DNA of 55,824 nt from an uncultured Opitutia bacterium (GTDB lineage: Bacteria; Verrucomicrobiota; Verrucomicrobiia; Opitutales; Opitutaceae), in assembly GCA_903827245.1 (NCBI GenBank), contig CAIKHO010000055.1:1-55824 (forward strand), read 5' to 3'. Made by a program: the position numbers and the translations under genes. Each line of letters opens with the position of its first letter. Position 1 is the first letter of the stretch. The notes beneath the pieces are model-generated. The model searched no databases. It saw nothing but the letters and a program-made list of their open reading frames with translations, and had not been told where the DNA came from. Below, piece by piece: positions 1-55,824 of this stretch.

Positions 1-81
1 AAAGTTTTCTGCGCCTGCATCCAGCCTCTTTTTCTTTCCTGTCTGTAACCGGCGCCTGCGCCCGGGATCCAGGCCAAACGA

Positions 82-687
82 TCAGTTGGCGCTCGCCAGC
101 AGGGTGGGTGCCGCCGCGGCGCTGCCGCTGCGCACCGTGTTCATCGCGAGACGGCTCACCTTCTGGTTCCACACCGTGGTCATGGTCGAGGCGTAGACCT
201 GGGTGATGACCCCGACCAAGTTGCGGGACGTGACCAGATCCTGATCCTCGCTCTGGTTGCCGACGCCCTGGGCGATCCAGCCGCCGGGCAGGTCGCCCAC
301 CAGCACATGCGCCACGCCGAATCCGTCGTGGTTCACGTAGAGCACCTGCATGCCCTTCCGCAATTTGGTGAAGTCGACCGGGGTCACCACGATTGCGGTG
401 CCGCTGGCATAAAGGGGCTCCATCGATTCACCGAGGCCGCGGAACGCCTGGCCACCGCGCACATGGGCCGCGGCTTCCTCCGCCGCGCTGAGTTCCTGGC
501 CCTTCGCCACGATCTGGGGAACGGGGCTCATCGCCAGGATGGAGTCGAGATCCCGCTGCACCGACATCGTGCTGCAGCCGCTGGTGACGATCAGGCCGGC
601 GAGCAGGGCCAGCGCGCCCCCGAGGCGGGCGATGGTCGGCAGGGCGGCGCGGCGGGCGGCTTGGTGGAGGGATTGGGCGCTTTTCAT
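82..687 (-). CDS. Lipoprotein with S24/S26 signal-peptidase-like domain
   Basis: A 201-residue protein. It has a basic N-terminus, a hydrophobic stretch (about 20-36) and a lipobox ending at Cys38 (IVTSGC), so a membrane-anchored lipoprotein is expected. Residues 84-165 resemble the S24/S26 peptidase fold: GESMEPLY carries the usual catalytic Ser (S88). The segment GVAHVLVGDLPGGW sits where type I signal peptidases have the KR-VVG-PGD motif. The general-base Lys is absent and His127 takes its place, as in the Ser/His signal peptidases of archaea and eukaryotes. The start was chosen at the ATG giving a proper signal sequence; upstream in-frame codons add a 40-residue low-quality extension. Peptidase activity is an inference, and a non-catalytic domain is equally possible. 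It stands alone, divergent from the kinase at 904. Confidence 0.7.
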   Translation of the reverse strand: MKSAQSLHQAARRAALPTIARLGGALALLAGLIVTSGCSTMSVQRDLDSILAMSPVPQIVAKGQELSAAEEAAAHVRGGQAFRGLGESMEPLYASGTAIVVTPVDFTKLRKGMQVLYVNHDGFGVAHVLVGDLPGGWIAQGVGNQSEDQDLVTSRNLVGVITQVYASTMTTVWNQKVSRLAMNTVRSGSAAAAPTLLASAN

Positions 688-903
688 GGGCCCAGAGTAC
701 CGCGCTTCGACTTTTCTTCCTATCCGTGTACCTACGGATCCTGGGGGTGCAAATCCCGCTGGGGTGTTTTCCCCTGCCCAACCGGGATAACCTGGCGCCG
801 TGGCCAAAGTCTAAGTCGACAATGGGTTTGCACAGCCTAGCCTGCCCGCCACCCGGCAGCCATTCCTCATGACAACCCTGCAAAACCTTCCCGGGACTTC
901 ACC

Positions 904-2508
904 ATGATCAGCGTGCTCTATGCCGAGGACGAGCCGCTCATCGCCTCGGTCATGCGCAGTTACCTCAATCGCTTCGCCCCTGAGTGCACCCTTGAGGTGG
1001 TGCCCACGGGTCGCGAATGCCTCGCGCGCATGCAGGAGGGTGGCTTCGATGTCCTGATTCTCGACCTGATGCTACCCGACATCGACGGGCTGCACATTCT
1101 CGGCGAGCTGGCCGGCCGGGGCGACCCGACGCCTGTGATCATGGTCAGCGGCCATGGCCAGACCGAGCTCGCCGTGCGCGCGCTCCGGGCCGGGGCGGTC
1201 GACTGCATCGACAAGTCCACCGGTCAGTTCCTGCAGCTGCCGGAAATCATCAAGCGCGTCCACGCCCGCCACACGGTCGAGCAGTCGTCCCGCCCGCCCA
1301 TCCCGGTGCCGGTCCGCACCGAGCAATACCGCGTGATGGTGATCGAGGACTCCGCTGCGATCCGCACTTCCCTCGTTGATTTTTTCCAGTCCAACGCGCC
1401 GCAACTGGCTGTCACGGCCGCCCCCACCGCCTCGGAGTTCGACCGGCTGCTCGTCGAGGAAAAGCCCTTCGACGCCGTGATCGTCGGCCCCGCGCCCGCC
1501 GGTCTCGAGGCCCTCGACGTGCTGCGCCAGCTCCGCTCGCGCGCCGCGGAGACCCCCGTCCTCATGATCTCCGCCCAGAGCGACGGCGAGACCGCGATCG
1601 CCGCCTTCAAGCTCGGCGCCCAGGACTTCATCCTGCTCAAGGAAAATTACCTCCCCGAGGTCGTCTTTTCCATCAACAACATCCTCCGGCACGCCGACAC
1701 CGAGCGGCGCAACGCCCAGCTCAGCCGCGAGCTCGCCGAGCTCAACCGCTCGCTCGAGGCCCAGGTCGCCGCCCGCACCGGCGAGCTCCAGGCGGAGGTC
1801 CGCGTGCGCCAGCAGGCCGAGCACCGCGCCGAGGAACATGCCGGCCGCCTGCAGACCCTGTCCAAGCGGCTCATCAAGATCCAGGAGGACGAGCGCCGCG
1901 CCATCGCCCGCGAGCTGCATGACCAGGTCGGGCAGATGCTCACCGGGCTGAAATTCCAGCTCGAGGCCGCCGTGCAGGGCGCCGTCCCTCCCCTGCGGGA
2001 ACGCCTCGCCGAGTCCCTCGGGATCGCCACCGACCTGCTGCGCCATGTCCGCGAGCTCACCCAGCAGTTCCGCCCGCGCATCCTCGACGATCTCGGCCTC
2101 CGGCCTGCGCTCGAGTGGCACGTCGACCTTTTCCAGCGCCAGACCGGCATCAAGGTGGAGCTCGAGGTCTCGATGCCGGCCCAGCGCCAGCCGGTCGAGC
2201 TTGAGACCGCCGTCTTCCGTGTCGTGCAGGAGGCGCTCACCAATGTCGCCCGGCACTCCGGCTGCACCACGGCCTCCGTCACCGTCACCACCGGCGACCG
2301 GAAAATCCTCGCGGAGATCACCGACCGTGGCCGCGGCTTCGACCTCGACACCGTGCTCGCCTCGCGCGACTCCATCGGGCTCACCGGCCTGAGCGAGCGC
2401 GTGAATCTCGCCGGCGGCCAGCTCGAGATTTTCTCCCGCGCGGGCCAGGGCACCCGCATCCACGCGGAATTTCCCCTGCCGCCCGAGATCACCATCGACT
2501 CACCATGA
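904..2508 (+). CDS. Hybrid sensor kinase, REC-REC-HisKA_3-HATPase (NarL/DegS type)
   Basis: A 534-residue cytoplasmic kinase with no membrane segment. Residues 1-120 form a receiver domain with phospho-acceptor Asp54 (LILDLMLPDIDG). Residues 145-260 form a second receiver-like domain in which the acceptor position reads DAVIVGPAPAG, so the Asp is lost. A coiled coil (about 270-320) leads to a HisKA_3 dimerisation domain with phospho-His339 (ARELHDQVGQ). The HATPase domain has N box QEALTNVARHS and G boxes DRGRGFD and GLTGLSERV. The gene overlaps the next regulator gene by ATGA, so the two form a translationally coupled two-component pair. An N-terminal receiver implies input from another kinase rather than a direct ligand. 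The signal is unknown. Confidence 0.93.
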   Translation: MISVLYAEDEPLIASVMRSYLNRFAPECTLEVVPTGRECLARMQEGGFDVLILDLMLPDIDGLHILGELAGRGDPTPVIMVSGHGQTELAVRALRAGAVDCIDKSTGQFLQLPEIIKRVHARHTVEQSSRPPIPVPVRTEQYRVMVIEDSAAIRTSLVDFFQSNAPQLAVTAAPTASEFDRLLVEEKPFDAVIVGPAPAGLEALDVLRQLRSRAAETPVLMISAQSDGETAIAAFKLGAQDFILLKENYLPEVVFSINNILRHADTERRNAQLSRELAELNRSLEAQVAARTGELQAEVRVRQQAEHRAEEHAGRLQTLSKRLIKIQEDERRAIARELHDQVGQMLTGLKFQLEAAVQGAVPPLRERLAESLGIATDLLRHVRELTQQFRPRILDDLGLRPALEWHVDLFQRQTGIKVELEVSMPAQRQPVELETAVFRVVQEALTNVARHSGCTTASVTVTTGDRKILAEITDRGRGFDLDTVLASRDSIGLTGLSERVNLAGGQLEIFSRAGQGTRIHAEFPLPPEITIDSP

Positions 2509-3146
2509 CCTCCGTCGTTCTTGCCGATGACCACGAGATCGTCCGCCAGGGCATCCGCAGCCTGCTGGAGGCGGCCAAGACGTTCCAGATCCTCGCCGAG
2601 GTCTCCGACGGGCTCGCCGCCGTGCAGGCCGCGACCAAGTTCAAGCCCGCCCTGCTGTTCCTCGACCTGAGCCTGCCGCGGCTCCATGGCATCGAGGCGC
2701 TCCGCCAGGTGCGCGCCAGCAGCCCGAACACAAAGGTCCTCATTCTCTCGATGCACAACGACGAGCCCTACGTGATCGAGGCGCTGCGCGGCGGGGCGAT
2801 GGCCTACATCCTGAAGGGCTCGGAGTCCGCCGAGATCCTCCACGCCGCCCGCGAGGTGCTCGCCGGCCGCCGCTACCTCAGCGCGCCACTCTCGGAATGG
2901 GCGATCAACGCCCTGTCCGAGAAAAAGCCCGACGAGTCCGATCCCCTCGCCGCCCTGACCAGCCGCGAACGCGAGGTCATGCAGCTCGCCGCCGAGGGCT
3001 ACGGCAGCACCGAGATCGCCGAGAAGCTCTTCATCAGCCCGCGCACCGCCGAGTCGCACCGCAACAACCTCATGCGGAAACTCGGCCTGCAAACCCAGAC
3101 CGACCTCGTCCGCTTCGCCATCCGCAAGGGCCTGATCCAGCCCTGA
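2505..3146 (+). CDS. NarL/FixJ-family response regulator
   Basis: A 213-residue regulator. Residues 1-120 are a receiver domain with acidic pocket ADDHE and acceptor Asp54 (LLFLDLSLPRLHG), then the switch residues LSMHND and the conserved Lys of YILKGS. Residues 145-210 are a LuxR-type HTH: LTSREREVMQLAAEGYG followed by TAESHRNNLMRKLG. Its ATG overlaps the stop of the kinase gene (ATGA), so it is almost certainly the kinase's partner. Targets cannot be read from the sequence. A palindromic element follows the stop codon. Confidence 0.94.
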   Translation: MTSVVLADDHEIVRQGIRSLLEAAKTFQILAEVSDGLAAVQAATKFKPALLFLDLSLPRLHGIEALRQVRASSPNTKVLILSMHNDEPYVIEALRGGAMAYILKGSESAEILHAAREVLAGRRYLSAPLSEWAINALSEKKPDESDPLAALTSREREVMQLAAEGYGSTEIAEKLFISPRTAESHRNNLMRKLGLQTQTDLVRFAIRKGLIQP

Positions 3147-3189
3147 GGCGGAGTCGCGCCGGGAAACTCGTCCCATCCCTCGGGTCGAT

Positions 3190-3260
3190 CTCGGATCGCC
3201 TCCTGTGCAACGGATCGGGATCAGGAATTTTACAGGAGACGATCCGAGAGAAAACCGAGG
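3190..3260. repeat. Palindromic element, family A copy 1
   Basis: Two 17-nt arms (3190-3206 and 3232-3248) are complementary at 16 of 17 positions; the core is CTCGGATCG-CTCCTGT. The right side continues into AGAAAACCGAGG. Related copies lie at 11150, 32843, 39322 and 40452. It fills the gap between two convergent genes, so it could also terminate transcription. Confidence 0.85.
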
Positions 3261-3302
3261 ACGGAAGAATACCTCAGCGCAGGGGCGTTGCCTCCGATCT
3301 GC

Positions 3303-5060
3303 CTACTCCTTTGCCGCTTTCTTGGACAGGCGCCCGCGACCCGCGGATTTCTTTTCTCCGTCCGCGTACTTCGACGCCTTCGCGTTGAGCCAGAGCTCGC
3401 CCTTGGCGTTCTTGTTCAGCCAGAAAATTTCGCCCGCGTGCTCGACGAAGACGGGCTTGTCCCGCGCCTTCTCCGGCACCACCAAGCCGGCCCCGGTCAG
3501 CGTCGCGAGAAATTCTTCCGCCGGCTTCGACAGCTCTTCCGCCAGCCGGTCCACCTTGCCGGCCACCGCGCCGGTCTTGGTCTCTTTCAATAGCAGGCGC
3601 ACCCCCGCAAAAACCGCACCGGGCTCCCGCGTGGAATGAGCGGCCGTCGGAGTCGCGTCGGACATGGCAGTCGGGGTGAACAGCCTCGCCTGAGGCTCCG
3701 CTCCCGGTGCATCCACCATGGCCTTGGTGTCGGCGGATCCCCCGTCCCCTGTCACCTGCCGCCCGTCGCCCGTCGCCGGTTGCTCCCCACCCGCCTTCTC
3801 CTGCCCGTTGATCCAAACGCCGCCGCGCTGGTCCTGGTTGAGCCACCAGACCTCGGCGCCGATCTCGACTTCGACCGGCTTTTCGCCCGCCGCCGCCAGG
3901 GTGAGCCCGAGCGACGCGAACGCCGCCATCAAGTCCGCCTCGGTGCATTTCAGCCCGCGGGAAAGAAAACTCATGCTGCCCGAGCCACCCGGGCCCCGGC
4001 GATTCCGCCGCATCAGCGGCCGGACTTTCTCCAGCAACGCCGGCCCCGTCGGCAGCGGCTCACCCGGCGCACCGGACGAGACATCCGCCGCCCGGCCTTC
4101 CGGCCTCCGGCCCCGATCATCTGTCTTCCGTCCTCCGCCCTCGGGCTTCCGTCCCCCGTCCCTTGTCCCCTGCCCCCTGTCACCTGTCCCCGGGGCACCA
4201 GCACCATCGGAGCCACCAGCAACAGAAACACCGCTGTCAGCGGATTCCGTCCCCCTCGCCCCTCCCTCGTCCGCCATAGCCTTGGCGCCGGCGGAGCCCT
4301 CGCCCCCCGTCGCGGCTTCCGCCGCGACGCGCTGCCCCGGCACCGTGCGGAACACCGGGCGCGGCTTTTCCTTCGTGTTCAGCCAGAGCTCGCCGCGGCG
4401 GTTGAGGTTCAGCCAGTAAAGGTCGCCTTCATACTCGATGTAAACGGGCGCCGCATCCTCGTCATCGGGAACGGCAAAGCCACACTCCACCAGCGCGCCT
4501 TTCACGTCCGCATCAGACATATCCCAGCGCTTCGCGAGGTGATCGACGCCGACCGACATTCCCGGGCCCCGCTGGTTGCGGCGCATGTGCGGGCGGATGG
4601 CCTCGAAGAAGGTCGGCAGCTCGTTCTCCGACGTCAGCATGTCCCACTCGTCCTTCGGCTCCTCGTCGGGCGCATCCGGATCGAGATCGCTCCCGGTGTC
4701 GCGCACACGGCGGAACCCGTCGTCCGCGGCGACTTTCTCGCCGGCGATGGTCTCGGGCTTTTCCTCGGCCGCGCCCGCGGGCGCGGCGCCCACGGCGCCC
4801 TTGAACTTGGCCTCAAATTCCGCGCGGAGTTTGTCCGCCTCGGTCCGGGCCGCCGCAGCCGCGGCGTCCTCGAGAGTCCAGTCCCGTTGCGTCGAACGCC
4901 GCGCGAGGCCGGTGAAGGCGAGCGGGTTGTCGGGCGGCGACTGAAAGTGGACGAGATCCCACTCTTCCTTGCCGAGATCGTTCAGAAATTTTTCCAGCAG
5001 TGCGGGCGTGGCGAAACCGCCCTTGCCGCTCGAGATGACCTTGTATTCCCAGATTGCCAT
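3303..5060 (-). CDS. DUF4177-like protein with three repeated modules and repeat-derived linkers
   Basis: A 585-residue protein, predicted cytoplasmic. The start is the ATG that opens MAIWEYKVISSGKGG, a DUF4177-like beginning (residues 1-45). Three copies of an approximately 80-residue module follow, at about 150-235, 340-420 and 485-565. Each pairs a basic helix (RPHMRRNQRGPG, RPLMRRNRRGPG, RLLLKETKTG) with a closing strand pair (YWLNLNRRGELWLN, WWLNQDQRGGVWIN, FWLNKNAKGELWLN). The linkers are Gly/Asp/Arg-rich, are encoded by short DNA repeats, and include two copies of the family L hairpin (3712-3737, 4270-4295). The basic RRNxRGPG motif hints at nucleic-acid binding, but no function is known to me. 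The third module has lost the RRNxRGPG motif. Confidence 0.8.
   Translation of the reverse strand: MAIWEYKVISSGKGGFATPALLEKFLNDLGKEEWDLVHFQSPPDNPLAFTGLARRSTQRDWTLEDAAAAAARTEADKLRAEFEAKFKGAVGAAPAGAAEEKPETIAGEKVAADDGFRRVRDTGSDLDPDAPDEEPKDEWDMLTSENELPTFFEAIRPHMRRNQRGPGMSVGVDHLAKRWDMSDADVKGALVECGFAVPDDEDAAPVYIEYEGDLYWLNLNRRGELWLNTKEKPRPVFRTVPGQRVAAEAATGGEGSAGAKAMADEGGARGTESADSGVSVAGGSDGAGAPGTGDRGQGTRDGGRKPEGGGRKTDDRGRRPEGRAADVSSGAPGEPLPTGPALLEKVRPLMRRNRRGPGGSGSMSFLSRGLKCTEADLMAAFASLGLTLAAAGEKPVEVEIGAEVWWLNQDQRGGVWINGQEKAGGEQPATGDGRQVTGDGGSADTKAMVDAPGAEPQARLFTPTAMSDATPTAAHSTREPGAVFAGVRLLLKETKTGAVAGKVDRLAEELSKPAEEFLATLTGAGLVVPEKARDKPVFVEHAGEIFWLNKNAKGELWLNAKASKYADGEKKSAGRGRLSKKAAKE
3712..3737. repeat. 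Family L hairpin inside a coding sequence, copy 1
   Basis: TCCACC, a 14-nt loop starting ATGGCCTTGG, then GGCGGA. It matches the intergenic copies at 34735 and 53860 and lies in frame in the linker between modules 2 and 3 of the DUF4177-like protein. One stem pair is mismatched here. Confidence 0.75.
4270..4295. repeat. Family L hairpin inside a coding sequence, copy 2
   Basis: Stem TCCGCC/GGCGGA around the loop ATAGCCTTGGCGCC. The loop is nearly identical to that of the intergenic copies, while the stem differs and remains paired. It lies in the linker between modules 1 and 2 of the same protein. Confidence 0.8.
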
Positions 5061-5418
5061 GGATGTTTGCGTGATGCGCGAGTCGTCACCCATCCCAAAT
5101 GCCCGCCGCATTGCCGAGCTAAATCCGCCGGGGGCAATCGTGCAATTTCTCGCAGAGACGCAAAGACGCGGGGGAGAAAAGCAATTTCACCCATAGCCAT
5201 GGAGGACACAGAGTCATTCGCCAATGATTGATCTCTGCGTACTTCGTGCCTCTGGGTGAAATTCCGGATTCCGAATCCAACACCCTGCCTTGCTCCGCGC
5301 CTTTGCGCCTCTGGGCGAAACAAGTCTGGAAAGATTCATCCCGAACCGTACCGCGACTCGCCCTGCGATTGCAGGATTCCAACGCCCACCACCTGTTACT
5401 TCGCGCGCCGAAGCACCC
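5061..5418. repeat. Non-coding gap with degenerate palindromes (families G-like)
   Basis: There is no credible gene in these 358 bases. The text contains CGCAGAGACGCAAAGACGC near 5154 and a partial inverse, GCGCCTTTGCGCCTCTGGGC, near 5299. A second inverted pair is AATTTCACCCATAG (5184) and TGGGTGAAATT (5251). These look like old copies of the CGCAGAGGCGC family seen intact at 13172-13282. Confidence 0.6.
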
Positions 5419-7608
5419 TCACGCCCACTTCAGGTCCTGGTCCGCGATCGGCAGGGTGCGGATGCGCTTGCCGGTCGCGGCGAAGATGGCGTTGCAGATC
5501 GCGGGCGCGGCCGGTGGCAGCCCGGGCTCGCCCAGTCCGGTCGGCGGGGCGATCGACTTCACGAAATTCACTTCCACCGCCGGCGGTGCATTGTCGATGC
5601 GCAGCAGCGGGTAGTCGTCGTAGTTCACCTGCGCGGCGGCACCCGCCTCAATCGTGATCTTCTGGAACCATGCGGCGCTGATGCCGTCGAGCATCGCGCC
5701 CTGGACCTGCGCTTCCGCCGAGCTGAGATTGACGATGAGCCCGGCGTCCACGACCGCGGTGAGCTTCTGGATCCGCAGCACGCCCTGCTGGCTGACCGTC
5801 ACGTCGGCCACGACCGCGACATACGCGTTGTTGGTGTGCGTGATCGCAAAACCCTGCCCCTGGCCGCGCGGCAGCTTCTTGCCCCAGCCGGCTTTTTCCG
5901 CGGCGAGCTTCAGGACGGCTTCCATCTTTGCGGGGACAAATCCGCCGCCACCGCGTCCACCCCGGGCGCCCGCCGGGCCGCCGGGTGCGCCTGCGCCGGG
6001 AACCGCCGCGAGCAAGCCAAGCGTGAAATCGATCGGATCGCGGCCGGCGGCGTGCGCCAGCTCGTCGACGAATGACTGCGTGGCCCAGGTGTTGCCGTTG
6101 TCGCCGGGCGCGCGCCAATATCCCGTGGGGATCGTGCCGGAGAGCTTGTTGGACTGCACCTGGGAGCCCGGTACCGCGTTGAAGGGAAATCCGCCGCCGG
6201 TCATGTCACCGGGGCCGCCCTGCATTTTCACAAACGAATCATGCAGCGCGACCACCTTGCCGGCGCTGTCCAGCCCGGCCCGGAAGAAATGCCAGCCGTT
6301 GGACCGGTAGTTGTCGTGCGCAAAATCGTGCTCGCGCATCCACGTGAGCTTCACGGGTGTACCCTCGAGTCGCTTCGCGATGGCGGCGACCTCCAGCGAG
6401 AACTCGTTGCTGCCCCGCCGGCCGAAGCCGCCGCCCAGCCGCGTGACGTGGACAACCACATCGCGGGCCGCCAGGCCCAGACCCTGCGTGACCGAGCGCT
6501 GGCCGGCCGAGGGAACCTGCGTCGGGCACCACATCTCCATGACGCCGTTCTTGAAGAGCGCGGTGCAGTTCTGCGGCTCGAGGGTGGCGTGGGCAAGAAA
6601 GGGATAATGGTAGGCCGCCTCGATGGCCGTCGCGCCCGCGGGCACGGCGGCGCCGGGATCGGCTTGGCCGAACGCTTCCGCCTGCTTCGCCATGGCCTCG
6701 CTGCCCTGGCTGACGCCGGGGCCCTGGTCCCACTGGATCTTGAGTTTCTGCGCCGCGGTGAAGGCCAGCCAGGTCGAGCCCGCGACGACCGCCACACCGG
6801 GGGTGAGGCCGTTGATGCCATCGAGGACAAAAGCGTCGCGCACACCGGGGAGTTTTTTCACCTCGTCGACATTCGCGCTCGCCACCTTGCCGCCGAAGAC
6901 CGGGCACTTGACGTAGGCGGCGTACACCATGCCGGGCAGCGTCTGGTCGATGCCGAAGAGCGCCTGGCCCGTGACGATCTTCTCGTTGTCCACGCCGGGC
7001 ACGCGCGTGCCGAGCAATTTGAAATCATTGGGATCCTTTAGCGCGACATCCGCCGGCACCGGCAGCGTCGCGGCCTTCGCCGCCAGCTCGCCGTAACCCA
7101 GATGTCGACCGGAGGCGCGATGAAGGACCGCGCCGTTCTCGGTGGTGCACTCAGCCGCGGGCACGCCCCACGTCTGCGCCGCGGCTTCCACCAGCATCGC
7201 GCGTGCGGTCGCGCCCGCCTGGCGCAGCGGGCCGTAGTTCCCCGGCGTGGATCCGCTGCCAACCGCCGCCTGCCGGCCGTACGCCGGGTTCAGGTCGCCC
7301 TGCGAAATCGTCACCTTGTCCCACGGCACATCGAGCTCCTCGGCGATGATCATCGGGAGCGCGGTCTTGGCCCCCTGGCCCATCTCGGAGTTGGGCGCGA
7401 TGAGCGTCACCGTCCCGTTGGCGGCGATGCTGATGAACGCGTTCGGGGCAAAGCTCGCCACCGCGGCGGGCGCCGTCTCGGCCAGGGCCGAGGCCGCACC
7501 AAAGCGAAAATACGTGCCGACCAAGAGCCCGCCGCCGGCGAGCGCGCCGATCTTGATGAAGCCGCGCCGATCCAGCACCGGCGCCACGGAAGGAGAAGGA
7601 ACGCTCAT
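5419..7608 (-). CDS. iorB: Isoquinoline 1-oxidoreductase-type molybdenum hydroxylase, large subunit
   Basis: A 729-residue xanthine-dehydrogenase-family large subunit. The N-terminus carries a twin-arginine signal ([15 protein letters not shown]), so export to the periplasm in folded form is expected. The aldehyde oxidase/XDH molybdopterin-binding domains follow. Visible landmarks are [30 protein letters not shown] (cofactor-binding Gly-rich loop) and [14 protein letters not shown] near the C-terminus, where the catalytic Glu of the family lies. Its ATG overlaps the stop of the [2Fe-2S] subunit gene, so the two form one unit. The substrate cannot be inferred from sequence; the family oxidises N-heterocycles and aldehydes. 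Confidence 0.92.
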
Positions 7609-8078
7609 GATGCAGCGGTGGGTTGGCCGGCCGCGGCATGGATGGCCTGGCGGATGCGGGTGTAACTGGCGCAGCGGCAGAAATTGCCCGACATGGCGCT
7701 GTCGATGTCGGCGTCGGTCGGCCTGGGCTTGGCCGCGAGCAGCGCCGTGGCGCAGAGGATCTGCCCGCCCTGGCAATACCCGCATTGCGGCACGTCCAAT
7801 TTGCACCAGGCCTGCTGCACCGCGGTGAGTTTGCCGCCGCGGGCGAGGCCCTCGATGGTCGTGACCTTGGCGGAGCCGACCTTCTTGAGCGAAAGCCCGC
7901 AGGATTTCACCGCCTCGCCGTCGAGGAGCACCGTGCAAGCCCCGCACTCGCCGATGCCGCAGCCGTACTTGGTCCCGACCAGTCCGAGCGTGTCGCGGAG
8001 CGCCCAGAGCAGCGGCGTGTTGTCGTCCAAGTCCACCGCATGGACCGCACCGTTCACGTTAAGATTGAAACTGCTCAT
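7605..8078 (-). CDS. iorA: Isoquinoline 1-oxidoreductase-type [2Fe-2S] small subunit
   Basis: A 157-residue ferredoxin-like subunit. Residues 1-75 form a plant-type [2Fe-2S] domain with [15 protein letters not shown], and a second cluster domain has [11 protein letters not shown] and [13 protein letters not shown]. These eight Cys positions match the family. It transfers electrons from the molybdenum centre of the large subunit. It is the first gene of the pair and is coupled to iorB through an ATGA overlap. It has no signal peptide, so it would be carried across the membrane with the Tat-tagged large subunit. Confidence 0.93.
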
Positions 8079-8340
8079 TGCTCATGGTGGGTAGATTGAC
8101 GCGAGGCCGATCCGAACGTTTTCCCCCGGCGAAGATTTGTCAACGGAAGAGCCCCCAACTTCAGAAGCGTAACGCAGTCACGCGAAACCATCGGAAGGAT
8201 TCTCGCCATGACGCGATGCTGGCCGATCGGGAAGCTGCCGAACCCCAGAAAGGCATCGAACTGCCCCGTCTTCTCCGTCAATTTCGAGTCATGGGGACGG
8301 ATATCAAACCCGCGGTGTGGCATACTAATACTATTGGGCT

Positions 8341-8703
8341 ATGAAGGAATGCTGCTACCTCTGCGGAAGCAAGAATCCCGCGACTCGCGACCATATTCCA
8401 CCTCGGGGTTTTTTCCCACCGCCGCGGCCAAGTGATCTTATCACCGTGCCCTGCTGCGATTCATGTAATGCCGCATTTTCCCCCGATGATGAATATTTCC
8501 GATTGGTTCTTTCATCGCTCATCGGCAGGTCACCCGCTGGTGTTAAGATTTGGGAAGATATCCTCCAAGACAGTCCTCCTCGTGGTCGGGGTGGGGCTCC
8601 ACGGAAGGCAAAGTCGAGGGCGTACAGATCGCAGCTCTCAAGGATGCGCTCGTTGCCAAGCCATAGAAAGACTCTCGCCGCCCATGTTTCTGATCGAAGA
8701 TGA
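8341..8703 (+). pseudogene. HNH-endonuclease-like gene, N-terminal fragment
   Basis: The first 70 codons read like a zinc-binding HNH-type protein: CCYLCGSKNPATRDHIPP with a second pair, VPCCDSCN, and then FSPDDEYFRLVLSSLIG. After about codon 75 the frame turns into Arg/Ser-rich sequence without similarity and stops early, although the family is usually over 200 residues. The following 150 bases show no continuation that I can recognise in another frame. This looks like a frameshifted or truncated remnant. Its local GC is lower than that of the neighbours, consistent with an acquired gene in decay. Confidence 0.55.
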
Positions 8704-9060
8704 ACTCCACTCCGATCTGCTGCATGAAATTTCTGCTCCGTGCCATTTGCGTCTCCGTGGTATAAATCCGACGGCGGGATTCAGGATGAACCCAGCCCGC
8801 CGGTGGTGGGGTGATCGCGAGGCCACCGTCACTCGCAGGCGTCAACTAACCTGCGGGAGGGTCGTGATGAAAAAAGATCCAAAGTAGGCGAACCAACTCC
8901 CGGGCACATGCGTCCTGCCGATGTTGCCCGTCTTGTCTGATCGCTTCGGCCGGTTGCCGGGAAACTTGTCCCACCCTCGCTTCCCCCATAATCCCCCGTC
9001 CTTTGCCTTTGCCCTGCGGCTCGCCTTTTCCGTCATCTGCTCCGCTCTTCGCTCCAAGCC
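8704..9060. other. Intergenic region upstream of the TonB-dependent receptor
   Basis: No gene is supported in these 357 bases. The segment GCCGGGAAACTTGTCCCACC near 8956 is shared, with small changes, with 3160-3180, so it is part of a dispersed repeat. I looked for a cobalamin riboswitch ahead of the receptor and did not see its conserved boxes. Confidence 0.5.
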
Positions 9061-11124
9061 ATGAACCTTTTTCCCCGCTGGCTCGCCTTCCTCGCCCTCG
9101 CGCCGGCTCTCGCCGCGCAGACGGTCCTCGACCCGATGGTCGTGAGCGCCGCGCGCGCGCCGCAGCCGCCGGAACAGGTCGCGTTCTCCGCGATCCCGCT
9201 GAGTGGCGACGCACTTCGCGCCGCCCCCACCGTCACCGTCGATGACGCCCTCCGCGCCGTCCCCGGCTTCACGCTGTTCCGCCGCAGCGACAGCCTCACC
9301 GCCAACCCCACCGCCCAGGGCGTCTCCCTCCGCGGCCTCGGTCCGAGCGGCGCCAGCCGGTCGCTGGTGCTCCTCGACGGAGTGCCGTTGAACGATCCTT
9401 TCGGCGGCTGGGTGACCTGGGCCATGCTCCCGCGTGAGTCCCTCGACCGCGCCGAGCTCGTGCCCGGCGGCGGCGCCTCCGCCTGGGGCAACTCGGCCCT
9501 CGGCGGCGTCATCCAGCTGCTCACCGATCCCGTGTCCGGCGAACGCACGCGCTTCGCCGCGAGCCAGGGCGACTTCTCCACCCGCAGCGCGGAGTTCGAG
9601 GTCACGCGTCCGGCCGGGCGCGGCACGCTGCAGGTCCTCGGCGACGATTTTTCGACGTCCGGCTTTCCCCTCGTGGCCGGCGAACGCCGGGGGCCCGTGG
9701 ATATCGCCGCCTGGAGCCATCACGACTGGCTCAGCGTCCGCTGGCGCACACCCCTCGGCGACAACCTCGAGGCCACCGTCACGGCCCGCACCTTCGCCGA
9801 GACTCGCGGCAACGGCACGGCCTACACGGGCAACAGTACCCGCGAAAACTTCGTCTCGGCCGCGCTCGCCGGCCAGGCCGGCGCGGTTTTCGCGTGGAAT
9901 GCGACCGCGTACGCCACGGACGAGACCTACACGAGCACGTTCAGCTCGGTGAACGCCACCCGCACGGCCGAGACCCCCGCGAGCAACCAGTTCGACGTGC
10001 CCAGCACAGCGGCGGGCGCGGCGTGGACGGGAGTATGGACGCAGGCCGGGGGTGTCCGCACCAGCGCCGGCGTGGACGCCCGCTTCGTCCGCGGCGAGAC
10101 GCGCGAGGACTTCACCTTCAGCGCGGGCGCCTTCACCAAGCTCCGCACGGCCGGCGGCAGCCAGGCCTTCGCCGGGCTTTTTGCCCTGCATGAGCGGCCG
10201 CTGCTTCCGAACCTCCGGCTCACGCTGGGTGCGCGGCTGGATGAATGGCGCGAGGACGACGGGCATCGTTACGAAAGCACCATCAGCACCGGCGCCTCGC
10301 TCACCGCCGCCCAATACCCCAACCGCGAGGGCACCGAGTTCAGTCCCAGCGCCGGTCTGGTCTGGACCCCCGCCAAGGCTTGGCGCCTCCGCGCCGCCGC
10401 GCAGCAGGCGTTCCGCGTGCCGACGCTCAACGAGCTTTACCGTCCGTTCCGCCAGGGCACGACGGTCGTGGAGACCAACCCCGCCCTCCGCACCGAGCAC
10501 GTGACCAGCGGCGAGCTCGGCGCCGACTGGACGCAGGGACCGCTCACCCTCGGCGCCACCGGATTCTGGAACGACCTCCACGACGAGGTCGCGAACGTCA
10601 CCATCGCCCGCGGCCCCGGCACGTTCCCGCTCTTCGGCACGCTCGCCGCCGGCGGCCTCGGCCAGCAGCGGCTCAACCTCGATCGCACGCGCGTCCGCGG
10701 TCTTGCCCTGTCCGCCAAATGGAAGGCCGCCGAGAAACTTTCCCTCACCGCCGACTGGCTCTACGACGACGCCACCGTCCTCCGCGCCAGCGTGTCCCCG
10801 ACCCTCGTCGGCAACCGCCTGCCCCAGGTCGCGCGCAACAGCGCCAGCCTCGGGGCCGTCTGGCAGGCACCGGCCGGCGTGACCGTCACGCCACGCGTGC
10901 GCTGGATCGGGCGGCAGTTCGAGGACAACGAGAACACGCTCGTTCTCGGCGAGGTCGTCGTGGCAGATCTGACCGTGAGCCGGCCGCTCACGAAACACCT
11001 CACCCTCTTCTTCAGCGTCGAGAACCTCGGCAACGCCCGGATCGAGACCGGCCGCAGTGCCGACGGCACCGTGAACACCGGCACCCCCCGCCTCGCCTTC
11101 GGCGGCCTGCGCGGCGCTTGGTGA
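9061..11124 (+). CDS. TonB-dependent outer-membrane receptor (BtuB-like)
   Basis: A 687-residue protein with a signal peptide (residues 1-19, ending LAAQ) and a short TonB-box-like segment (DPMVVSAAR). The plug domain spans about residues 35-145: VDDALRAVPGFTLFRR, VSLRGLGPSGASRSLVLLDG, and NSALGGVIQLLT. A 22-strand-type barrel runs to the C-terminus, including GLVWTPAKAWRLRAAAQQAF and the FRVPTLNELY motif common in these receptors. The last residue is a Trp, somewhat unlike the usual Phe. It should import a siderophore, cobalamin or a similar ligand; no binding-protein or ABC genes adjoin to define it. Family A element 2 follows the stop. Confidence 0.93.
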   Translation: MNLFPRWLAFLALAPALAAQTVLDPMVVSAARAPQPPEQVAFSAIPLSGDALRAAPTVTVDDALRAVPGFTLFRRSDSLTANPTAQGVSLRGLGPSGASRSLVLLDGVPLNDPFGGWVTWAMLPRESLDRAELVPGGGASAWGNSALGGVIQLLTDPVSGERTRFAASQGDFSTRSAEFEVTRPAGRGTLQVLGDDFSTSGFPLVAGERRGPVDIAAWSHHDWLSVRWRTPLGDNLEATVTARTFAETRGNGTAYTGNSTRENFVSAALAGQAGAVFAWNATAYATDETYTSTFSSVNATRTAETPASNQFDVPSTAAGAAWTGVWTQAGGVRTSAGVDARFVRGETREDFTFSAGAFTKLRTAGGSQAFAGLFALHERPLLPNLRLTLGARLDEWREDDGHRYESTISTGASLTAAQYPNREGTEFSPSAGLVWTPAKAWRLRAAAQQAFRVPTLNELYRPFRQGTTVVETNPALRTEHVTSGELGADWTQGPLTLGATGFWNDLHDEVANVTIARGPGTFPLFGTLAAGGLGQQRLNLDRTRVRGLALSAKWKAAEKLSLTADWLYDDATVLRASVSPTLVGNRLPQVARNSASLGAVWQAPAGVTVTPRVRWIGRQFEDNENTLVLGEVVVADLTVSRPLTKHLTLFFSVENLGNARIETGRSADGTVNTGTPRLAFGGLRGAW

Positions 11125-11149
11125 CGATATTCTGCAACCTTGGCCCGAC

Positions 11150-11202
11150 CTCGGATTGCCTCCTGTAAGAACTCCGATCCGTTGCACAGGAGGCGAACCG
11201 AG
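11150..11202. repeat. Palindromic element, family A copy 2
   Basis: Arms 11150-11166 and 11186-11202 are complementary at 15 of 17 positions around a loop containing TCCGATCCGTTG. It is opposite in orientation to copies 1 and 3. It follows the receptor gene directly. Confidence 0.82.
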
Positions 11203-11325
11203 GGAAAGCAGAGATCAGAGGCCACTAGGCACGAAGGGAATAAAACTCGCCGCCGCGTCTCCCATTTCTAACCTCCGTGAAACCAAGGCCGCCCGGCGCG
11301 GTCCGCAGCCCAGGAGACCACCACC

Positions 11326-12291
11326 ATGCTCATTCGCTCACCTAAGGACTGGGAACTCTCGGAATCAGCCGTCACGGCCGAGCAGATCTACCGCCTCCGC
11401 AACCGCCGCGACTTCCTGAAGACCCTCGGCGTCGGCCTCGCCGGGGCCGCCCTCGCGCCGCGCGGGCTGCTCGGCGCCACCGCTGGCTTCCCTTCGCAGG
11501 AGAACCCGGCCTACCCCGCCTCCGCGCTCAAGCCGACCGCCTACGACTTCATCACGAGCTACAATAATTATTACGAGTTCGGCACCGATAAGAGCGAACC
11601 CAAGGACCAGGCCAAGGGTTTCAAGACCGACCCCTGGACCCTCGAGCTCGCCGGCCTCGTCAACCAGCCGGCCAAGTTCGACGTCAATGACCTCGTGAAA
11701 AAATTGGGCGGACTGGAGCAACGCGTCTACCGCCACCGGTGCGTCGAGGCCTGGTCGATGGTCGTGCCGTGGGACGGCTTTCCCCTCGCCAAGCTCGTCG
11801 CGCTCGCCGACCCGAAGCCCGAGGCGAAATTCCTCAAGTTCTCCACGTTCTTCGACACGAAGAACGTCGTCGGCCAGCGCGAGGCCATACTCGACTGGCC
11901 GTACGTCGAGGGACTCCGCCTCGACGAGGCGACCAACGAGCTGGCGTTCATCGCGACCGGCATCTACGGCAAGCCCATCCCGAACCAGAACGGCGCGCCG
12001 CTGCGCCTGGTCACGCCGTGGAAGTACGGCTTCAAGGGCATCAAGGCCATCGTGAAGATCGAGTTCACCGCCAAGGCGCCGCGCAACACGTGGAACGTGA
12101 TGGCGCCGCAGGAATACGGCTTCTACGCCAACGTGAATCCCAACGTCGACCACCCGCGCTGGTCCCAGGCGAGCGAGCGCATCATCGGCGCCGGCTTCCT
12201 CGGCGGCCGCCAGGCCACGCTGATGTTTAACGGCTACGAGAAGCAGGTCGCCGCCCTCTACAAGGGGCTGGATCTGGCACGGAATTACTGA
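11326..12291 (+). CDS. msrP: Protein-methionine-sulfoxide reductase catalytic subunit
   Basis: A 321-residue molybdopterin enzyme that repairs oxidised methionine in periplasmic proteins. The N-terminal region carries a twin-arginine signal (NRRDFLKTLGVGLAG). The sulfite-oxidase fold shows the molybdenum-ligating Cys139 in YRHRCVEAWSMVVPW, and the cofactor-contact segments GKPIPNQNGAPLRLVTPWKYG and FKGIKAIVKIE follow. The C-terminus NGYEKQVAALYKGLDLARNY is typical of MsrP/YedY. A ribosome-binding site AGGAG precedes the ATG by 7-8 nt. The partner gene msrQ follows on the same strand, separated by a palindromic element. Confidence 0.95.
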   Translation: MLIRSPKDWELSESAVTAEQIYRLRNRRDFLKTLGVGLAGAALAPRGLLGATAGFPSQENPAYPASALKPTAYDFITSYNNYYEFGTDKSEPKDQAKGFKTDPWTLELAGLVNQPAKFDVNDLVKKLGGLEQRVYRHRCVEAWSMVVPWDGFPLAKLVALADPKPEAKFLKFSTFFDTKNVVGQREAILDWPYVEGLRLDEATNELAFIATGIYGKPIPNQNGAPLRLVTPWKYGFKGIKAIVKIEFTAKAPRNTWNVMAPQEYGFYANVNPNVDHPRWSQASERIIGAGFLGGRQATLMFNGYEKQVAALYKGLDLARNY

Positions 12292-12323
12292 ACGCGCCCA
12301 TGCGGCCGAATCGGTTTTCCACT

Positions 12324-12398
12324 GTAGCAGCCGAGGTGACGAGGCTGGTTCGAATTCGCACGGCACTCACGATCCAGCCTCGTCGCCTCGGCTGCTAC
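12324..12398. repeat. Palindromic element, family B copy 1, inside the msrPQ operon
   Basis: 25-nt arms (12324-12348 and 12374-12398) pair at 24 of 25 positions; the core is GTAGCAGCCGAGG and GACGAGGCTGG. It lies between two genes that function as one complex, so it must be transcribed and would fold as a strong hairpin in the operon mRNA. Confidence 0.88.
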
Positions 12399-12415
12399 GG
12401 GCCCGGACCGGGTTA

Positions 12416-13096
12416 ATGTCCGATCCGCTGACGATCTCCCGCGTGTCCTTCCTCGAAAAACTCCTCCGCTCGAAGGCTTTTGTTGTCACGCTGATCGTCC
12501 TGCCCGGACTCTGGCCCGCGTGGCCGCTGCTGCGCCACGACCCGACCGTGCTGGCCGACCCGCTGAAATACGTGCTGCACCACCTCGGCTTCACCGCCTG
12601 CGTGCTGCTGGCCGTGGTCCTGACCTTCACGCCGCTGCGCGTGCTGTTTCCGAAATGGGGCGTCGCCCTCGCGCTCAACCGTCACCGCCGGCTCGTCGGG
12701 GTCAGCGCGTTTGTCTACGCCGCCCTGCATCTGACGACCCACCTCCTCTACGAGACAGGCGGTGATGTCTCGGCGCTGGGCCGCGTCTTCAAGGCGGCGA
12801 CCACGAAGCCTTTTCAACTCATCGGGCTGATTGCATTCACGATCCTGCTCGTGCTCGCCGTCACGAGCGTGAACGCCGCCGTGCGCTGGCTCGGCGGCAA
12901 GCGCTGGAAAAATCTCCACCGCCTAGTCTACGTCGCCGCCCCGCTGGCGGCGTACCACCAGATCACGGCGCGCAAGATTTTTCCCGTGCAGGTGTGGTGG
13001 ATCTTCGGCCCGCTCGTCGTGCTCGAGATCGCGCGCGTGATCCGCCAGCGCCAGGGCCCCCGCCCGCCGGCCAAGCCGGCGGTGGCTTCATCGTAG
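12416..13096 (+). CDS. msrQ: MsrQ haem-binding membrane subunit
   Basis: A 226-residue, six-helix membrane protein of the ferric-reductase-like family. It passes electrons from the quinone pool to MsrP. Haem-ligand His residues are plausible in YVLHHLGFTACVLLA, YAALHLTTHLLYE and RLVYVAAPLAAYHQ. The start is ATG at 12416, just after the repeat. The TAG stop lies inside a family C repeat (GTAGGGGCG), so the repeat supplies the stop codon. The gene forms an operon with msrP. Confidence 0.93.
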   Translation: MSDPLTISRVSFLEKLLRSKAFVVTLIVLPGLWPAWPLLRHDPTVLADPLKYVLHHLGFTACVLLAVVLTFTPLRVLFPKWGVALALNRHRRLVGVSAFVYAALHLTTHLLYETGGDVSALGRVFKAATTKPFQLIGLIAFTILLVLAVTSVNAAVRWLGGKRWKNLHRLVYVAAPLAAYHQITARKIFPVQVWWIFGPLVVLEIARVIRQRQGPRPPAKPAVASS

Positions 13097-13150
13097 GGGC
13101 GTTGCTCGCCGACGCCCGGCCCGGAGGTCGCACGCAAGGTGCGCCCCTAC
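13093..13150. repeat. Palindromic element, family C copy 1
   Basis: Begins GTAGGGGCGTTGCTCGCCG and ends AAGGTGCGCCCCTAC, so the outer arms are complementary. It overlaps the last codon and stop of msrQ. Confidence 0.8.
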
Positions 13151-13171
13151 ACTGCAATACCGCCTGACTTG

Positions 13172-13282
13172 GTTTCGCGCAGAGGCGCGGAGACGCAGAG
13201 GGCGGCCCTGGAATGAAACAGTCTGGTTTTTTAGCCTAAGGATCGATTTCCCCGCTCTGCGCCCCTGCGCCTCTGCGCGAAC
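13172..13282. repeat. Palindromic element, family G
   Basis: The left arm TTTCGCGCAGAGGCGCGG and the right arm GCGCCTCTGCGCGAA are inverted copies around a loop of about 55 nt. Degenerate copies occur near 5154/5299 and 43737. It fills the gap between msrQ and the convergent esterase. Confidence 0.78.
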
Positions 13283-13295
13283 TCTCTTCCAGGAT

Positions 13296-14444
13296 CTATT
13301 TCGTCACCGCCGCGAGAAACCACTCCACCGCGTACGTCGTGAGCTGGCCGCCGGGGCCGCTGAGGTTGTACTCGAAGGCGTGCGTCGCCCACGGGAGCGA
13401 CACGAACACGTGCGGCACGCCGGCCTCCGCGAGTTTTTTCTCCAGCCGCTCGCTCTGCCGGTGCCAGACCAGCGTGTCCAGGACGCCGTGCATCAGGAGC
13501 GTAGGCGGCACTGTTTTTCCCACGTGGAAATAGGCGCTGGCCCCGTCGTAGGCCGCACGCGCCGTCTCCGGTGTGCCGCCGAGGAACTGCCGCATCAGCA
13601 GCGGCGACTTCAGCACGTCATCCTCCCGCGCGTAGGCCCAAGCAAAGTTCAGGTCCGCCGGCGCATAGAGCGCAATCACCCCGCGGACCGCCGGGTCCGG
13701 CACGGTGTAGGCCGTCGTCTCGACCAGGTTGCCACCGGCCGAGCGGCCGAACAGCACCAGCCGCGAAGGATCGATTCCCAGCCGGCCAGCTTGGGCCTTC
13801 AGGAAGGCGATCGCCGCCAGGATGTCGTCGCGCTGCGCCGGCCAAGTGAACTTCGGCGCGAGCCGGTAGGAAATCGATGCGACCGCATAACCCCGGCGGG
13901 CCAGCCAGTAATTGAACTGCGGGATTTCCCCCCGCTCGCCGCCGTCCCATCCGCCGCCGTGCACCACGATGACGCACGGCGCGGGCCGCGCATCTCCGCG
14001 CACCGCGCGGTAGAAATCCAGCTCGAGTCCATCCGCATAGGCCATCGTCTCGGCACTGACGGGCGCGGGCCCGCCATGAAAGAGCGCCCCCACCGAGAAC
14101 GGCGCCCCCGCCAGTGCCACGTGGCCGAACGACCGCTCAAGCCCGGCCGGGAGTTCCCGCCCGATCCGCCACGCCTGCATCGCGGGCTTCAGCAGCAGCG
14201 CACCCGCCAGTGCACTGCACGCGAGGGTCACCCCCGCGAGGATGGCATGATGACCGCGGGTGAACCAGGCCGTCACGCCGAGCCCGAGCGGCAGCAGCAC
14301 CACCCAGTGGCCGAACTCGCCGGCGAGCACGGCCAGCTTCCAGTTCGACCACTCGGGCGACCGCACGGCCGTGAGTGAGCCCAACGCGATGGTCGCGACG
14401 GCCAATATAAGCAGGATCCAGCGAAGCATGGGGGAATTAGCCAT
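13296..14444 (-). CDS. Alpha/beta-hydrolase (esterase/acylamidase-like) with N-terminal membrane helices
   Basis: A 382-residue protein. The first 110 residues contain three hydrophobic helices (WILLILAVATIALGS, WVVLLPLGLGVTAWF, AILAGVTLACSALAGALLL), which should anchor the enzyme. The catalytic domain shows the oxyanion-hole motif HGGGWDGG, the nucleophile elbow FGRSAGGN, an acid in HGVLDTLVW and the His in ATHAFEY, as in BD-FAE-type carboxylesterases. The start is the ATG at 14444; a TTG one codon upstream is possible. The substrate is unknown. The gene is divergent from rsuA. Confidence 0.88.
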   Translation of the reverse strand: MANSPMLRWILLILAVATIALGSLTAVRSPEWSNWKLAVLAGEFGHWVVLLPLGLGVTAWFTRGHHAILAGVTLACSALAGALLLKPAMQAWRIGRELPAGLERSFGHVALAGAPFSVGALFHGGPAPVSAETMAYADGLELDFYRAVRGDARPAPCVIVVHGGGWDGGERGEIPQFNYWLARRGYAVASISYRLAPKFTWPAQRDDILAAIAFLKAQAGRLGIDPSRLVLFGRSAGGNLVETTAYTVPDPAVRGVIALYAPADLNFAWAYAREDDVLKSPLLMRQFLGGTPETARAAYDGASAYFHVGKTVPPTLLMHGVLDTLVWHRQSERLEKKLAEAGVPHVFVSLPWATHAFEYNLSGPGGQLTTYAVEWFLAAVTK

Positions 14445-14524
14445 CAAAGGCGCACCTGATACGAACGGGAACTTGCTTTGGTTTTGTCTTTTTTCCGGTT
14501 TTCGCGGCCTGCTACCCCCGCTCC

Positions 14525-15229
14525 ATGCGCCGCCTCGACCAGCTTCTCTCCAGCCTCGGCTACTGCAGCCGGCGCGAGGCCCGCGATTGGGTCGCGGACG
14601 GACGCATCACCGTGCGCGGCGAGCCGGCCGACGACATCGGCCAGAAAGTCCTGCCCGCCGACGTACGGATCGACGGCGAGCCGCCCGATCATCCCGACGG
14701 ACTACTCCTGCTGCTCCACAAGCCAGTGGGCCTGGTCTGCTCGCACGAAGCCCGCGAAGGTCCGTCCGTGTATGACCTCCTCCCGGAGCGCTGGCGCCAC
14801 CGCAATCCGGCCGTCACAAGCATCGGCCGGCTCGACAAGGAAACCAGCGGCCTGCTGCTCCTCACCGACCAGACCGCGCTGGTCCACCGCCTCACCTCGC
14901 CCCGACACAAGGTGCCCAAGGTCTACCGCGCCACCGTCGACCGCGATCTTCCCCCCACCCTCGTCCCGCTCTTTGCGAGTGGCACGCTGCAACTCGACGG
15001 CGAGGACCAGCCCTGCGCCCCTGCAGAGCTCAAGCTCCTCTCCGCGCGCGAGGCCGAGCTCACGCTCACAGAGGGCCGCTACCACCAGGTGCGGCGGATG
15101 TTCGCCGCCGCCGGCCCGAGCCTGGCCAGCACCGTGCTCACACTGCACCGCACGCAGTTCGGCGACCTCGCGCTCGGCGACCTGCCCGCCGGCCAGTGGC
15201 GTGAATTGCCGACGGATTATTTCGGGTGA
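14525..15229 (+). CDS. rsuA: Pseudouridine synthase of the RsuA/RluB family
   Basis: A 234-residue enzyme. An N-terminal S4 RNA-binding domain (RRLDQLLSSLGYCSRREARD) is followed by the synthase domain with the catalytic Asp motif GRLDKETSGLLLLT and the C-terminal GRYHQVRRMFAA. Length and S4 domain fit RsuA, which makes pseudouridine 516 in 16S rRNA; a related 23S enzyme cannot be excluded. It stands alone, and an inverted repeat follows it. Confidence 0.9.
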   Translation: MRRLDQLLSSLGYCSRREARDWVADGRITVRGEPADDIGQKVLPADVRIDGEPPDHPDGLLLLLHKPVGLVCSHEAREGPSVYDLLPERWRHRNPAVTSIGRLDKETSGLLLLTDQTALVHRLTSPRHKVPKVYRATVDRDLPPTLVPLFASGTLQLDGEDQPCAPAELKLLSAREAELTLTEGRYHQVRRMFAAAGPSLASTVLTLHRTQFGDLALGDLPAGQWRELPTDYFG

Positions 15230-15238
15230 GGGCAATGC

Positions 15239-15362
15239 TGAGTCGAGAGTCAAGAGCTGAGAGACGAGAGCCAGAAATCAAGGCCCTCTAAACGATCATG
15301 CCAAGAGCTGTTAGCCTTCCGCTGTTTGTCTCTCGACTCTGGACTCCCGACTCTTGACTGCG
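15239..15362. repeat. Inverted repeat, family K copy 1
   Basis: The left part, GAGTCGAGAGTCAAGAGC, and the right part, CTGGACTCCCGACTCTTGAC, are rough inverse copies. The right arm encodes the last residues of the LysR regulator. A second copy lies at 28002-28123. Confidence 0.65.
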
Positions 15363-16246
15363 GCGCCCCGCGCCGCTTCCCGCAGGAGCGCGATGAACTT
15401 CTCCGCGTACGGATGCGGCTGCGCCGTGGGCACACCCGCCACCACCGAGATGGGCGGCAGCGCGGGCGAAAACGCGCGGAACACGAGTGACGGCGGCAGG
15501 AGCGGCGTCACGCTCACGGGCAGCGCCGCGACGTCCTGGCCGGCCTGGAGCGCGGCGAGAAGCGATGAGATCCCGTCCGCCATCACGCCGGCCCGCGGGA
15601 CAAATCCAAACGGCTTGAACGCCGCGCGCAACTGCACCCAGAACTCCGGGTACTCGGCGCGTGCATAGCCTGCAAACGCCTCGCCCTTGAGGCGCTGCGG
15701 CGGGATCCGCCGCAGCCGCGCCAGCGGGTGCGTCCGCGGCATCACCGCCACCAGCGGCAGCCGGCGCACCTCGGTCCACTGCAGGGCCCGTTCCCCGGGC
15801 CGGTCGAGGCGCACCGTCAGCACGAGGTCGAGGCGCCCCTGCCCGGCCTGCTCCAGCATTTCCACGGTCGAGAGATCCGCCAGCTCAACCCGCACCCGCT
15901 GCGTCTGACCGCAGAATTTCTCCAGCACGGCCGGCAGGATCCCCGCCGTCAGCGAGGGCGCATAACCCACCCGCAACGTCCCGCCGCCCGCCTCGCCGCG
16001 GACGCGCTCCACCGCGTGCGTGGCGCGGGCCAGGATCTCGCGCGCCTCCTCGAAAAAGATCTCCCCGGCGGCGGTCAGCGTGATCGCGTTGTTCCCGCGG
16101 ACAAAGAGCGGCACGCCCAGTTCTTCCTCGAGGTCGCGGATCTGCCGGCTCAGCGCCGGCTGCGTGAGGTGCAGGCGCTGGGCCGCGCGGTTGAAGCTGC
16201 CCTCGGCGGCGACGGCGGTAAAATAACGCAGGTGACGGAGCTCCAT
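15311..16246 (-). CDS. LysR-family transcriptional regulator
   Basis: A 311-residue regulator. The start is the ATG opening MELRHLRYFTAVAAEGSF. The winged HTH at 1-60 includes FNRAAQRLHLTQPALSRQI and LEEELGVPLF. A LysR substrate-binding domain (about 90-290) follows: GTLRVGYAPSLTAGILP. The final residues (KSRESRVERQTAEG) are encoded by a dispersed inverted repeat and are not family sequence. The gene is divergent from the pirin gene with about 90 bp between start codons, the usual LysR arrangement, so it probably controls pirin-DoxX and itself. Confidence 0.93.
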   Translation of the reverse strand: MELRHLRYFTAVAAEGSFNRAAQRLHLTQPALSRQIRDLEEELGVPLFVRGNNAITLTAAGEIFFEEAREILARATHAVERVRGEAGGGTLRVGYAPSLTAGILPAVLEKFCGQTQRVRVELADLSTVEMLEQAGQGRLDLVLTVRLDRPGERALQWTEVRRLPLVAVMPRTHPLARLRRIPPQRLKGEAFAGYARAEYPEFWVQLRAAFKPFGFVPRAGVMADGISSLLAALQAGQDVAALPVSVTPLLPPSLVFRAFSPALPPISVVAGVPTAQPHPYAEKFIALLREAARGAAVKSRESRVERQTAEG

Positions 16247-16335
16247 GACGACAGAGCCCACCGATAACCAAAAGTATGAGCGGGGCCAGAAACAAAGCAT
16301 TGGGCACTTCGCACGGTCCGCGTTATAGTGAGCCC

Positions 16336-17244
16336 ATGCAAACCACGAACACCCCCGCCATCAAGCAGCTCCTCCAGGTCCATCGCACCGACTCGGCCCA
16401 CTGGGTCGGCGACGGCTTTCCCGTCCGCTCAATCTTCGACTATGAGAACCTCGGGCGCGAGGCGCTCAGCCCGTTCCTGCTGATGGATTACGCCGGCCCG
16501 GCGGAGTTCAAGCCCGCGGCCGAGCCGCGGGGCGTGGGTGAGCACCCGCACCGCGGGTTCGAAACCGTCACCCTGGCCTACCAGGGCGAGGTTGAGCACC
16601 GCGACTCCAACGGCGGCGGCGGCCGGATCGGTCCCGGCGACGTGCAGTGGATGACGGCCGCCTCGGGCGTGATGCACGAGGAGAAGCACTCCCGCGCCTT
16701 CACCGAGCGCGGCGGTGTGTTTGAAATGATCCAGCTCTGGGTGAACCTGCCCGCGAAGGACAAGATGTCCGCGCCCGGCTACCAGACGCTGCCCGCCGGC
16801 CGCATCCCGCCTGTCAACCTGCCGGACCAGGCGGGCCAGGTCCGCGTGGTCGCCGGCGAATATCAGGGCGCGCGAGGGCCTGCGCATACCTTCACTCCCA
16901 TCAATCTCTGGGAAATCTCCCTCCGTGCCGGGGCGCGGGCAAACTTCGACCTGCCCGAGGGCCACACGGCGGCGTTCTTCGTCCGCCGCGGCCGCGTTGA
17001 GTTGTCCGGCAGCCGCGATACCGCCGGCGAGGCCTCGCTGGCATTGTTCAGTCGCGAGGGCCGGCGCGTGACGCTCACCGCCCGCGAGGACACCGCCCTG
17101 CTCTTCCTCGGTGGCGAGCCCATCGCGGAACCCGTGGTCGGCCAAGGACCGTTCGTCATGAACACGGCCGGCGAAATCCGCCAGGCCATCATGGACGTCC
17201 GCGCCGGCCGGTTCGGCCGGTTGGAACCTGCGGCCCTTTCATAA
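16336..17244 (+). CDS. Pirin family protein
   Basis: A 302-residue bicupin. The N-terminal cupin has the metal-binding cluster HPHRGFETVT and later GVMHEEKHS, giving His-His-His-Glu ligands as in pirin and YhhW. The start is the ATG opening MQTTNTPAIKQLL; an upstream in-frame extension runs into the LysR promoter. Bacterial pirins include quercetinase-like enzymes, but the substrate here is unknown. It is divergent from the LysR gene and followed 31 bp later by a DoxX gene, a recurrent trio suggesting a redox or aromatic-stress response. Confidence 0.92.
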   Translation: MQTTNTPAIKQLLQVHRTDSAHWVGDGFPVRSIFDYENLGREALSPFLLMDYAGPAEFKPAAEPRGVGEHPHRGFETVTLAYQGEVEHRDSNGGGGRIGPGDVQWMTAASGVMHEEKHSRAFTERGGVFEMIQLWVNLPAKDKMSAPGYQTLPAGRIPPVNLPDQAGQVRVVAGEYQGARGPAHTFTPINLWEISLRAGARANFDLPEGHTAAFFVRRGRVELSGSRDTAGEASLALFSREGRRVTLTAREDTALLFLGGEPIAEPVVGQGPFVMNTAGEIRQAIMDVRAGRFGRLEPAALS

Positions 17245-17275
17245 CACTGATCCACTAACTCCAGCCGTCATTCCC

Positions 17276-17737
17276 ATGAATCAAACGTCCTGCCTTATCA
17301 AAACCGACCGCTCCATCGCGCCGCTCATCCTCCGCTTGACCCTCGCGCTCGTGCTCTTCCCGCACGGCGCCCAGAAGCTCCTCGGCTGGTGGGGCGGCTA
17401 CGGCTACGGCGGCACGATGCAGTTTTTCACGCAGTCTATGCACATCCCGACCCTCTTTGCCTTCCTCGCGATCATGGTCGAGTTCTTCGCGCCGCTGGTT
17501 CTCGCGGCCGGACTGCTGACGCGGCTCGCCGCCCTCATCATGGGCGTGCATATGGCCGTCGCGATGACGCTCGGGCATCTTCCGTTCGGGTTCTTCATGA
17601 ACTGGACCGGCCAGCAAAAGGGCGAGGGTTTTGAATTTCATCTGCTCTACATCGGCGTCGCGCTCGCGCTCGTCGTGTCCGGCGGCGGCCGTTGCTCGGT
17701 GGACGCCGCGCTGCAGAAGCCGGCGTCAGCGGCCTGA
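17276..17737 (+). CDS. DoxX family membrane protein
   Basis: A 153-residue protein with four hydrophobic helices. The family signature is visible in LRLTLALVLFPHGAQKLLG and EFFAPLVLAAGLLTRLAAL, and the family segment HLPFGFFMNW follows. DoxX proteins are small quinone- or redox-linked membrane subunits of mostly unknown role. It lies just after the pirin gene on the same strand and is probably co-transcribed and LysR-controlled. Confidence 0.9.
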   Translation: MNQTSCLIKTDRSIAPLILRLTLALVLFPHGAQKLLGWWGGYGYGGTMQFFTQSMHIPTLFAFLAIMVEFFAPLVLAAGLLTRLAALIMGVHMAVAMTLGHLPFGFFMNWTGQQKGEGFEFHLLYIGVALALVVSGGGRCSVDAALQKPASAA

Positions 17738-17752
17738 TAGGCCATCCGGTTC

Positions 17753-17821
17753 GTAGGGGCGTTGCTTGACGACGCCCTCCGAAACGGAGCAAGTCCGGGC
17801 GTCGTCAAGGAATGCCCCTAC
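17753..17821. repeat. Palindromic element, family C copy 2
   Basis: 25-nt arms beginning GTAGGGGCGTTGCTTGACG and ending GGAATGCCCCTAC, complementary at 23 of 25 positions. Located between doxX and yhbY. Confidence 0.87.
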
Positions 17822-17896
17822 GGCGACCCGAGCCGCGCGAGAGCGGGAATTCCACCCTTGGCGGCGCGGCTCCTTTGCGTGAACCTGCGTTGAACC

Positions 17897-18208
17897 ATGT
17901 ACGACTTTCCTCTCACCGGCGCCCAGCGATCGTTTCTCCGCAGCCAGGGCCAGCGGCTCGAACCGTCCCTGAAGGTCGGCAAGGGTGGGCTGACCCCCGC
18001 CTTCTTCGCCGAGCTGCAAAAGCTGCTCCGGGCGAACGAGCTCGTGAAGCTGCGCTTCGTCGGCGCCATCGGGCGGGACGAGCGCGAGGTCCTCTGCGCA
18101 CAGATCGCCGACGAGGGCCGCTGCGTCTGCGCCGGCACCGTCGGGCACACCGCGCTGTTTTACCGGCAGCATCCCGAGCCCGAGGCGCGGCGGATCACGC
18201 TGCCCTGA
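17897..18208 (+). CDS. yhbY: YhbY/CRM-domain RNA-binding protein
   Basis: A 103-residue protein consisting of one CRM domain: LTGAQRSFLRSQGQRLEPSL, VGKGGLT (the GxxG-type RNA-binding loop), ELVKLRFVG and TVGHTALFYR. YhbY associates with pre-50S ribosomal particles and helps ribosome assembly. Length equals the family norm. It is flanked by repeats on both sides and stands alone. Confidence 0.92.
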   Translation: MYDFPLTGAQRSFLRSQGQRLEPSLKVGKGGLTPAFFAELQKLLRANELVKLRFVGAIGRDEREVLCAQIADEGRCVCAGTVGHTALFYRQHPEPEARRITLP

Positions 18209-18273
18209 AGTGAAACGTGTTGGGGTCGGTTTAGGCCTCCGTCCCGGTACTGTCCCAATTTCACATCCGATCC

Positions 18274-18350
18274 GATCGTTCTCGTTCTTCGTTCTTATTC
18301 TCGCTCCGAACATCAACCCGAGAACGAGGAACGAGAAAGAGAACGATTTC
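18274..18350. repeat. Pyrimidine/purine hairpin, family E copy 1
   Basis: A pyrimidine-rich left arm (GATCGTTCTCGTTCTTCG) and a purine-rich right arm (GAACGAGAAAGAGAACGAT) around a central CCGAACATCAACC. It fills the gap between yhbY and the GYF-RDD gene and may act as a terminator. Confidence 0.75.
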
Positions 18351-18432
18351 GAACCTTGGGCGGCGAAATCAGGACCGCGCACCGCGCCCCTCCGCCGTTG
18401 ACGCGGTCCGGAGCGGCTGTTGTCTTCCCCGC

Positions 18433-19107
18433 ATGTTCACGATCATTGGCGGCGACGGAAAGGAATACGGCCCGGTGACCGTGGAGCAGGTCCAGCAATG
18501 GCTCGCGGCCGGCCGGGCGAATCTCGCCACCCAGGCGAAAAAGGCGGGCGAGGACCAATGGCGCCGGGTCGGCGATTTCGAGGAGTTTTCTCCCGCCGGT
18601 GCGCCGCCGGCACCGCCACCGGTGATCCCCGGCGATGGTACGCTCGGCGGGCGCGGCGCCCGGACCGGAGCCGCCCTGATCAACGCCGCGATTTACGTGG
18701 CCTGCATGATGCCCGGCGCCCTGATGATGGCGGCGAAGGCTGTCGCGCTGGGCGCCCACTCGATCGCGGATCTGGACATGAACTCCGTCTCGGGGGGCAC
18801 CCGCGTGATGCAGCTGGGGGCCTTCGCCGCCATCACCCTGCAGACCTGCCTGCTCACCTTCCGGGGGCAGAACATCGGCATGCTGCTGACGGGGCTCCGG
18901 GTCGTGCGGTTCTCCGACAGCCTGCCGGCCGGCTTCCTGCACGGCGCCCTGCTGCGCTTCCTGGTGCCCGTCTCGCTCATGTTCATGCCCGGCTTCATTT
19001 CCTTCCTCGGGCTGATGTTCCTCTGCGTGGACTACTGCTTCATCTTCCGCGCCGACCGGCGCTGCGTGCACGACCTGATCGCGGACACCAAGGTCGTGAA
19101 GGCCTGA
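18433..19107 (+). CDS. GYF_2-RDD membrane protein
   Basis: A 224-residue protein. Residues 1-55 match a GYF_2 domain (FTIIGGDGKEYGPVTVEQVQ, then WLAAGRANLATQAKKAGEDQWRRV split over the next segment), a protein-binding module. A Pro-rich linker leads to an RDD domain with three or four membrane helices, including RTGAALINAAIYV and, at the end, DRRCVHDLIADTKVV. This architecture is common in Verrucomicrobiota and planctomycetes and has no assigned function. Confidence 0.85.
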   Translation: MFTIIGGDGKEYGPVTVEQVQQWLAAGRANLATQAKKAGEDQWRRVGDFEEFSPAGAPPAPPPVIPGDGTLGGRGARTGAALINAAIYVACMMPGALMMAAKAVALGAHSIADLDMNSVSGGTRVMQLGAFAAITLQTCLLTFRGQNIGMLLTGLRVVRFSDSLPAGFLHGALLRFLVPVSLMFMPGFISFLGLMFLCVDYCFIFRADRRCVHDLIADTKVVKA

Positions 19108-19119
19108 AGCCGCCGGTTT

Positions 19120-19167
19120 GTAGTCCCGGCTTCAGCCGGTCCGGATTCCGGCTGAAGGCGGGACTAC
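19120..19167. repeat. Short palindrome, family H
   Basis: TAGTCCCGGCTTCAGCCGG and CCGGCTGAAGGCGGGACTA are inverse copies at 18 of 19 positions with an 8-nt loop. It sits between two convergent genes, so it could terminate both, including the bufferin operon. Confidence 0.85.
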
Positions 19168-19189
19168 GAACGGAAATAGGCCCCACCGC

Positions 19190-19657
19190 CTAGCCGGAAG
19201 TTTTCCGGCCGAAGAGCGCGTCGAGCGAAAGTTTTCCGGGGCCGAAGGTGAAGATCAGGGCCGAGGCGAAAAGAAAGAGGAACGGCGTGGCACCCGTGAA
19301 CTTGTCCGGGTCGCTGAAGACCGCGTGCAGCGCCTCGTTGTCGGCGGTCACGTACGCGATGATCATGGTGAACATCAGCGGCACCGTCACGATGCGCGTC
19401 CCGAGCCCGAGCAGGAGCAGCAGGCCGCCGCCGCACTCGGTGGAGCCGGCGACGATGGCGTTCAGTTTCGGCAGCGGGATGTGCAGGTCGTTGAAAAAGG
19501 ACGCGGTCTTCTCGAGGTTGGCCAAGTGGGCCTTGCCGGTGATGAAAAACTCCCAGCCCCAGTAGAGACGGATGATGAGCAGCAGGAGCGGTTGCAGCCA
19601 GCCCGCGACGGTGGCGAGGAGGCGGTCGATTTTGTTGTAGCCGGCGGAGAGGTTCAT
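19190..19657 (-). CDS. DoxX family membrane protein of the bufferin operon
   Basis: A 155-residue protein with four hydrophobic helices: LLLLIIRLYWGWEFFITGKAHL, STECGGGLLLLLGLGTRIVT, FTMIIAYVTADNEAL and FLFLFASALIFTFGPGKLSL (each part of a longer span). The segment WEFFITGKAHLANLEKTASF is typical of the DoxX proteins that accompany DUF692/DUF2063 genes (BufD/GigD, HvfD). It is the last of four co-directional genes and starts 26 bp after bufC. The likely role is a redox-linked membrane component of the metallophore system; the exact function is not established. Confidence 0.88.
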   Translation of the reverse strand: MNLSAGYNKIDRLLATVAGWLQPLLLLIIRLYWGWEFFITGKAHLANLEKTASFFNDLHIPLPKLNAIVAGSTECGGGLLLLLGLGTRIVTVPLMFTMIIAYVTADNEALHAVFSDPDKFTGATPFLFLFASALIFTFGPGKLSLDALFGRKTSG

Positions 19658-19683
19658 GGGGGTGGGAGGCTTGAACGCGGGGT

Positions 19684-20646
19684 TTATTTCCGGGGATTTT
19701 TGGGGCGGGCCGGCCGCGCGCAGAACCAGCCGAGTTCCATCCAGGTCGCAAACCAGTCGCGCACCTGCTCCGCGGTCACGCCCCGGCCCGCCGCGGCCAC
19801 CGCCTGCACGAGCGTACGGCCCGCCTGGATCGCCTCGAGCATGCGGAAGGCCGGCGCCTCGAGGCGCTTGTAGAAAAGCCGGTTGCGGTACCGGTGCACC
19901 GCCACGTGGATCGGACGGCGGCGGAACGGCGGGATTTTATGCCGCGTGGCGCGCCGCGGGCCGTGCTCGACTGCATGGCTGGCCTCGCCCCGCAGCGCGT
20001 CGCGCTCCTTCACGGCGAGAGTGTAGTCGTCCACGGGGTAATCGACCGCCAGCAATGAAAGGTATGGCTGCAACCCGAGGCGCAGGCGGGCCGGCGGGGC
20101 GTCAGCGATGTCATTGGGGGTCATCACGGGGCGCGCCTCGCCGTCGAAGGCCACCGTGCGCGCCCACTCGAATCGGGCCAGCGCGAGCGCTGCCGCCGTC
20201 CTAGGTGCCGTCCAGCGCGGTTCCTCGCGGATGAACTGCCCGAGCCGGGCGCAGAGGTTGCGCATGGTGAAGGACCGCGACGGATATTTCGCCAGGTAGG
20301 CCCGCACCAGGCGGGCAAAACGCCGCTCGCCCAGCAGCGCGCGCAGGCCGGGATTATCCTCGTAGACGCTGTCGATGATCCGGAACCAGTACATCCGGTT
20401 GTAGAGTTCGAGGCGCTCGAAGGATGTGAGCCGGTCGTTCGGCTTGATGAACTCCGCCGCGACCTGCGCCATCGGCCGGCCGTCGATCCATTTCGGCTGG
20501 AGCCGGTCGTCGTCCGTCAGCGGCCGCACCAGCACATGCGTCATCAGCCGCTGGAGCGTGCGCAGATCCGCCGTCGTGTGCAGCCGTTGCGGCGCATGCT
20601 TCGGCGGAGGTTTGAGGCCGGCGGGGCGAGAGGCGGGGCGGGGCAT
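19684..20646 (-). CDS. bufC: BufC/HvfC-like putative DNA-binding-domain (DUF2063) protein
   Basis: A 320-residue protein. The N-terminal DUF2063 domain is recognisable: LRTLQRLMTHVLVRPL, PNDRLTSFERLELYNRMYWF and DNPGLRALLGERRFARLV, then YLAKYPSRSFTMRNLCARLG. A C-terminal winged-helix-like segment (FRMLEAIQAGRTLVQAVAA) follows. Proteins of this family are partners of DUF692 (MNIO) enzymes, binding the precursor peptide and presenting it. It follows bufB by 93 bp, which hold a family E hairpin, and precedes doxX. The C-terminal domain is longer than the minimal partner protein. Confidence 0.88.
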   Translation of the reverse strand: MPRPASRPAGLKPPPKHAPQRLHTTADLRTLQRLMTHVLVRPLTDDDRLQPKWIDGRPMAQVAAEFIKPNDRLTSFERLELYNRMYWFRIIDSVYEDNPGLRALLGERRFARLVRAYLAKYPSRSFTMRNLCARLGQFIREEPRWTAPRTAAALALARFEWARTVAFDGEARPVMTPNDIADAPPARLRLGLQPYLSLLAVDYPVDDYTLAVKERDALRGEASHAVEHGPRRATRHKIPPFRRRPIHVAVHRYRNRLFYKRLEAPAFRMLEAIQAGRTLVQAVAAAGRGVTAEQVRDWFATWMELGWFCARPARPKNPRK

Positions 20647-20653
20647 GAAGTAA

Positions 20654-20738
20654 ACTTTCTCGTTCTCTTTCGTCAGGAGCTGGATTGAAACGCGGACCCC
20701 GCGGTGGTGAGGAAGAAAGAGATGGAGGAAAGGGAATG
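20654..20738. repeat. Pyrimidine/purine hairpin, family E copy 2, between bufB and bufC
   Basis: TTTCTCGTTCTCTTTCGTCAG on one side and GAAGAAAGAGATGGAGGAAA on the other, a degenerate inverse pair. It occupies almost the whole bufB/bufC gap and so is transcribed with the operon. Confidence 0.65.
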
Positions 20739-20739
20739 A

Positions 20740-21609
20740 TTATGACGCCGTCACCGCGGCGCGTTTCTTCGCCGCGCGCGCCCCGCCGATGTACGCGTTC
20801 GCCTTCAGCGCCTCGTCGTGCACCTCGTCGAAGGACGGGATGCGGTCGTCCCACTCCAGCAGCGTGGCCGTCACCCCGCAACGCTTCGTGGCGTGGGCGT
20901 AGAGCTTCCACACGGGGTCGAGCACCGGGTGGTCGTGGGTATCGAGGATGTACTTTTCAAACTTGGTGTGGCCGGCGACATGGATCTGCCCGACCCGGTC
21001 GTGGGGCACGTGGTTGAGGTAATCGTAAGGGTTAAAATCGTGGTTCTTCGAGGAGACGTAGATATTGTTCACGTCGAGGAGAATTCCACAGTCGGCGCGC
21101 TCGACGACCTCGCCGAGGAACTCCCACTCGGTCATCTCGGACGCGTGAAACTCGGCGTAGCTGCTGACGTTCTCCACGCAGATCGGGACCTCGAGGTAAT
21201 CGCGGACCTGCCGGATCTTCTCGGCGGTGCGCTTTGCGGCCGCGAAGGTGTAAGGCATCGGCAGCAGGTCGTGCGTGAACGTGCCGTCGACGCTGCCCCA
21301 GCAGAGGTGGTCGGACAGCCAGGGCGTCTTGGTGCGCCTGACCAGGGTCTTAAGTTTTTTGAGGTGGGCGCGATCGGGCTTGTCGGCCGAGCCGAAGTAC
21401 ATCGAGACGCCGTGCTGCACCACCTGGTACTGCTCGAGGATCTGGTCGAGCACCTCGAGCGGGCGCCCGCCATCGACCATGAAATTCTCCGAGATGATCT
21501 CGAACCAGTCGACGACCGGCTTTTTTTCGAGGATGTGCGCGTAGTGCGGCACGCGCAGGCCGAGGCCGATGCCGTAGTCAGTGTGGCCGTTGAAGCGATT
21601 GGCGGGCAT
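20740..21609 (-). CDS. bufB: MNIO (DUF692) peptide-modifying enzyme, BufB-like
   Basis: A 289-residue TIM-barrel enzyme of the multinuclear non-haem iron oxidative family. The iron-ligand regions are visible: FEIISENFM, VVQHGVSMYFGS, WLSDHLCW, VCIENVSSY-type PICVENVSSY, CGILLDVNNIYVSSKNH, RVGQIHVAGH, DTHDHPV and TLLEWDD. In characterised systems these enzymes convert Cys residues of a precursor into copper-binding heterocycles. The gene lies between the Cys-rich precursor and bufC. The 82-bp gap to bufA contains an intrinsic terminator, so bufB expression depends on read-through or an internal promoter. Confidence 0.93.
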   Translation of the reverse strand: MPANRFNGHTDYGIGLGLRVPHYAHILEKKPVVDWFEIISENFMVDGGRPLEVLDQILEQYQVVQHGVSMYFGSADKPDRAHLKKLKTLVRRTKTPWLSDHLCWGSVDGTFTHDLLPMPYTFAAAKRTAEKIRQVRDYLEVPICVENVSSYAEFHASEMTEWEFLGEVVERADCGILLDVNNIYVSSKNHDFNPYDYLNHVPHDRVGQIHVAGHTKFEKYILDTHDHPVLDPVWKLYAHATKRCGVTATLLEWDDRIPSFDEVHDEALKANAYIGGARAAKKRAAVTAS

Positions 21610-21635
21610 GGCGGGATCCTCCCGGATGATAACCC

Positions 21636-21670
21636 AAAAAAAACGCGGCCGGCGGTCAACGCCGGCCGCG
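21636..21670 (-). terminator. Intrinsic terminator/attenuator between bufA and bufB
   Basis: A perfect 11-bp stem, CGCGGCCGGCG paired with CGCCGGCCGCG, and a 5-nt loop. Read on the minus strand it is followed by eight T. It lies 21 bp after the bufA stop and before the bufB start, so it should limit transcription of the modifying genes relative to the precursor. Confidence 0.9.
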
Positions 21671-21691
21671 CGTGAGAGAAGGAGGGACTAA

Positions 21692-21979
21692 TCAGCCCTT
21701 CTTGTCGTCGGTCGTGGCCTTCGTCATGGTGGAGCAGCCGCCTTTGCCCGCGCAGGTGTTCTTGCCCTTGCAGCCCGCGTCGCTCGTCTTGCAGCCGCCG
21801 AAGCCCTTGCAGGCGTTCTTGCCCTTGCAGTCGTGCTTGGCCTTCGGGTCTTCCTTGGCGTCCTTCGAGGCGGCGGTGCCGGCCTTGTCGTCGGCGGCAT
21901 AGGTGCGGACGGCGAGGGCGCCGGTGTAGAGGCCGGCCATGGCGGCGGCCGTGATCAGGAGTCGGGTGGATTTGTTCAT
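21692..21979 (-). CDS. bufA: BufA2-like bufferin precursor (Cys-rich RiPP metallophore)
   Basis: A 95-residue precursor. Residues 1-28 form a signal peptide (RLLITAAAMAGLYTGALA, then VRTYA) directing Sec export. A Lys/Asp/Ala linker leads to a Cys-rich core with six Cys at 51, 57, 63, 70, 76 and 82. The core is two copies of CKGKNxCxGxGGC joined by KTSDAG, and a short polar tail follows. The start is the ATG just after the leaderless upstream region; longer in-frame extensions lack a signal sequence. Known bufferins are modified by DUF692 enzymes and bind copper in the periplasm. The assignment to the BufA2 type rests on the Cys spacing and operon, and copper is the inferred ligand. Confidence 0.85.
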   Translation of the reverse strand: MNKSTRLLITAAAMAGLYTGALAVRTYAADDKAGTAASKDAKEDPKAKHDCKGKNACKGFGGCKTSDAGCKGKNTCAGKGGCSTMTKATTDDKKG

Positions 21980-22198
21980 GATGTCTGGGATTGTTTTGGT
22001 TGAAGACTGCCGCGCCCGGCGGGATGCATGACGCGTAACAGTTGTAGGATTTAGAGCCACCCGGGGCCAACCTATTCCCGCTTTTGCAAAAAAATCGTCG
22101 GGCCGCCGCTGGGGCGGGTTTTCAAGCCCTGCCTGTCGTTCTGAGCTTTCCGAACGCGACCGGGAGTTCGCGTCTCCATCACGGTTTGAAAACATCCC

Positions 22199-23170
22199 CT
22201 AGATCACCCGGTCGGTCAGCGGCTCCCCGCGCTCAAAGGCCGCCAGATTCGCCAGGAAATGCCGGACGATGGCCTCATCCTGGTCGCTCCGCCCGCCCGC
22301 CGTGTGGGGGGTGAGGTAACAATTGGGTGTTGTCCACAGCGGGTCGTCCGGCGGCAGCGGCTCGCGGTCGAAGACGTCGAGGTAGGCCGCGCCGAGGCGG
22401 CCGGACTGCAGCGCCTCGATGACCGCGCGCTGGTCGACGGTGCTGCCGCGACCTACGTTGTAGAAACGCGCGCCGGGCTTGAACCAGCCGAGGCGGCGGG
22501 CGTTGACGTAGTTCTGCGTCGAGTCGTTGTGCGAAAGGATGTTCACCACGTGGTCCGCCAGCGGAAGCACGCGCGTGAGCTCCTCCTCCGCCACAATGTT
22601 CACGCCCGGCTCGCTGCGGGTCTGGCGGCGCACGGCGTAGATTTTCATGCCGAAGGGCGCGAGGAGCTCCGCGAGGCGCCGGCCGATCGCGCCAAACCCG
22701 AGCATCAGCACCGTCTGGCCGGTGAGCAGACGGGAATCCCGGCGGCGCTCGAAGTAGTGCCAGGCGTGGTCGGTCACCTGGTCGCGATAGGACGGCAGCA
22801 GCTGCCGGCCCAGCGCGAGCATCATCCCGAGCACATGCTGCGCGCACGGCTCCGAAAACACGCCCGAGGCATTCGTGAACGCGGAGGCCCGGCCGCGGAA
22901 ATTCTCGCGGAATTCCGGCGTGTCGTAGCGCGTGTAGCCCGCAGTCGTGACCTCGACCCAGCGAAGCTTCGCATTGGCCATGCAGTCGCCGACGTCCGGC
23001 TGGCCGAAGGCAATGTCCGCCGTGCGCAGCGCCGGATCGGGTTTGCCGGCGTCCAGCACGTTGGCGGAGGTCAGCGTGGTGACGACCAGCCGGTGCGCCC
23101 GAGTTCCGTCCACCAGCTGTCGCGTCGCCGCTTCGCCAAACTTGCTGTTCGTCCAGATCGTGAGACTCAT
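22199..23170 (-). CDS. D-isomer-specific 2-hydroxyacid dehydrogenase
   Basis: A 323-residue NAD(P)-dependent dehydrogenase. It has the Rossmann motif LGFGAIGRR and the catalytic trio Arg (NVGRGSTVD), Glu (DVFDREPLPP) and His (LTPHTAG). The start was set at MSLTIWTNSKFG; an ATG four codons upstream is also possible. The sequence is closest in style to phosphoglycerate-dehydrogenase-like or glyoxylate-reductase-like enzymes, but the substrate cannot be named. It is separated from the bufferin promoter region by about 200 bp and is not part of that operon's logic as far as I can see. Confidence 0.88.
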   Translation of the reverse strand: MSLTIWTNSKFGEAATRQLVDGTRAHRLVVTTLTSANVLDAGKPDPALRTADIAFGQPDVGDCMANAKLRWVEVTTAGYTRYDTPEFRENFRGRASAFTNASGVFSEPCAQHVLGMMLALGRQLLPSYRDQVTDHAWHYFERRRDSRLLTGQTVLMLGFGAIGRRLAELLAPFGMKIYAVRRQTRSEPGVNIVAEEELTRVLPLADHVVNILSHNDSTQNYVNARRLGWFKPGARFYNVGRGSTVDQRAVIEALQSGRLGAAYLDVFDREPLPPDDPLWTTPNCYLTPHTAGGRSDQDEAIVRHFLANLAAFERGEPLTDRVI

Positions 23171-23235
23171 GCGGAAACACATGCCAGAAGTCGGAGGCCG
23201 GAAGCCAGTCTGCAATTTTGCGGATAGTGGCCGGT

Positions 23236-23304
23236 GTAGGGGCGCACCTTGCGTGCGCCCTTCTCGGGCGGACATGAAAGGGCGTCGTCAAGCAACGCCC
23301 CTAC
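23236..23304. repeat. Palindromic element, family C copy 3
   Basis: Begins GTAGGGGCGCACCTTGCG and ends AGCAACGCCCCTAC. The two halves come from different subtypes (CACCTTGCG versus TTGCTTGACG), so the copy looks recombinant. Confidence 0.8.
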
Positions 23305-23330
23305 AAGAGGAGAAGGCGCCCCAACCCCGC

Positions 23331-23876
23331 CTACTCCGACTCCGAGAACTCGCACAAGGCATGCACCAGCAGCCCGGCGGCGCGCAGTTTCGCCGATCCG
23401 CCGAGCTCGGGCAGGTCGATGATCGCGGCCACGCCGACCACGTCGGCGTGCAGGGTGCGGAAAAGGCTGGCCGCGGCGAGCAGGGTGCCGCCCGTCGCGA
23501 TGAGGTCGTCGACAATCAGCACGCGATCGCCGGGCTTGCAGGCGTCGGCATGGATTTCGACCGTGGCCTTGCCGTACTCCAGGGTGTAATCCTCCGAGAT
23601 CGTGCGGTGGGGCAGTTTTCCCTTCTTGCGGACGAGGACAAAGGGCTTGCCCAGCTGGAAGGCCAGCGCGCCTCCGATGATGAAGCCACGCGCGTCGACC
23701 GCGGCGATGAGATCGATCCGGTTCTGCGCGCTGTCCTGCCCGAACGCCTCGATCGCGCGGCGGAAGGCACCGGGATCCTGGAACAGCGTCGTGACATCCC
23801 GGAAATTAATGCCGGGCTTCGGCCAGTCGCGCACGGTGCGGATCCGGCTCTTCAAAAAATCAGCGAGGGGCGGCAT
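23331..23876 (-). CDS. apt: Adenine phosphoribosyltransferase
   Basis: A 181-residue purine salvage enzyme converting adenine and PRPP to AMP. The N-terminus has the family pattern IRTVRDWPKPGINFRDVT. The PRPP-binding motif is VLIVDDLIATGGTLLAA, and the flexible loop RKKGKLPHRTISEDYTLEYG is present. Length equals the family norm (about 170-180). The start is the ATG opening MPPLADFLKSR; a longer reading would overlap the neighbouring lipoprotein gene. Confidence 0.95.
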   Translation of the reverse strand: MPPLADFLKSRIRTVRDWPKPGINFRDVTTLFQDPGAFRRAIEAFGQDSAQNRIDLIAAVDARGFIIGGALAFQLGKPFVLVRKKGKLPHRTISEDYTLEYGKATVEIHADACKPGDRVLIVDDLIATGGTLLAAASLFRTLHADVVGVAAIIDLPELGGSAKLRAAGLLVHALCEFSESE

Positions 23877-23953
23877 GGACAAAACGGGGGGATGAGTAAC
23901 GGCGGCCCCGCCCGCGGCAAGGCCAGAGTGCGGATCCGGCCGGGCGGCCGGGC

Positions 23954-24379
23954 TCACGGCTTGCCCGCTTGATTCACCCAGACCTCGTGCGGGTCGGCGA
24001 CCTTCGCCAGGGTGAGCGCATATCCGTTGACGTTGTAGAAGCGCACGGTGCCGCCGTAGGAAACCCGCGCCTCGATATTCAGGCCATGGCGCAGCTGTGC
24101 GTCCGTGGCGCTATACTCGATCCGGAACGGAACCGGCGGCCCGTCCGGGTGATTGATCGTCTGTTCACCCAGCTGCAGGGGTGAGCCGGAAAGGCTGGAG
24201 GTGTCGAGCAGCCGCACCGTCACCACGGTGTCGGGCGGCAGCGGCTCGGAGGTATGAAAGTTGACGGTGCCGGTGAGCACGCGGTCGCCCTCACCGTCGG
24301 GCTTGAGATCGAGATGGCCGCAACCCGTGGCCAGAAAAAGGCCGCCCAGCAGGATGACGGAAAGGGAAAATGTCTTCAT
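23954..24379 (-). CDS. YbaY/YscW-family lipoprotein
   Basis: A 141-residue lipoprotein with a signal peptide and lipobox GLFLATGC. The body resembles the YbaY type: LTGTVNFHTSEPLPPDTVV, VRLLDTSSL, PVPFRIEYSATD, and LNIEARVSYGGTVRFYN with a C-terminal VNGYALTL. These are periplasmic beta-rich proteins of unclear role. Its ATG overlaps the stop of the agarase-like gene (ATGA), so the two are coupled and the lipoprotein is the downstream partner. Confidence 0.82.
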   Translation of the reverse strand: MKTFSLSVILLGGLFLATGCGHLDLKPDGEGDRVLTGTVNFHTSEPLPPDTVVTVRLLDTSSLSGSPLQLGEQTINHPDGPPVPFRIEYSATDAQLRHGLNIEARVSYGGTVRFYNVNGYALTLAKVADPHEVWVNQAGKP

Positions 24380-25719
24380 GGATTCGAGGGGCGCGAGGCC
24401 GCGGCCAGGCGGAGAGCCACGGCGCGGGCATTGAGGTCGGACAACAATTCAGTGTGCTCACGCGCCTCGCGGTCGTCAATGTGGACAAGACCGCCGCCAA
24501 ACGGCGGCTGGTCGTCGGGCGTGTCCGCCCAGCGCTGCCAGGCGTAGCCGGCCACCGCGGGGTGGGTCATCGTCCGGGCCAGGGCCGCCCGGCCCCGGGC
24601 CAGCATGCGCTCGACACTGGTGAGGCCGCGGAGGTCGCCGGTCGCCGCGCGGCGGGTGAAGTTGTCGCCGGTCCACGAAAACTCGCCGAGCAGGACGGGC
24701 CGGCTGCCGGCGCTCCCATATTCATTCAACCGTTCGTCGGAAGGTTCCCGCGCCTCGTTGGCCGACAGCACGTCGACCGACGGATAAACGCATTCCGCCA
24801 GCACAGCCGCACCCGGCGTCCCGTCGAAGCGGCACCCGAGGACCAGATGATTCGCGTCATATTTCCGGATGGTTGCGGCGCACACCGCAAAATAACGACG
24901 CGCGAACTCGCGTGTGAAACGCTCGTGGTCCTGCCGGTAACCCGGGCTCAGCAACGGCGTGTCGCCCCGGGTCAGCTGGCGCAGCGCCTCCTTGTTCGGC
25001 AGCGCCATCTCCCAGGCCGCCGCCAGGGCCTCGAGGGTCCCGTGGGCCGCCAGCGCGAATTCCCACGCCGCGTGGTAGGCCGGGAATCCAGGCTCAAGGC
25101 TCAGGCAGATCTGGAGGAGCGATGGACGCAACGGACGGCCCGCGGCCCGGCCGGATTTTGCGAGCGGCGGCAGCTGGGCCCAGCCCAGCTCGTGATCCGT
25201 GAAATAACCGATGAGGTCCCGGCTTTCGCGTCGCGGCAGGCAGATCGCCGCCGCCCATTGGTCGCACGCCTCGGCCCATTTCGGGTCGAAGACATCCGGC
25301 ACGCTGGCGCCGCCCAGCTTGATCGTCGTCTCGGGCGCAATCTTCCGGAACTCGAGGATCTCGGTGTAATACATTCCGCGGTCGAAGAATTCCGCCGTGC
25401 TCCACGCCCCCAGCGTGTTGACGTGCCACGCGCGCAGGCGCCGGAGGACCGCCGCGACGAATTTCTGCGGGTCCTCCGTGCCGTGGATCCGGGCCACCGC
25501 GTCCGTGTAGGGCCCAGGCTGGGCCGAGCGACCGCCGGCGCGACCCGAGCGGTTGACCGATGCGACGCCACAGCTGAAGAACGGCCGACCGTGCGGATCG
25601 ATGAACCACCACTGGCCGGAGCGGGTCTGGCCAACCCGGACGAAGCCGGCGGCACCGCGGATGGTCTCGGGCTTGAAATCGGCTGACGGGGGTTGCGGGG
25701 CGTCGCTGGCGTGAGCCAT
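24376..25719 (-). CDS. Agarase-like glycoside hydrolase (TIM-barrel)
   Basis: A 447-residue protein. The opening GQWWFIDPHGRPFFSCGVAS matches beta-agarase-like proteins. Candidate catalytic Glu residues are in YFTDHELGWAQLP and in PVLLGEFSWTG, spaced as acid/base and nucleophile in a clan A glycosidase; GYAWQRWADTPDDQPPFGGG lies near the end. No signal peptide is seen, so it may act in the cytoplasm on imported oligosaccharides. The start was set at MAHASDAPQ; the open frame runs farther upstream but overlaps the flavin reductase. The substrate is not deducible. Confidence 0.75.
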   Translation of the reverse strand: MAHASDAPQPPSADFKPETIRGAAGFVRVGQTRSGQWWFIDPHGRPFFSCGVASVNRSGRAGGRSAQPGPYTDAVARIHGTEDPQKFVAAVLRRLRAWHVNTLGAWSTAEFFDRGMYYTEILEFRKIAPETTIKLGGASVPDVFDPKWAEACDQWAAAICLPRRESRDLIGYFTDHELGWAQLPPLAKSGRAAGRPLRPSLLQICLSLEPGFPAYHAAWEFALAAHGTLEALAAAWEMALPNKEALRQLTRGDTPLLSPGYRQDHERFTREFARRYFAVCAATIRKYDANHLVLGCRFDGTPGAAVLAECVYPSVDVLSANEAREPSDERLNEYGSAGSRPVLLGEFSWTGDNFTRRAATGDLRGLTSVERMLARGRAALARTMTHPAVAGYAWQRWADTPDDQPPFGGGLVHIDDREAREHTELLSDLNARAVALRLAAASRPSNP

Positions 25720-25776
25720 GGCCGCGCAGCTTGCCGCGCCCCCGCCAAAAGAAAAGCGTGCATTCCGTGCCGATGA

Positions 25777-25867
25777 GGTGGAACGCGTTGACCCCAACGC
25801 GTTGGATCGTTGGTGGGTCAAGCAATAGGCAGCGCACCCCAGCGCGTTGGGGTCAACGCGCTCCACC
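25777..25867. repeat. Palindromic element, family J
   Basis: The left arm begins GGTGGAACGCGTTGACCCC and the right arm ends GGGTCAACGCGCTCCACC, near-perfect inverse copies over about 28 nt. Sub-repeats CAACGCGTTGG occur within each arm. Located between two co-directional genes. Confidence 0.85.
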
Positions 25868-25883
25868 GGTTCTGGCGGAATCC

Positions 25884-26495
25884 TTACCGGTCGGGCCGCT
25901 TCAGGTCGAACCGGTCCGTGGTGCGCGTATAGGTCTCTCCGCCCAGGCGGCCGATTAGGTCGAGCTTCGCCGGATCCGGCAGGCCGCCCGGGTCCAGCAC
26001 CCCGTCGCTGACGTGCGCGAGCAGGATCCGCCCGAAGACCACGTTGGCCGCCAGCGGCCCCTCGCCGAGGCGCGTGATCGAGTGAAGCGTGCACTCGAAG
26101 CTCACGGGAGCCGCCGCCACCCGGGCCGGACGCACGCGCTCCGCCGGGGCTGACGCGATCCCGAACCGCTCGAATTCGCTTTCGCCGTAGGGCAGCAGCG
26201 CCGCGGTGGCGTTCATCTGCTCCGCCAGCGCGAAGGGCACGAGGTTGACCACGAACTCCGGCACCTGCTCGATGTTGCGCAGCGTGTCCTTCTTCGCGCC
26301 GTCCCGCGTGTTCGCCGGCACAAACATCAGCATGGGGGGATTCGAGCTGACGCCCTGGAAAAACGAGAAGGGCGCGAGGTTCGCCCGGCCTTCCGCCGAG
26401 ACGGTCGAAACCCACGCGATCGGCCGCGGCAGGATCGTGCCGACCAACCAGCGGTATACTTCGCGCGGCGGCAGCTGGGAAAAATCAAGTTTCAT
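25884..26495 (-). CDS. Flavin reductase-like FMN-binding protein
   Basis: A 203-residue protein of the flavin reductase-like domain family: YRWLVGTILPRPIAWVSTVS, NLAPFSFFQGVSSNPPMLMF and TLRNIEQVPEFVVNLVPF, with CTLHSITRLGEGP later. FMN binding is expected. Family members serve as reductase partners of monooxygenases or as stand-alone oxidoreductases; no monooxygenase is adjacent. It is divergent from the MFS gene with 232 bp between starts. Confidence 0.9.
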   Translation of the reverse strand: MKLDFSQLPPREVYRWLVGTILPRPIAWVSTVSAEGRANLAPFSFFQGVSSNPPMLMFVPANTRDGAKKDTLRNIEQVPEFVVNLVPFALAEQMNATAALLPYGESEFERFGIASAPAERVRPARVAAAPVSFECTLHSITRLGEGPLAANVVFGRILLAHVSDGVLDPGGLPDPAKLDLIGRLGGETYTRTTDRFDLKRPDR

Positions 26496-26727
26496 GGATT
26501 CGCGTGAAAGTAGCGCTGAGCCGCGGGGACACAACCCCGGGGCACGTGCCGTTTGCGCATGGCCACGCCAGACCGCCTCGCCCTGCGCGGGACAAACCCC
26601 GGATTTTTTCACCGTGAACAGGCACGGCCTGACACAAAAATACCTGCGGCCGGTTTTGCTCTCGCGGCCCGCTCTGCTCCAGCCTTGCAGGGGTCCGGCG
26701 CTTCTGGCTTTGTCTCGGCGCTTTCCC

Positions 26728-27993
26728 ATGAACCCCGTCATGCCCGCCCCTGCCGCGACTGTCTCCAACCGCCGGCTCGGCGCCGTGCTCGCCGCCGCAT
26801 TCCTCGGCTGGATGTTCGACGGGCTCGAGATGGGCGTCTTTCCGCTCATCGCCCGGCCCGCCCTCATGCAGATGCACCCCGCCAGCGGCGCCCCTGTCGA
26901 TGTCTTCATTGGCCACTGGATGGGCATCGTGAACGCGGCCTTCCTGTTCGGGGCCGCGACCGGCGGCATCGTGTTCGGCTGGCTCGGCGACCGGCTCGGC
27001 CGCGTGCGGGCCATGACGCTCAGCATCCTCTGCTACTCGCTGTTCACCGCGCTCACCTATTTTGCGCAGGAGCCGTGGCATATCGCGCTGACCCGTTTCC
27101 TCGCGGCCCTCGGCATGGGCGGCGAATGGTCGCTCGGCGTCGCGCTCGTCATGGAGATCTGGCCGGAAAAACACCGCCCGATGCTCGCGGGCGTCATCGG
27201 CGCCTCCTGCAACGCCGGCTTCCTCCTCATGGCGCTGATCGGCATGTCGTTCTCGGTCACCCAGACTTCCTGGCGCTGGGTCGCGCTGATCGGCGCCGGG
27301 CCCGCCCTCTTCACCTTTTTCCTGCGGCTCTTTGTGCCGGAATCCGAGCGCTGGCAGCATGCCACCGAGGCCGCCCCGAGTCATCCCCTGCGCGAGATCT
27401 TCTCGCCGGCCCTGCGCCGCACCACCCTCCTCGCCACCCTCTTCTGCGGCATCGCGCTGCTGGTGACCTGGGGAACCGTGCAATGGCTGCCCGCGTGGGC
27501 CGACCAGCTCACCGGCGGTACCATGCCCAAGGCCAAGGCTTACACCCAGGCCTTGTCCGCGTTCGGCTCCGTCGTCGGCTGCCTGATCGGCGCGTGGATG
27601 AGCCAGCGGATGGGCCGCCGTCCGGCGTATTTCGCGATGTGCCTGGGCTCGCTCATCACTTGCGCCATCCTCTTCCGCGGCATCTCCAGCTACGGCGCCC
27701 CGTTCCTCGGCATGGTGTTTGTCGTCGGCACGCTGACTGCCGCCTTCTACGGCTGGACCCCGCTCTATCTGCCCGAGCTTTTCCCCACGCGCATGCGCGC
27801 CACGGGCCAGGGGCTCGCCTACAACGCCGGCCGCGTCATCGCCGCCGTGGGCGCGCTGCAGATGGGCGCGTTCATGAAGGAATTTGACGGCAGCTACGCC
27901 AAGGCCGGCGCCACCGTGAGCCTGATTTACCTGCTCGGCATGGTCGTCATCTGGTTCGCCCCCGAGACCAAGGGCCGGCCGCTGCCGGCGTAG
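26728..27993 (+). CDS. MFS transporter (aromatic acid/sialate-type)
   Basis: A 421-residue protein with about twelve hydrophobic helices. The family loop motif is GWLGDRLGRVRAMTLS between helices 2 and 3 and RMGRRPAYFAM in the second half. The N-terminal FLGWMFDGLEMGVFPLI carries the acidic residues typical of the AAHS/NanT group of proton symporters. The segment LPELFPTRMRATGQGLAYN is also typical. The substrate is probably an organic or aromatic acid, by inference only. Confidence 0.88.
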   Translation: MNPVMPAPAATVSNRRLGAVLAAAFLGWMFDGLEMGVFPLIARPALMQMHPASGAPVDVFIGHWMGIVNAAFLFGAATGGIVFGWLGDRLGRVRAMTLSILCYSLFTALTYFAQEPWHIALTRFLAALGMGGEWSLGVALVMEIWPEKHRPMLAGVIGASCNAGFLLMALIGMSFSVTQTSWRWVALIGAGPALFTFFLRLFVPESERWQHATEAAPSHPLREIFSPALRRTTLLATLFCGIALLVTWGTVQWLPAWADQLTGGTMPKAKAYTQALSAFGSVVGCLIGAWMSQRMGRRPAYFAMCLGSLITCAILFRGISSYGAPFLGMVFVVGTLTAAFYGWTPLYLPELFPTRMRATGQGLAYNAGRVIAAVGALQMGAFMKEFDGSYAKAGATVSLIYLLGMVVIWFAPETKGRPLPA

Positions 27994-28001
27994 AAGAAGC
28001 C

Positions 28002-28123
28002 CGAGTCAAGAGCTCGGAGCCGAGCGTCAAGAGCCCGGAAACTTCCGCAGCCGCCGGCGGGCGGGGCACCACGGTCTGTGCCGGCATAGCCCTGGACTCT
28101 GGACTATACGGGCTCTCGACTTC
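28002..28123. repeat. Inverted repeat, family K copy 2
   Basis: GAGTCAAGAGCTCGGAGCC with GAGCGTCAAGAGCCCGG on the left, and CTGGACTCTGGACTATACG with GGGCTCTCGACTTC on the right. It lies between convergent genes. Confidence 0.65.
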
Positions 28124-28131
28124 TCCTTGCT

Positions 28132-29115
28132 TCAATACGGTCCGCGGATGTGCTTCGCGACCTCGCGCGCGTAGAACTCGGCGAGCTGCGCGTGCAGCGC
28201 CGGGCTGAGCGGCGCGAGCGAGGAGGCGCGCGCGTTGCCGCGAGCCTGCGCCGGATTCTTTGCGCCGGGAATGATCACGCTGACCGCGTCGAAATCGAGG
28301 CACCACCGCAGCGCGAGGTCGGCGAGCGACAGGCCGGCGGGCACCAGCGGCTTGAGCGCATCGGCCAGCTCCACGCCCTTCTCGAACGGCAGGCCCGCGA
28401 AGGTTTCACCCACGTTGAACTGCTGCCCGTCCCGGTTGAAATTGCGGTGATCGTTCGCCGGGAATGTCGTCGCCTTCGTCATCTTGCCCCCGAGGAGCCC
28501 GCTCGCCAGCGGCAGCCGGACCAGCAGCGCGACATTCTTCTTCTTGGCCTCGGCAAAGAGCGTGTGGATCGGTTTCTGCCGGAAAATGTTGAAGATGATC
28601 TGGAGCGCCGCGAGGCCCTCCTGGCGGAGGCACACCTGCGCCTCCTCCATCGATTCCACGCTCACGCCGAAGTCCCGGATCTTCCCCTCGCGCTTCAACT
28701 CCCGCAGGTGATCGAAGATCTCGCCCCGCTTCAGCACCTCCAGCGGGATGCAGTGGAGCTGGGTCAGATCGAGCGTCTCCACGCCCAGCCGGGCCAGTGA
28801 TGCCTCCGTGTGCTGACGCACGCCCTCGCGCGTGAAGTTGGCCGGCCAGCCCGGCGGACTGAATCGGCCGAGCTTCGTCGCGACGTAAACCGGCGCCTTG
28901 GTCTCCTTCAGGAATTTCCCGATGAATTTTTCCGCGCGCCCCATGCCGTAGACGTCCGCCGTGTCGAAAAACGTCGTGCCGGCCTCGTACGCCGTGCGCA
29001 GCGTGGCCATCGCGTCCTCCTCGCTGACATTGCCCCAGCCCGCGCCCAACTGCCAGGTGCCAAGCCCCACCTCGCCGACCGCGCGGCCGGTGTGTCCGAA
29101 AATGCGTGTCTTCAT
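28132..29115 (-). CDS. Aldo/keto reductase
   Basis: A 327-residue NADPH-dependent oxidoreductase. Family landmarks are GLGTWQLGAGWG, FFDTADVYGMGRAEKFIGKF (catalytic Asp and Tyr), the Lys in YVATKLGRF, the His in LTQLHCIPLE, and SVIIPGAKNPAQARGNA near the C-terminus. It is of the YajO/Tas-like type. The start was set at MKTRIFGHTG. The substrate is unknown; it is divergent from dsbD. Confidence 0.92.
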   Translation of the reverse strand: MKTRIFGHTGRAVGEVGLGTWQLGAGWGNVSEEDAMATLRTAYEAGTTFFDTADVYGMGRAEKFIGKFLKETKAPVYVATKLGRFSPPGWPANFTREGVRQHTEASLARLGVETLDLTQLHCIPLEVLKRGEIFDHLRELKREGKIRDFGVSVESMEEAQVCLRQEGLAALQIIFNIFRQKPIHTLFAEAKKKNVALLVRLPLASGLLGGKMTKATTFPANDHRNFNRDGQQFNVGETFAGLPFEKGVELADALKPLVPAGLSLADLALRWCLDFDAVSVIIPGAKNPAQARGNARASSLAPLSPALHAQLAEFYAREVAKHIRGPY

Positions 29116-29187
29116 CGCCCCCGACGCTGCAAGCCCCTCCGCCCGTTGCAAGCCAGCCCCGAAGCCCAGGCTTGGCACGCAGCAGAC

Positions 29188-29282
29188 AATCTTTCTCTTT
29201 TCCTCTTTATTCTTCCTCTTTCGTCAGGCCGTCCGGGTTGGTTTCAGAAAGAGGGAGAATAAAGAGGAAAGAGAAAGATTGT
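29188..29282. repeat. Pyrimidine/purine hairpin, family E copy 3
   Basis: A left arm of about 37 nt (CAATCTTTCTCTTTTCCTC to TTTCGTCAG) pairs almost fully with a purine-rich right arm (CAGAAAGAGGGAGAATAAAG to AAAGATTG). The TTTCGTCAG boundary is conserved in other copies. Confidence 0.85.
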
Positions 29283-29387
29283 TCTCACGCATCGTCCCCG
29301 GGGAATGTTTCCATCCTGTTACACAATGAGCCGCGGGAAGAAACCTCTGCGTTTGCACCTCTCATTGAAACCACCTTAACTCTTCCG

Positions 29388-31538
29388 ATGATTCCGCCCC
29401 GTTCCACGCTGTCGCTGCGCCCATGGCTGATGCTGGGGCTTGCGCTCGCCGCGCTTTCCCCAGTCCGTGCCGCGCTGGCTTCCCTCGGGGCACCGTCGCA
29501 CGTGCAGGCTTCGCTGGTTGCGGCCGATACCTCGATCCAGCCCGGAAAGCCTTTCACCGTCGCCCTGCACCTTGTCCACGACCCGCACTGGCATACCTAC
29601 TGGCTCAACCCGGGCACCGGCCTCGCCACGGCGCTCAAATGGACGCTGCCCGCCGGCTTCACCGCGGGTGACATCCAGTGGCCCGCTCCCATCGTGATCA
29701 AGGACCCGGCCGGCAACGTCACCGGCTCCGGCTACGATGGCGACCTGTTGCTGCCGGTCACCATCACGCCTCCCTCCGACCTGCAGCCCGGCTCGTCCGT
29801 CGAGCTCAGGGCGCGCGGCGAATGGCTGATGTGTGCGGAGGTCTGCGTGCCGGGCAGCGCCGACGTGGCGCTCAGCCTGCCGGTGATGGCCGCCGCTGCT
29901 GCGCCCGACGCCCGCTGGGGCGAGAAGATCCGCGCAGTCCTCGCCGGACTTCCGCGAGCCGACGCGGCCTGGAGCATCACGGCCACGCGCAATGCCACGG
30001 CTGTCACGCTCACCCTCATGCCGGCCGCCAGCCCGGGCGGCCGCACCCCGCGCGACCCGCATTTTTTCGCCGATGACAGCCTCATCGCCTTCGACCAGCC
30101 GCAGTCGGTCCGCAGCGCCGGCGGCGGCTTCGTGCTCACGCTGCCCATCCCGTCCGACGGCCCGGCAAACCCCACCCGTCTGCTCGGCGTCGTCACGTCC
30201 GAAACCGGCTGGCTGCCCGACGGGTCGCTCCGCGGCCTGCGCGTGGATGTGCCGCTCGCTATAGGCCAGGTCGCCGATCTCGCCCCCTCTTCAACGACCG
30301 CGCCGGCCGGCCTGCTCGGCACGCTGCTCCTCGCTTTCGTCGGCGGGCTCATCCTCAACCTCATGCCCTGCGTCTTCCCCGTGCTGGGCATCAAGATCCT
30401 CGGCTTCGTCAACCAGGCCGGGCACGAGCGCGGCAAGGTCGTCGCGCACGGCCTCGTGTTTGCCCTCGGTGTGCTGCTCTCCTTCTGGTCGCTCGCGGCC
30501 GTGCTCGCCATCCTGCGCGCCGGCGGCAGCCAGCTCGGCTGGGGGTTTCAGCTGCAGTCTCCCGCGTTTGTCTTCGCCCTCGCGGCGGTGATGCTCGTCT
30601 TCGCGCTGAACATGAGCGGCGTGTTCGAGTTCGGCCTCCGCGCGACGGCCGTCGGGGGCAGCCTGCAGACCAAGTCCGGCTTTGCGGGCTCGTTCTTCAC
30701 CGGCGTGCTGGCGACCGTGGTGGCCACGCCGTGCTCGGCCCCCTTCCTCGCACCCGCGCTCGGCGCGGCGCTCGCGCTCTCGACGGTGCAGTCGTTCGCG
30801 ATCTTCACCGCCATCGCCCTCGGCCTCGCCCTGCCCTACCTGTTGCTCTCGATCTTCCCCGGCGCCGTGAAGGTGCTGCCACGCCCGGGTGCGTGGATGG
30901 AAACGTTCAAGCAGTTCATGGCGTTCCCGCTCTACGCGACCGTCGGCTACCTCGTCTGGGTGCTGGCCGGCCAGACGGGGGACGAAGGTTTTCAAAACGT
31001 CCTGTTCGGCCTCGTGCTCATCGCGATGGGCGTGTGGGTCTATGGCCGGTGGAACGCTCCCGGCGCCTCCCCGGGCCGCACCCGTTTCGGATTCGCCGGG
31101 CTCGTCGTGCTCGTCCTCGCGGGCGCGTGGCTCGGCTGGCCACAAAATGCCGCGGCTAAAAGCGCCGCCGCGCAGGCCTCGGGCGCGCCCGAGGTCGTCT
31201 GGGAAAAATGGAGCCCCGAGGCGGTCGCGAAGCTCCGCGCCGACGGCCGCATCGTCTATGTCGACTTCACCGCACGCTGGTGCGCCACCTGCCAGGCCAA
31301 CAAGAAGCTGGTGTTTCACTCCCGCGAGGTGCTGAAGACCTTTGCCGACAAAAACATCGCCACGCTGCGCGGGGACTGGACCAACCAGGATCCGGCCATC
31401 ACCGCCGAGCTCGCGAAATACCAGCGCAGCGCCGTGCCGTTCAACCAGGTCTGGCTGCCCGGGAAGGACGAGCCGGTCCTGCTGCCCGAGCTGCTCACGC
31501 CGAACACGGTCCTGACCGCGGTGAATTCGAAGGGTTGA
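29388..31538 (+). CDS. dsbD: Thiol:disulfide interchange protein, DsbD/ScsB family
   Basis: A 716-residue protein. After a signal peptide (LMLGLALAALSPVRAAL) comes a periplasmic DsbD-alpha-type domain with the Cys pair in EWLMCAEVCVPG. An eight-helix DsbD-beta membrane domain (about 300-560) carries the two redox Cys in NLMPCVFPVLGIK and ATPCSAPFLAPALG. A C-terminal thioredoxin domain has DFTARWCATCQANKK (CATC). It moves electrons from cytoplasmic thioredoxin to periplasmic substrates. The large N-terminal domain resembles ScsB more than E. coli DsbD. It stands alone between repeats. Confidence 0.93.
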   Translation: MIPPRSTLSLRPWLMLGLALAALSPVRAALASLGAPSHVQASLVAADTSIQPGKPFTVALHLVHDPHWHTYWLNPGTGLATALKWTLPAGFTAGDIQWPAPIVIKDPAGNVTGSGYDGDLLLPVTITPPSDLQPGSSVELRARGEWLMCAEVCVPGSADVALSLPVMAAAAAPDARWGEKIRAVLAGLPRADAAWSITATRNATAVTLTLMPAASPGGRTPRDPHFFADDSLIAFDQPQSVRSAGGGFVLTLPIPSDGPANPTRLLGVVTSETGWLPDGSLRGLRVDVPLAIGQVADLAPSSTTAPAGLLGTLLLAFVGGLILNLMPCVFPVLGIKILGFVNQAGHERGKVVAHGLVFALGVLLSFWSLAAVLAILRAGGSQLGWGFQLQSPAFVFALAAVMLVFALNMSGVFEFGLRATAVGGSLQTKSGFAGSFFTGVLATVVATPCSAPFLAPALGAALALSTVQSFAIFTAIALGLALPYLLLSIFPGAVKVLPRPGAWMETFKQFMAFPLYATVGYLVWVLAGQTGDEGFQNVLFGLVLIAMGVWVYGRWNAPGASPGRTRFGFAGLVVLVLAGAWLGWPQNAAAKSAAAQASGAPEVVWEKWSPEAVAKLRADGRIVYVDFTARWCATCQANKKLVFHSREVLKTFADKNIATLRGDWTNQDPAITAELAKYQRSAVPFNQVWLPGKDEPVLLPELLTPNTVLTAVNSKG

Positions 31539-31560
31539 GGCAGTGATCACGCGGTCGGAT

Positions 31561-31642
31561 GTAGCAGCCGAGCAGCGGCGATGAGGCTGAATTCAAGTGC
31601 GTGGCCCAAGCCAGCCTCGTTGCCCGGCTGCTCCATTACTAC
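31561..31642. repeat. Palindromic element, family B copy 2
   Basis: GTAGCAGCCGAGCAGCGGCG on the left; CCAGCCTCGTTGCCCGGC and CTGCTCCATTACTAC on the right. It is a diverged copy of the element between msrP and msrQ. Confidence 0.78.
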
Positions 31643-31700
31643 ATTCGAGAGGTTGAGCAAAAGCGCTCGTGGAACGCATGGCAGGTCTTCTGCTTAGGCT

Positions 31701-32774
31701 ATGCGCGTGGATCACAACTGTAGTCTCCGACGCCCTGCCCAAATCCAATATCGATGTTGGCCGGTCTTTGCTTGGCTGGCCCTCGCTTGGTGTGGCCTTT
31801 CCACCGGTTGCGGAAAAACAAACGGAACCGCCGACACAATGGATCCCACCGCCGGATCCAAGGCGCCCGTGAAGGTTGTCTTCCAGACCAACTGGACCGC
31901 ACAGCCGGAGCAGGGCGGCTATTACCAGGCGCAGGCGAAGGGGTTTTTCAAGGAGGCCGGGGTTGACGTGACGATCGTGCCGGGCGGACCGGGGGCGTTC
32001 CCGATGCAAAAGGTGGCCGTCGGGCAGGCGCAGTTCGGGATCGGGCGCAGCGACGACCTCATTCTCGCCGTCCAGCAGGGCCTGCCGCTCGTGATCGTCT
32101 GCGCCCAGCTCGAGCACGACCCGCAGGGGATCACCGTGCACGAGGAAAGCCCGGTGAAGCGCTTCGAGGATCTCGATGGCAAAACCATCAAGGCCGTGCC
32201 CGGCCAGGCCTGGCTCGATTTCCTGAAGCTGCGGTACAAGATCAATTTCAGCGTCGTGCCCGAAAACTACGGCTACGCCCAGTTCATCGCCGACCCCAGC
32301 TACATCCAGCAGGGCTACCTCACCACCGACGCCTATTACTGTGGCCTGCATGGCGTGAAGGTGCGCGTCCTGCTCATCGCCGATTCCGGCTACGACGCCT
32401 ACCGCGTGGTCTTCACGAGCCGGGACTTCCTCAAGCAGCATCCGGACGCCGTCCGCGCCTTTGTCGCCGCCTCCATCCGCGGCTGGAACGATTTCATCGA
32501 CGGGGATTCCAAGCCAGCCGAGGCGTTGCTGACCAAGGACAATGCCGAAAATACCCCCGAGCTCATGGCCTATGTGCGCACGGCGCTGCGCGACCACGGC
32601 ATGGTGAGCGGTAACCCGGCAAAAAAGGAGCGCACCGGCCTGATCACGCGGGAAAGGATCAACGACCAGATCAACATCCTCCGACAGCTCGGATTGCTGA
32701 CGACGCCATTGTCCGCCGATCAGGTCGCCACGTTTGATTTTTTGCCCGACGAACCGAGGGAAGCGTCTCACTGA
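31701..32774 (+). CDS. NMT1/THI5-like ABC transporter substrate-binding lipoprotein
   Basis: A 357-residue lipoprotein with a hydrophobic leader and lipobox LSTGC (Cys about 37). The body is a type 2 periplasmic binding protein of the NMT1/THI5 group: VVFQTNWTAQPEQGGYYQAQ, KGFFKEAGVDVTIVPGGPG, FGIGRSDDLILAVQQGLPL and FEDLDGKTIKAVPG. The group binds pyrimidine thiamine precursors, nitrate/taurine-like sulfonates or similar small molecules. No permease or ATPase gene adjoins in this window, so the ligand stays open. Downstream the remnant of a kinase gene begins within repeats. Confidence 0.88.
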   Translation: MRVDHNCSLRRPAQIQYRCWPVFAWLALAWCGLSTGCGKTNGTADTMDPTAGSKAPVKVVFQTNWTAQPEQGGYYQAQAKGFFKEAGVDVTIVPGGPGAFPMQKVAVGQAQFGIGRSDDLILAVQQGLPLVIVCAQLEHDPQGITVHEESPVKRFEDLDGKTIKAVPGQAWLDFLKLRYKINFSVVPENYGYAQFIADPSYIQQGYLTTDAYYCGLHGVKVRVLLIADSGYDAYRVVFTSRDFLKQHPDAVRAFVAASIRGWNDFIDGDSKPAEALLTKDNAENTPELMAYVRTALRDHGMVSGNPAKKERTGLITRERINDQINILRQLGLLTTPLSADQVATFDFLPDEPREASH

Positions 32775-32795
32775 AGAAATCGCCTGAATCCGCCA

Positions 32796-32950
32796 TGTAG
32801 TCGCAGCCGACGTGAGGAGGCTGGGCTCGAACCCGGATCGATCTCGGTTCCGCTCCTGTGCCAACGGATTGGAATCAGATGTTTTACAGGAGACGATCCG
32901 AGAGAAAACCGAGGACAAAAGGAGCCCGGCCTCGTCACCTCGGCTGCTAC
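32796..32950. repeat. Nested palindromes: family A copy 3 inside family B copy 3
   Basis: The outer element begins TGTAGTCGCAGCCGACGTG and ends CGTCACCTCGGCTGCTAC. Between its arms lies a whole family A element (32843-32914) with arms CTCGGTTCCGCTCCTGT and ACAGGAGACGATCCGAG. The next gene starts immediately after and lacks its beginning. Confidence 0.85.
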
Positions 32951-32961
32951 ATCCGGATGAA

Positions 32962-33747
<786 letters not shown>

Positions 33748-33765
33748 CCTGCCGCGCCCCGGCCG

Positions 33766-33856
33766 GACGTTAAGAAGGAAGGAGGAGGAATTAAGAAGCC
33801 GGCGGCACCGGATCGGTGCTCCAAAATTCTTCCTTCTTCCTTCCTCCTTCTTACGT
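33766..33856. repeat. Purine/pyrimidine hairpin, family E-like degenerate copy
   Basis: GTTAAGAAGGAAGGAGGAGG near the left end and CTTCCTCCTTCTTACG near the right end are inverse copies around a centre with its own short palindrome (GCACCGGATCGGTGC). Confidence 0.75.
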
Positions 33857-33863
33857 TCCCTCC

Positions 33864-34592
33864 ATGTGCACCCGGTTCCTGCTGCTTCAGCAACATTTTC
33901 GCGAGGTCCTGGAGCGGCTCGGCCTCGACCAGGTGCCGGAGTTCGCGTCGCGCTATAACATCGCCCCCGGCACACCCATCCCCGCCGTGCGGACCAAGGT
34001 GAAGAAGCCGCCCCCCGGTCCCCACGAAACCGACGGTACGCGCGAATGTGTCTCCCTGCATTGGGGCCTCACCCCCGCTTGGGCGAAGACCCGCGGCGCC
34101 GGCATCATGAACGCCCGCGCGGAGACGCTCGCGGGCAAGCCTTCGTTCCGCGACGCCTTCCGCACCCGGCGCTGCGTGATCCCCGCGAGCGGGTTCTACG
34201 AATGGGCGGTCCTCGGGCGCACCCGCCAGCCGTGGCTTTTCCGCCGGGGGGACGGGCAGCCGTTCGGCCTCGCGGGCCTGTGGGAAAGCTGGCGCGCGCC
34301 CGATGGCACCGTGCTCGAGTCCTGCGCCATCATCACCACGGAGCCCAACGACCTCATACGCCCCATCCACCACCGCATGCCCGTCATGCTCTCGCCCGAC
34401 CAGTTTGATCCCTGGCTCGACCCCCGGGAAACCGACCCGGACAGGCTCTCCCCCATGCTGCGCCCGCCAGACGCCGGGGCCATGAGCGCCACCGCGCTGG
34501 CTCCCCGCGTGAACAGCGTCCGCCACGACGACCCGGCCTGCCTCGATCCGGCGGGAACTGAAACCGGCCCGCAGCTTTCGCTGGAGATGTGA
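33864..34592 (+). CDS. SOS response-associated peptidase, HMCES/YedK family
   Basis: A 242-residue protein that crosslinks to abasic sites in single-stranded DNA. The initiator Met is followed by the essential Cys2 (MCTRF), which becomes the N-terminal residue. Active-site segments are [50 protein letters not shown] and IHHRMPVML (catalytic Glu and His). The start is fixed by the required Met-Cys. It stands alone; regulation by LexA cannot be judged from what I see. Confidence 0.95.
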
Positions 34593-34760
34593 CGGCGGGA
34601 TGTGCGTTCTCCCACGTGAAATTTCACACGGAGCCACGGAGGCCAGGAGGTCGGAAAGCCAGAAGGCCTGATTTCCGACCCTCTGGCCATCCGCTCCCGG
34701 CTTTCCGTCATTCCGGCCTTCAAGCCTCCCTGTCCTCCATAGCCTTGGCGAAGGAGGATG
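34593..34760. repeat. Composite repeat: family D unit array plus family L hairpin
   Basis: Units such as GGAAAGCCAGAAGGCC, GATTTCCGACCCTCTGGCC and CGGCTTTCCGTCATTCCGG alternate in 8-nt steps. The array is enclosed by CCACGGAGG and CCTCC, and a family L hairpin follows at 34735-34758 (CCTCC, loop ATAGCCTTGGCGAA, GGAGG). No gene is present. Confidence 0.75.
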
Positions 34761-34845
34761 CGCGAAATATTTCATTTCCGACCAGGGTCCATCGAACCGC
34801 CTTGTCCCCGCACGGTCAGTCTGCGATCAAGTCCCGCGCCGCCCC

Positions 34846-35991
34846 TTGAACCTGCTCGACCGCTATATCTTCCGCAGCGTCCTTTTTTCCTGCGCGATGG
34901 CCGTGGGCCTGTTCGCGTTCGTGCTGACGCTCGGGAATGTCATCCGCGACCTGCTCGGCCTAATCCTCTCCGGGCAGCTGCCGCCGCTTCTGGCCGGCGA
35001 GCTCATCCTCCTCACCGTCGCCTCCGTCGCTACCTACGCGCTGCCGATCGGGATCCTGACGGGTGTGCTGCTCACGCTCGGCCGTCTCTCGGCCGACAGC
35101 GAGATCACCGCCATGCGCACCAGCGGGATCAGCCTGTTGCGCATCGCCCGGCCGGTCTATCTTCTCGCCGCGCTCGGCGTGGTCACCGCGCTGTATGTTA
35201 ACTTCGAGTCCATGCCATCGGCCAAGACCAGGTATGAACTGCAGCTGGCCGACGCCGTGCGCACCAACCCCCTGCGCCTGATCAAGCCGAAGACCTTCAT
35301 CCGCGATTTTCCCGGCCGCGTGGTCTATGTCGGCGACATCCAGGGAGCCGTGATGCGCGATATCTGGCTCTGGGAACTCGACAAGGAAGGGCTCGCCGTG
35401 CGGCTGGTGCGCGCCGGCTCGGGGCGCCTGGACTTCGATGCCGAGACCACCGAGCTCATCGTCACCCTGAACCACGCGCAGTGGGAGGAACGCAACGAGA
35501 AGAATCCCGAGAATTTCTCCGAGCCCTCACGCACCGGATCATTTGAGTCGGCCCAGCCGGTGCGGCTTTCGCTGCAGGGCCTGTTCGGCCATCCGGGCAA
35601 GCGACAGAAGCCGGCCTGGATGACCTACAAGGAACTGCAGGTGGAACAGGCGCGGGTCGCGGCGCTGCCGGTGGCGCCGGGCCAGGAGCGGGACCATGCG
35701 CGCGACGTGATGAAGATCACCCTCACGATCCAGGACAAGTTCACCATGTCCCTCGCCGTGCTTTCCTTCGCCCTCGTCGGCGTGCCGCTCGGCATCAAGG
35801 TGTCGCGCCGGGAGACCTCCGCCAACCTCGGCGTCGCCGTGATGCTCGCACTCGGCTATTATTTCCTCACCACCGCCGTGGGCTGGCTCGACCGGCATCC
35901 GGAGTACCGCCCCGACCTGCTGCTCTGGCTGCCGAACGCGATCTTCCTCGCCCTCGGCGTCTGGCTCTTCCGCCGGATCGACCGGAGGTGA
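34846..35991 (+). CDS. LptF/LptG family lipopolysaccharide-export permease
   Basis: A 381-residue protein with three N-terminal and three C-terminal membrane helices around a periplasmic beta-rich domain. The opening LLDRYIFRSVLFSCAMAV, the SADSEITAMRTSGISLLRI coupling segment and the C-terminal ALVGVPLGIKVSRRETSANL are diagnostic. The protein forms, with a partner permease and LptB, the ABC motor moving LPS to the Lpt bridge. The start is a TTG, since no ATG or GTG lies between the repeat and the first conserved residues. No second permease gene adjoins. Confidence 0.92.
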   Translation: MNLLDRYIFRSVLFSCAMAVGLFAFVLTLGNVIRDLLGLILSGQLPPLLAGELILLTVASVATYALPIGILTGVLLTLGRLSADSEITAMRTSGISLLRIARPVYLLAALGVVTALYVNFESMPSAKTRYELQLADAVRTNPLRLIKPKTFIRDFPGRVVYVGDIQGAVMRDIWLWELDKEGLAVRLVRAGSGRLDFDAETTELIVTLNHAQWEERNEKNPENFSEPSRTGSFESAQPVRLSLQGLFGHPGKRQKPAWMTYKELQVEQARVAALPVAPGQERDHARDVMKITLTIQDKFTMSLAVLSFALVGVPLGIKVSRRETSANLGVAVMLALGYYFLTTAVGWLDRHPEYRPDLLLWLPNAIFLALGVWLFRRIDRR

Positions 35992-36104
35992 GCCGGAAGG
36001 CCGGAAGGCCCGAGGGTCAGAAAGCCGGAAGATCAGAAGTGCCGAAGCGCGGATGGACTGATAGAGGACATCAACCCTTCCGGCCTTCCGGCGCCCTGGC
36101 GCGA
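35992..36104. repeat. Family D 8-nt-unit inverted array
   Basis: GCCGGAAGGCCGGAAGGCCC and AGGGTCAGAAAGCCGGAAG on the left, CCCTTCCGGCCTTCCGGC on the right. It lies between the convergent lptF-like and arnD genes. Confidence 0.75.
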
Positions 36105-36106
36105 AA

Positions 36107-37009
36107 TCACGCCGCCTGCGTCGCGACCACGCCGGAGCGGCCGTCGATGCCGGCCAGCACTTGCTCGGTCACCGGGATCGCCATCGGGTTGGTCAGGAAC
36201 TCGCGGGCCAGGTCGTCGAGGCGGATGAACTGCACGCCGGCCTTGGCGCACGCCGCCAGCAGGTCGCGGAACAGCGCGCGCCGGCCCATGCCCTCGATCT
36301 CGGCGTGCAGTGTAAAGACGTTCGGGCGGTCCGCCCGGAGCAGCGACAGGTAGTGGGCCACGATCTTGTCGTCGGGATACGCAGGGCGGCCCATCAGCTC
36401 GTCGAACGTCGGCAGCGTGCTCGGGATCTCCAGGGTCCGGAAAATCTTCCCTTCGATCTTCGGGAAAAAAGGCGCCGTCCCGCGGGTGTCGCTCGAATAG
36501 AGCAGCCCTGCCTCGTCGTAGACCTCGCGGCTGCGCGCGTTGCTTTGCCAGCCCGCCGCGCCCGCCGTCCGCGCCTCGCGGCCGAAGATGCGCAGGAACT
36601 CCGCCCCGGCCGCGATGAACTCGATGCGGATCTCGTCGATCGACATCGTCTGCACGTAGTCCTGCCAGCGGTAGTGGTTGTAGCAGTGGATCCCCACTTC
36701 GAAGCCCGCGTCGCGTACCGCGCGCATCACCGCGGTGTTGCGCCGGCCGATGTGCGGCGCGGGCAGCAGCGTGCCGTTGAGCAGCGTGCGTACGCCGTAG
36801 ATCTGCACGACGCTGGTACGGCTGACCTTCTGGAAGAATCCCGGGCGGAGCACGCGAGTGATGGCGCGCCCAGTCTGGTCCGGCCCGAGGGAAAAAAGGA
36901 AGCACGCGGGGGCCTTGTACTCCTCGAGGTCGGCCACGAGGTTCGGCACCCCGATCCGCGTGCCGCGGTCGGTGTCGACGTCAACTTTGAGGGCGAGGCG
37001 GATGGGCAT
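36107..37009 (-). CDS. arnD: 4-deoxy-4-formamido-L-arabinose-phosphoundecaprenol deformylase
   Basis: A 300-residue polysaccharide-deacetylase-fold enzyme. ArnD landmarks are LALKVDVDTDRGTRIGVPNL (catalytic Asp-Asp region), FSLGPDQTGRA, GFEVGIHCYNHYRWQDY (metal-binding His pair) and FTLHAEIEGM near the end. It removes the formyl group from undecaprenyl-phosphate-L-Ara4FN on the inner-membrane surface. It is the last of six arn genes in this cluster. A family I hairpin separates it from the decarboxylase gene. Confidence 0.94.
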   Translation of the reverse strand: MPIRLALKVDVDTDRGTRIGVPNLVADLEEYKAPACFLFSLGPDQTGRAITRVLRPGFFQKVSRTSVVQIYGVRTLLNGTLLPAPHIGRRNTAVMRAVRDAGFEVGIHCYNHYRWQDYVQTMSIDEIRIEFIAAGAEFLRIFGREARTAGAAGWQSNARSREVYDEAGLLYSSDTRGTAPFFPKIEGKIFRTLEIPSTLPTFDELMGRPAYPDDKIVAHYLSLLRADRPNVFTLHAEIEGMGRRALFRDLLAACAKAGVQFIRLDDLAREFLTNPMAIPVTEQVLAGIDGRSGVVATQAA

Positions 37010-37020
37010 GGTTCCAAATT

Positions 37021-37090
37021 GCAGGAGCGGTTTTGCGCCGCGATGTTTGGGCCTGATGGTCGAGCCATCGCGGCGTAAAGCCGCTCCTGC
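37021..37090. repeat. Palindromic element, family I, between arnA-DH and arnD
   Basis: 25-nt arms beginning GCAGGAGCGGTTTTGCGCC and ending CGTAAAGCCGCTCCTGC, complementary at 23 of 25. The general look recalls the REP sequences of other bacteria, but the sequence is its own. Confidence 0.88.
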
Positions 37091-37099
37091 AGTGCAAGC

Positions 37100-38137
37100 T
37101 CACTCCAGCTGGTAATCCTTGTGCGCGAGGTGGTAGTCGAGCGTCAGGCGGATCGCGGTCTTCAGGTTCACCTTCGGCTTCCACCCGAGGCGCTTCGTCG
37201 CGTTGGCGATCGAGGGCACGCGCTTCTGGATGTCCTGGTAATATTTGCCGAAATACTTGCCCGACGGCACCACCACGGTCTTCGCCTTCGCCGCGTGCTC
37301 GCGGTAGTCGGGATACTCCTTGAACGCCGCGATGATCAGCTTTGCCAGCTCGGCCACGCTCACGTCGTTCCGCGGGTTGCCGATGTTGAAAATCTGGCGC
37401 GAGGCGCAGCCGTCCTTGTTCTCGATGATGCGCAAGAGCGCGTCGACGCCGTCGTCGATGAACGTGAACGAGCGGCTCTGCCGGCCGCCGTCGACGAGTT
37501 GCAGCGGTTTCTTGAAGATCACGTTCGAGATGAACTGGGTGAAGAGCCGCGAGCTGCCCTCCTTCGGTTCCATGACGTCGTCGAGCTTCGGCCCGATCCA
37601 GTTGAACGGGCGGAAGAGCGTGTAATCCACGCCGTCGCGCACGCCGTAGGCATAGATGACGCGGTCGAGCAGCTGCTTCGAGCAGGCGTAGATCCAGCGC
37701 TGGCGCTCGATCGGGCCGTAGACCAGCGCCGTCGTGGCCTCATCGAGCTTGGCGTCGGTGCTCATGCCGTAGACTTCGGACGTCGACGGGAAGATGATGC
37801 GCTTCTTGTATTTCGCGCAGTGGCGGACGACAGCGAGGTTGGCCTCGAAATCGAGCTCGAAGACGCGCAGCGGGTCCTTGACGTACTGGATCGGGTTGGC
37901 GATGGCGACGAGCGGGATGACCGCGTCGCACTTCTTCACGTGGTACTCGATGTACTCGCGGTTGATGGTGATGTCGCCCTCGACGAACTTGAAGCGCGGG
38001 TCGCCCAGGCTGTCCTCCAGCTTGTGCGAGCCGATGTCCATGCCGTACACCTCCCAGTCTTTCTGCTTGAGGATGGCCCGCGTGAGCGAGCTGCCGATGA
38101 AACCGTTGGCGCCGAGGATGAGGACTTTGAGTGGCAT
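37100..38137 (-). CDS. arnA: UDP-glucuronate decarboxylase (ArnA C-terminal-domain equivalent)
   Basis: A 345-residue extended short-chain dehydrogenase. Features are the Rossmann motif LILGANGFIGSSLTRAIL, the Ser/Thr and catalytic Tyr-Lys region PSTSEVYGM and RQRWIYACSKQLLDRVIYA, and the ArnA-type segment FRPFNWIGPKLDDV. It oxidises and decarboxylates UDP-glucuronate to the UDP-4-keto-pentose that ArnB aminates. In enterobacteria this is the C-terminal half of bifunctional ArnA; here it is a free-standing gene, with the formyltransferase half encoded just upstream. Confidence 0.94.
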   Translation of the reverse strand: MPLKVLILGANGFIGSSLTRAILKQKDWEVYGMDIGSHKLEDSLGDPRFKFVEGDITINREYIEYHVKKCDAVIPLVAIANPIQYVKDPLRVFELDFEANLAVVRHCAKYKKRIIFPSTSEVYGMSTDAKLDEATTALVYGPIERQRWIYACSKQLLDRVIYAYGVRDGVDYTLFRPFNWIGPKLDDVMEPKEGSSRLFTQFISNVIFKKPLQLVDGGRQSRSFTFIDDGVDALLRIIENKDGCASRQIFNIGNPRNDVSVAELAKLIIAAFKEYPDYREHAAKAKTVVVPSGKYFGKYYQDIQKRVPSIANATKRLGWKPKVNLKTAIRLTLDYHLAHKDYQLE

Positions 38138-38343
38138 GAAGGTGAGGTTTAGGCCGGAGGGTTAACCATGAAAATGAGGCAAACGCACGAAAGAATGCGG
38201 CGCGGCGCCGGGTAATTGGTAATTAGGAATTTGTAATTAGTGACCAATCAATGGGCGCTCCCCGGCTCTTTCTCTTTTTCGCTTTATCTTTCGTCAGGCA
38301 GCAGGGGGAGAAAGAGGAAAGAGAACGAACAACGAAAAATATT
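38138..38343. repeat. Composite gap: family F AT-rich units plus family E hairpin
   Basis: GGTAATTAGGAATTTGTAATT near 38217 belongs to the AT-rich family also found at 47838-48240. A pyrimidine/purine hairpin (38266-38331) follows, with the conserved TTTCGTCAG boundary. It separates the two halves of the split arnA. Confidence 0.78.
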
Positions 38344-39249
38344 TTACAGCAACTGCCCCACTGTCAGGACGGGCGGCGGCGCGTTGCGCCACTCCGTCCG
38401 GGTGAGTTCGATCGTCCCATCGCCCGTCGCGATCACTAGCGGGGCAATGGAAATAATTTCGCCGGGCTTCCCGCGCTTGCCTTGGGTCGCGGCGGAATCC
38501 GGCTCGGCCCACCAGACCATCAGCCGGGCCGGGCCTACTTCGATGAAGGCCCCGGGATACGGGTCGGTCACCGCCCGGACGAGGTTGAATATCTGCGTGG
38601 AGCCCTGGCTCCAGAGGATGCGTCCGTCCTCGGGTTTGCGTCCGCCGAAATAGGTGGCCTGCGAGTCGTCCTGCGGCGTCTCGCGCACGGTCCCGGCGAG
38701 CAGCGCGTCGATCTGGCGGGCCAGCACGCGGCGCGCGCACGGCAGCACCTTGCGGAAGGCCTGCTCGGCCGTGTCGCGCGGGCCGAGGTCCACGCCTTCC
38801 TGGTCCACCACGGCACCGGCATCTGCCGACTTCACCATGCGATGGAGCGTCATGCCGATGCGCGGCTCGCCGTGCAGCACCGCCCAGTTGATCGGGGCGC
38901 GTCCGCGGTACTTCGGCAGGAGCGAGCCGTGCATGTTCCAGGCCCCGAGCCGCGGCAGCGCCAGGATCCTGGTGCCGATCATGTGGCGGTAATAAACGGA
39001 GAGGATCAGGTCGGGCTGCAGCGCCGCGATCCGCTCGCGCCAGTCCGGCGTGTTGACGCTCTCGGGTGTGAACACCGGCACGCCCTTCTCCCGCGCGGCC
39101 ACGGCGGGCGTCTTGAACCAGATTTTCTCGTTGGGGCTGTCCTCGTGGGTGATGAGCGCGACGACATTGTCCCCGCGCTCCAGCAAGAGGGACAGGCATT
39201 CATACCCGACCTCGCTGTAGCCGAAGAAAAGAATGCGGGGCTTGGTCAT
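38344..39249 (-). CDS. arnA: UDP-L-Ara4N formyltransferase (ArnA N-terminal-domain equivalent)
   Basis: A 301-residue formyltransferase. The 10-formyl-THF site shows the family pattern in GAWNMHGSLLPKYRGRAPIN, with catalytic Asn and His, and the Asp in ADAGAVVDQEGVDLG. The opening RILFFGYSEVGYECLSLLLE and THEDSPNE match ArnA. It formylates UDP-L-Ara4N made by ArnB. It is encoded as a separate protein, upstream of the decarboxylase. Confidence 0.94.
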   Translation of the reverse strand: MTKPRILFFGYSEVGYECLSLLLERGDNVVALITHEDSPNEKIWFKTPAVAAREKGVPVFTPESVNTPDWRERIAALQPDLILSVYYRHMIGTRILALPRLGAWNMHGSLLPKYRGRAPINWAVLHGEPRIGMTLHRMVKSADAGAVVDQEGVDLGPRDTAEQAFRKVLPCARRVLARQIDALLAGTVRETPQDDSQATYFGGRKPEDGRILWSQGSTQIFNLVRAVTDPYPGAFIEVGPARLMVWWAEPDSAATQGKRGKPGEIISIAPLVIATGDGTIELTRTEWRNAPPPVLTVGQLL

Positions 39250-39321
39250 GGATAAAAGCCGAGGAAAACGGCTGGGCCTTCACTCGCAACGCGAGAGTTG
39301 AAGACCGGTGTCAGCCTCCGT

Positions 39322-39393
39322 CTCGGTTTTTCCCTCGGATCGTCTCCTGTAAAACTCCCGGTTCCGATCCATTTGCACAGGAGTCAGACCGAG
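39322..39393. repeat. Palindromic element, family A copy 4, between arnC and arnA
   Basis: CTCGGTTTTTCC, then arm 39334-39350 (CTCGGATCGTCTCCTGT) and arm 39377-39393 (ACAGGAGTCAGACCGAG). The outer CTCGGTTTT is the inverse of the AAAACCGAG seen after copies 1 and 3, which shows that the element has a direction. Confidence 0.83.
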
Positions 39394-39451
39394 GCCGGTC
39401 CAAGCAGAGACTTTCCTCCAGGAAGTACCGGCTTGGCGACTGAAGCATCGC

Positions 39452-40399
39452 TTACTCCTTCGTCTCGAATGTCTCCTTCACGAAGTACCGCTGGCGCGCG
39501 CGAACGACCTGGTAGGTGCGGCCGACGTATTCGCCGATCAGGCCCATGCCGACCATCGCCACGCTCAGCAGGAAGATAACGATCGCCAGCAGGGTGAATA
39601 CGCCAAACGTCTCGCGGTCGAGGTTGTACACGAAGCGGCGCACCAGCAGCAGGATCACCAGCGCGAAGCTTCCCACGGAGGTCAGCCCCGCGAACATCGT
39701 GAAATACTGCAGCGGCGCCAGCGAGAAACCCGTGATCAGGTCGAAGTTCAGCCGGATCAGCTGGTAGAACGAGTAATTCGACACGCCCGCGTGCCGTTCC
39801 TCGTGCTTCACGCCGACTTCCCCCGGGTTGCTCGAGAAGCTGTAGGCCAGCGCCGGGATGAAGGTGTTGATCGCCCCGCTGCGCACGATCGCGTCGATGA
39901 TCGGCCGCCGGTAGGCGCGCAGCATGCAGCCCTGGTCGGTCATCTCGATGCTGGTGGTCTTCTCGCGCACGAAGTTGATGAGCTTCGACGCGTAGGTACG
40001 GAAAAAGGAATCCTGCCGGTTCAGCCGGTAGCCGCCAACGTAGTCGAATCCGGCGTCGATTTGGGCCAGCAGCTTCGGGATCTCCTCGGGCGGATTCTGC
40101 AGGTCGGCGTCGAGCGTGACGATCACGTCGCCGCGGACGCGCTCGAACGCCGCCATGATCGCCATGTGCTGGCCGTAGTTGGCGTTGAAATCGATCACGC
40201 GGGTGACGTCCGGCCGCGCCGCATACTGCGCCTTGAGCAGCTCGATCGAGCGGTCATGCGAGCCGTCGTTGGTGAAGATCACCTCGTAGCGCCGGCCCAG
40301 CTGGTCGAGCACCGGGTAGAGCCGCGCGAACAGCACCGGCAGGTTCAGCTCCTCGTTGTAAACCGGGATGACGATGGAGAGGGAAACAGGAGAGGACAC
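39452..40399 (-). CDS. arnC: Undecaprenyl-phosphate 4-deoxy-4-formamido-L-arabinose transferase
   Basis: A 315-residue GT2 glycosyltransferase with two C-terminal membrane helices. The N-terminal LSIVIPVYNEELNLPVLF, the metal-binding LDADLQNPPEEIPKLL and the ArnC/DPMS pattern EMTDQGCMLRAYRR are visible, followed by KHEERHAGVSNYSFYQLIRL. It moves L-Ara4FN to undecaprenyl phosphate. The start was placed at a GTG (VSSPVSLSIV) close to the first conserved strand; a TTG 15 codons upstream is the alternative. Confidence 0.92.
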   Translation of the reverse strand: MSSPVSLSIVIPVYNEELNLPVLFARLYPVLDQLGRRYEVIFTNDGSHDRSIELLKAQYAARPDVTRVIDFNANYGQHMAIMAAFERVRGDVIVTLDADLQNPPEEIPKLLAQIDAGFDYVGGYRLNRQDSFFRTYASKLINFVREKTTSIEMTDQGCMLRAYRRPIIDAIVRSGAINTFIPALAYSFSSNPGEVGVKHEERHAGVSNYSFYQLIRLNFDLITGFSLAPLQYFTMFAGLTSVGSFALVILLLVRRFVYNLDRETFGVFTLLAIVIFLLSVAMVGMGLIGEYVGRTYQVVRARQRYFVKETFETKE

Positions 40400-40451
40400 G
40401 ATGGGAAGAATTGATCTGCGGGTCAGACCTTCAGGAAAAGCCAAACCGGTT

Positions 40452-40630
40452 GGTTTTTACAGGAGGAAACGGTGGATACCGGGCAATACCTTGAGATCCT
40501 GCGCAGGCCGCCTGCTTGCAGGCGGCGTAGGACAGAACGCAAGTAAGCGTTTCACAGGAGGGGATCCGAGGATCGGAAGAGGGGTTGTTTTCAAGCCTCG
40601 GATTGCACTTGGTATTCCTCCTGTAACAAA
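40452..40630. repeat. Degenerate family A elements between arnB and arnC
   Basis: Partial units TTTTTACAGGAGGAAACGG, TTCACAGGAGGGGATCCGAG and CCTCGGATTGCAC followed by CCTCCTGTAA, plus a separate hairpin GCCGCCTGCTTGCAGGCGGC near 40508. The gap holds no gene. Confidence 0.72.
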
Positions 40631-40642
40631 AACTTCCCTTCC

Positions 40643-41884
40643 TCACGGCTTGGAATGCTCCTTCAGCACCGCGGTCAGCGCCTCCGCCACCCGGCCCACG
40701 TCGCCCGTGGTCATCGCCGGGAAAAGCGGCAGCGTGAGGATGTTGCGGCCCGCGTACTCGGCGTGCGGGAAATCGCCCTCGTTCCAGCCCAGCCGCCGGT
40801 AGAGCGCAAAGCGGTGAATCGCCGGGTAGTGCACGCCCGTGCCGATGCCGGCGGCGTGCAGCTCCGCCATCACGCCGGCCCGCTTGATCGCCAGCCGCTC
40901 CTCCGGCAGCACCACCTGGAACATGTGCCAGTTGCTGTGGGTGAAATCCGCCACCGGCAGCCGCAGGCCGAGGGCCCGGACCGCGGGCGCGCCGAGCCGC
41001 TCGAAATAGGCCCGCGCCAGCTCGCGGCGCTTCGCCGTGAATTCCTCGAGGTGCGGCAGCTGCCCCAGCCCCACCCGCGCGGCGACATCGGTGAGGTTGA
41101 ACTTGCCGCCAACCAGCTCGACTTCCATCCCGTCGTGCCCCGAGCGCACCACGCCCTGCAGGCGGTATTGTTCGGCGAGCTTCGCCTCGCGCTCGTCGTT
41201 CAGCACCAGGCAGCCGCCCTCGATCGTCGTGATGTTCTTGTTCGCGTGAAAGCTGAACGACACGAAGTCGCCGAAGGCGCCGATCCGTTTGCCCTTCCAC
41301 GTGCTGCCGAAGGACTGCGCTGCGTCCTCGATCACGCGCAGCTTGTACTTGTGCGCCATGGCGTGGAGGAAATCGCGATCCACCGGCAGACCCGACAGGT
41401 CCACCGGGATGATCGCCCGCGTCGCCGGCGTGATCGCGGCCTCGACGAGGTTGAGATCGATGTTCCGCGTGACCGGGTCGATATCGACAAAGACCGGCCT
41501 CGCCCCGACATCCAGGACGACGTTGCTGGTCGCGACCCACGAGAGCGGCGTGGTGATGACCTCGTCGCCCGGGCCGATCCCCGCGATGCGCAACGCGATC
41601 TCCATCGTGCACGTGCCGGAGTTGAACGCCCGCACCGGCCGGCCGCCGCAATACTCGGAAAGCTTGGCCTCGAACTCCTTGACCCGCGGCCCCGACGTGA
41701 TCCAGCCGGAGCGCAGGACCTCGGTCACGCCCGCGATGGTCTCCTCGTCGATCGTCGGCCGCGTGAGTGGCAGAAAAGCCGGGGTCACCGACGATGGAGC
41801 GGCGACCTCCCGGTCGCCGGAAGGCCGCGACGGGGACGTCGCGGCGCCGGTGGCGGGCTTTGGGGGCAGGGCGGGCGCAGGCAT
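40643..41884 (-). CDS. arnB: UDP-4-amino-4-deoxy-L-arabinose aminotransferase
   Basis: A 413-residue PLP-dependent DegT/DnrJ/EryC1-family enzyme. Family segments are PLTRPTIDEETIAGVTEVLR, GPGDEVITTPLSWVATSNVV, VIEDAAQSFGS, and the PLP lysine in FSFHANKNITTIEGG. The first 28 residues (PATGAATSPSRPSGDREVAA region) are not family sequence; they are encoded by two adjacent palindromes. It transaminates the UDP-4-keto-pentose with glutamate. The start is one nucleotide downstream of the arnT stop, so the two are coupled. Confidence 0.94.
   Translation of the reverse strand: MPAPALPPKPATGAATSPSRPSGDREVAAPSSVTPAFLPLTRPTIDEETIAGVTEVLRSGWITSGPRVKEFEAKLSEYCGGRPVRAFNSGTCTMEIALRIAGIGPGDEVITTPLSWVATSNVVLDVGARPVFVDIDPVTRNIDLNLVEAAITPATRAIIPVDLSGLPVDRDFLHAMAHKYKLRVIEDAAQSFGSTWKGKRIGAFGDFVSFSFHANKNITTIEGGCLVLNDEREAKLAEQYRLQGVVRSGHDGMEVELVGGKFNLTDVAARVGLGQLPHLEEFTAKRRELARAYFERLGAPAVRALGLRLPVADFTHSNWHMFQVVLPEERLAIKRAGVMAELHAAGIGTGVHYPAIHRFALYRRLGWNEGDFPHAEYAGRNILTLPLFPAMTTGDVGRVAEALTAVLKEHSKP
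41801..41844. repeat. Two palindromes in the arnB N-terminal coding region
   Basis: GGCGACC-tccc-GGTCGCC at 41801-41818 and CCGCGAC with GTCGCGG at 41825-41844. They encode part of the non-conserved N-terminal extension of ArnB. Confidence 0.72.
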
Positions 41885-41885
41885 G

Positions 41886-43673
41886 TCAGGGTTGGTTGCA
41901 GAGAAGGTAATAGTCCTCATTCTGCGCGAGCAATTGATAATGGAACGCGGGATCCGCAAAGACCGGCCTTTCGGGCGCCGGTTCGCGCGCGGCCGCGGGA
42001 TTTTTCTCCCGGAGCTCCATGGCAAGGGCGTAGCCGGCCTTGGCCTCCTCGATTTTCCGTTTCTGCACCACGAGGAAGATCCGGCCGGGTCCCAGCCACT
42101 GGCCCAGCAGCTCGGTGTCACTGATGAACCGGCCGCTCGCCCGGGCCTCCGCGTCCTCGATCAGTTCCAGCTCGGCCCGGTTGGAGCCGACCACGCCCAC
42201 CACCCGCTCCGCGTAGAACGTGAAGTCCTGGTAGAAATCGTAGCAGTGAAACACCCGGTCGCCGGGCTGCGCATGCGCCTTGACGTAGAGCGCCAGCTCC
42301 TTCGTGCCGGTCTTCTGGATGTCCGGAGCGGCCCATTGCAGCGTGGCGAGAAACAACCCAGCCGTCACGATCACTCCCCCGAGCCCCGCGCGCACACCGC
42401 GGACGCGCGCCAGCCAAGGCGTGAAGATCCCACCGAGCAGCAGCACCGCGGCCATGGTGAAAGCCGGCGGTTGCAAGGCGAGCGCCTGCGCCGGGTCCAG
42501 CCCTCTCACCAGCGTAGGGCGGACCACCACCACGCAGAGGGCGACCGCCAGCAACCCGCACAGGAAGGAAAAGATCCCGAGTCCGGCCCGCAGCCGCGCG
42601 GCCGCGTTTTGCTCCAGCACCTTCGCCAGCCATGCGCCGATCAGCACCGCGAGCGCGGGGAAGATCGGCAGGATGTAGGGCGGCAGCTTGGACTTTGAGA
42701 TGGAGAAAAAGCAGAAGATGAACGCCGCCCACGTCACGAGGAACCACGCATCCGCGTTCTCCCGGCGCCGCGCCCAGCCGCCGCGCATCGCGTCGCGCAC
42801 CGCCGGCCAGAGGAAGCCGGTCCAAGGGATCATGCCCGCGATCACGATCCCGATGAAATAGTACCACGGGCCCGTCCGCGACGCCGCGGTCGTCAGGAAG
42901 CGTTCGAAGTGCTCGAAGACGATGTAACGGTGCACCCACGTCTCGTTGTGCAGCGCCGCCAGCACGTGCCACGGCAAGGCGATCGCCAGGAACAACAGCG
43001 CGCCCGTCGGCAGGTAAAGCGGACGCAGCCGCTTCCACTGGTCAAACACCAGCAGCCACAGGAACATCACCGCGCCCGTCACCAGAAAGCCCATCAGGCC
43101 CTTCGTCAGCGTCGCGAGCGCCATGCTCACGTAGAGCTTGTAGAACAGCGTGCGCCGCAACTTTCCCGGGGGCTCGCGCAGGCCGAGCAGGAAGCAGAAC
43201 AGGGCGCGCGCCATCAGCACCGACACCGCCATGTCGAGGATCGGGATGTGCCCGATGACGAACCACAGCAACGAAGTCCCGAGCACGACCGCCGAGAGGA
43301 CGCCGGCGTTGCGGCCATGCAGCCGCCGCGCCGCGCCGTAGGTCAGCAGCACGCCCCAGAGCGCAAACGCCGCCGGCACCACGCGCACCGCCCATTCGTT
43401 CAGCCCGAGGAGCTTCTCGCTCGCGGCCGTCAGCCAGTACACCAGCGGCGGCTTCTCGAAATAGTTCACGCCGTCGAGCCGCGGGGTGATGAAGTCGCCG
43501 GTCGCAAGCATCTCGCGCGGGATCTCGGCGTTACGCCCCTCGTCAGGGTTCGACAACGGGTAACTCCCGAGCCGGAAGAAATACAGCGCCCCGAAGGCCA
43601 GCGCGAGCAGCAGCAGGTCGCGGCGCCAGGAGGCGCCTTCGGTCGCGGCAGTCGGGGAGGTCACAGGGTCCAT
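41886..43673 (-). CDS. arnT: Aminoarabinose (L-Ara4N) lipid A transferase, GT83
   Basis: A 595-residue membrane glycosyltransferase with about a dozen hydrophobic helices. The N-terminal loop YPLSNPDEGRNAEIPREMLA carries the acidic residues of the family, then FITPRLDGVNYFEKPPLVYW follows. A C-terminal periplasmic domain ends near QLLAQNEDYYLLCNQP. It transfers L-Ara4N from undecaprenyl phosphate to lipid A phosphates, lowering negative charge and giving resistance to cationic peptides. It is the first gene of the arn cluster. A related glycosyltransferase of other specificity is unlikely given the neighbours. Confidence 0.92.
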   Translation of the reverse strand: MDPVTSPTAATEGASWRRDLLLLALAFGALYFFRLGSYPLSNPDEGRNAEIPREMLATGDFITPRLDGVNYFEKPPLVYWLTAASEKLLGLNEWAVRVVPAAFALWGVLLTYGAARRLHGRNAGVLSAVVLGTSLLWFVIGHIPILDMAVSVLMARALFCFLLGLREPPGKLRRTLFYKLYVSMALATLTKGLMGFLVTGAVMFLWLLVFDQWKRLRPLYLPTGALLFLAIALPWHVLAALHNETWVHRYIVFEHFERFLTTAASRTGPWYYFIGIVIAGMIPWTGFLWPAVRDAMRGGWARRRENADAWFLVTWAAFIFCFFSISKSKLPPYILPIFPALAVLIGAWLAKVLEQNAAARLRAGLGIFSFLCGLLAVALCVVVVRPTLVRGLDPAQALALQPPAFTMAAVLLLGGIFTPWLARVRGVRAGLGGVIVTAGLFLATLQWAAPDIQKTGTKELALYVKAHAQPGDRVFHCYDFYQDFTFYAERVVGVVGSNRAELELIEDAEARASGRFISDTELLGQWLGPGRIFLVVQKRKIEEAKAGYALAMELREKNPAAAREPAPERPVFADPAFHYQLLAQNEDYYLLCNQP

Positions 43674-43736
43674 GCAGGCGTCTGCGTCAGACTCGCCACG
43701 GGCCCGGATGTGGCGAGATTTTTTGCGAAGGAGGTT

Positions 43737-43860
43737 TCGCGCAGAGGCGCCGGGACGCTGAGGTCGAGCCGGAAGGCCAGAGGGCCAGAAAACCAGAAGG
43801 CCTGATTTCCGATCCTCCGGCCATCTGGCTTTCTGGCCCTCAGACCTTCCGGTCCGTTGC
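43737..43860. repeat. Family G fragment plus family D array upstream of arnT
   Basis: TTTCGCGCAGAGGCGCCGGG is followed by GCCGGAAGGCCAGAGGGCC, AGAAGGCCTGATTTCCG and CTGGCCCTCAGACCTTCCGG. The core AGAAGGCCTGATTTCCG is shared with 34660. Confidence 0.75.
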
Positions 43861-43870
43861 CCCTCGCCCC

Positions 43871-44047
43871 TCAGCTCTTCTTCAAGGCCGACGGACGTGC
43901 TGACGATCGCGGCGCGGGCAAGACGACCCGGTCGGTCGCGGCCTGCCGGCGTTGCATGCCACGAAGGAAGGCCGCCACGTTGCCGCGATGCCGGCGGGCA
44001 TTGGCATCCTTGATCGCATGCATCTCCTTGATCACGGAGTCTTTCAT
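43871..44047 (-). CDS. Small antitoxin-like protein partner of the PIN toxin
   Basis: A 58-residue protein. The first 30 residues read MKDSVIKEMHAIKDANARRH and then RGNVAAFLRGMQ. This fits the short antitoxins placed next to PIN toxins, which often begin with a helical D-x-V-x-E-x-H/R-x-x-(K/R)D-x-x-A motif. Its ATG overlaps the toxin stop (ATGA, 44044-44047), so translation is coupled and the order is toxin then antitoxin. The Lys/Arg-rich tail is low in similarity. The function is inferred from position and the helix pattern. Confidence 0.68.
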   Translation of the reverse strand: MKDSVIKEMHAIKDANARRHRGNVAAFLRGMQRRQAATDRVVLPAPRSSARPSALKKS

Positions 44048-44523
44048 CGGTCACCACCCATGAGCTGATCAGGCGTGCAAATGACGGGAAAGTCAAACCC
44101 CGCACCCGCGCAAATCCCCTGAAGCCTCCGCCGCGTTGCGGCATTCGCGATGTGGCGAAAATTCCACGTCACCAGATAGGGCACCTGATGCACGGAGCAA
44201 AGGGCGATGTGCACGGCATCTGCGGCGGCCTTGACCGGCAATGCTCCAGGTCGCACCAGCCTCCGGGCCAGACGAGCCACGTTGTTGTCCAGGGCCAGCA
44301 ACGGAAACCCGGTGAGTGAAGCCAACCGCCGTTCCGCGGCCAAAGTGTCACCCTGACCTGCCTCATCGAGCACCAATTGGGAAATGACCGGAGTGAAAGC
44401 GCCCAATCGGCGCTCCCACCATATTTGGGTGATCTCCTGCCGGGCCCACATGACCACATCCCGGGTCGGACGTGCCGTCAGGTAACTGGCAATCGTGGTT
44501 TCGAGATAAATCCGGGATTTCAA
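44044..44523 (-). CDS. PIN-domain toxin (VapC-like)
   Basis: A 159-residue PIN-domain ribonuclease. The opening KSRIYLETTIASYLTARPTRD has an acidic residue in the first strand. ISQLVLDEAGQGD and KAAADAVHIALCSVHQVPYL carry the further acidic metal ligands, with LVTWNFRHIANA later. The start was set at a TTG directly before KSRIYLE, which matches the usual beginning of this family; another TTG four codons upstream is possible. It is followed by the small antitoxin gene with an overlap. It probably cleaves RNA when released. Confidence 0.85.
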   Translation of the reverse strand: MKSRIYLETTIASYLTARPTRDVVMWARQEITQIWWERRLGAFTPVISQLVLDEAGQGDTLAAERRLASLTGFPLLALDNNVARLARRLVRPGALPVKAAADAVHIALCSVHQVPYLVTWNFRHIANAATRRRLQGICAGAGFDFPVICTPDQLMGGDR

Positions 44524-45038
44524 GACGGGGGCCAACGCACGCCGGGCTCATTGGCTCAAAATATATAACGCAAGCCAGCCGGCCGTTCTTGCAGAAAAAT
44601 CGGAAAGTTCGGATTTCCGGCTTTCTGCCCTTCCGACCTTCCGGTCTCAGCGCCACCGCGCGAAACCAGGCTTCGATCCCGGATTTTTTAGCCACGGATT
44701 GCGCAGATGGGCACATATGGATCGGATTCCGGCACTCCTGATATTTGGGTTTTTCCGTGTAATCAGTGGCAAAAGATCCGAAGCCGGGAGGGTCTGAATT
44801 CCAGAAAGCCGGAACTCCGGCCTTCCGCCTCACCGCCCCCGACCCTTTCACCTCCATCTTTCTCTTTCGTCAGGGCCCTGCAGGAGAAAGAGGAAAGAGA
44901 AAGATTCCGGGCCCATCCAGCGATGCCAAGCCGGACCTCCGGCTTTCCGGCTATCTGGCCTTCCGCCCCTCCGACTCTCCGTCCTTCTTGATTTTTTTCG
45001 TGCGCCTTCCGCCCATTCGCGGCCTTATCGCCTTCGCC
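44524..45038. repeat. Non-coding gap packed with families D, E and another inverted pair
   Basis: There is no gene in 515 bases. Family D units occur near 44600-44650, 44790-44830 and 44935-44985. A family E hairpin with the loop CGTCAGGGCCCTGCAG lies at 44857-44915. A separate inverted pair, TAGCCACGGATTGCGCAG (44689) and TCCGTGTAATCAGTGGC (44753), is present. The end runs into the holA start. Confidence 0.72.
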
Positions 45039-46196
45039 ATGCCCGAGTCGAAAAAATTCACCTTCATCTGCGGCCAGGACGACTACCTCGTCGGCCGGCT
45101 GGGCAAAGAGCGCTTCGAGGCCCTCGCCACGGAGGTGACCGATGAGTTTTCCCGCGAGATCATCAACGGCTTCGCCGCCAACGTCGGCGAGGTCGAGGCC
45201 GCCGTGAACCGCTTCCGCGAGAGCATCCAGACCGTCTCCATGTTCGGCGGGAAACGCGTGGCCTGGCTCAAGGACGTCAATTTCCTCGCCGACACCGTGA
45301 CCGGCCGCGCCGAGAGCACGCTCAAGCTCGTCGCCGACCTCCAGCAGATCCTCGAGGGCCTGAACCCCGACGAGACCGCCGTGCTGATCACGGCCGCGCC
45401 GGTGGACCGACGCCGGTCGTTCCCCAAGTGGTGCGAGAAAAACGCCGACTTCGCCCTCGCCGGCGGCGATGGCGACGACGCCGGCGAGGCGCTCGCGGGG
45501 GTCATCCTCGCCGAGGCCAGGTCGCTCGGCGCCAGCTTCGGCCCCGGCGCCGCTGAGCTGCTCCTCGCCAAGGTCGGCCCCAACACCCGCCTCCTCGTCG
45601 AGGAAACCCGCAAGCTGGCGGCGTATGCCTCGCCTCTCGTAGGGGCGTCCCTCGCGGGCGCCCGGGCGTCGCCTGACGATGCCCCTGCGCAAACCGCCCG
45701 CATCGAGGAGGCCCACGTGGCCGAGCTCACGCCCAACGTCGCCGAGGGCGATTTCTTCGAGTCGGCCGAGGCGTTCTTCAGCGGTGACCTGAAATGGACG
45801 CTCGCCGCCCTGCACCGGCATTTCTTCGCCGGCGGCGACGCCCGCCCGGTCATCAGCGCGCTGCAAAACCGCAACCGGATCCTGCTGCAGGTCCGCGCGC
45901 TGATCGACGCCGGCGACGCGAAGCTCGGCCCACGCGGGCTCGACGGCCTCCCGCGCGCCGCCGCCGCGCACGCCGCCAAGTTCACCGGCGCGACGGAGAA
46001 GAACTCCTTCAACCTCTTCACCCAGAACCCCTGGTACCTCGGCAAGCTCGCCGGCAGCGCCAAGCTGCCGCCCCTGCGCCGCCTGATCGACAACCAGCAG
46101 GACTTCATCGCCGCCTTCGAGGAAATCATCCGCCGCCCCTCCGAGCAGGAGGAGGTGCTGCGGGAGCTCGCGGTGCGATGCCTGAGCCTCGCGTAG
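45039..46196 (+). CDS. holA: DNA polymerase III subunit delta
   Basis: A 385-residue clamp-loader subunit. The N-terminus KKFTFICGQDDYLVGRLGKE is typical of delta, with MFGGKRVAWLKDVNFL, then PDETAVLITAAPVDRRRSF and a C-terminal helical collar domain (LKWTLAALHRHFFAGGDARP, QNPWYLGKLAG). Residues 201-218 (VGASLAGARASPDDAPAQ) are encoded by a family C palindrome inserted in frame between conserved segments. The start was set at the ATG opening MPESKKF. It is not coupled to the next gene; a repeat lies between. Confidence 0.88.
   Translation: MPESKKFTFICGQDDYLVGRLGKERFEALATEVTDEFSREIINGFAANVGEVEAAVNRFRESIQTVSMFGGKRVAWLKDVNFLADTVTGRAESTLKLVADLQQILEGLNPDETAVLITAAPVDRRRSFPKWCEKNADFALAGGDGDDAGEALAGVILAEARSLGASFGPGAAELLLAKVGPNTRLLVEETRKLAAYASPLVGASLAGARASPDDAPAQTARIEEAHVAELTPNVAEGDFFESAEAFFSGDLKWTLAALHRHFFAGGDARPVISALQNRNRILLQVRALIDAGDAKLGPRGLDGLPRAAAAHAAKFTGATEKNSFNLFTQNPWYLGKLAGSAKLPPLRRLIDNQQDFIAAFEEIIRRPSEQEEVLRELAVRCLSLA
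45639..45688. repeat. Palindromic element, family C copy 4, inside holA
   Basis: GTAGGGGCGTCCCTCGCGG to GACGATGCCCCTGC. It matches the intergenic copies at 13093, 17753, 23236 and 49740 but is read through as 17 codons of holA without a stop, although the family's usual frame begins with the stop triplet TAG. Confidence 0.82.
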
Positions 46197-46201
46197 CGAG
46201 G

Positions 46202-46335
46202 AAGCTCCAAATTCCAACCTCCAGGCTCCAGTGAAACTCCAATCTTCAAAATCCGAAAATAATCTCCGCCGGTTCATTTGGAGCTTTGGTTTTGAAGATT
46301 CATTGGATGTTGGAGCTTGGAATTTGGAGCTTTAA
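46202..46335. repeat. Inverted repeat between holA and purB, family N
   Basis: AGCTCCAAATTCCAACCTCC and CTCCAATCTTCAAAATCC on the left; TTTTGAAGATTCATTGGA and TTGGAATTTGGAGCTTT on the right. The segments are inverse copies around a central 30 nt. Confidence 0.75.
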
Positions 46336-46372
46336 CGCGCACGTCCGCGCGCATATTCACGCCCCCTTGCCC

Positions 46373-47821
46373 GTGAACGAACCGAACCCCGCCGCCGCGC
46401 CGATTCCCAATGTCCTTGCCGAGCGCTACGCCTCGGCCGCCATCAAGGACATCTGGTCGCAGCAGGGGCGCGTCGCCCAGGAACGTGACTTCTGGATCGC
46501 CGTCATGAAGGCCCAGCGCGACCTCGGCGTGCCCATCCCGGCCGACGCCATCAAGGACTACGAGCGCGTCAAGGGCCTGATCAACCTCGAGTCCATCGCC
46601 AAGCGCGAGCGCGTGACGCTCCACGACGTGAAGGCCCGCATCGAGGAATTCTCCGAGCTCGCCAACCGGCAGTTCATCCACCTCGGGCTCACCAGCCGCG
46701 ACCTCACCGAGAACGTCGAGCAGCTCCAGGTCTACCGTTCGCTGAAGGTCGTCCAGTTCAAGGCCACCGCCGCGCTCCTCGCGTTCTCGCGCCAGGCCGA
46801 GACGCACCGCGACCTCATGATCACCGGGCGCACGCACAACGTCCCCGCCCAGCCCACCACCCTCGGCAAGCGCCTCGCCATGTTCGGCCAGGAATTGCTG
46901 GTCGCCTTCGGCCGGCTCGAAAACCTCATCGAGCGCTACCCGGTCCGCGGGCTCAAGGGCGCCGTCGGCACCCAGCTCGACCAACTCACCCTGCTTGCCG
47001 GCCGCGCGGACAAGGTCGCTGAGCTCGAGGGCCGCGTGCTCAAGCACCTCGGCTTCCGCGGCTCGCTCTTTGCCGTCGGGCAGGTCTACCCGCGCAGCCT
47101 CGACTTCGAGGTCGTCACCGCCCTCCACCAGGTCGGAGCCGCCGGCGCAAGCTTCGCCACCACCCTCCGGCTCATGGCCGGCGCCGGCCTGCTCACCGAG
47201 GGCTTCCAGGAGGGCCAGGTCGGCTCCTCCGCCATGCCGCACAAGGTCAACGCCCGGAACTGCGAGCGCATCTGCGGCTTCTCCACCATCATCGGCGGCT
47301 ATGTCACCATGACCGCTTCGCTCGCCGGCCACCAGTGGAACGAGGGCGACGTCTCCTGCTCCGTCGTGCGCCGCGTCGCGCTGCCCGACGCCTTCTTCGC
47401 CATCGACGGCCTGCTCGAGACGCTGCTCACGGTGCTGAAGCAGATGGATGTGTTTCCCGCCGCCATCGCCGCCGAGAACGAGCGCAACCTCCCCTTCCTC
47501 GCTACGACCACCATCCTCATGGAGGCCGTCAAGCGCGGGGCCGGCCGCGAGACGGCGCACGAGGCGATCAAGGAGCACGCCCTCGCCGCCGCCAAGGCCA
47601 TCCGCTCGGGTGGCCGCGACGACGACATCGATCTCCTCGCCCGCCTCGCCGGCGACCGCCGCATCGGCCTCGGCAAAAAGGCGCTGCAGGCCATCCTCGC
47701 CGAAAGCCACCGCTTCGTCGGCTCGGCCCCGCACCAGGTCGACGCCTTCGTCGAGGAGATCAAGCCCCTCGCCCGGAAGCACAAGGGCGCCGCGGAGTAC
47801 AAGCCGGGCCGGCTGCTGTGA
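46373..47821 (+). CDS. purB: Adenylosuccinate lyase
   Basis: A 482-residue enzyme of the fumarase/aspartase superfamily, acting twice in purine synthesis. Signature GSSAMPHKVNARNCERICGF is present, with THNVPAQPTTLGKRLAMF (His and Thr of the active site), LTSRDLTENVEQLQ and the catalytic-loop neighbours. The start was set at a GTG (VNEPNPAAAP) since upstream in-frame sequence is repeat-derived. Length is that of the longer bacterial/eukaryotic-like PurB type. It is probably monocistronic; AT-rich repeats follow. Confidence 0.94.
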   Translation: MNEPNPAAAPIPNVLAERYASAAIKDIWSQQGRVAQERDFWIAVMKAQRDLGVPIPADAIKDYERVKGLINLESIAKRERVTLHDVKARIEEFSELANRQFIHLGLTSRDLTENVEQLQVYRSLKVVQFKATAALLAFSRQAETHRDLMITGRTHNVPAQPTTLGKRLAMFGQELLVAFGRLENLIERYPVRGLKGAVGTQLDQLTLLAGRADKVAELEGRVLKHLGFRGSLFAVGQVYPRSLDFEVVTALHQVGAAGASFATTLRLMAGAGLLTEGFQEGQVGSSAMPHKVNARNCERICGFSTIIGGYVTMTASLAGHQWNEGDVSCSVVRRVALPDAFFAIDGLLETLLTVLKQMDVFPAAIAAENERNLPFLATTTILMEAVKRGAGRETAHEAIKEHALAAAKAIRSGGRDDDIDLLARLAGDRRIGLGKKALQAILAESHRFVGSAPHQVDAFVEEIKPLARKHKGAAEYKPGRLL

Positions 47822-48335
47822 CGCCGCGGTGGCGGCGGGGTAATTTGTAGTTAGGAATTTGGAATTGGTGCCGGAATGGGCCATCGCGGGCGGGCACGTG
47901 TTCCAAATGGCGGAACGGAAAAATACGGGCAGACCCGACGATCCGTGGTTTGAACCAATTACCAATTCCAAATTCCCAATTATCCGCCGCGAACCGCGGC
48001 GCGCGCCCCCAATTCCCCACCGCCTCGCGGTGTCCGCACCAATTCCCAACTACCAACTACAAATTCCCCGCCGCGAACCGCGGTGCCCTTCGACCCGGCA
48101 GACCGACTTATCCGTACGGGCAGGAGAAAGATTAAGATAAAGAGGAACGAGAAAGAGGTCCAATCCACCCGCTGCCACCGCCCGCAACGGTTTCCGGACC
48201 AATTCCAAATTCCCAACTACCAACTCCTCACCGCCCGCGGCGGTGTCCGAAAATTGAGTTTGCATCCCCCCCTCACGCTGCGCTTTCTTGGCCCTTCACG
48301 TTGTTTCCAACCCTTTATCGTTAACTCTCCCTGTC
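47822..48335. repeat. Non-coding gap with family F AT-rich units and a family E copy
   Basis: Units of AATTCCAAATTCCCAA and TACCAACTACAAATTCC type recur near 47843, 47957, 48035 and 48203, often next to CCGCGAACCGCGG or CCGCGGTGG. A family E arm (GAGAAAGATTAAGATAAAG) lies at 48122. I see no gene in these 514 bases. The pfp promoter should lie near the end, but I cannot pick it. Confidence 0.7.
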
Positions 48336-49595
48336 ATGCCTGAAGAACTCGTAGGAAATGTCCTGGTGGGCCAGTCCGGCGGTCCCACCGCCGTCGTCAA
48401 TGCCAGTCTCGCTGGCGTTGTCGCCGAGGCCCTCAATTACGCCTCCATCGAGGAGATTTACGGATCGCTCAACGGCGTGCTCGGCATCCTCAACGAGGAT
48501 TTCATCGATCTCGCCGCCGAGTCCCAGCAGGCCATCCGCGGCCTCCGCCACACCCCCGGCGCCGCCCTCGGCACCTGCCGGTTCAAGCTCAAGAAGCCTT
48601 CCGACCTCGACCGCGTCATCCAAGTGTTCAAGGCGCACAACATCCGCTACTTCTTCTACATCGGCGGCAATGACTCGCAGGACACGGCCGACAAGATCTC
48701 CAAGCACGCCGCAGCCCAGGGCCACGAAATGCGCGTCATCGGCATTCCGAAGACCATCGACAACGACCTGCCGAACACCGACCACTGCCCCGGCTACGGC
48801 AGCGTGATCAAGTACATCGCCACCACCGTGCGCGAGCTCTCCTGCGACAACGCCAGCATGGGCCAGGGCGACCTCGTCCAGATCGTCGAGGTCATGGGCC
48901 GCAGCGCCGGCTGGATCGCCGCCGGCGCCTCCCTCGCCAAGCGCCGCGACCACCCGCACGATCCGCCCCACATCGTCCTCCTGCCCGAGATCGCCTTCAA
49001 CCCCGAGAAGTTCGCCGCCGACGTGAAGCGCGTGCTCACCCGCGAGAAGTTCTGCTGCGTCGTCGTCGGCGAGGGCCTTGTCGATGTCGACGGCAACTAT
49101 GTCACGGCTGACGCCACCACCGACGCCTTCGGCCACGCCCGCCTCGGCGGCGTCGGCGAGTACCTCCGCGAGATCCTCGAGACCCACGCCCCCGGCGTGA
49201 AGACCCGCGTCGCCAGCCTCGGCATCGCCCAGCGCGCCGCCGCCCATTGCTCCTCGAAGACCGACAACGACGAGGCCTTCCTCGCCGGCCAGGCCGCCGT
49301 CAAGGCCGCCATCAACGGCGAGACCGACAAGATGGTCACCCTCGTCCGCGGCGAGACCGAGCACTACACCTGCGAGACCGGCCTCTCCCCCCTCAACGAG
49401 ATCGCCAACGGAGTGAAGAAGCTCCCGCGCGAATGGATCAACGAGGACGGCATCAGCATGAACTTCCAGTTCCTCCGCTACGCCCAGCCCCTCGTCATCG
49501 GCGAGGTCGCGGTCCCCTACGACACCGGCCTGCCCGTCTTCACGACCCTCCAGCGGGACCGCGTCGACAAGCAGCTCGGCGCGCACGAAGGCTGA
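48336..49595 (+). CDS. pfp: Diphosphate-dependent 6-phosphofructokinase
   Basis: A 419-residue phosphofructokinase. The N-terminal loop GQSGGPTAVVNASLAG, the nucleotide/PPi-site motif YIGGNDSQDTADK and the substrate motif GIPKTIDNDLPNTDHCPGYG are clear, with MGRSAGWIAAGASLAKRRD following. The Lys in PKTIDND and the non-Gly residues in GGNDS are features of PPi-using enzymes, whereas ATP enzymes have GGDGS and GTIDND. It would run reversibly in glycolysis. The start was set at MPEELVGNVL. A strong terminator follows the gene. Confidence 0.93.
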   Translation: MPEELVGNVLVGQSGGPTAVVNASLAGVVAEALNYASIEEIYGSLNGVLGILNEDFIDLAAESQQAIRGLRHTPGAALGTCRFKLKKPSDLDRVIQVFKAHNIRYFFYIGGNDSQDTADKISKHAAAQGHEMRVIGIPKTIDNDLPNTDHCPGYGSVIKYIATTVRELSCDNASMGQGDLVQIVEVMGRSAGWIAAGASLAKRRDHPHDPPHIVLLPEIAFNPEKFAADVKRVLTREKFCCVVVGEGLVDVDGNYVTADATTDAFGHARLGGVGEYLREILETHAPGVKTRVASLGIAQRAAAHCSSKTDNDEAFLAGQAAVKAAINGETDKMVTLVRGETEHYTCETGLSPLNEIANGVKKLPREWINEDGISMNFQFLRYAQPLVIGEVAVPYDTGLPVFTTLQRDRVDKQLGAHEG

Positions 49596-49665
49596 GTGCC
49601 GGAGGGCTGAAAGCCCGAAGGCCGGAAGGCCAGAGGGTCGGAAAGCCGGATGGTCAGAGCGAGTC

Positions 49666-49693
49666 AGGCCGGTCATGCGACCGGCCTTTTTTT
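49666..49693 (+). terminator. Intrinsic terminator downstream of pfp
   Basis: An 8-bp perfect stem (GGCCGGTC/GACCGGCC), loop ATGC, followed by seven T. It lies 71 bp after the pfp stop. Confidence 0.88.
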
Positions 49694-49739
49694 CGCCCGG
49701 ATCAATCCTGGTTTCGCATCACGACGCAACGTGCTGAAC

Positions 49740-49793
49740 GTAGGGGCGCACCTTGCGTGCGACCGACCGGGCGGACACAAGGTCCGCCCCTAC
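49740..49793. repeat. Palindromic element, family C copy 5
   Basis: Begins GTAGGGGCGCACCTTGCG and ends CACAAGGTCCGCCCCTAC; the outer 18 nt pair with few mismatches. Confidence 0.83.
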
Positions 49794-49799
49794 TCCAGC

Positions 49800-49868
49800 A
49801 TCTTTATCTTTCCTCTTTATCTTTCTCTTTCGTCAGAGCCTCGGAGAGAAAGAGGAAAGATAAAGATT
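49800..49868. repeat. Pyrimidine/purine hairpin, family E copy 8
   Basis: ATCTTTATCTTTCCTCTTT with CTTTCGTCAG on the left and GAGAGAAAGAGGAAAGATAA ending AAGATT on the right, near-perfect inverse arms. Confidence 0.85.
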
Positions 49869-50105
49869 CCCGCCCTCCGGCCTTCTGACCCTCCGGCCTC
49901 CACCATCTGTCATCCGCCCACCGGCCTTCCGGCCTTCTGGCTCACCGGCCTTCCGCCTTCCGGCTTTCCGGCTTTCCGGCTCACCGGCCCTCCGCTATCC
50001 GGCTTTCTGGCTTTCTGGCTTTCCGCCTTAGGCCGACCTTAGTTGTCAGACGCCAGAGGGTCGGAAAGCCAGATAGCGGGAGCCTCAGCGGAGGCAGAAG
50101 GTCTG
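49869..50105. repeat. Family D 8-nt tandem array
   Basis: A run of degenerate 8-nt units of type YCGGCYTT (CCGGCCTT, CTGGCTCA, CCGGCTTT, CTGGCTTT) over about 150 bases. The same unit appears inverted at 49600-49650 and 50045-50105 (AGGGTCGGAAAGCC). No gene is present here. Confidence 0.8.
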
Positions 50106-50180
50106 ATATTTTGCGATCATCGCGCCCAGCATCCGGCCAATTTCTGCATACGACGACTCAAGCCTCCGAAGATCGTCTGT

Positions 50181-50507
50181 TTTGTCGTGCGGGTGCGGCT
50201 GTTGCGTGGCACCCAAATTACAGGTCCGCAGTTGAGCCATCCGGGCCCCTTGCTTCCTCCACAGATTAACGCGGGAAATTGGTATGCCACGTTTGCATCC
50301 GAGCACGATCCTATCGCGGCCGCCCGCAGCGTTGTCCGCCAGGCGATCGAATATATTGTACGACGGATCGGATGCAGGCCAGCAGAGGCCTACATTCTCT
50401 GCAGCGTCGCGCTCGACTTGAAAATCTGCCAGCTCGTCAACCAACCGGTTGTCACCGTCGGAGGCTACCTGCCGCTTTCAATATTCCTGCAGGGTCACGC
50501 CGCTTGA
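50181..50507 (+). pseudogene. Acetamidase/formamidase, C-terminal remnant
   Basis: About 108 codons read like the end of the acetamidase/formamidase family: VRVRLLRGTQITGPQL, NWYATFASEHDPIAAARS, AIEYIVRRIGCRPAEAYILC and SVALDLKICQLVNQP, then VVTVGGYLPLSIF. The family is about 300-400 residues, and the catalytic N-terminal part is missing; upstream lies a repeat array. It is the edge of a decayed catabolic cluster that continues with TetR, PhyH and a truncated amidohydrolase. Confidence 0.7.
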
Positions 50508-50586
50508 TTGATGCTTGCCACCGGTCTCGTCGCTTGCTTCATTGACGGGCAACGATGTCCACCGTAGTTCGCGCCGTAATTTGCGC

Positions 50587-51228
50587 ATGAAGAAGAAAGC
50601 AGACAGCACCTCAACGCGGGAACGTCTGCTTGCCGCCGCCCTCCATGAGTTTTCCACCCGCGGCCACGCCGGGGCGAGGGTGGCCAACATCGCCCGAAAA
50701 TGCCGGGTGAACAAGCAGCTCCTTTACTACTACTTTAAAAGCAAGGAGGGGTTGTACCGCGCGGTGCTGGCGGACTTGCACAAGCGCAATGAATTGGTTC
50801 TGGTCTCGGCCCCGAGTGAGTTTGAAGCATCGCTTCTCTACTGGCAGGAATTCTATTTGAACGATCCCCACTATATCCGGCTGATGATGTGGGAGGCGCT
50901 GGATTTTTCTGATCGTGAGGTGCCGGGCGAGGCCGACCGTCGAAATATCTACACCCTTTCCAAGGCCAAGCTCGCGAATGAAATTCAGCCGGGAAAGTGG
51001 CCGTTACAATTGTCCCGCGACCAGGCGATGATCACGTGGATCGCGATCGTCGCGTTTCCCGCTGTGTTTCCGCAGATCACCCGGTTGATCACGGGGCGGG
51101 CTCCCGGCGATAAAGTTTTCCGAGAGAAGCGCTCGGCTTTCCTCCGGGAGTTTGCCCGGCTTTTGATCACCGGAGACCTCGCAACCGCCAAATCGGCCCC
51201 GACCGGGCAGGCCCCGGCTGCTTCCTAG
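50587..51228 (+). CDS. TetR-family transcriptional regulator
   Basis: A 213-residue regulator. The N-terminal HTH is STRERLLAAALHEFSTRGHA, then VANIARKCRVNKQLLYYYFK with the family's SKEGLY ending. A helical ligand domain follows, resembling the RutR/CerR-like group (MMWEALDFSDREVP). The start was set at MKKKADSTS, before which is 5' sequence without similarity. Its stop overlaps that of the convergent phyH gene by 4 bp. The neighbours suggest control of an N-containing substrate pathway, by inference. Confidence 0.9.
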   Translation: MKKKADSTSTRERLLAAALHEFSTRGHAGARVANIARKCRVNKQLLYYYFKSKEGLYRAVLADLHKRNELVLVSAPSEFEASLLYWQEFYLNDPHYIRLMMWEALDFSDREVPGEADRRNIYTLSKAKLANEIQPGKWPLQLSRDQAMITWIAIVAFPAVFPQITRLITGRAPGDKVFREKRSAFLREFARLLITGDLATAKSAPTGQAPAAS

Positions 51229-52085
51229 ACTGCCTTGGGCCGGGGAGCGTGGCTCCACCTTGTGGCGGGATCAGTGCCGCGACAGATGATCGACTGTCCC
51301 GCTCGCCAGTCGGATGGGGCGCGCACAGAAGCCGGAATGTAGCGAATCGTTAGTCCGCAGCGGCGGCGCGTGGACATGTTGGGATTGGAGCCGTGCAGGA
51401 GCAGATCGCTGTGAACGGAAAACTGCCCTGGCCGCAGTTCAACATCAACCGGATCCCCGCCGTAATTGAATGGGTTCTCAACAGTCTGGTTCAGGACGCT
51501 TTGTTCCTGCTCCTGACTGCGCCGGAAGGCGATCTGCCCGTGAAGATGCGAACCAGGAATCACCCGCATGCAGCCGTTCTCCACCGAGGCCTGGTCTATG
51601 GCCAGCCAAACGGTCACATTGCGCGATGGGGTCAACGGCCAGAACGACGCGTCCTGATGCCAGGAGACTTGTTTCCTATCGCCCGCCATCTTGCAAAAAT
51701 AGTGGGTGCCCCAGCAGACGAGGTTTGGGCCGAGCAGATCCTCGACGACATTCAGGATCGATGGCAGCAGAACGATGTCATAAAGCTCCGCCACCCGGTT
51801 GTGCAGTCCGTCCATCGAGTAGCTTCCGCGACCGCTCGCAAGTTCGCCGGCTAGCAGGCCGTCAAATAGCGCCCGGTGCTCTTCCATGTTGGCCTCGGAC
51901 ATCGCGGTAAAGGGTTTCAGAAAACCGTCGGCGTTGAACTGCTCGACGTGCCGGCGGCTAAGGGTCCGGGCCTTGGCGGGATCCGCCGGGACAAACTTGA
52001 GGTCGCGTTCGAATCCCGGATAAGCCGTCATCAGATTCGGGTGGGCATCCGGGACATGATAAGTGGCGTGAGTCTGCATTTGCAT
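51225..52085 (-). CDS. Phytanoyl-CoA dioxygenase family protein
   Basis: A 286-residue Fe(II)/2-oxoglutarate dioxygenase. The iron triad is seen in VSWHQDASFWPL (His-x-Asp) and in VHSDLLLHGSNPNMSTRRR (His), with the Arg that binds 2-oxoglutarate in RRCGLTIRY. GCMRVIPGSHLHGQI is also typical. The start was set at MQMQTHATYH. PhyH-family enzymes hydroxylate diverse substrates. It is divergent from the truncated amidohydrolase with about 60 bp between. Confidence 0.9.
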   Translation of the reverse strand: MQMQTHATYHVPDAHPNLMTAYPGFERDLKFVPADPAKARTLSRRHVEQFNADGFLKPFTAMSEANMEEHRALFDGLLAGELASGRGSYSMDGLHNRVAELYDIVLLPSILNVVEDLLGPNLVCWGTHYFCKMAGDRKQVSWHQDASFWPLTPSRNVTVWLAIDQASVENGCMRVIPGSHLHGQIAFRRSQEQEQSVLNQTVENPFNYGGDPVDVELRPGQFSVHSDLLLHGSNPNMSTRRRCGLTIRYIPASVRAPSDWRAGQSIICRGTDPATRWSHAPRPKAV

Positions 52086-52144
52086 CTCAAAAATCAAGTA
52101 ACCGTTTGGTTGACGAATCAAGTAGATATTTCAACAATGCCGCA

Positions 52145-52615
52145 ATGACTGCGCCGACCAAGCCCAAGCCTTCACTTTTGATCCACGGGATCGGCCAGCT
52201 CGTCACCATGGATGCGGCGCGCCGCCGCCTGACCGACGCTTGGGTCAGGATTGTTGACGGCGTGATAGCCGGGATCGGCACGGGTCCGATGCAGCCGCGG
52301 GCGGGTGAGGCCAGCCTTGATGCGCGCGGCGGCATCGCCCTTCCGGGCTTGGTCAACACGCATCACCATATGCAGCAGAATCTGGCCCGCGCTTACCCGC
52401 CCGTTGCGGATCTGCCACTGCTGCCATGGGTGGGAAAGATGAACCTGCTGTGGGAAGAACTGACTCCGGAGGATGTCCAGCTTGCGACCGAGGTTGCGAT
52501 GGCCGAGCTCATGCTTTCGGGCTGCACCACCCCTTCGGTGCTCTGGGCCTCCGTGGTTAAATCAAGTCCGGTGCCCGGACCGGAAAAGGAAGGCGTAACA
52601 GCGGGCTTACATTGA
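52145..52615 (+). pseudogene. Truncated amidohydrolase (8-oxoguanine deaminase/TrzN-like), N-terminal part
   Basis: 156 codons of an amidohydrolase: a small beta domain (LLIHGIGQLVTMDAARRRL), the metal motif PGLVNTHHHMQQNLARA and then ATEVAMAELMLSGCTTPSV. The family continues for another 300 residues with further metal ligands. Here similarity stops after GCTTPSVLWA and a stop codon follows about 20 codons later, near a family D array. With the formamidase remnant it suggests deletion in a gene cluster for deaminating a purine- or triazine-like compound. Confidence 0.72.
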
Positions 52616-52714
52616 TTTTCTGGTAGAGGTCGGTCACAGTCTTCCTCCCTTGTCCCCTTACCACGGCACTGCCGAAACGCCCATTGCGATGATCCAGCTC
52701 GATCTCACTCCAAC

Positions 52715-52848
52715 CGGAGGTCCGGAAGGCCAGAGTGCCAGAGGGCCGGAGGTGCAGAATTTCTGGTCGTCAGGCATTCTGGGTTTCTGGGCTTCTAACA
52801 TCCGGCTTTCCGGCCCTCCGGCCTTCCGACCTTCAGCGCTCCGCGCTG
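52715..52848. repeat. Family D inverted array upstream of tatC
   Basis: GTCCGGAAGGCCAGAGTGCC and AGAGGGCCGGAGGTGCAG on the left, CGGCTTTCCGGCCCTCCGG and CCTTCCGACC on the right, 8-nt spaced. It sits where the amidohydrolase truncation ends and tatC begins. Confidence 0.75.
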
Positions 52849-52854
52849 CCGCCC

Positions 52855-53847
52855 ATGTCTGACACCAACGAAACATCCGCCTCCGACACGCCGGAGCCAT
52901 CGGCCGCGGTCAAATCCTTCTGGGGGCACCTGGAGGATCTCCGCAAGGCGCTGATCCGTTCGTCCATCGCCATCGGCATCGCGCTGGTGTTGTGCATTTT
53001 TTTCGCGAACAAGATCGTGCAGGTCCTCGAGTACCCGCTGCGGCACATCGACATGTTCGAGAAGCCGAAGCCAACCGTCACGTTTCAGGTCGGCGGGGCC
53101 AAGCTCGGGCCCTATGTGGTGACGCGCGAGCAGTTCCCGGCGTTGCCGCCGGGGGATGCGCCGCATGTCGTGTTCCAGATCGGCAGCGCGCCGATGGGAC
53201 AGGAGCAGGTGGCCACGCTCAAGCTTCTGCCCGAAGCGGACCCGGCCGGCAGCCTGAACGTCCAGCTGCACAACTACGGCCCGATCGAGGGCTTCGCCGT
53301 GGCCTTCCATGTCGCGATCTACGGTGCGCTGGTGCTGTCGTCCCCGTTCTGGATCTTTTTCATCGGCAGCTTCATCCTGCCTGCGCTTAACCTGCGCGAG
53401 CGGCAAAACATCCTGCCCTGGGCCTGCTGGAGCCTCACGCTGTTCCTCCTCGGGGTGCTTTCCACTTACTTCTTCCTGCTGCCCGTCGCGCTGCGGGCGT
53501 CGGTCGAGTATTCCGAGCTCCTCGGCTTTAACGGCCTCGAGTGGCGGGCGGACGACTACATCAACTTTGTCACGCGTTTCATCCTCGGCATGGGCCTGGG
53601 CTTCCAGTTCCCGATCGTCGTGCTGCTGCTGGTGAAGATGGGCGTGCTGAGCTACAAGCAGCTCGCGTACTACCGCCGGCACGTGTGCGTGCTGTCCTTC
53701 ATCCTCGGCGGCCTGCTGACGACTCCCGAGGTGATCACACAGGTGGCGATGGCCGTGCCGATGTACCTGCTCTACGAGATCTGCATCTGGATCGCGTGGT
53801 ACTGGGAGCGGAAGAAGCGCCGCGCAGGCGAGATCGTGGATATCTGA
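52855..53847 (+). CDS. tatC: Sec-independent protein translocase TatC with enlarged first periplasmic loop
   Basis: A 330-residue membrane protein, longer than the usual 240-260. The N-terminal FWGHLEDLRKALIRSSIAIG (LxELR-type signature) opens helix 1, and EYSELLGFNGLEWRADDYIN and FGQFPI-like GLGFQFPIVVLLLV follow. Between helices 1 and 2 (about 60-140) lies an insert of roughly 65 residues with beta-like sequence (TVTFQVGGAKLGPYVVTREQ). It works with TatA-type proteins, which are not in this window, to export folded proteins such as the Tat-tagged IorB and MsrP found here. The start was set at MSDTNETSAS. Confidence 0.92.
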   Translation: MSDTNETSASDTPEPSAAVKSFWGHLEDLRKALIRSSIAIGIALVLCIFFANKIVQVLEYPLRHIDMFEKPKPTVTFQVGGAKLGPYVVTREQFPALPPGDAPHVVFQIGSAPMGQEQVATLKLLPEADPAGSLNVQLHNYGPIEGFAVAFHVAIYGALVLSSPFWIFFIGSFILPALNLRERQNILPWACWSLTLFLLGVLSTYFFLLPVALRASVEYSELLGFNGLEWRADDYINFVTRFILGMGLGFQFPIVVLLLVKMGVLSYKQLAYYRRHVCVLSFILGGLLTTPEVITQVAMAVPMYLLYEICIWIAWYWERKKRRAGEIVDI

Positions 53848-53859
53848 CGGCCGGACGCG

Positions 53860-53885
53860 TCCACCATAGCCTTGGCGACGGTGGA
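53860..53885. repeat. Family L hairpin, intergenic copy after tatC
   Basis: Stem TCCACC/GGTGGA around ATAGCCTTGGCGAC. The loop matches those at 4270 and 34735, and the stem differs but stays paired. Confidence 0.82.
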
Positions 53886-54007
53886 AGGCCGGTAATCCGG
53901 AAGTCCTCCCGCCACAACGGACATACTCCACGCCATCGCTAAACGTCGCCGCGCCTTGACGAATCTATTCTTACCAGCATTCTTACTTCAAGGTCTCCAA
54001 CAAATCG

Positions 54008-54039
54008 AAGGCCCGTAACTCGCTAGAATTACGGGCCTT
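54008..54039. terminator. Hairpin next to the tRNA-Glu fragment
   Basis: A perfect 11-bp stem (AAGGCCCGTAA/TTACGGGCCTT) with a 10-nt loop. It is probably the original terminator of the tRNA on the minus strand, although a long T-run is lacking. Confidence 0.65.
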
Positions 54040-54045
54040 TGAAAG

Positions 54046-54261
54046 ATGGCGTCCCCACGGGGATTCGAACCCCAACCGCAAAATTTGGAAGCGGCTAAAG
54101 ACGAAGCTACATGCAAAAGTGAGCAGTCGCCATCTTCCTCACTGGCTTCCCCAGATTCCGGGAAACTGAGTCCAGACTTGGCTGAAATCGTCTCAGCTTG
54201 GCCTGCGCTTTCCGATGCCATACGGACTGCGTTTTTAACATTGCTGCGCTCGGCACGATAG
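54046..54261 (+). CDS. Small ORF starting in the antisense of the tRNA fragment
   Basis: A 71-residue reading frame. Its first nine residues (MASPRGFEP) are the antisense of the tRNA T-arm and acceptor, a well-known artefact. The rest (LSPDLAEIVSAWPALSDAIR, then TAFLTLLRSAR) resembles short sequences found next to integrase genes in planctomycetes and verrucomicrobia. It may be the end of a former integrase-related gene or a real small protein. No ribosome-binding site is obvious. Confidence 0.35.
   Translation: MASPRGFEPQPQNLEAAKDEATCKSEQSPSSSLASPDSGKLSPDLAEIVSAWPALSDAIRTAFLTLLRSAR
54047..54077 (-). other. 3' fragment of a tRNA-Glu gene, probable attachment site
   Basis: Read on the minus strand it gives a T-arm GGGGTTCGAATCCCC followed by GTGGGGACGCCA, the acceptor 3' strand, G discriminator and CCA of bacterial tRNA-Glu. 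The D-arm, the anticodon arm and the 5' acceptor strand are not found in the next 100 bases. Such 3'-end copies are typical attachment sites of tRNA-integrating elements; the intact gene would lie beyond the window. Confidence 0.7.
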
Positions 54262-54288
54262 GCGCTGCCTGCCCTCCAAGACTAGCCC

Positions 54289-54573
54289 ATGCCAACCGAG
54301 GAGGACCTTAAGCGAGCCGCGTTGATTCTGGAAATTGCCGAGGCAATCTCGAATCAGTTTAGGGCTGTCGGCCCTGTCCCACCTGAGTTTTTCCCGCTGC
54401 CGCAGAAAGGCCCCGATCCGCATTTTGGCCTGAGCCGGTCCACGTATTACGACTTCGAGAAACGCGGTTTGCTCATGCTTGTGCGTCTACGCAAAGCAGG
54501 GAATCAGCGTGGGAAGGTCCTGGTGCCGTATCAGAAAGCCTTGGCGGCGATCCGGAAGATGGCCAATGGCTAA
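54289..54573 (+). CDS. Small protein with AlpA/excisionase-like helix-turn-helix
   Basis: A 94-residue protein. The centre HFGLSRSTYYDFEKRGLL and LVRLRKAGNQRGKVLVPYQK resembles the recognition helix and wing of AlpA/Xis-like DNA-binding proteins, which typically end with a tyrosine- or lysine-containing site as here (YQKALAAIRK). It sits 200 bp from the tRNA-Glu fragment, where mobile elements usually carry integrase and excisionase genes. GC is lower than in the chromosome backbone. Function is inferred from the pattern and location only. Confidence 0.6.
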   Translation: MPTEEDLKRAALILEIAEAISNQFRAVGPVPPEFFPLPQKGPDPHFGLSRSTYYDFEKRGLLMLVRLRKAGNQRGKVLVPYQKALAAIRKMANG

Positions 54574-54911
54574 CCCTCGCCCATTCCGCCCGCGCTGCCC
54601 GAATATGGTCAGGTGGTGGTGTGTTCCAGGTTCTGACGCGCATTGTTGCTATCTGGTGTTTTCTCTGGCGAAGACGAGGATAGGCGACTCCAGATTTAAA
54701 GGGGCTTGTTGTCTTGTTCGCACCTGCACTACTGGCACGCTGATTTTGTCGCGCGTTTTCGTTGGGCTCTTTTCGAGGAGCACTCGCTGTCGAACCAGTT
54801 GGCGCCTGAGTGGTCGTTTTGTTAGGTGCTGATTGGAGGGCTGAATACGCTTCGTTTAGAGGAAGCAGGGGCAAGCGGGGGAGATGCAGAGAGCTGGAAA
54901 GTAGCGGGGAA
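54574..54911. other. Low-GC non-coding stretch of the putative island
   Basis: I see no convincing gene in these 338 bases. Reading frames on both strands are short and have no recognisable motif. Base composition is clearly lower in GC than in the tatC side of the window. Confidence 0.45.
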
Positions 54912-55661
54912 TCACCTGAAACTATCCAACTCACGATGAAGTGCAGCCAACTGATCGGGGGTGTCTTCCACCTGTGACTCAATTTGAGCAAATAGCTCGA
55001 GAAAACTAGGTATTTTGGCTTCCGTTTTGAACCTGCGTGGCTGCTCTATCCCCATTTCGTAGCAAACAAAACGCAGGGCACGATACCCGATGACCCACGC
55101 GCCCTTTAGCCCGCAAAAATAGTTACCCTCCCGACTTATCAAACCTCCGTCTAAAAAGGGGAAACTCCGGACAATGGCGGTCGCATTAACAGGCGAATCA
55201 GATTCTTCCTCGGTGAAAGGCAGTTCCAGTCGGCGGCACGCTTGGATCAATTTTAGCCAGTTTAGCGGATACTCTTCTTTGCCGTAGTAGCATTCTCCGA
55301 AGATTCGTCGCGTGCCCTTTATAAAGTAGGAGTGAGGCGCTAGGCGGGACGTTGAGAACACATCCCTGAAACCCGGGCCTGTTTTCTGCAGAAAAGATCC
55401 GCCTGTGATTTGCGCTCCATCGATAGAGTCCTCATAGCCCGTGAAGCCTTCGTCACCTACGACGTTCAGCTGACCTGCTGTCGGGCTGTTGAAAATGAAA
55501 TCAACGGAATACCTTTTGCCTTCATACCAATAAGTTGTCTGGGAGCGGATCCGCTTCCCGGCGCAGACCTTCTTCCAGTCACTCAACGAAACCTTGGCTG
55601 TCGGGGTGCAAAGCCCGTCGCACCACGAAACGCTTACCTCGACGATCCCTTTTTTACTCAT
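54912..55661 (-). CDS. Hypothetical protein of the putative island
   Basis: A 249-residue protein that I do not recognise. It has no signal peptide or membrane helix. The first 75 residues (VEVSVSWCDGLCTPTAKVSL, TTYWYEGKRYSVDFIF) look beta-rich, and the rest is mixed, with GTRRIFGECYYGKEEYPLN and a charged helical C-terminus (FLELFAQIESQVEDTPDQLA). The start is ATG after GC-poor sequence. Codon use and lower GC differ from the backbone genes, in keeping with acquisition at the tRNA-Glu site. Confidence 0.65.
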   Translation of the reverse strand: MSKKGIVEVSVSWCDGLCTPTAKVSLSDWKKVCAGKRIRSQTTYWYEGKRYSVDFIFNSPTAGQLNVVGDEGFTGYEDSIDGAQITGGSFLQKTGPGFRDVFSTSRLAPHSYFIKGTRRIFGECYYGKEEYPLNWLKLIQACRRLELPFTEEESDSPVNATAIVRSFPFLDGGLISREGNYFCGLKGAWVIGYRALRFVCYEMGIEQPRRFKTEAKIPSFLELFAQIESQVEDTPDQLAALHRELDSFR

Positions 55662-55824
55662 GGTTGCGACTTACTAAAATCCCACCTGCTGAGCGGGTCC
55701 CAAAAACTGGGCCAAGTGGAGTGTTAGTCTTTGGCTTGGTTTGATGTGCTGACTTCGGTGGTGGTTGGCAATCCTAAGCGGAGGGACGGACCGGCTTGGC
55801 GGTCCGTCCTGGAGCTTGGGATTG

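Follow-up and report, generated by a model that had tools for sequence, protein, structure and literature searches.

What do four adjacent genes of an uncultured bacterium of the family Opitutaceae produce, and together with which other genes are they expressed? The genes lie in a 55 824-nucleotide stretch (hereafter, the window; contig CAIKHO010000055.1 of assembly GCA_903827245.1), and all four co-directional minus-strand genes of the original prediction are found at positions 19190–21979, although the predicted promoter (Table 1) falls outside this span. We consider it probable that these genes constitute a Buf2/Cys-Lys bufferin (‘captophorin') operon that, in Opitutaceae, belongs to an ECF sigma factor regulon. 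The original prediction did not address regulation: neither the promoter nor a predicted co-regulation with methionine sulfoxide reductases was noticed.

Table 1. Features of the buf operon and of the predicted co-regulated msr genes in the window.
Feature	Positions	Strand	Details
Second copy of the promoter motif	11236..11264	+	starts 90 nt upstream of the msrP ATG
msrP, periplasmic protein-methionine-sulfoxide reductase catalytic subunit	11326..12291	+	NF003767, 436.8 bits (cut-off 207)
msrQ-like heme membrane subunit	12416..13096	+	PF01794, 56 bits (cut-off 28)
Bufferin-type DoxX membrane protein	19190..19657	-	155 aa; PF07681
bufC, DUF2063 partner (PME type 1), probable C-terminal RRE-like part	19684..20646	-	320 aa; PF09836
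bufB, MNIO (DUF692) enzyme	20740..21609	-	289 aa; PF05114, NF050167 MNIO_BufB, 3BWW match
Intrinsic-terminator-like hairpin and T run between bufA and bufB	21643..21671	-	12 pairs, 11 of them G-C; 20 nt downstream of the bufA stop
bufA-like precursor	21692..21979	-	95 aa; by-eye signal peptide, two C-K-G-K-N-x-C-x-G-x-G-G-C modules
Predicted ECF-sigma promoter, GGGAATA-N16-CTCTAA	22051..22079	-	starts 100 nt before the bufA ATG

The gene order, bufA-bufB-bufC-doxX, established from the sequence and the domain calls, is that of the Buf2 bufferin and captophorin operons. The BufA2-like bufferin assignment made originally is upheld by the MNIO enzyme, which matches PF05114 with 357 bits and the BufB equivalog model (NF050167) with 347 bits, above the cut-off of 310; the matches to ApyH (100 bits), ChrH (57 bits) and MbnB (37 bits) all remain below their respective cut-offs. 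The assignment also draws on the residue that follows the presumed catalytic Asp: in the alignment with 3BWW, LLEWDD of BufB is opposite LLERDF, so that Asp takes the place of Phe, within a weak second block of the alignment (i-Evalue 12 on its own). An Asp at this position is reported for the MNIOs of Cys-Lys captophorins (PMC13097082), and, within that weak block, BufB shares this feature of the class. The precursor, the partner and the DoxX protein all score below the NCBI equivalog cut-offs: 30.7 bits for BufA2 (NF050166; cut-off 60), 43.5 bits for HvfC (cut-off 142) and 71.7 bits for HvfX, slightly under the cut-off of 80. The Pfam families are matched by the partner with 46.3 bits (DUF2063; cut-off 27.2) and by DoxX with 73 bits.

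The precursor contains six Cys (residues 51, 57, 63, 70, 76 and 82) behind a Sec signal peptide recognized by eye, and is encoded directly before the MNIO gene, as is typical of Buf2. The BufA2 model recognizes 14 of the 15 sampled precursors, including the one in the window, at E ≤ 0.01, and the five that were scored individually all fall under 60 bits. The arrangement recurs beyond chance: of the 99 loci examined, among which the window counts once, 90 have a Cys-rich precursor called immediately upstream of the MNIO gene. The 3.55-Mb genome itself contains a single MNIO match and one convincing BufA-like match; the two other BufA-like hits have E values of 0.2 and 0.4. The claim that the duplicated CKGKNxCxGxGGC core marks a candidate for a new product is weakened because this core is common among the Verrucomicrobiota and Acidobacteriota loci fetched and because Buf2 is an already described family. 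The one-module, two-module and array-type precursors encoded beside closely related enzymes amount to a natural series for studying the choice of Cys by MNIOs.

The predicted structure of BufC (pLDDT 88.8) yields no PDB fold match with E ≤ 0.001 other than two TglI chains (best E 3e-5, TM 0.47), RRE proteins such as TbiB1 scoring at E > 1, and a phmmer search of BufC against PDB sequences gave no match. A C-terminal RRE-like part in BufC is thus probable, resting mainly on the TglI match; together with the DUF2063 domain, it makes the predicted architecture that of the Buf2 partner proteins. It is very likely that the four-gene set makes a chemically modified copper-binding peptide destined for the compartment outside the inner membrane. 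The putative chemistry of the product and its copper binding, like a copper-buffering role here, are projected from relatives; the neighbors scanned encode a 2-hydroxyacid dehydrogenase, an RDD/GYF protein and a second DoxX, with no copper genes among them.

Relatives of the MNIO are numerous, at least 565 being confirmed in the genome-contig scan, with the best 80 at 74–89% identity. The nearest ones, among the matches listed and in the tree, come from Opitutaceae, in agreement with the verrucomicrobial origin surmised originally. The bufB clade is common to Verrucomicrobiota and Acidobacteriota, and hence the operon is not unique. Among the 61 genomes of the family, 18 carry the operon; one genome of the same genus, G002, does not. 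The dehydrogenase gene adjoins the MNIO gene in six genomes (G005, G017, G024, G026, G032 and G044), the RDD/GYF gene lies close to it on the opposite side in G005 and G024, and in G002 only 57 nt separate the ends of the matches to the two flanking genes. Given these shared flanking genes, loss in G002 is a simpler explanation than a recent horizontal gain of buf, which was rejected.

The hairpin between bufA and bufB recurs in 29 of the 87 distinct loci, including 23 of the 32 in the Opitutaceae clade. Its pattern has a single location in the genome, where one palindrome matches on both strands, so a dispersed repeat was discarded as an explanation; the reversed hairpin control matched twice per strand, so that the rarity of the pattern alone is uninformative.

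A sigma-70 promoter scan at the operon returned no sites, and the upstream sequences were therefore aligned. The resulting conserved motif, GGGAATA-N16/17-CTCNNA, is present upstream of bufA in 28 of the 29 loci of the Opitutaceae clade for which 600 nt or more of upstream sequence was available, against a background of ~0.02 per 580 nt as estimated with a similar pattern, in 5 of the 23 other Verrucomicrobiota and Planctomycetota loci, and in none of the 29 Acidobacteriota loci with full upstream sequence. Within the family, 17 of the 18 buf-positive genomes have the motif at bufA, G060 being the exception. The 3.55-Mb genome harbors four motif sites, namely, before bufA, msrPQ, a signal-peptide-bearing msrB and an ECF sigma gene, and none for the reversed pattern; across the family genomes, the counts are 163 and 35, respectively. 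In Opitutaceae, the motif also stands before genes for MsrPQ, for exported MsrA or MsrB, and for thiol-redox proteins. The regulon queries, some of which had been chosen from these very sites, left 60 of the 96 distinct motif sites examined without a label. The msrQ-like product scores 97.1 bits against the MsrQ model NF003831, under the cut-off of 130, and msrP is predicted to belong to the same regulon as bufA. These sites suggest that buf is switched on together with enzymes repairing oxidized proteins, and the predicted co-regulation with methionine sulfoxide reductases points to envelope oxidative or metal stress, not to copper alone.

The ECF sigma gene is found in all 18 buf-positive family genomes compared with 21 of the 42 tested buf-negative ones (p 8e-5; G095, not in the MNIO search, was left out), and in 14 of the 18 MNIO-positive genomes of the phylum compared with 16 of the 176 MNIO-negative ones, so that four MNIO-positive genomes lack it; because genomes share descent, such tests overstate independence. 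In 5 of the 18 buf-positive family genomes, the sigma gene lies within 1.8 kb of the MNIO gene. The ortholog in G002 is an ECF sigma factor by its PF04542 and PF08281 domains and its TIGR02937 score (70.6 bits; cut-off 42.9). The anti-sigma has one transmembrane segment (by eye) and two conserved, probably extracytoplasmic Cys; it shows no DUF1109 and only a sub-cut-off match to DUF3379. That this sigma factor recognizes the motif is inferred, as is the inducer. Copper-sensing sigma factors of the CorE type possess a Cys-rich tail. The sigma factor here has none, and a CorE-like sensor was considered and rejected.

Could the operon encode a plain copper-stress bufferin, with a coincidental or minor motif at bufA and another, copper-responsive regulator that matters? 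The proteobacterial Buf2 operon on plasmid pKF715B, which adjoins copper-resistance genes, and the lack of the motif in the Acidobacteriota loci would fit; the near-universal presence of the motif in the Opitutaceae clade, far above background, and the sigma genes that adjoin buf in relatives render this improbable. Even less credible is a different MNIO chemistry, that is, an oxazolone thioamide chalkophore or a pearlin- or chryseobasin-type product: the ApyH, ChrH and MbnB matches that would hint at it are all sub-cut-off, whereas the BufB score exceeds its cut-off, the partner is of the DUF2063 type and the signal-peptide precursor is BufA2-like.

Less easily set aside, though still unlikely, is decay of the system in this organism, with the operon silent or weakly expressed. 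Homology to the sigma factor stops around residue 63 at a point close to the contig C25 end and restarts close to the contig C58 end, the break being flanked by unrelated sequence on both sides, so that the gene looks interrupted by an insertion, and G002 has no buf; however, the operon itself is intact in its four genes, promoter and hairpin, and a strain variant in the assembly may account for the break.

Under the favored interpretation, a regulated Buf2-type operon, the DUF2063 partner would hold BufA, made with a Sec signal peptide, through its RRE, and the MNIO would oxidize several of the BufA Cys, most likely the Cys-Lys ones, to thiooxazoles prior to export; the mature peptide would bind copper in the periplasm, with DoxX as a membrane accessory. 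The hairpin after bufA would probably yield much more precursor than enzyme. The Opitutaceae operon would fall under an autoregulated ECF sigma factor, paired with the two-Cys anti-sigma, that governs a small regulon. More speculatively, and with less than even confidence, the thiooxazole peptides of this branch might serve primarily in envelope defense against oxidants (hypochlorite, copper-driven oxidation, thiol stress) and not as a stand-alone copper buffer. If so, a bufferin would have been tied to methionine-sulfoxide repair twice, in different phyla and by ECF sigma systems unlike each other, and the Met-rich peptide that follows the motif in the buf-less G002, and is seen at the motif nowhere else, would look like one such peptide, sacrificial or metal-binding, replacing the other. 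PMC13097082 states the role of captophorins for the cell as open; the regulon poses the direct question of which stress releases the sigma factor and whether the peptide protects.

Among known systems, the Buf2 (Buf_6/12Cys, BufA2) clusters of Antoine et al. 2025 (PMC12452194) share the precursor-MNIO-DUF2063-DoxX order, the six-Cys signal-peptide precursor and the BufB-type MNIO, but the precursor here scores below the BufA2 cut-off, and its sixth Cys completes a second perfect module; three BufA2-like peptides encoded on plasmids have theirs further downstream. Sigma and NrsF genes are reported in Buf1, not Buf2, clusters (PMC12452194); here, a Buf2-type operon has an ECF promoter, with sigma genes nearby in relatives. 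The captophorins, 5-thiooxazole metallophores (Gadgil et al. 2026, PMC13097082), have the same MNIO and PME1 partner, Cys-Lys motifs and specificity-site Asp, but the tree places the enzyme clade far from the enzymes of the three proteobacterial plasmids, and the product here is a predicted one. In Brucella, the BcrS/BcrXQP system (PMC8315932) combines an ECF sigma factor, MsrPQ and a Met-rich peptide, and hypochlorous acid induces it; BcrS is of the ECF16 group, unlike the Opitutaceae sigma, the main text of that paper mentions neither DUF2282 nor DUF692, and here a Met-rich peptide is at the motif only in the buf-less G002. In Caulobacter, the ECF sigma factor SigF controls bufferin operons and YedY/MsrP (PMC3511200), the same link that is predicted in Opitutaceae, but with Buf1 operons, the six-transmembrane DUF1109 anti-sigma NrsF and a promoter unlike the Opitutaceae motif. 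An Asticcacaulis plasmid sigma encoded beside NrsF genes is 22% identical to the Opitutaceae one, which, together with the distinct motif and the anti-sigma without DUF1109, places the latter outside the SigF/NrsF (ECF16) type of regulation. The predicted regulon would thus again join a bufferin to periplasmic methionine repair, in another phylum and under a sigma factor unlike SigF.

Sequence and profile searches bear out the original prediction: its four minus-strand genes lie at the positions listed in the table, on a window that is the entire contig C55 of a 3.55 Mb genome in 91 contigs. The MNIO matches PF05114 with 357 bits and exceeds the cut-off of the NCBI BufB equivalog model (347 versus 310 bits), and the partner protein exceeds the Pfam cut-off for DUF2063. 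Scores fall under the cut-offs for the precursor against the BufA2 model (30.7 bits, cut-off 60), the partner against the HvfC model (43.5, cut-off 142) and, slightly, DoxX against the HvfX model (71.7, cut-off 80). The operon enzyme is the sole MNIO match in this genome and the operon precursor the sole convincing BufA-like match. A second DoxX/DoxD-like gene is encoded on the opposite strand, ~1.5 kb off the operon.

Positions of operon genes and predicted promoter motif sites in the genome
Feature	Contig	Position	Strand	Remark
bufA	C55	21692-21979	-	BufA2-like precursor
bufB	C55	20740-21609	-	MNIO
bufC	C55	19684-20646	-	DUF2063 partner
DoxX	C55	19190-19657	-	
DoxX/DoxD-like	C55	17276-17737	+	outside the operon
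Motif site	C25			before sigma gene
Motif site	C55	11236-11264		before msrPQ
Motif site	C55	22051-22079		before bufA
Motif site	C75			before MsrB; signal peptide judged by eye

The precursor contains six Cys in two modules, both of the form C-K-G-K-N-x-C-x-G-x-G-G-C, with Lys directly following four of the six. The six-Cys, two-module form is the commonest among the loci fetched; single-module precursors exist (L076, L063), some precursors carry additional N-terminal CKGKDGC-like units, and others, in Opitutaceae, are near-pure CKGKDG-like arrays (L042, L043, L054, L017, L030), with MNIOs still 80–85% identical to that of the window. The alignment of the MNIO with 3BWW consists of two blocks (13–215 and 220–265); in the second, weak by itself (i-Evalue 12), LLEWDD stands opposite LLERDF of 3BWW. 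According to PMC13097082, Cys-Lys enzymes carry Asp at this site whereas Lys-Cys enzymes have Phe; we infer the mapping of the site onto FonB. When the partner structure modeled from 18 sequences (pLDDT 88.8) was compared with the PDB, the sole two chains at E ≤0.001 were those of TglI, the partner of the MNIO TglH (TM 0.47–0.48 by query length).

The MNIO has a match in 19 of the 95 genomes of relatives. It is present in 18 of the 61 Opitutaceae genomes (own included), with 76–100% identity; one further match among the 95 is distant (32% identity), and neither of the two other same-genus genomes, one just 72% complete, has an MNIO match. A scan of genome contigs confirmed at least 565 MNIO relatives, of which the best 80 were kept for analysis. 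The MNIO tree has 84 rows; a single starred group of 81 unites these 80 with the enzyme of the window, and three proteobacterial enzymes lie outside it on long branches. The window's enzyme falls in a starred clade of 23 rows, most of them from Opitutaceae, and L042, L043, L054, L032 and L050 form a starred subclade of five rows.

Two non-coding elements accompany the operon. A 12-pair hairpin with a T run lies 20 nt 3' of bufA and 33 nt 5' of bufB. Under a definition fixed for all loci (at least eight pairs, six G-C), such hairpins occur in 31 of 90 loci compared with 0.17 expected from shuffles, or in 29 of 87 once three duplicate pairs are dropped: 23 of the 32 Opitutaceae-clade loci, 6 of the 30 from Acidobacteriota and none of the remaining 25. 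Both the hairpin and the upstream motif counts were restricted to oriented loci with a precursor called by the script next to the MNIO, which sets aside 9 of the 99.

The second element, a predicted ECF-sigma promoter (GGGAATA, 16 nt, CTCNNA), emerged from the alignment of 32 upstream regions. Scanning with GGAATA-N16-18-CTCNNA located it in 28 of the 29 loci of the Opitutaceae clade for which 600 nt or more of upstream sequence was available (28 of 32 overall), in 5 of 23 other Verrucomicrobiota/Planctomycetota loci and in none of 29 Acidobacteriota loci; the background for a similar pattern is ~0.02 per 580 nt, bufA sites themselves included. The motif precedes bufA in 17 of the 18 MNIO-containing family genomes, the exception being G060, whose contig stops ~290 nt before bufA. 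Across the 61 family genomes, GGGAATA-N16/17-CTCNNA has 163 sites versus 35 for the reversed pattern; the genome studied here has four versus none.

The predicted cognate ECF sigma factor has an ortholog in 39 of the 61 family genomes: in all 18 with the MNIO and in 21 of the 42 searched for the MNIO and lacking it (Fisher p 8e-5, kinship ignored). In G006, G025, G035, G050 and G059 its gene lies no more than 1.8 kb from that of the MNIO, and the two are also adjacent outside the family (G155, G166, G265). In a survey of 194 genomes of the phylum (MNIO at E ≤1e-60, sigma at E ≤1e-35), sigma was detected in 14 of 18 MNIO-positive versus 16 of 176 MNIO-negative genomes (p 4e-10); the four MNIO-positive genomes without a sigma match (G133, G144, G161, G229) belong to one genus, with sizes of 2.2–2.5 Mb and MNIOs at 65–67% identity. 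The anti-sigma has a single TM segment, by eye, and two conserved Cys, one present in 38 and the other in 36 of the 41 aligned rows, some of which are fragments. Among the best 80 of the at least 565 relatives, some with short flanks, 22 loci have an ECF-like sigma gene within 3.5 kb of the MNIO. These include a different sigma type in Acidobacteriota, where Buf2-type operons show it at a fixed place ~1.3 kb after the MNIO (L040, L055, L059, L060, L064, L070, L083, L084, L091).

For the predicted regulon, 96 distinct motif sites were examined, drawn mostly from sigma-positive genomes, with most known bufA sites outside the sample. They precede 21 sigma, 6 MsrA, 2 MsrB, 1 MsrP, 4 buf, 1 TlpA-like and 1 cytochrome b561 genes, some of these matching by construction because queries were chosen from those sites. 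The other 60 were unlabeled by the regulon queries. Inspection by eye, with a Pfam or NCBIfam test of one representative per kind, showed among them three DUF1223-like, two AhpC/TSA-like and one DUF3299 gene; two stand-alone bufferin-type DoxX genes, in G041 and G048, two genomes with no DoxX in the available stretch beside the MNIO; and, by eye only, three group-2 (RpoD-like) sigma genes (L192 in G003, L241 in G015, L280 in G042). Other unlabeled sites sit within genes and are probably due to chance. In G002, a same-genus genome lacking buf, the motif stands upstream of a gene for a Met-rich peptide, apparently exported, and again upstream of a gene pair encoding cytochrome b561 and a molybdo-oxidoreductase (L180, C17).

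In the genome under study, sigma homology stops at about residue 63, a short distance from the end of C25 (L177), and picks up again near the end of C58 (L305). Unrelated sequence flanks both sides of the break, ACGCTTT is common to C25 and C58, and imperfect inverted repeats are discernible by eye. Judging from these sequence features, the gene is probably interrupted by an insertion element, which may leave this strain with a silent regulon.

The word start 'Verrucomicrob' is absent from the main texts of PMC12452194 and PMC13097082, and among the papers listed by literature searches none, judged by title and abstract opening, concerned an ECF-controlled bufferin in Verrucomicrobiota. On the conjugative plasmid pKF715B (L308), a proteobacterial Buf2-like operon adjoins copper-resistance genes; on plasmid pASEM-1 (L309), a sigma-70 gene and two NrsF genes come immediately after a BufA2-like operon, which has a divergent DUF2282 (Buf1) operon as its neighbor. 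Three proteobacterial plasmid peptides share C-x-G-x-N-x-C-K-G but have the last Cys further downstream. Caulobacter SigF controls two Buf1 operons together with YedY/MsrP (PMC3511200); in Brucella, MsrPQ and a Met-rich peptide are subject to control by BcrS during exposure to hypochlorous acid (PMC8315932).
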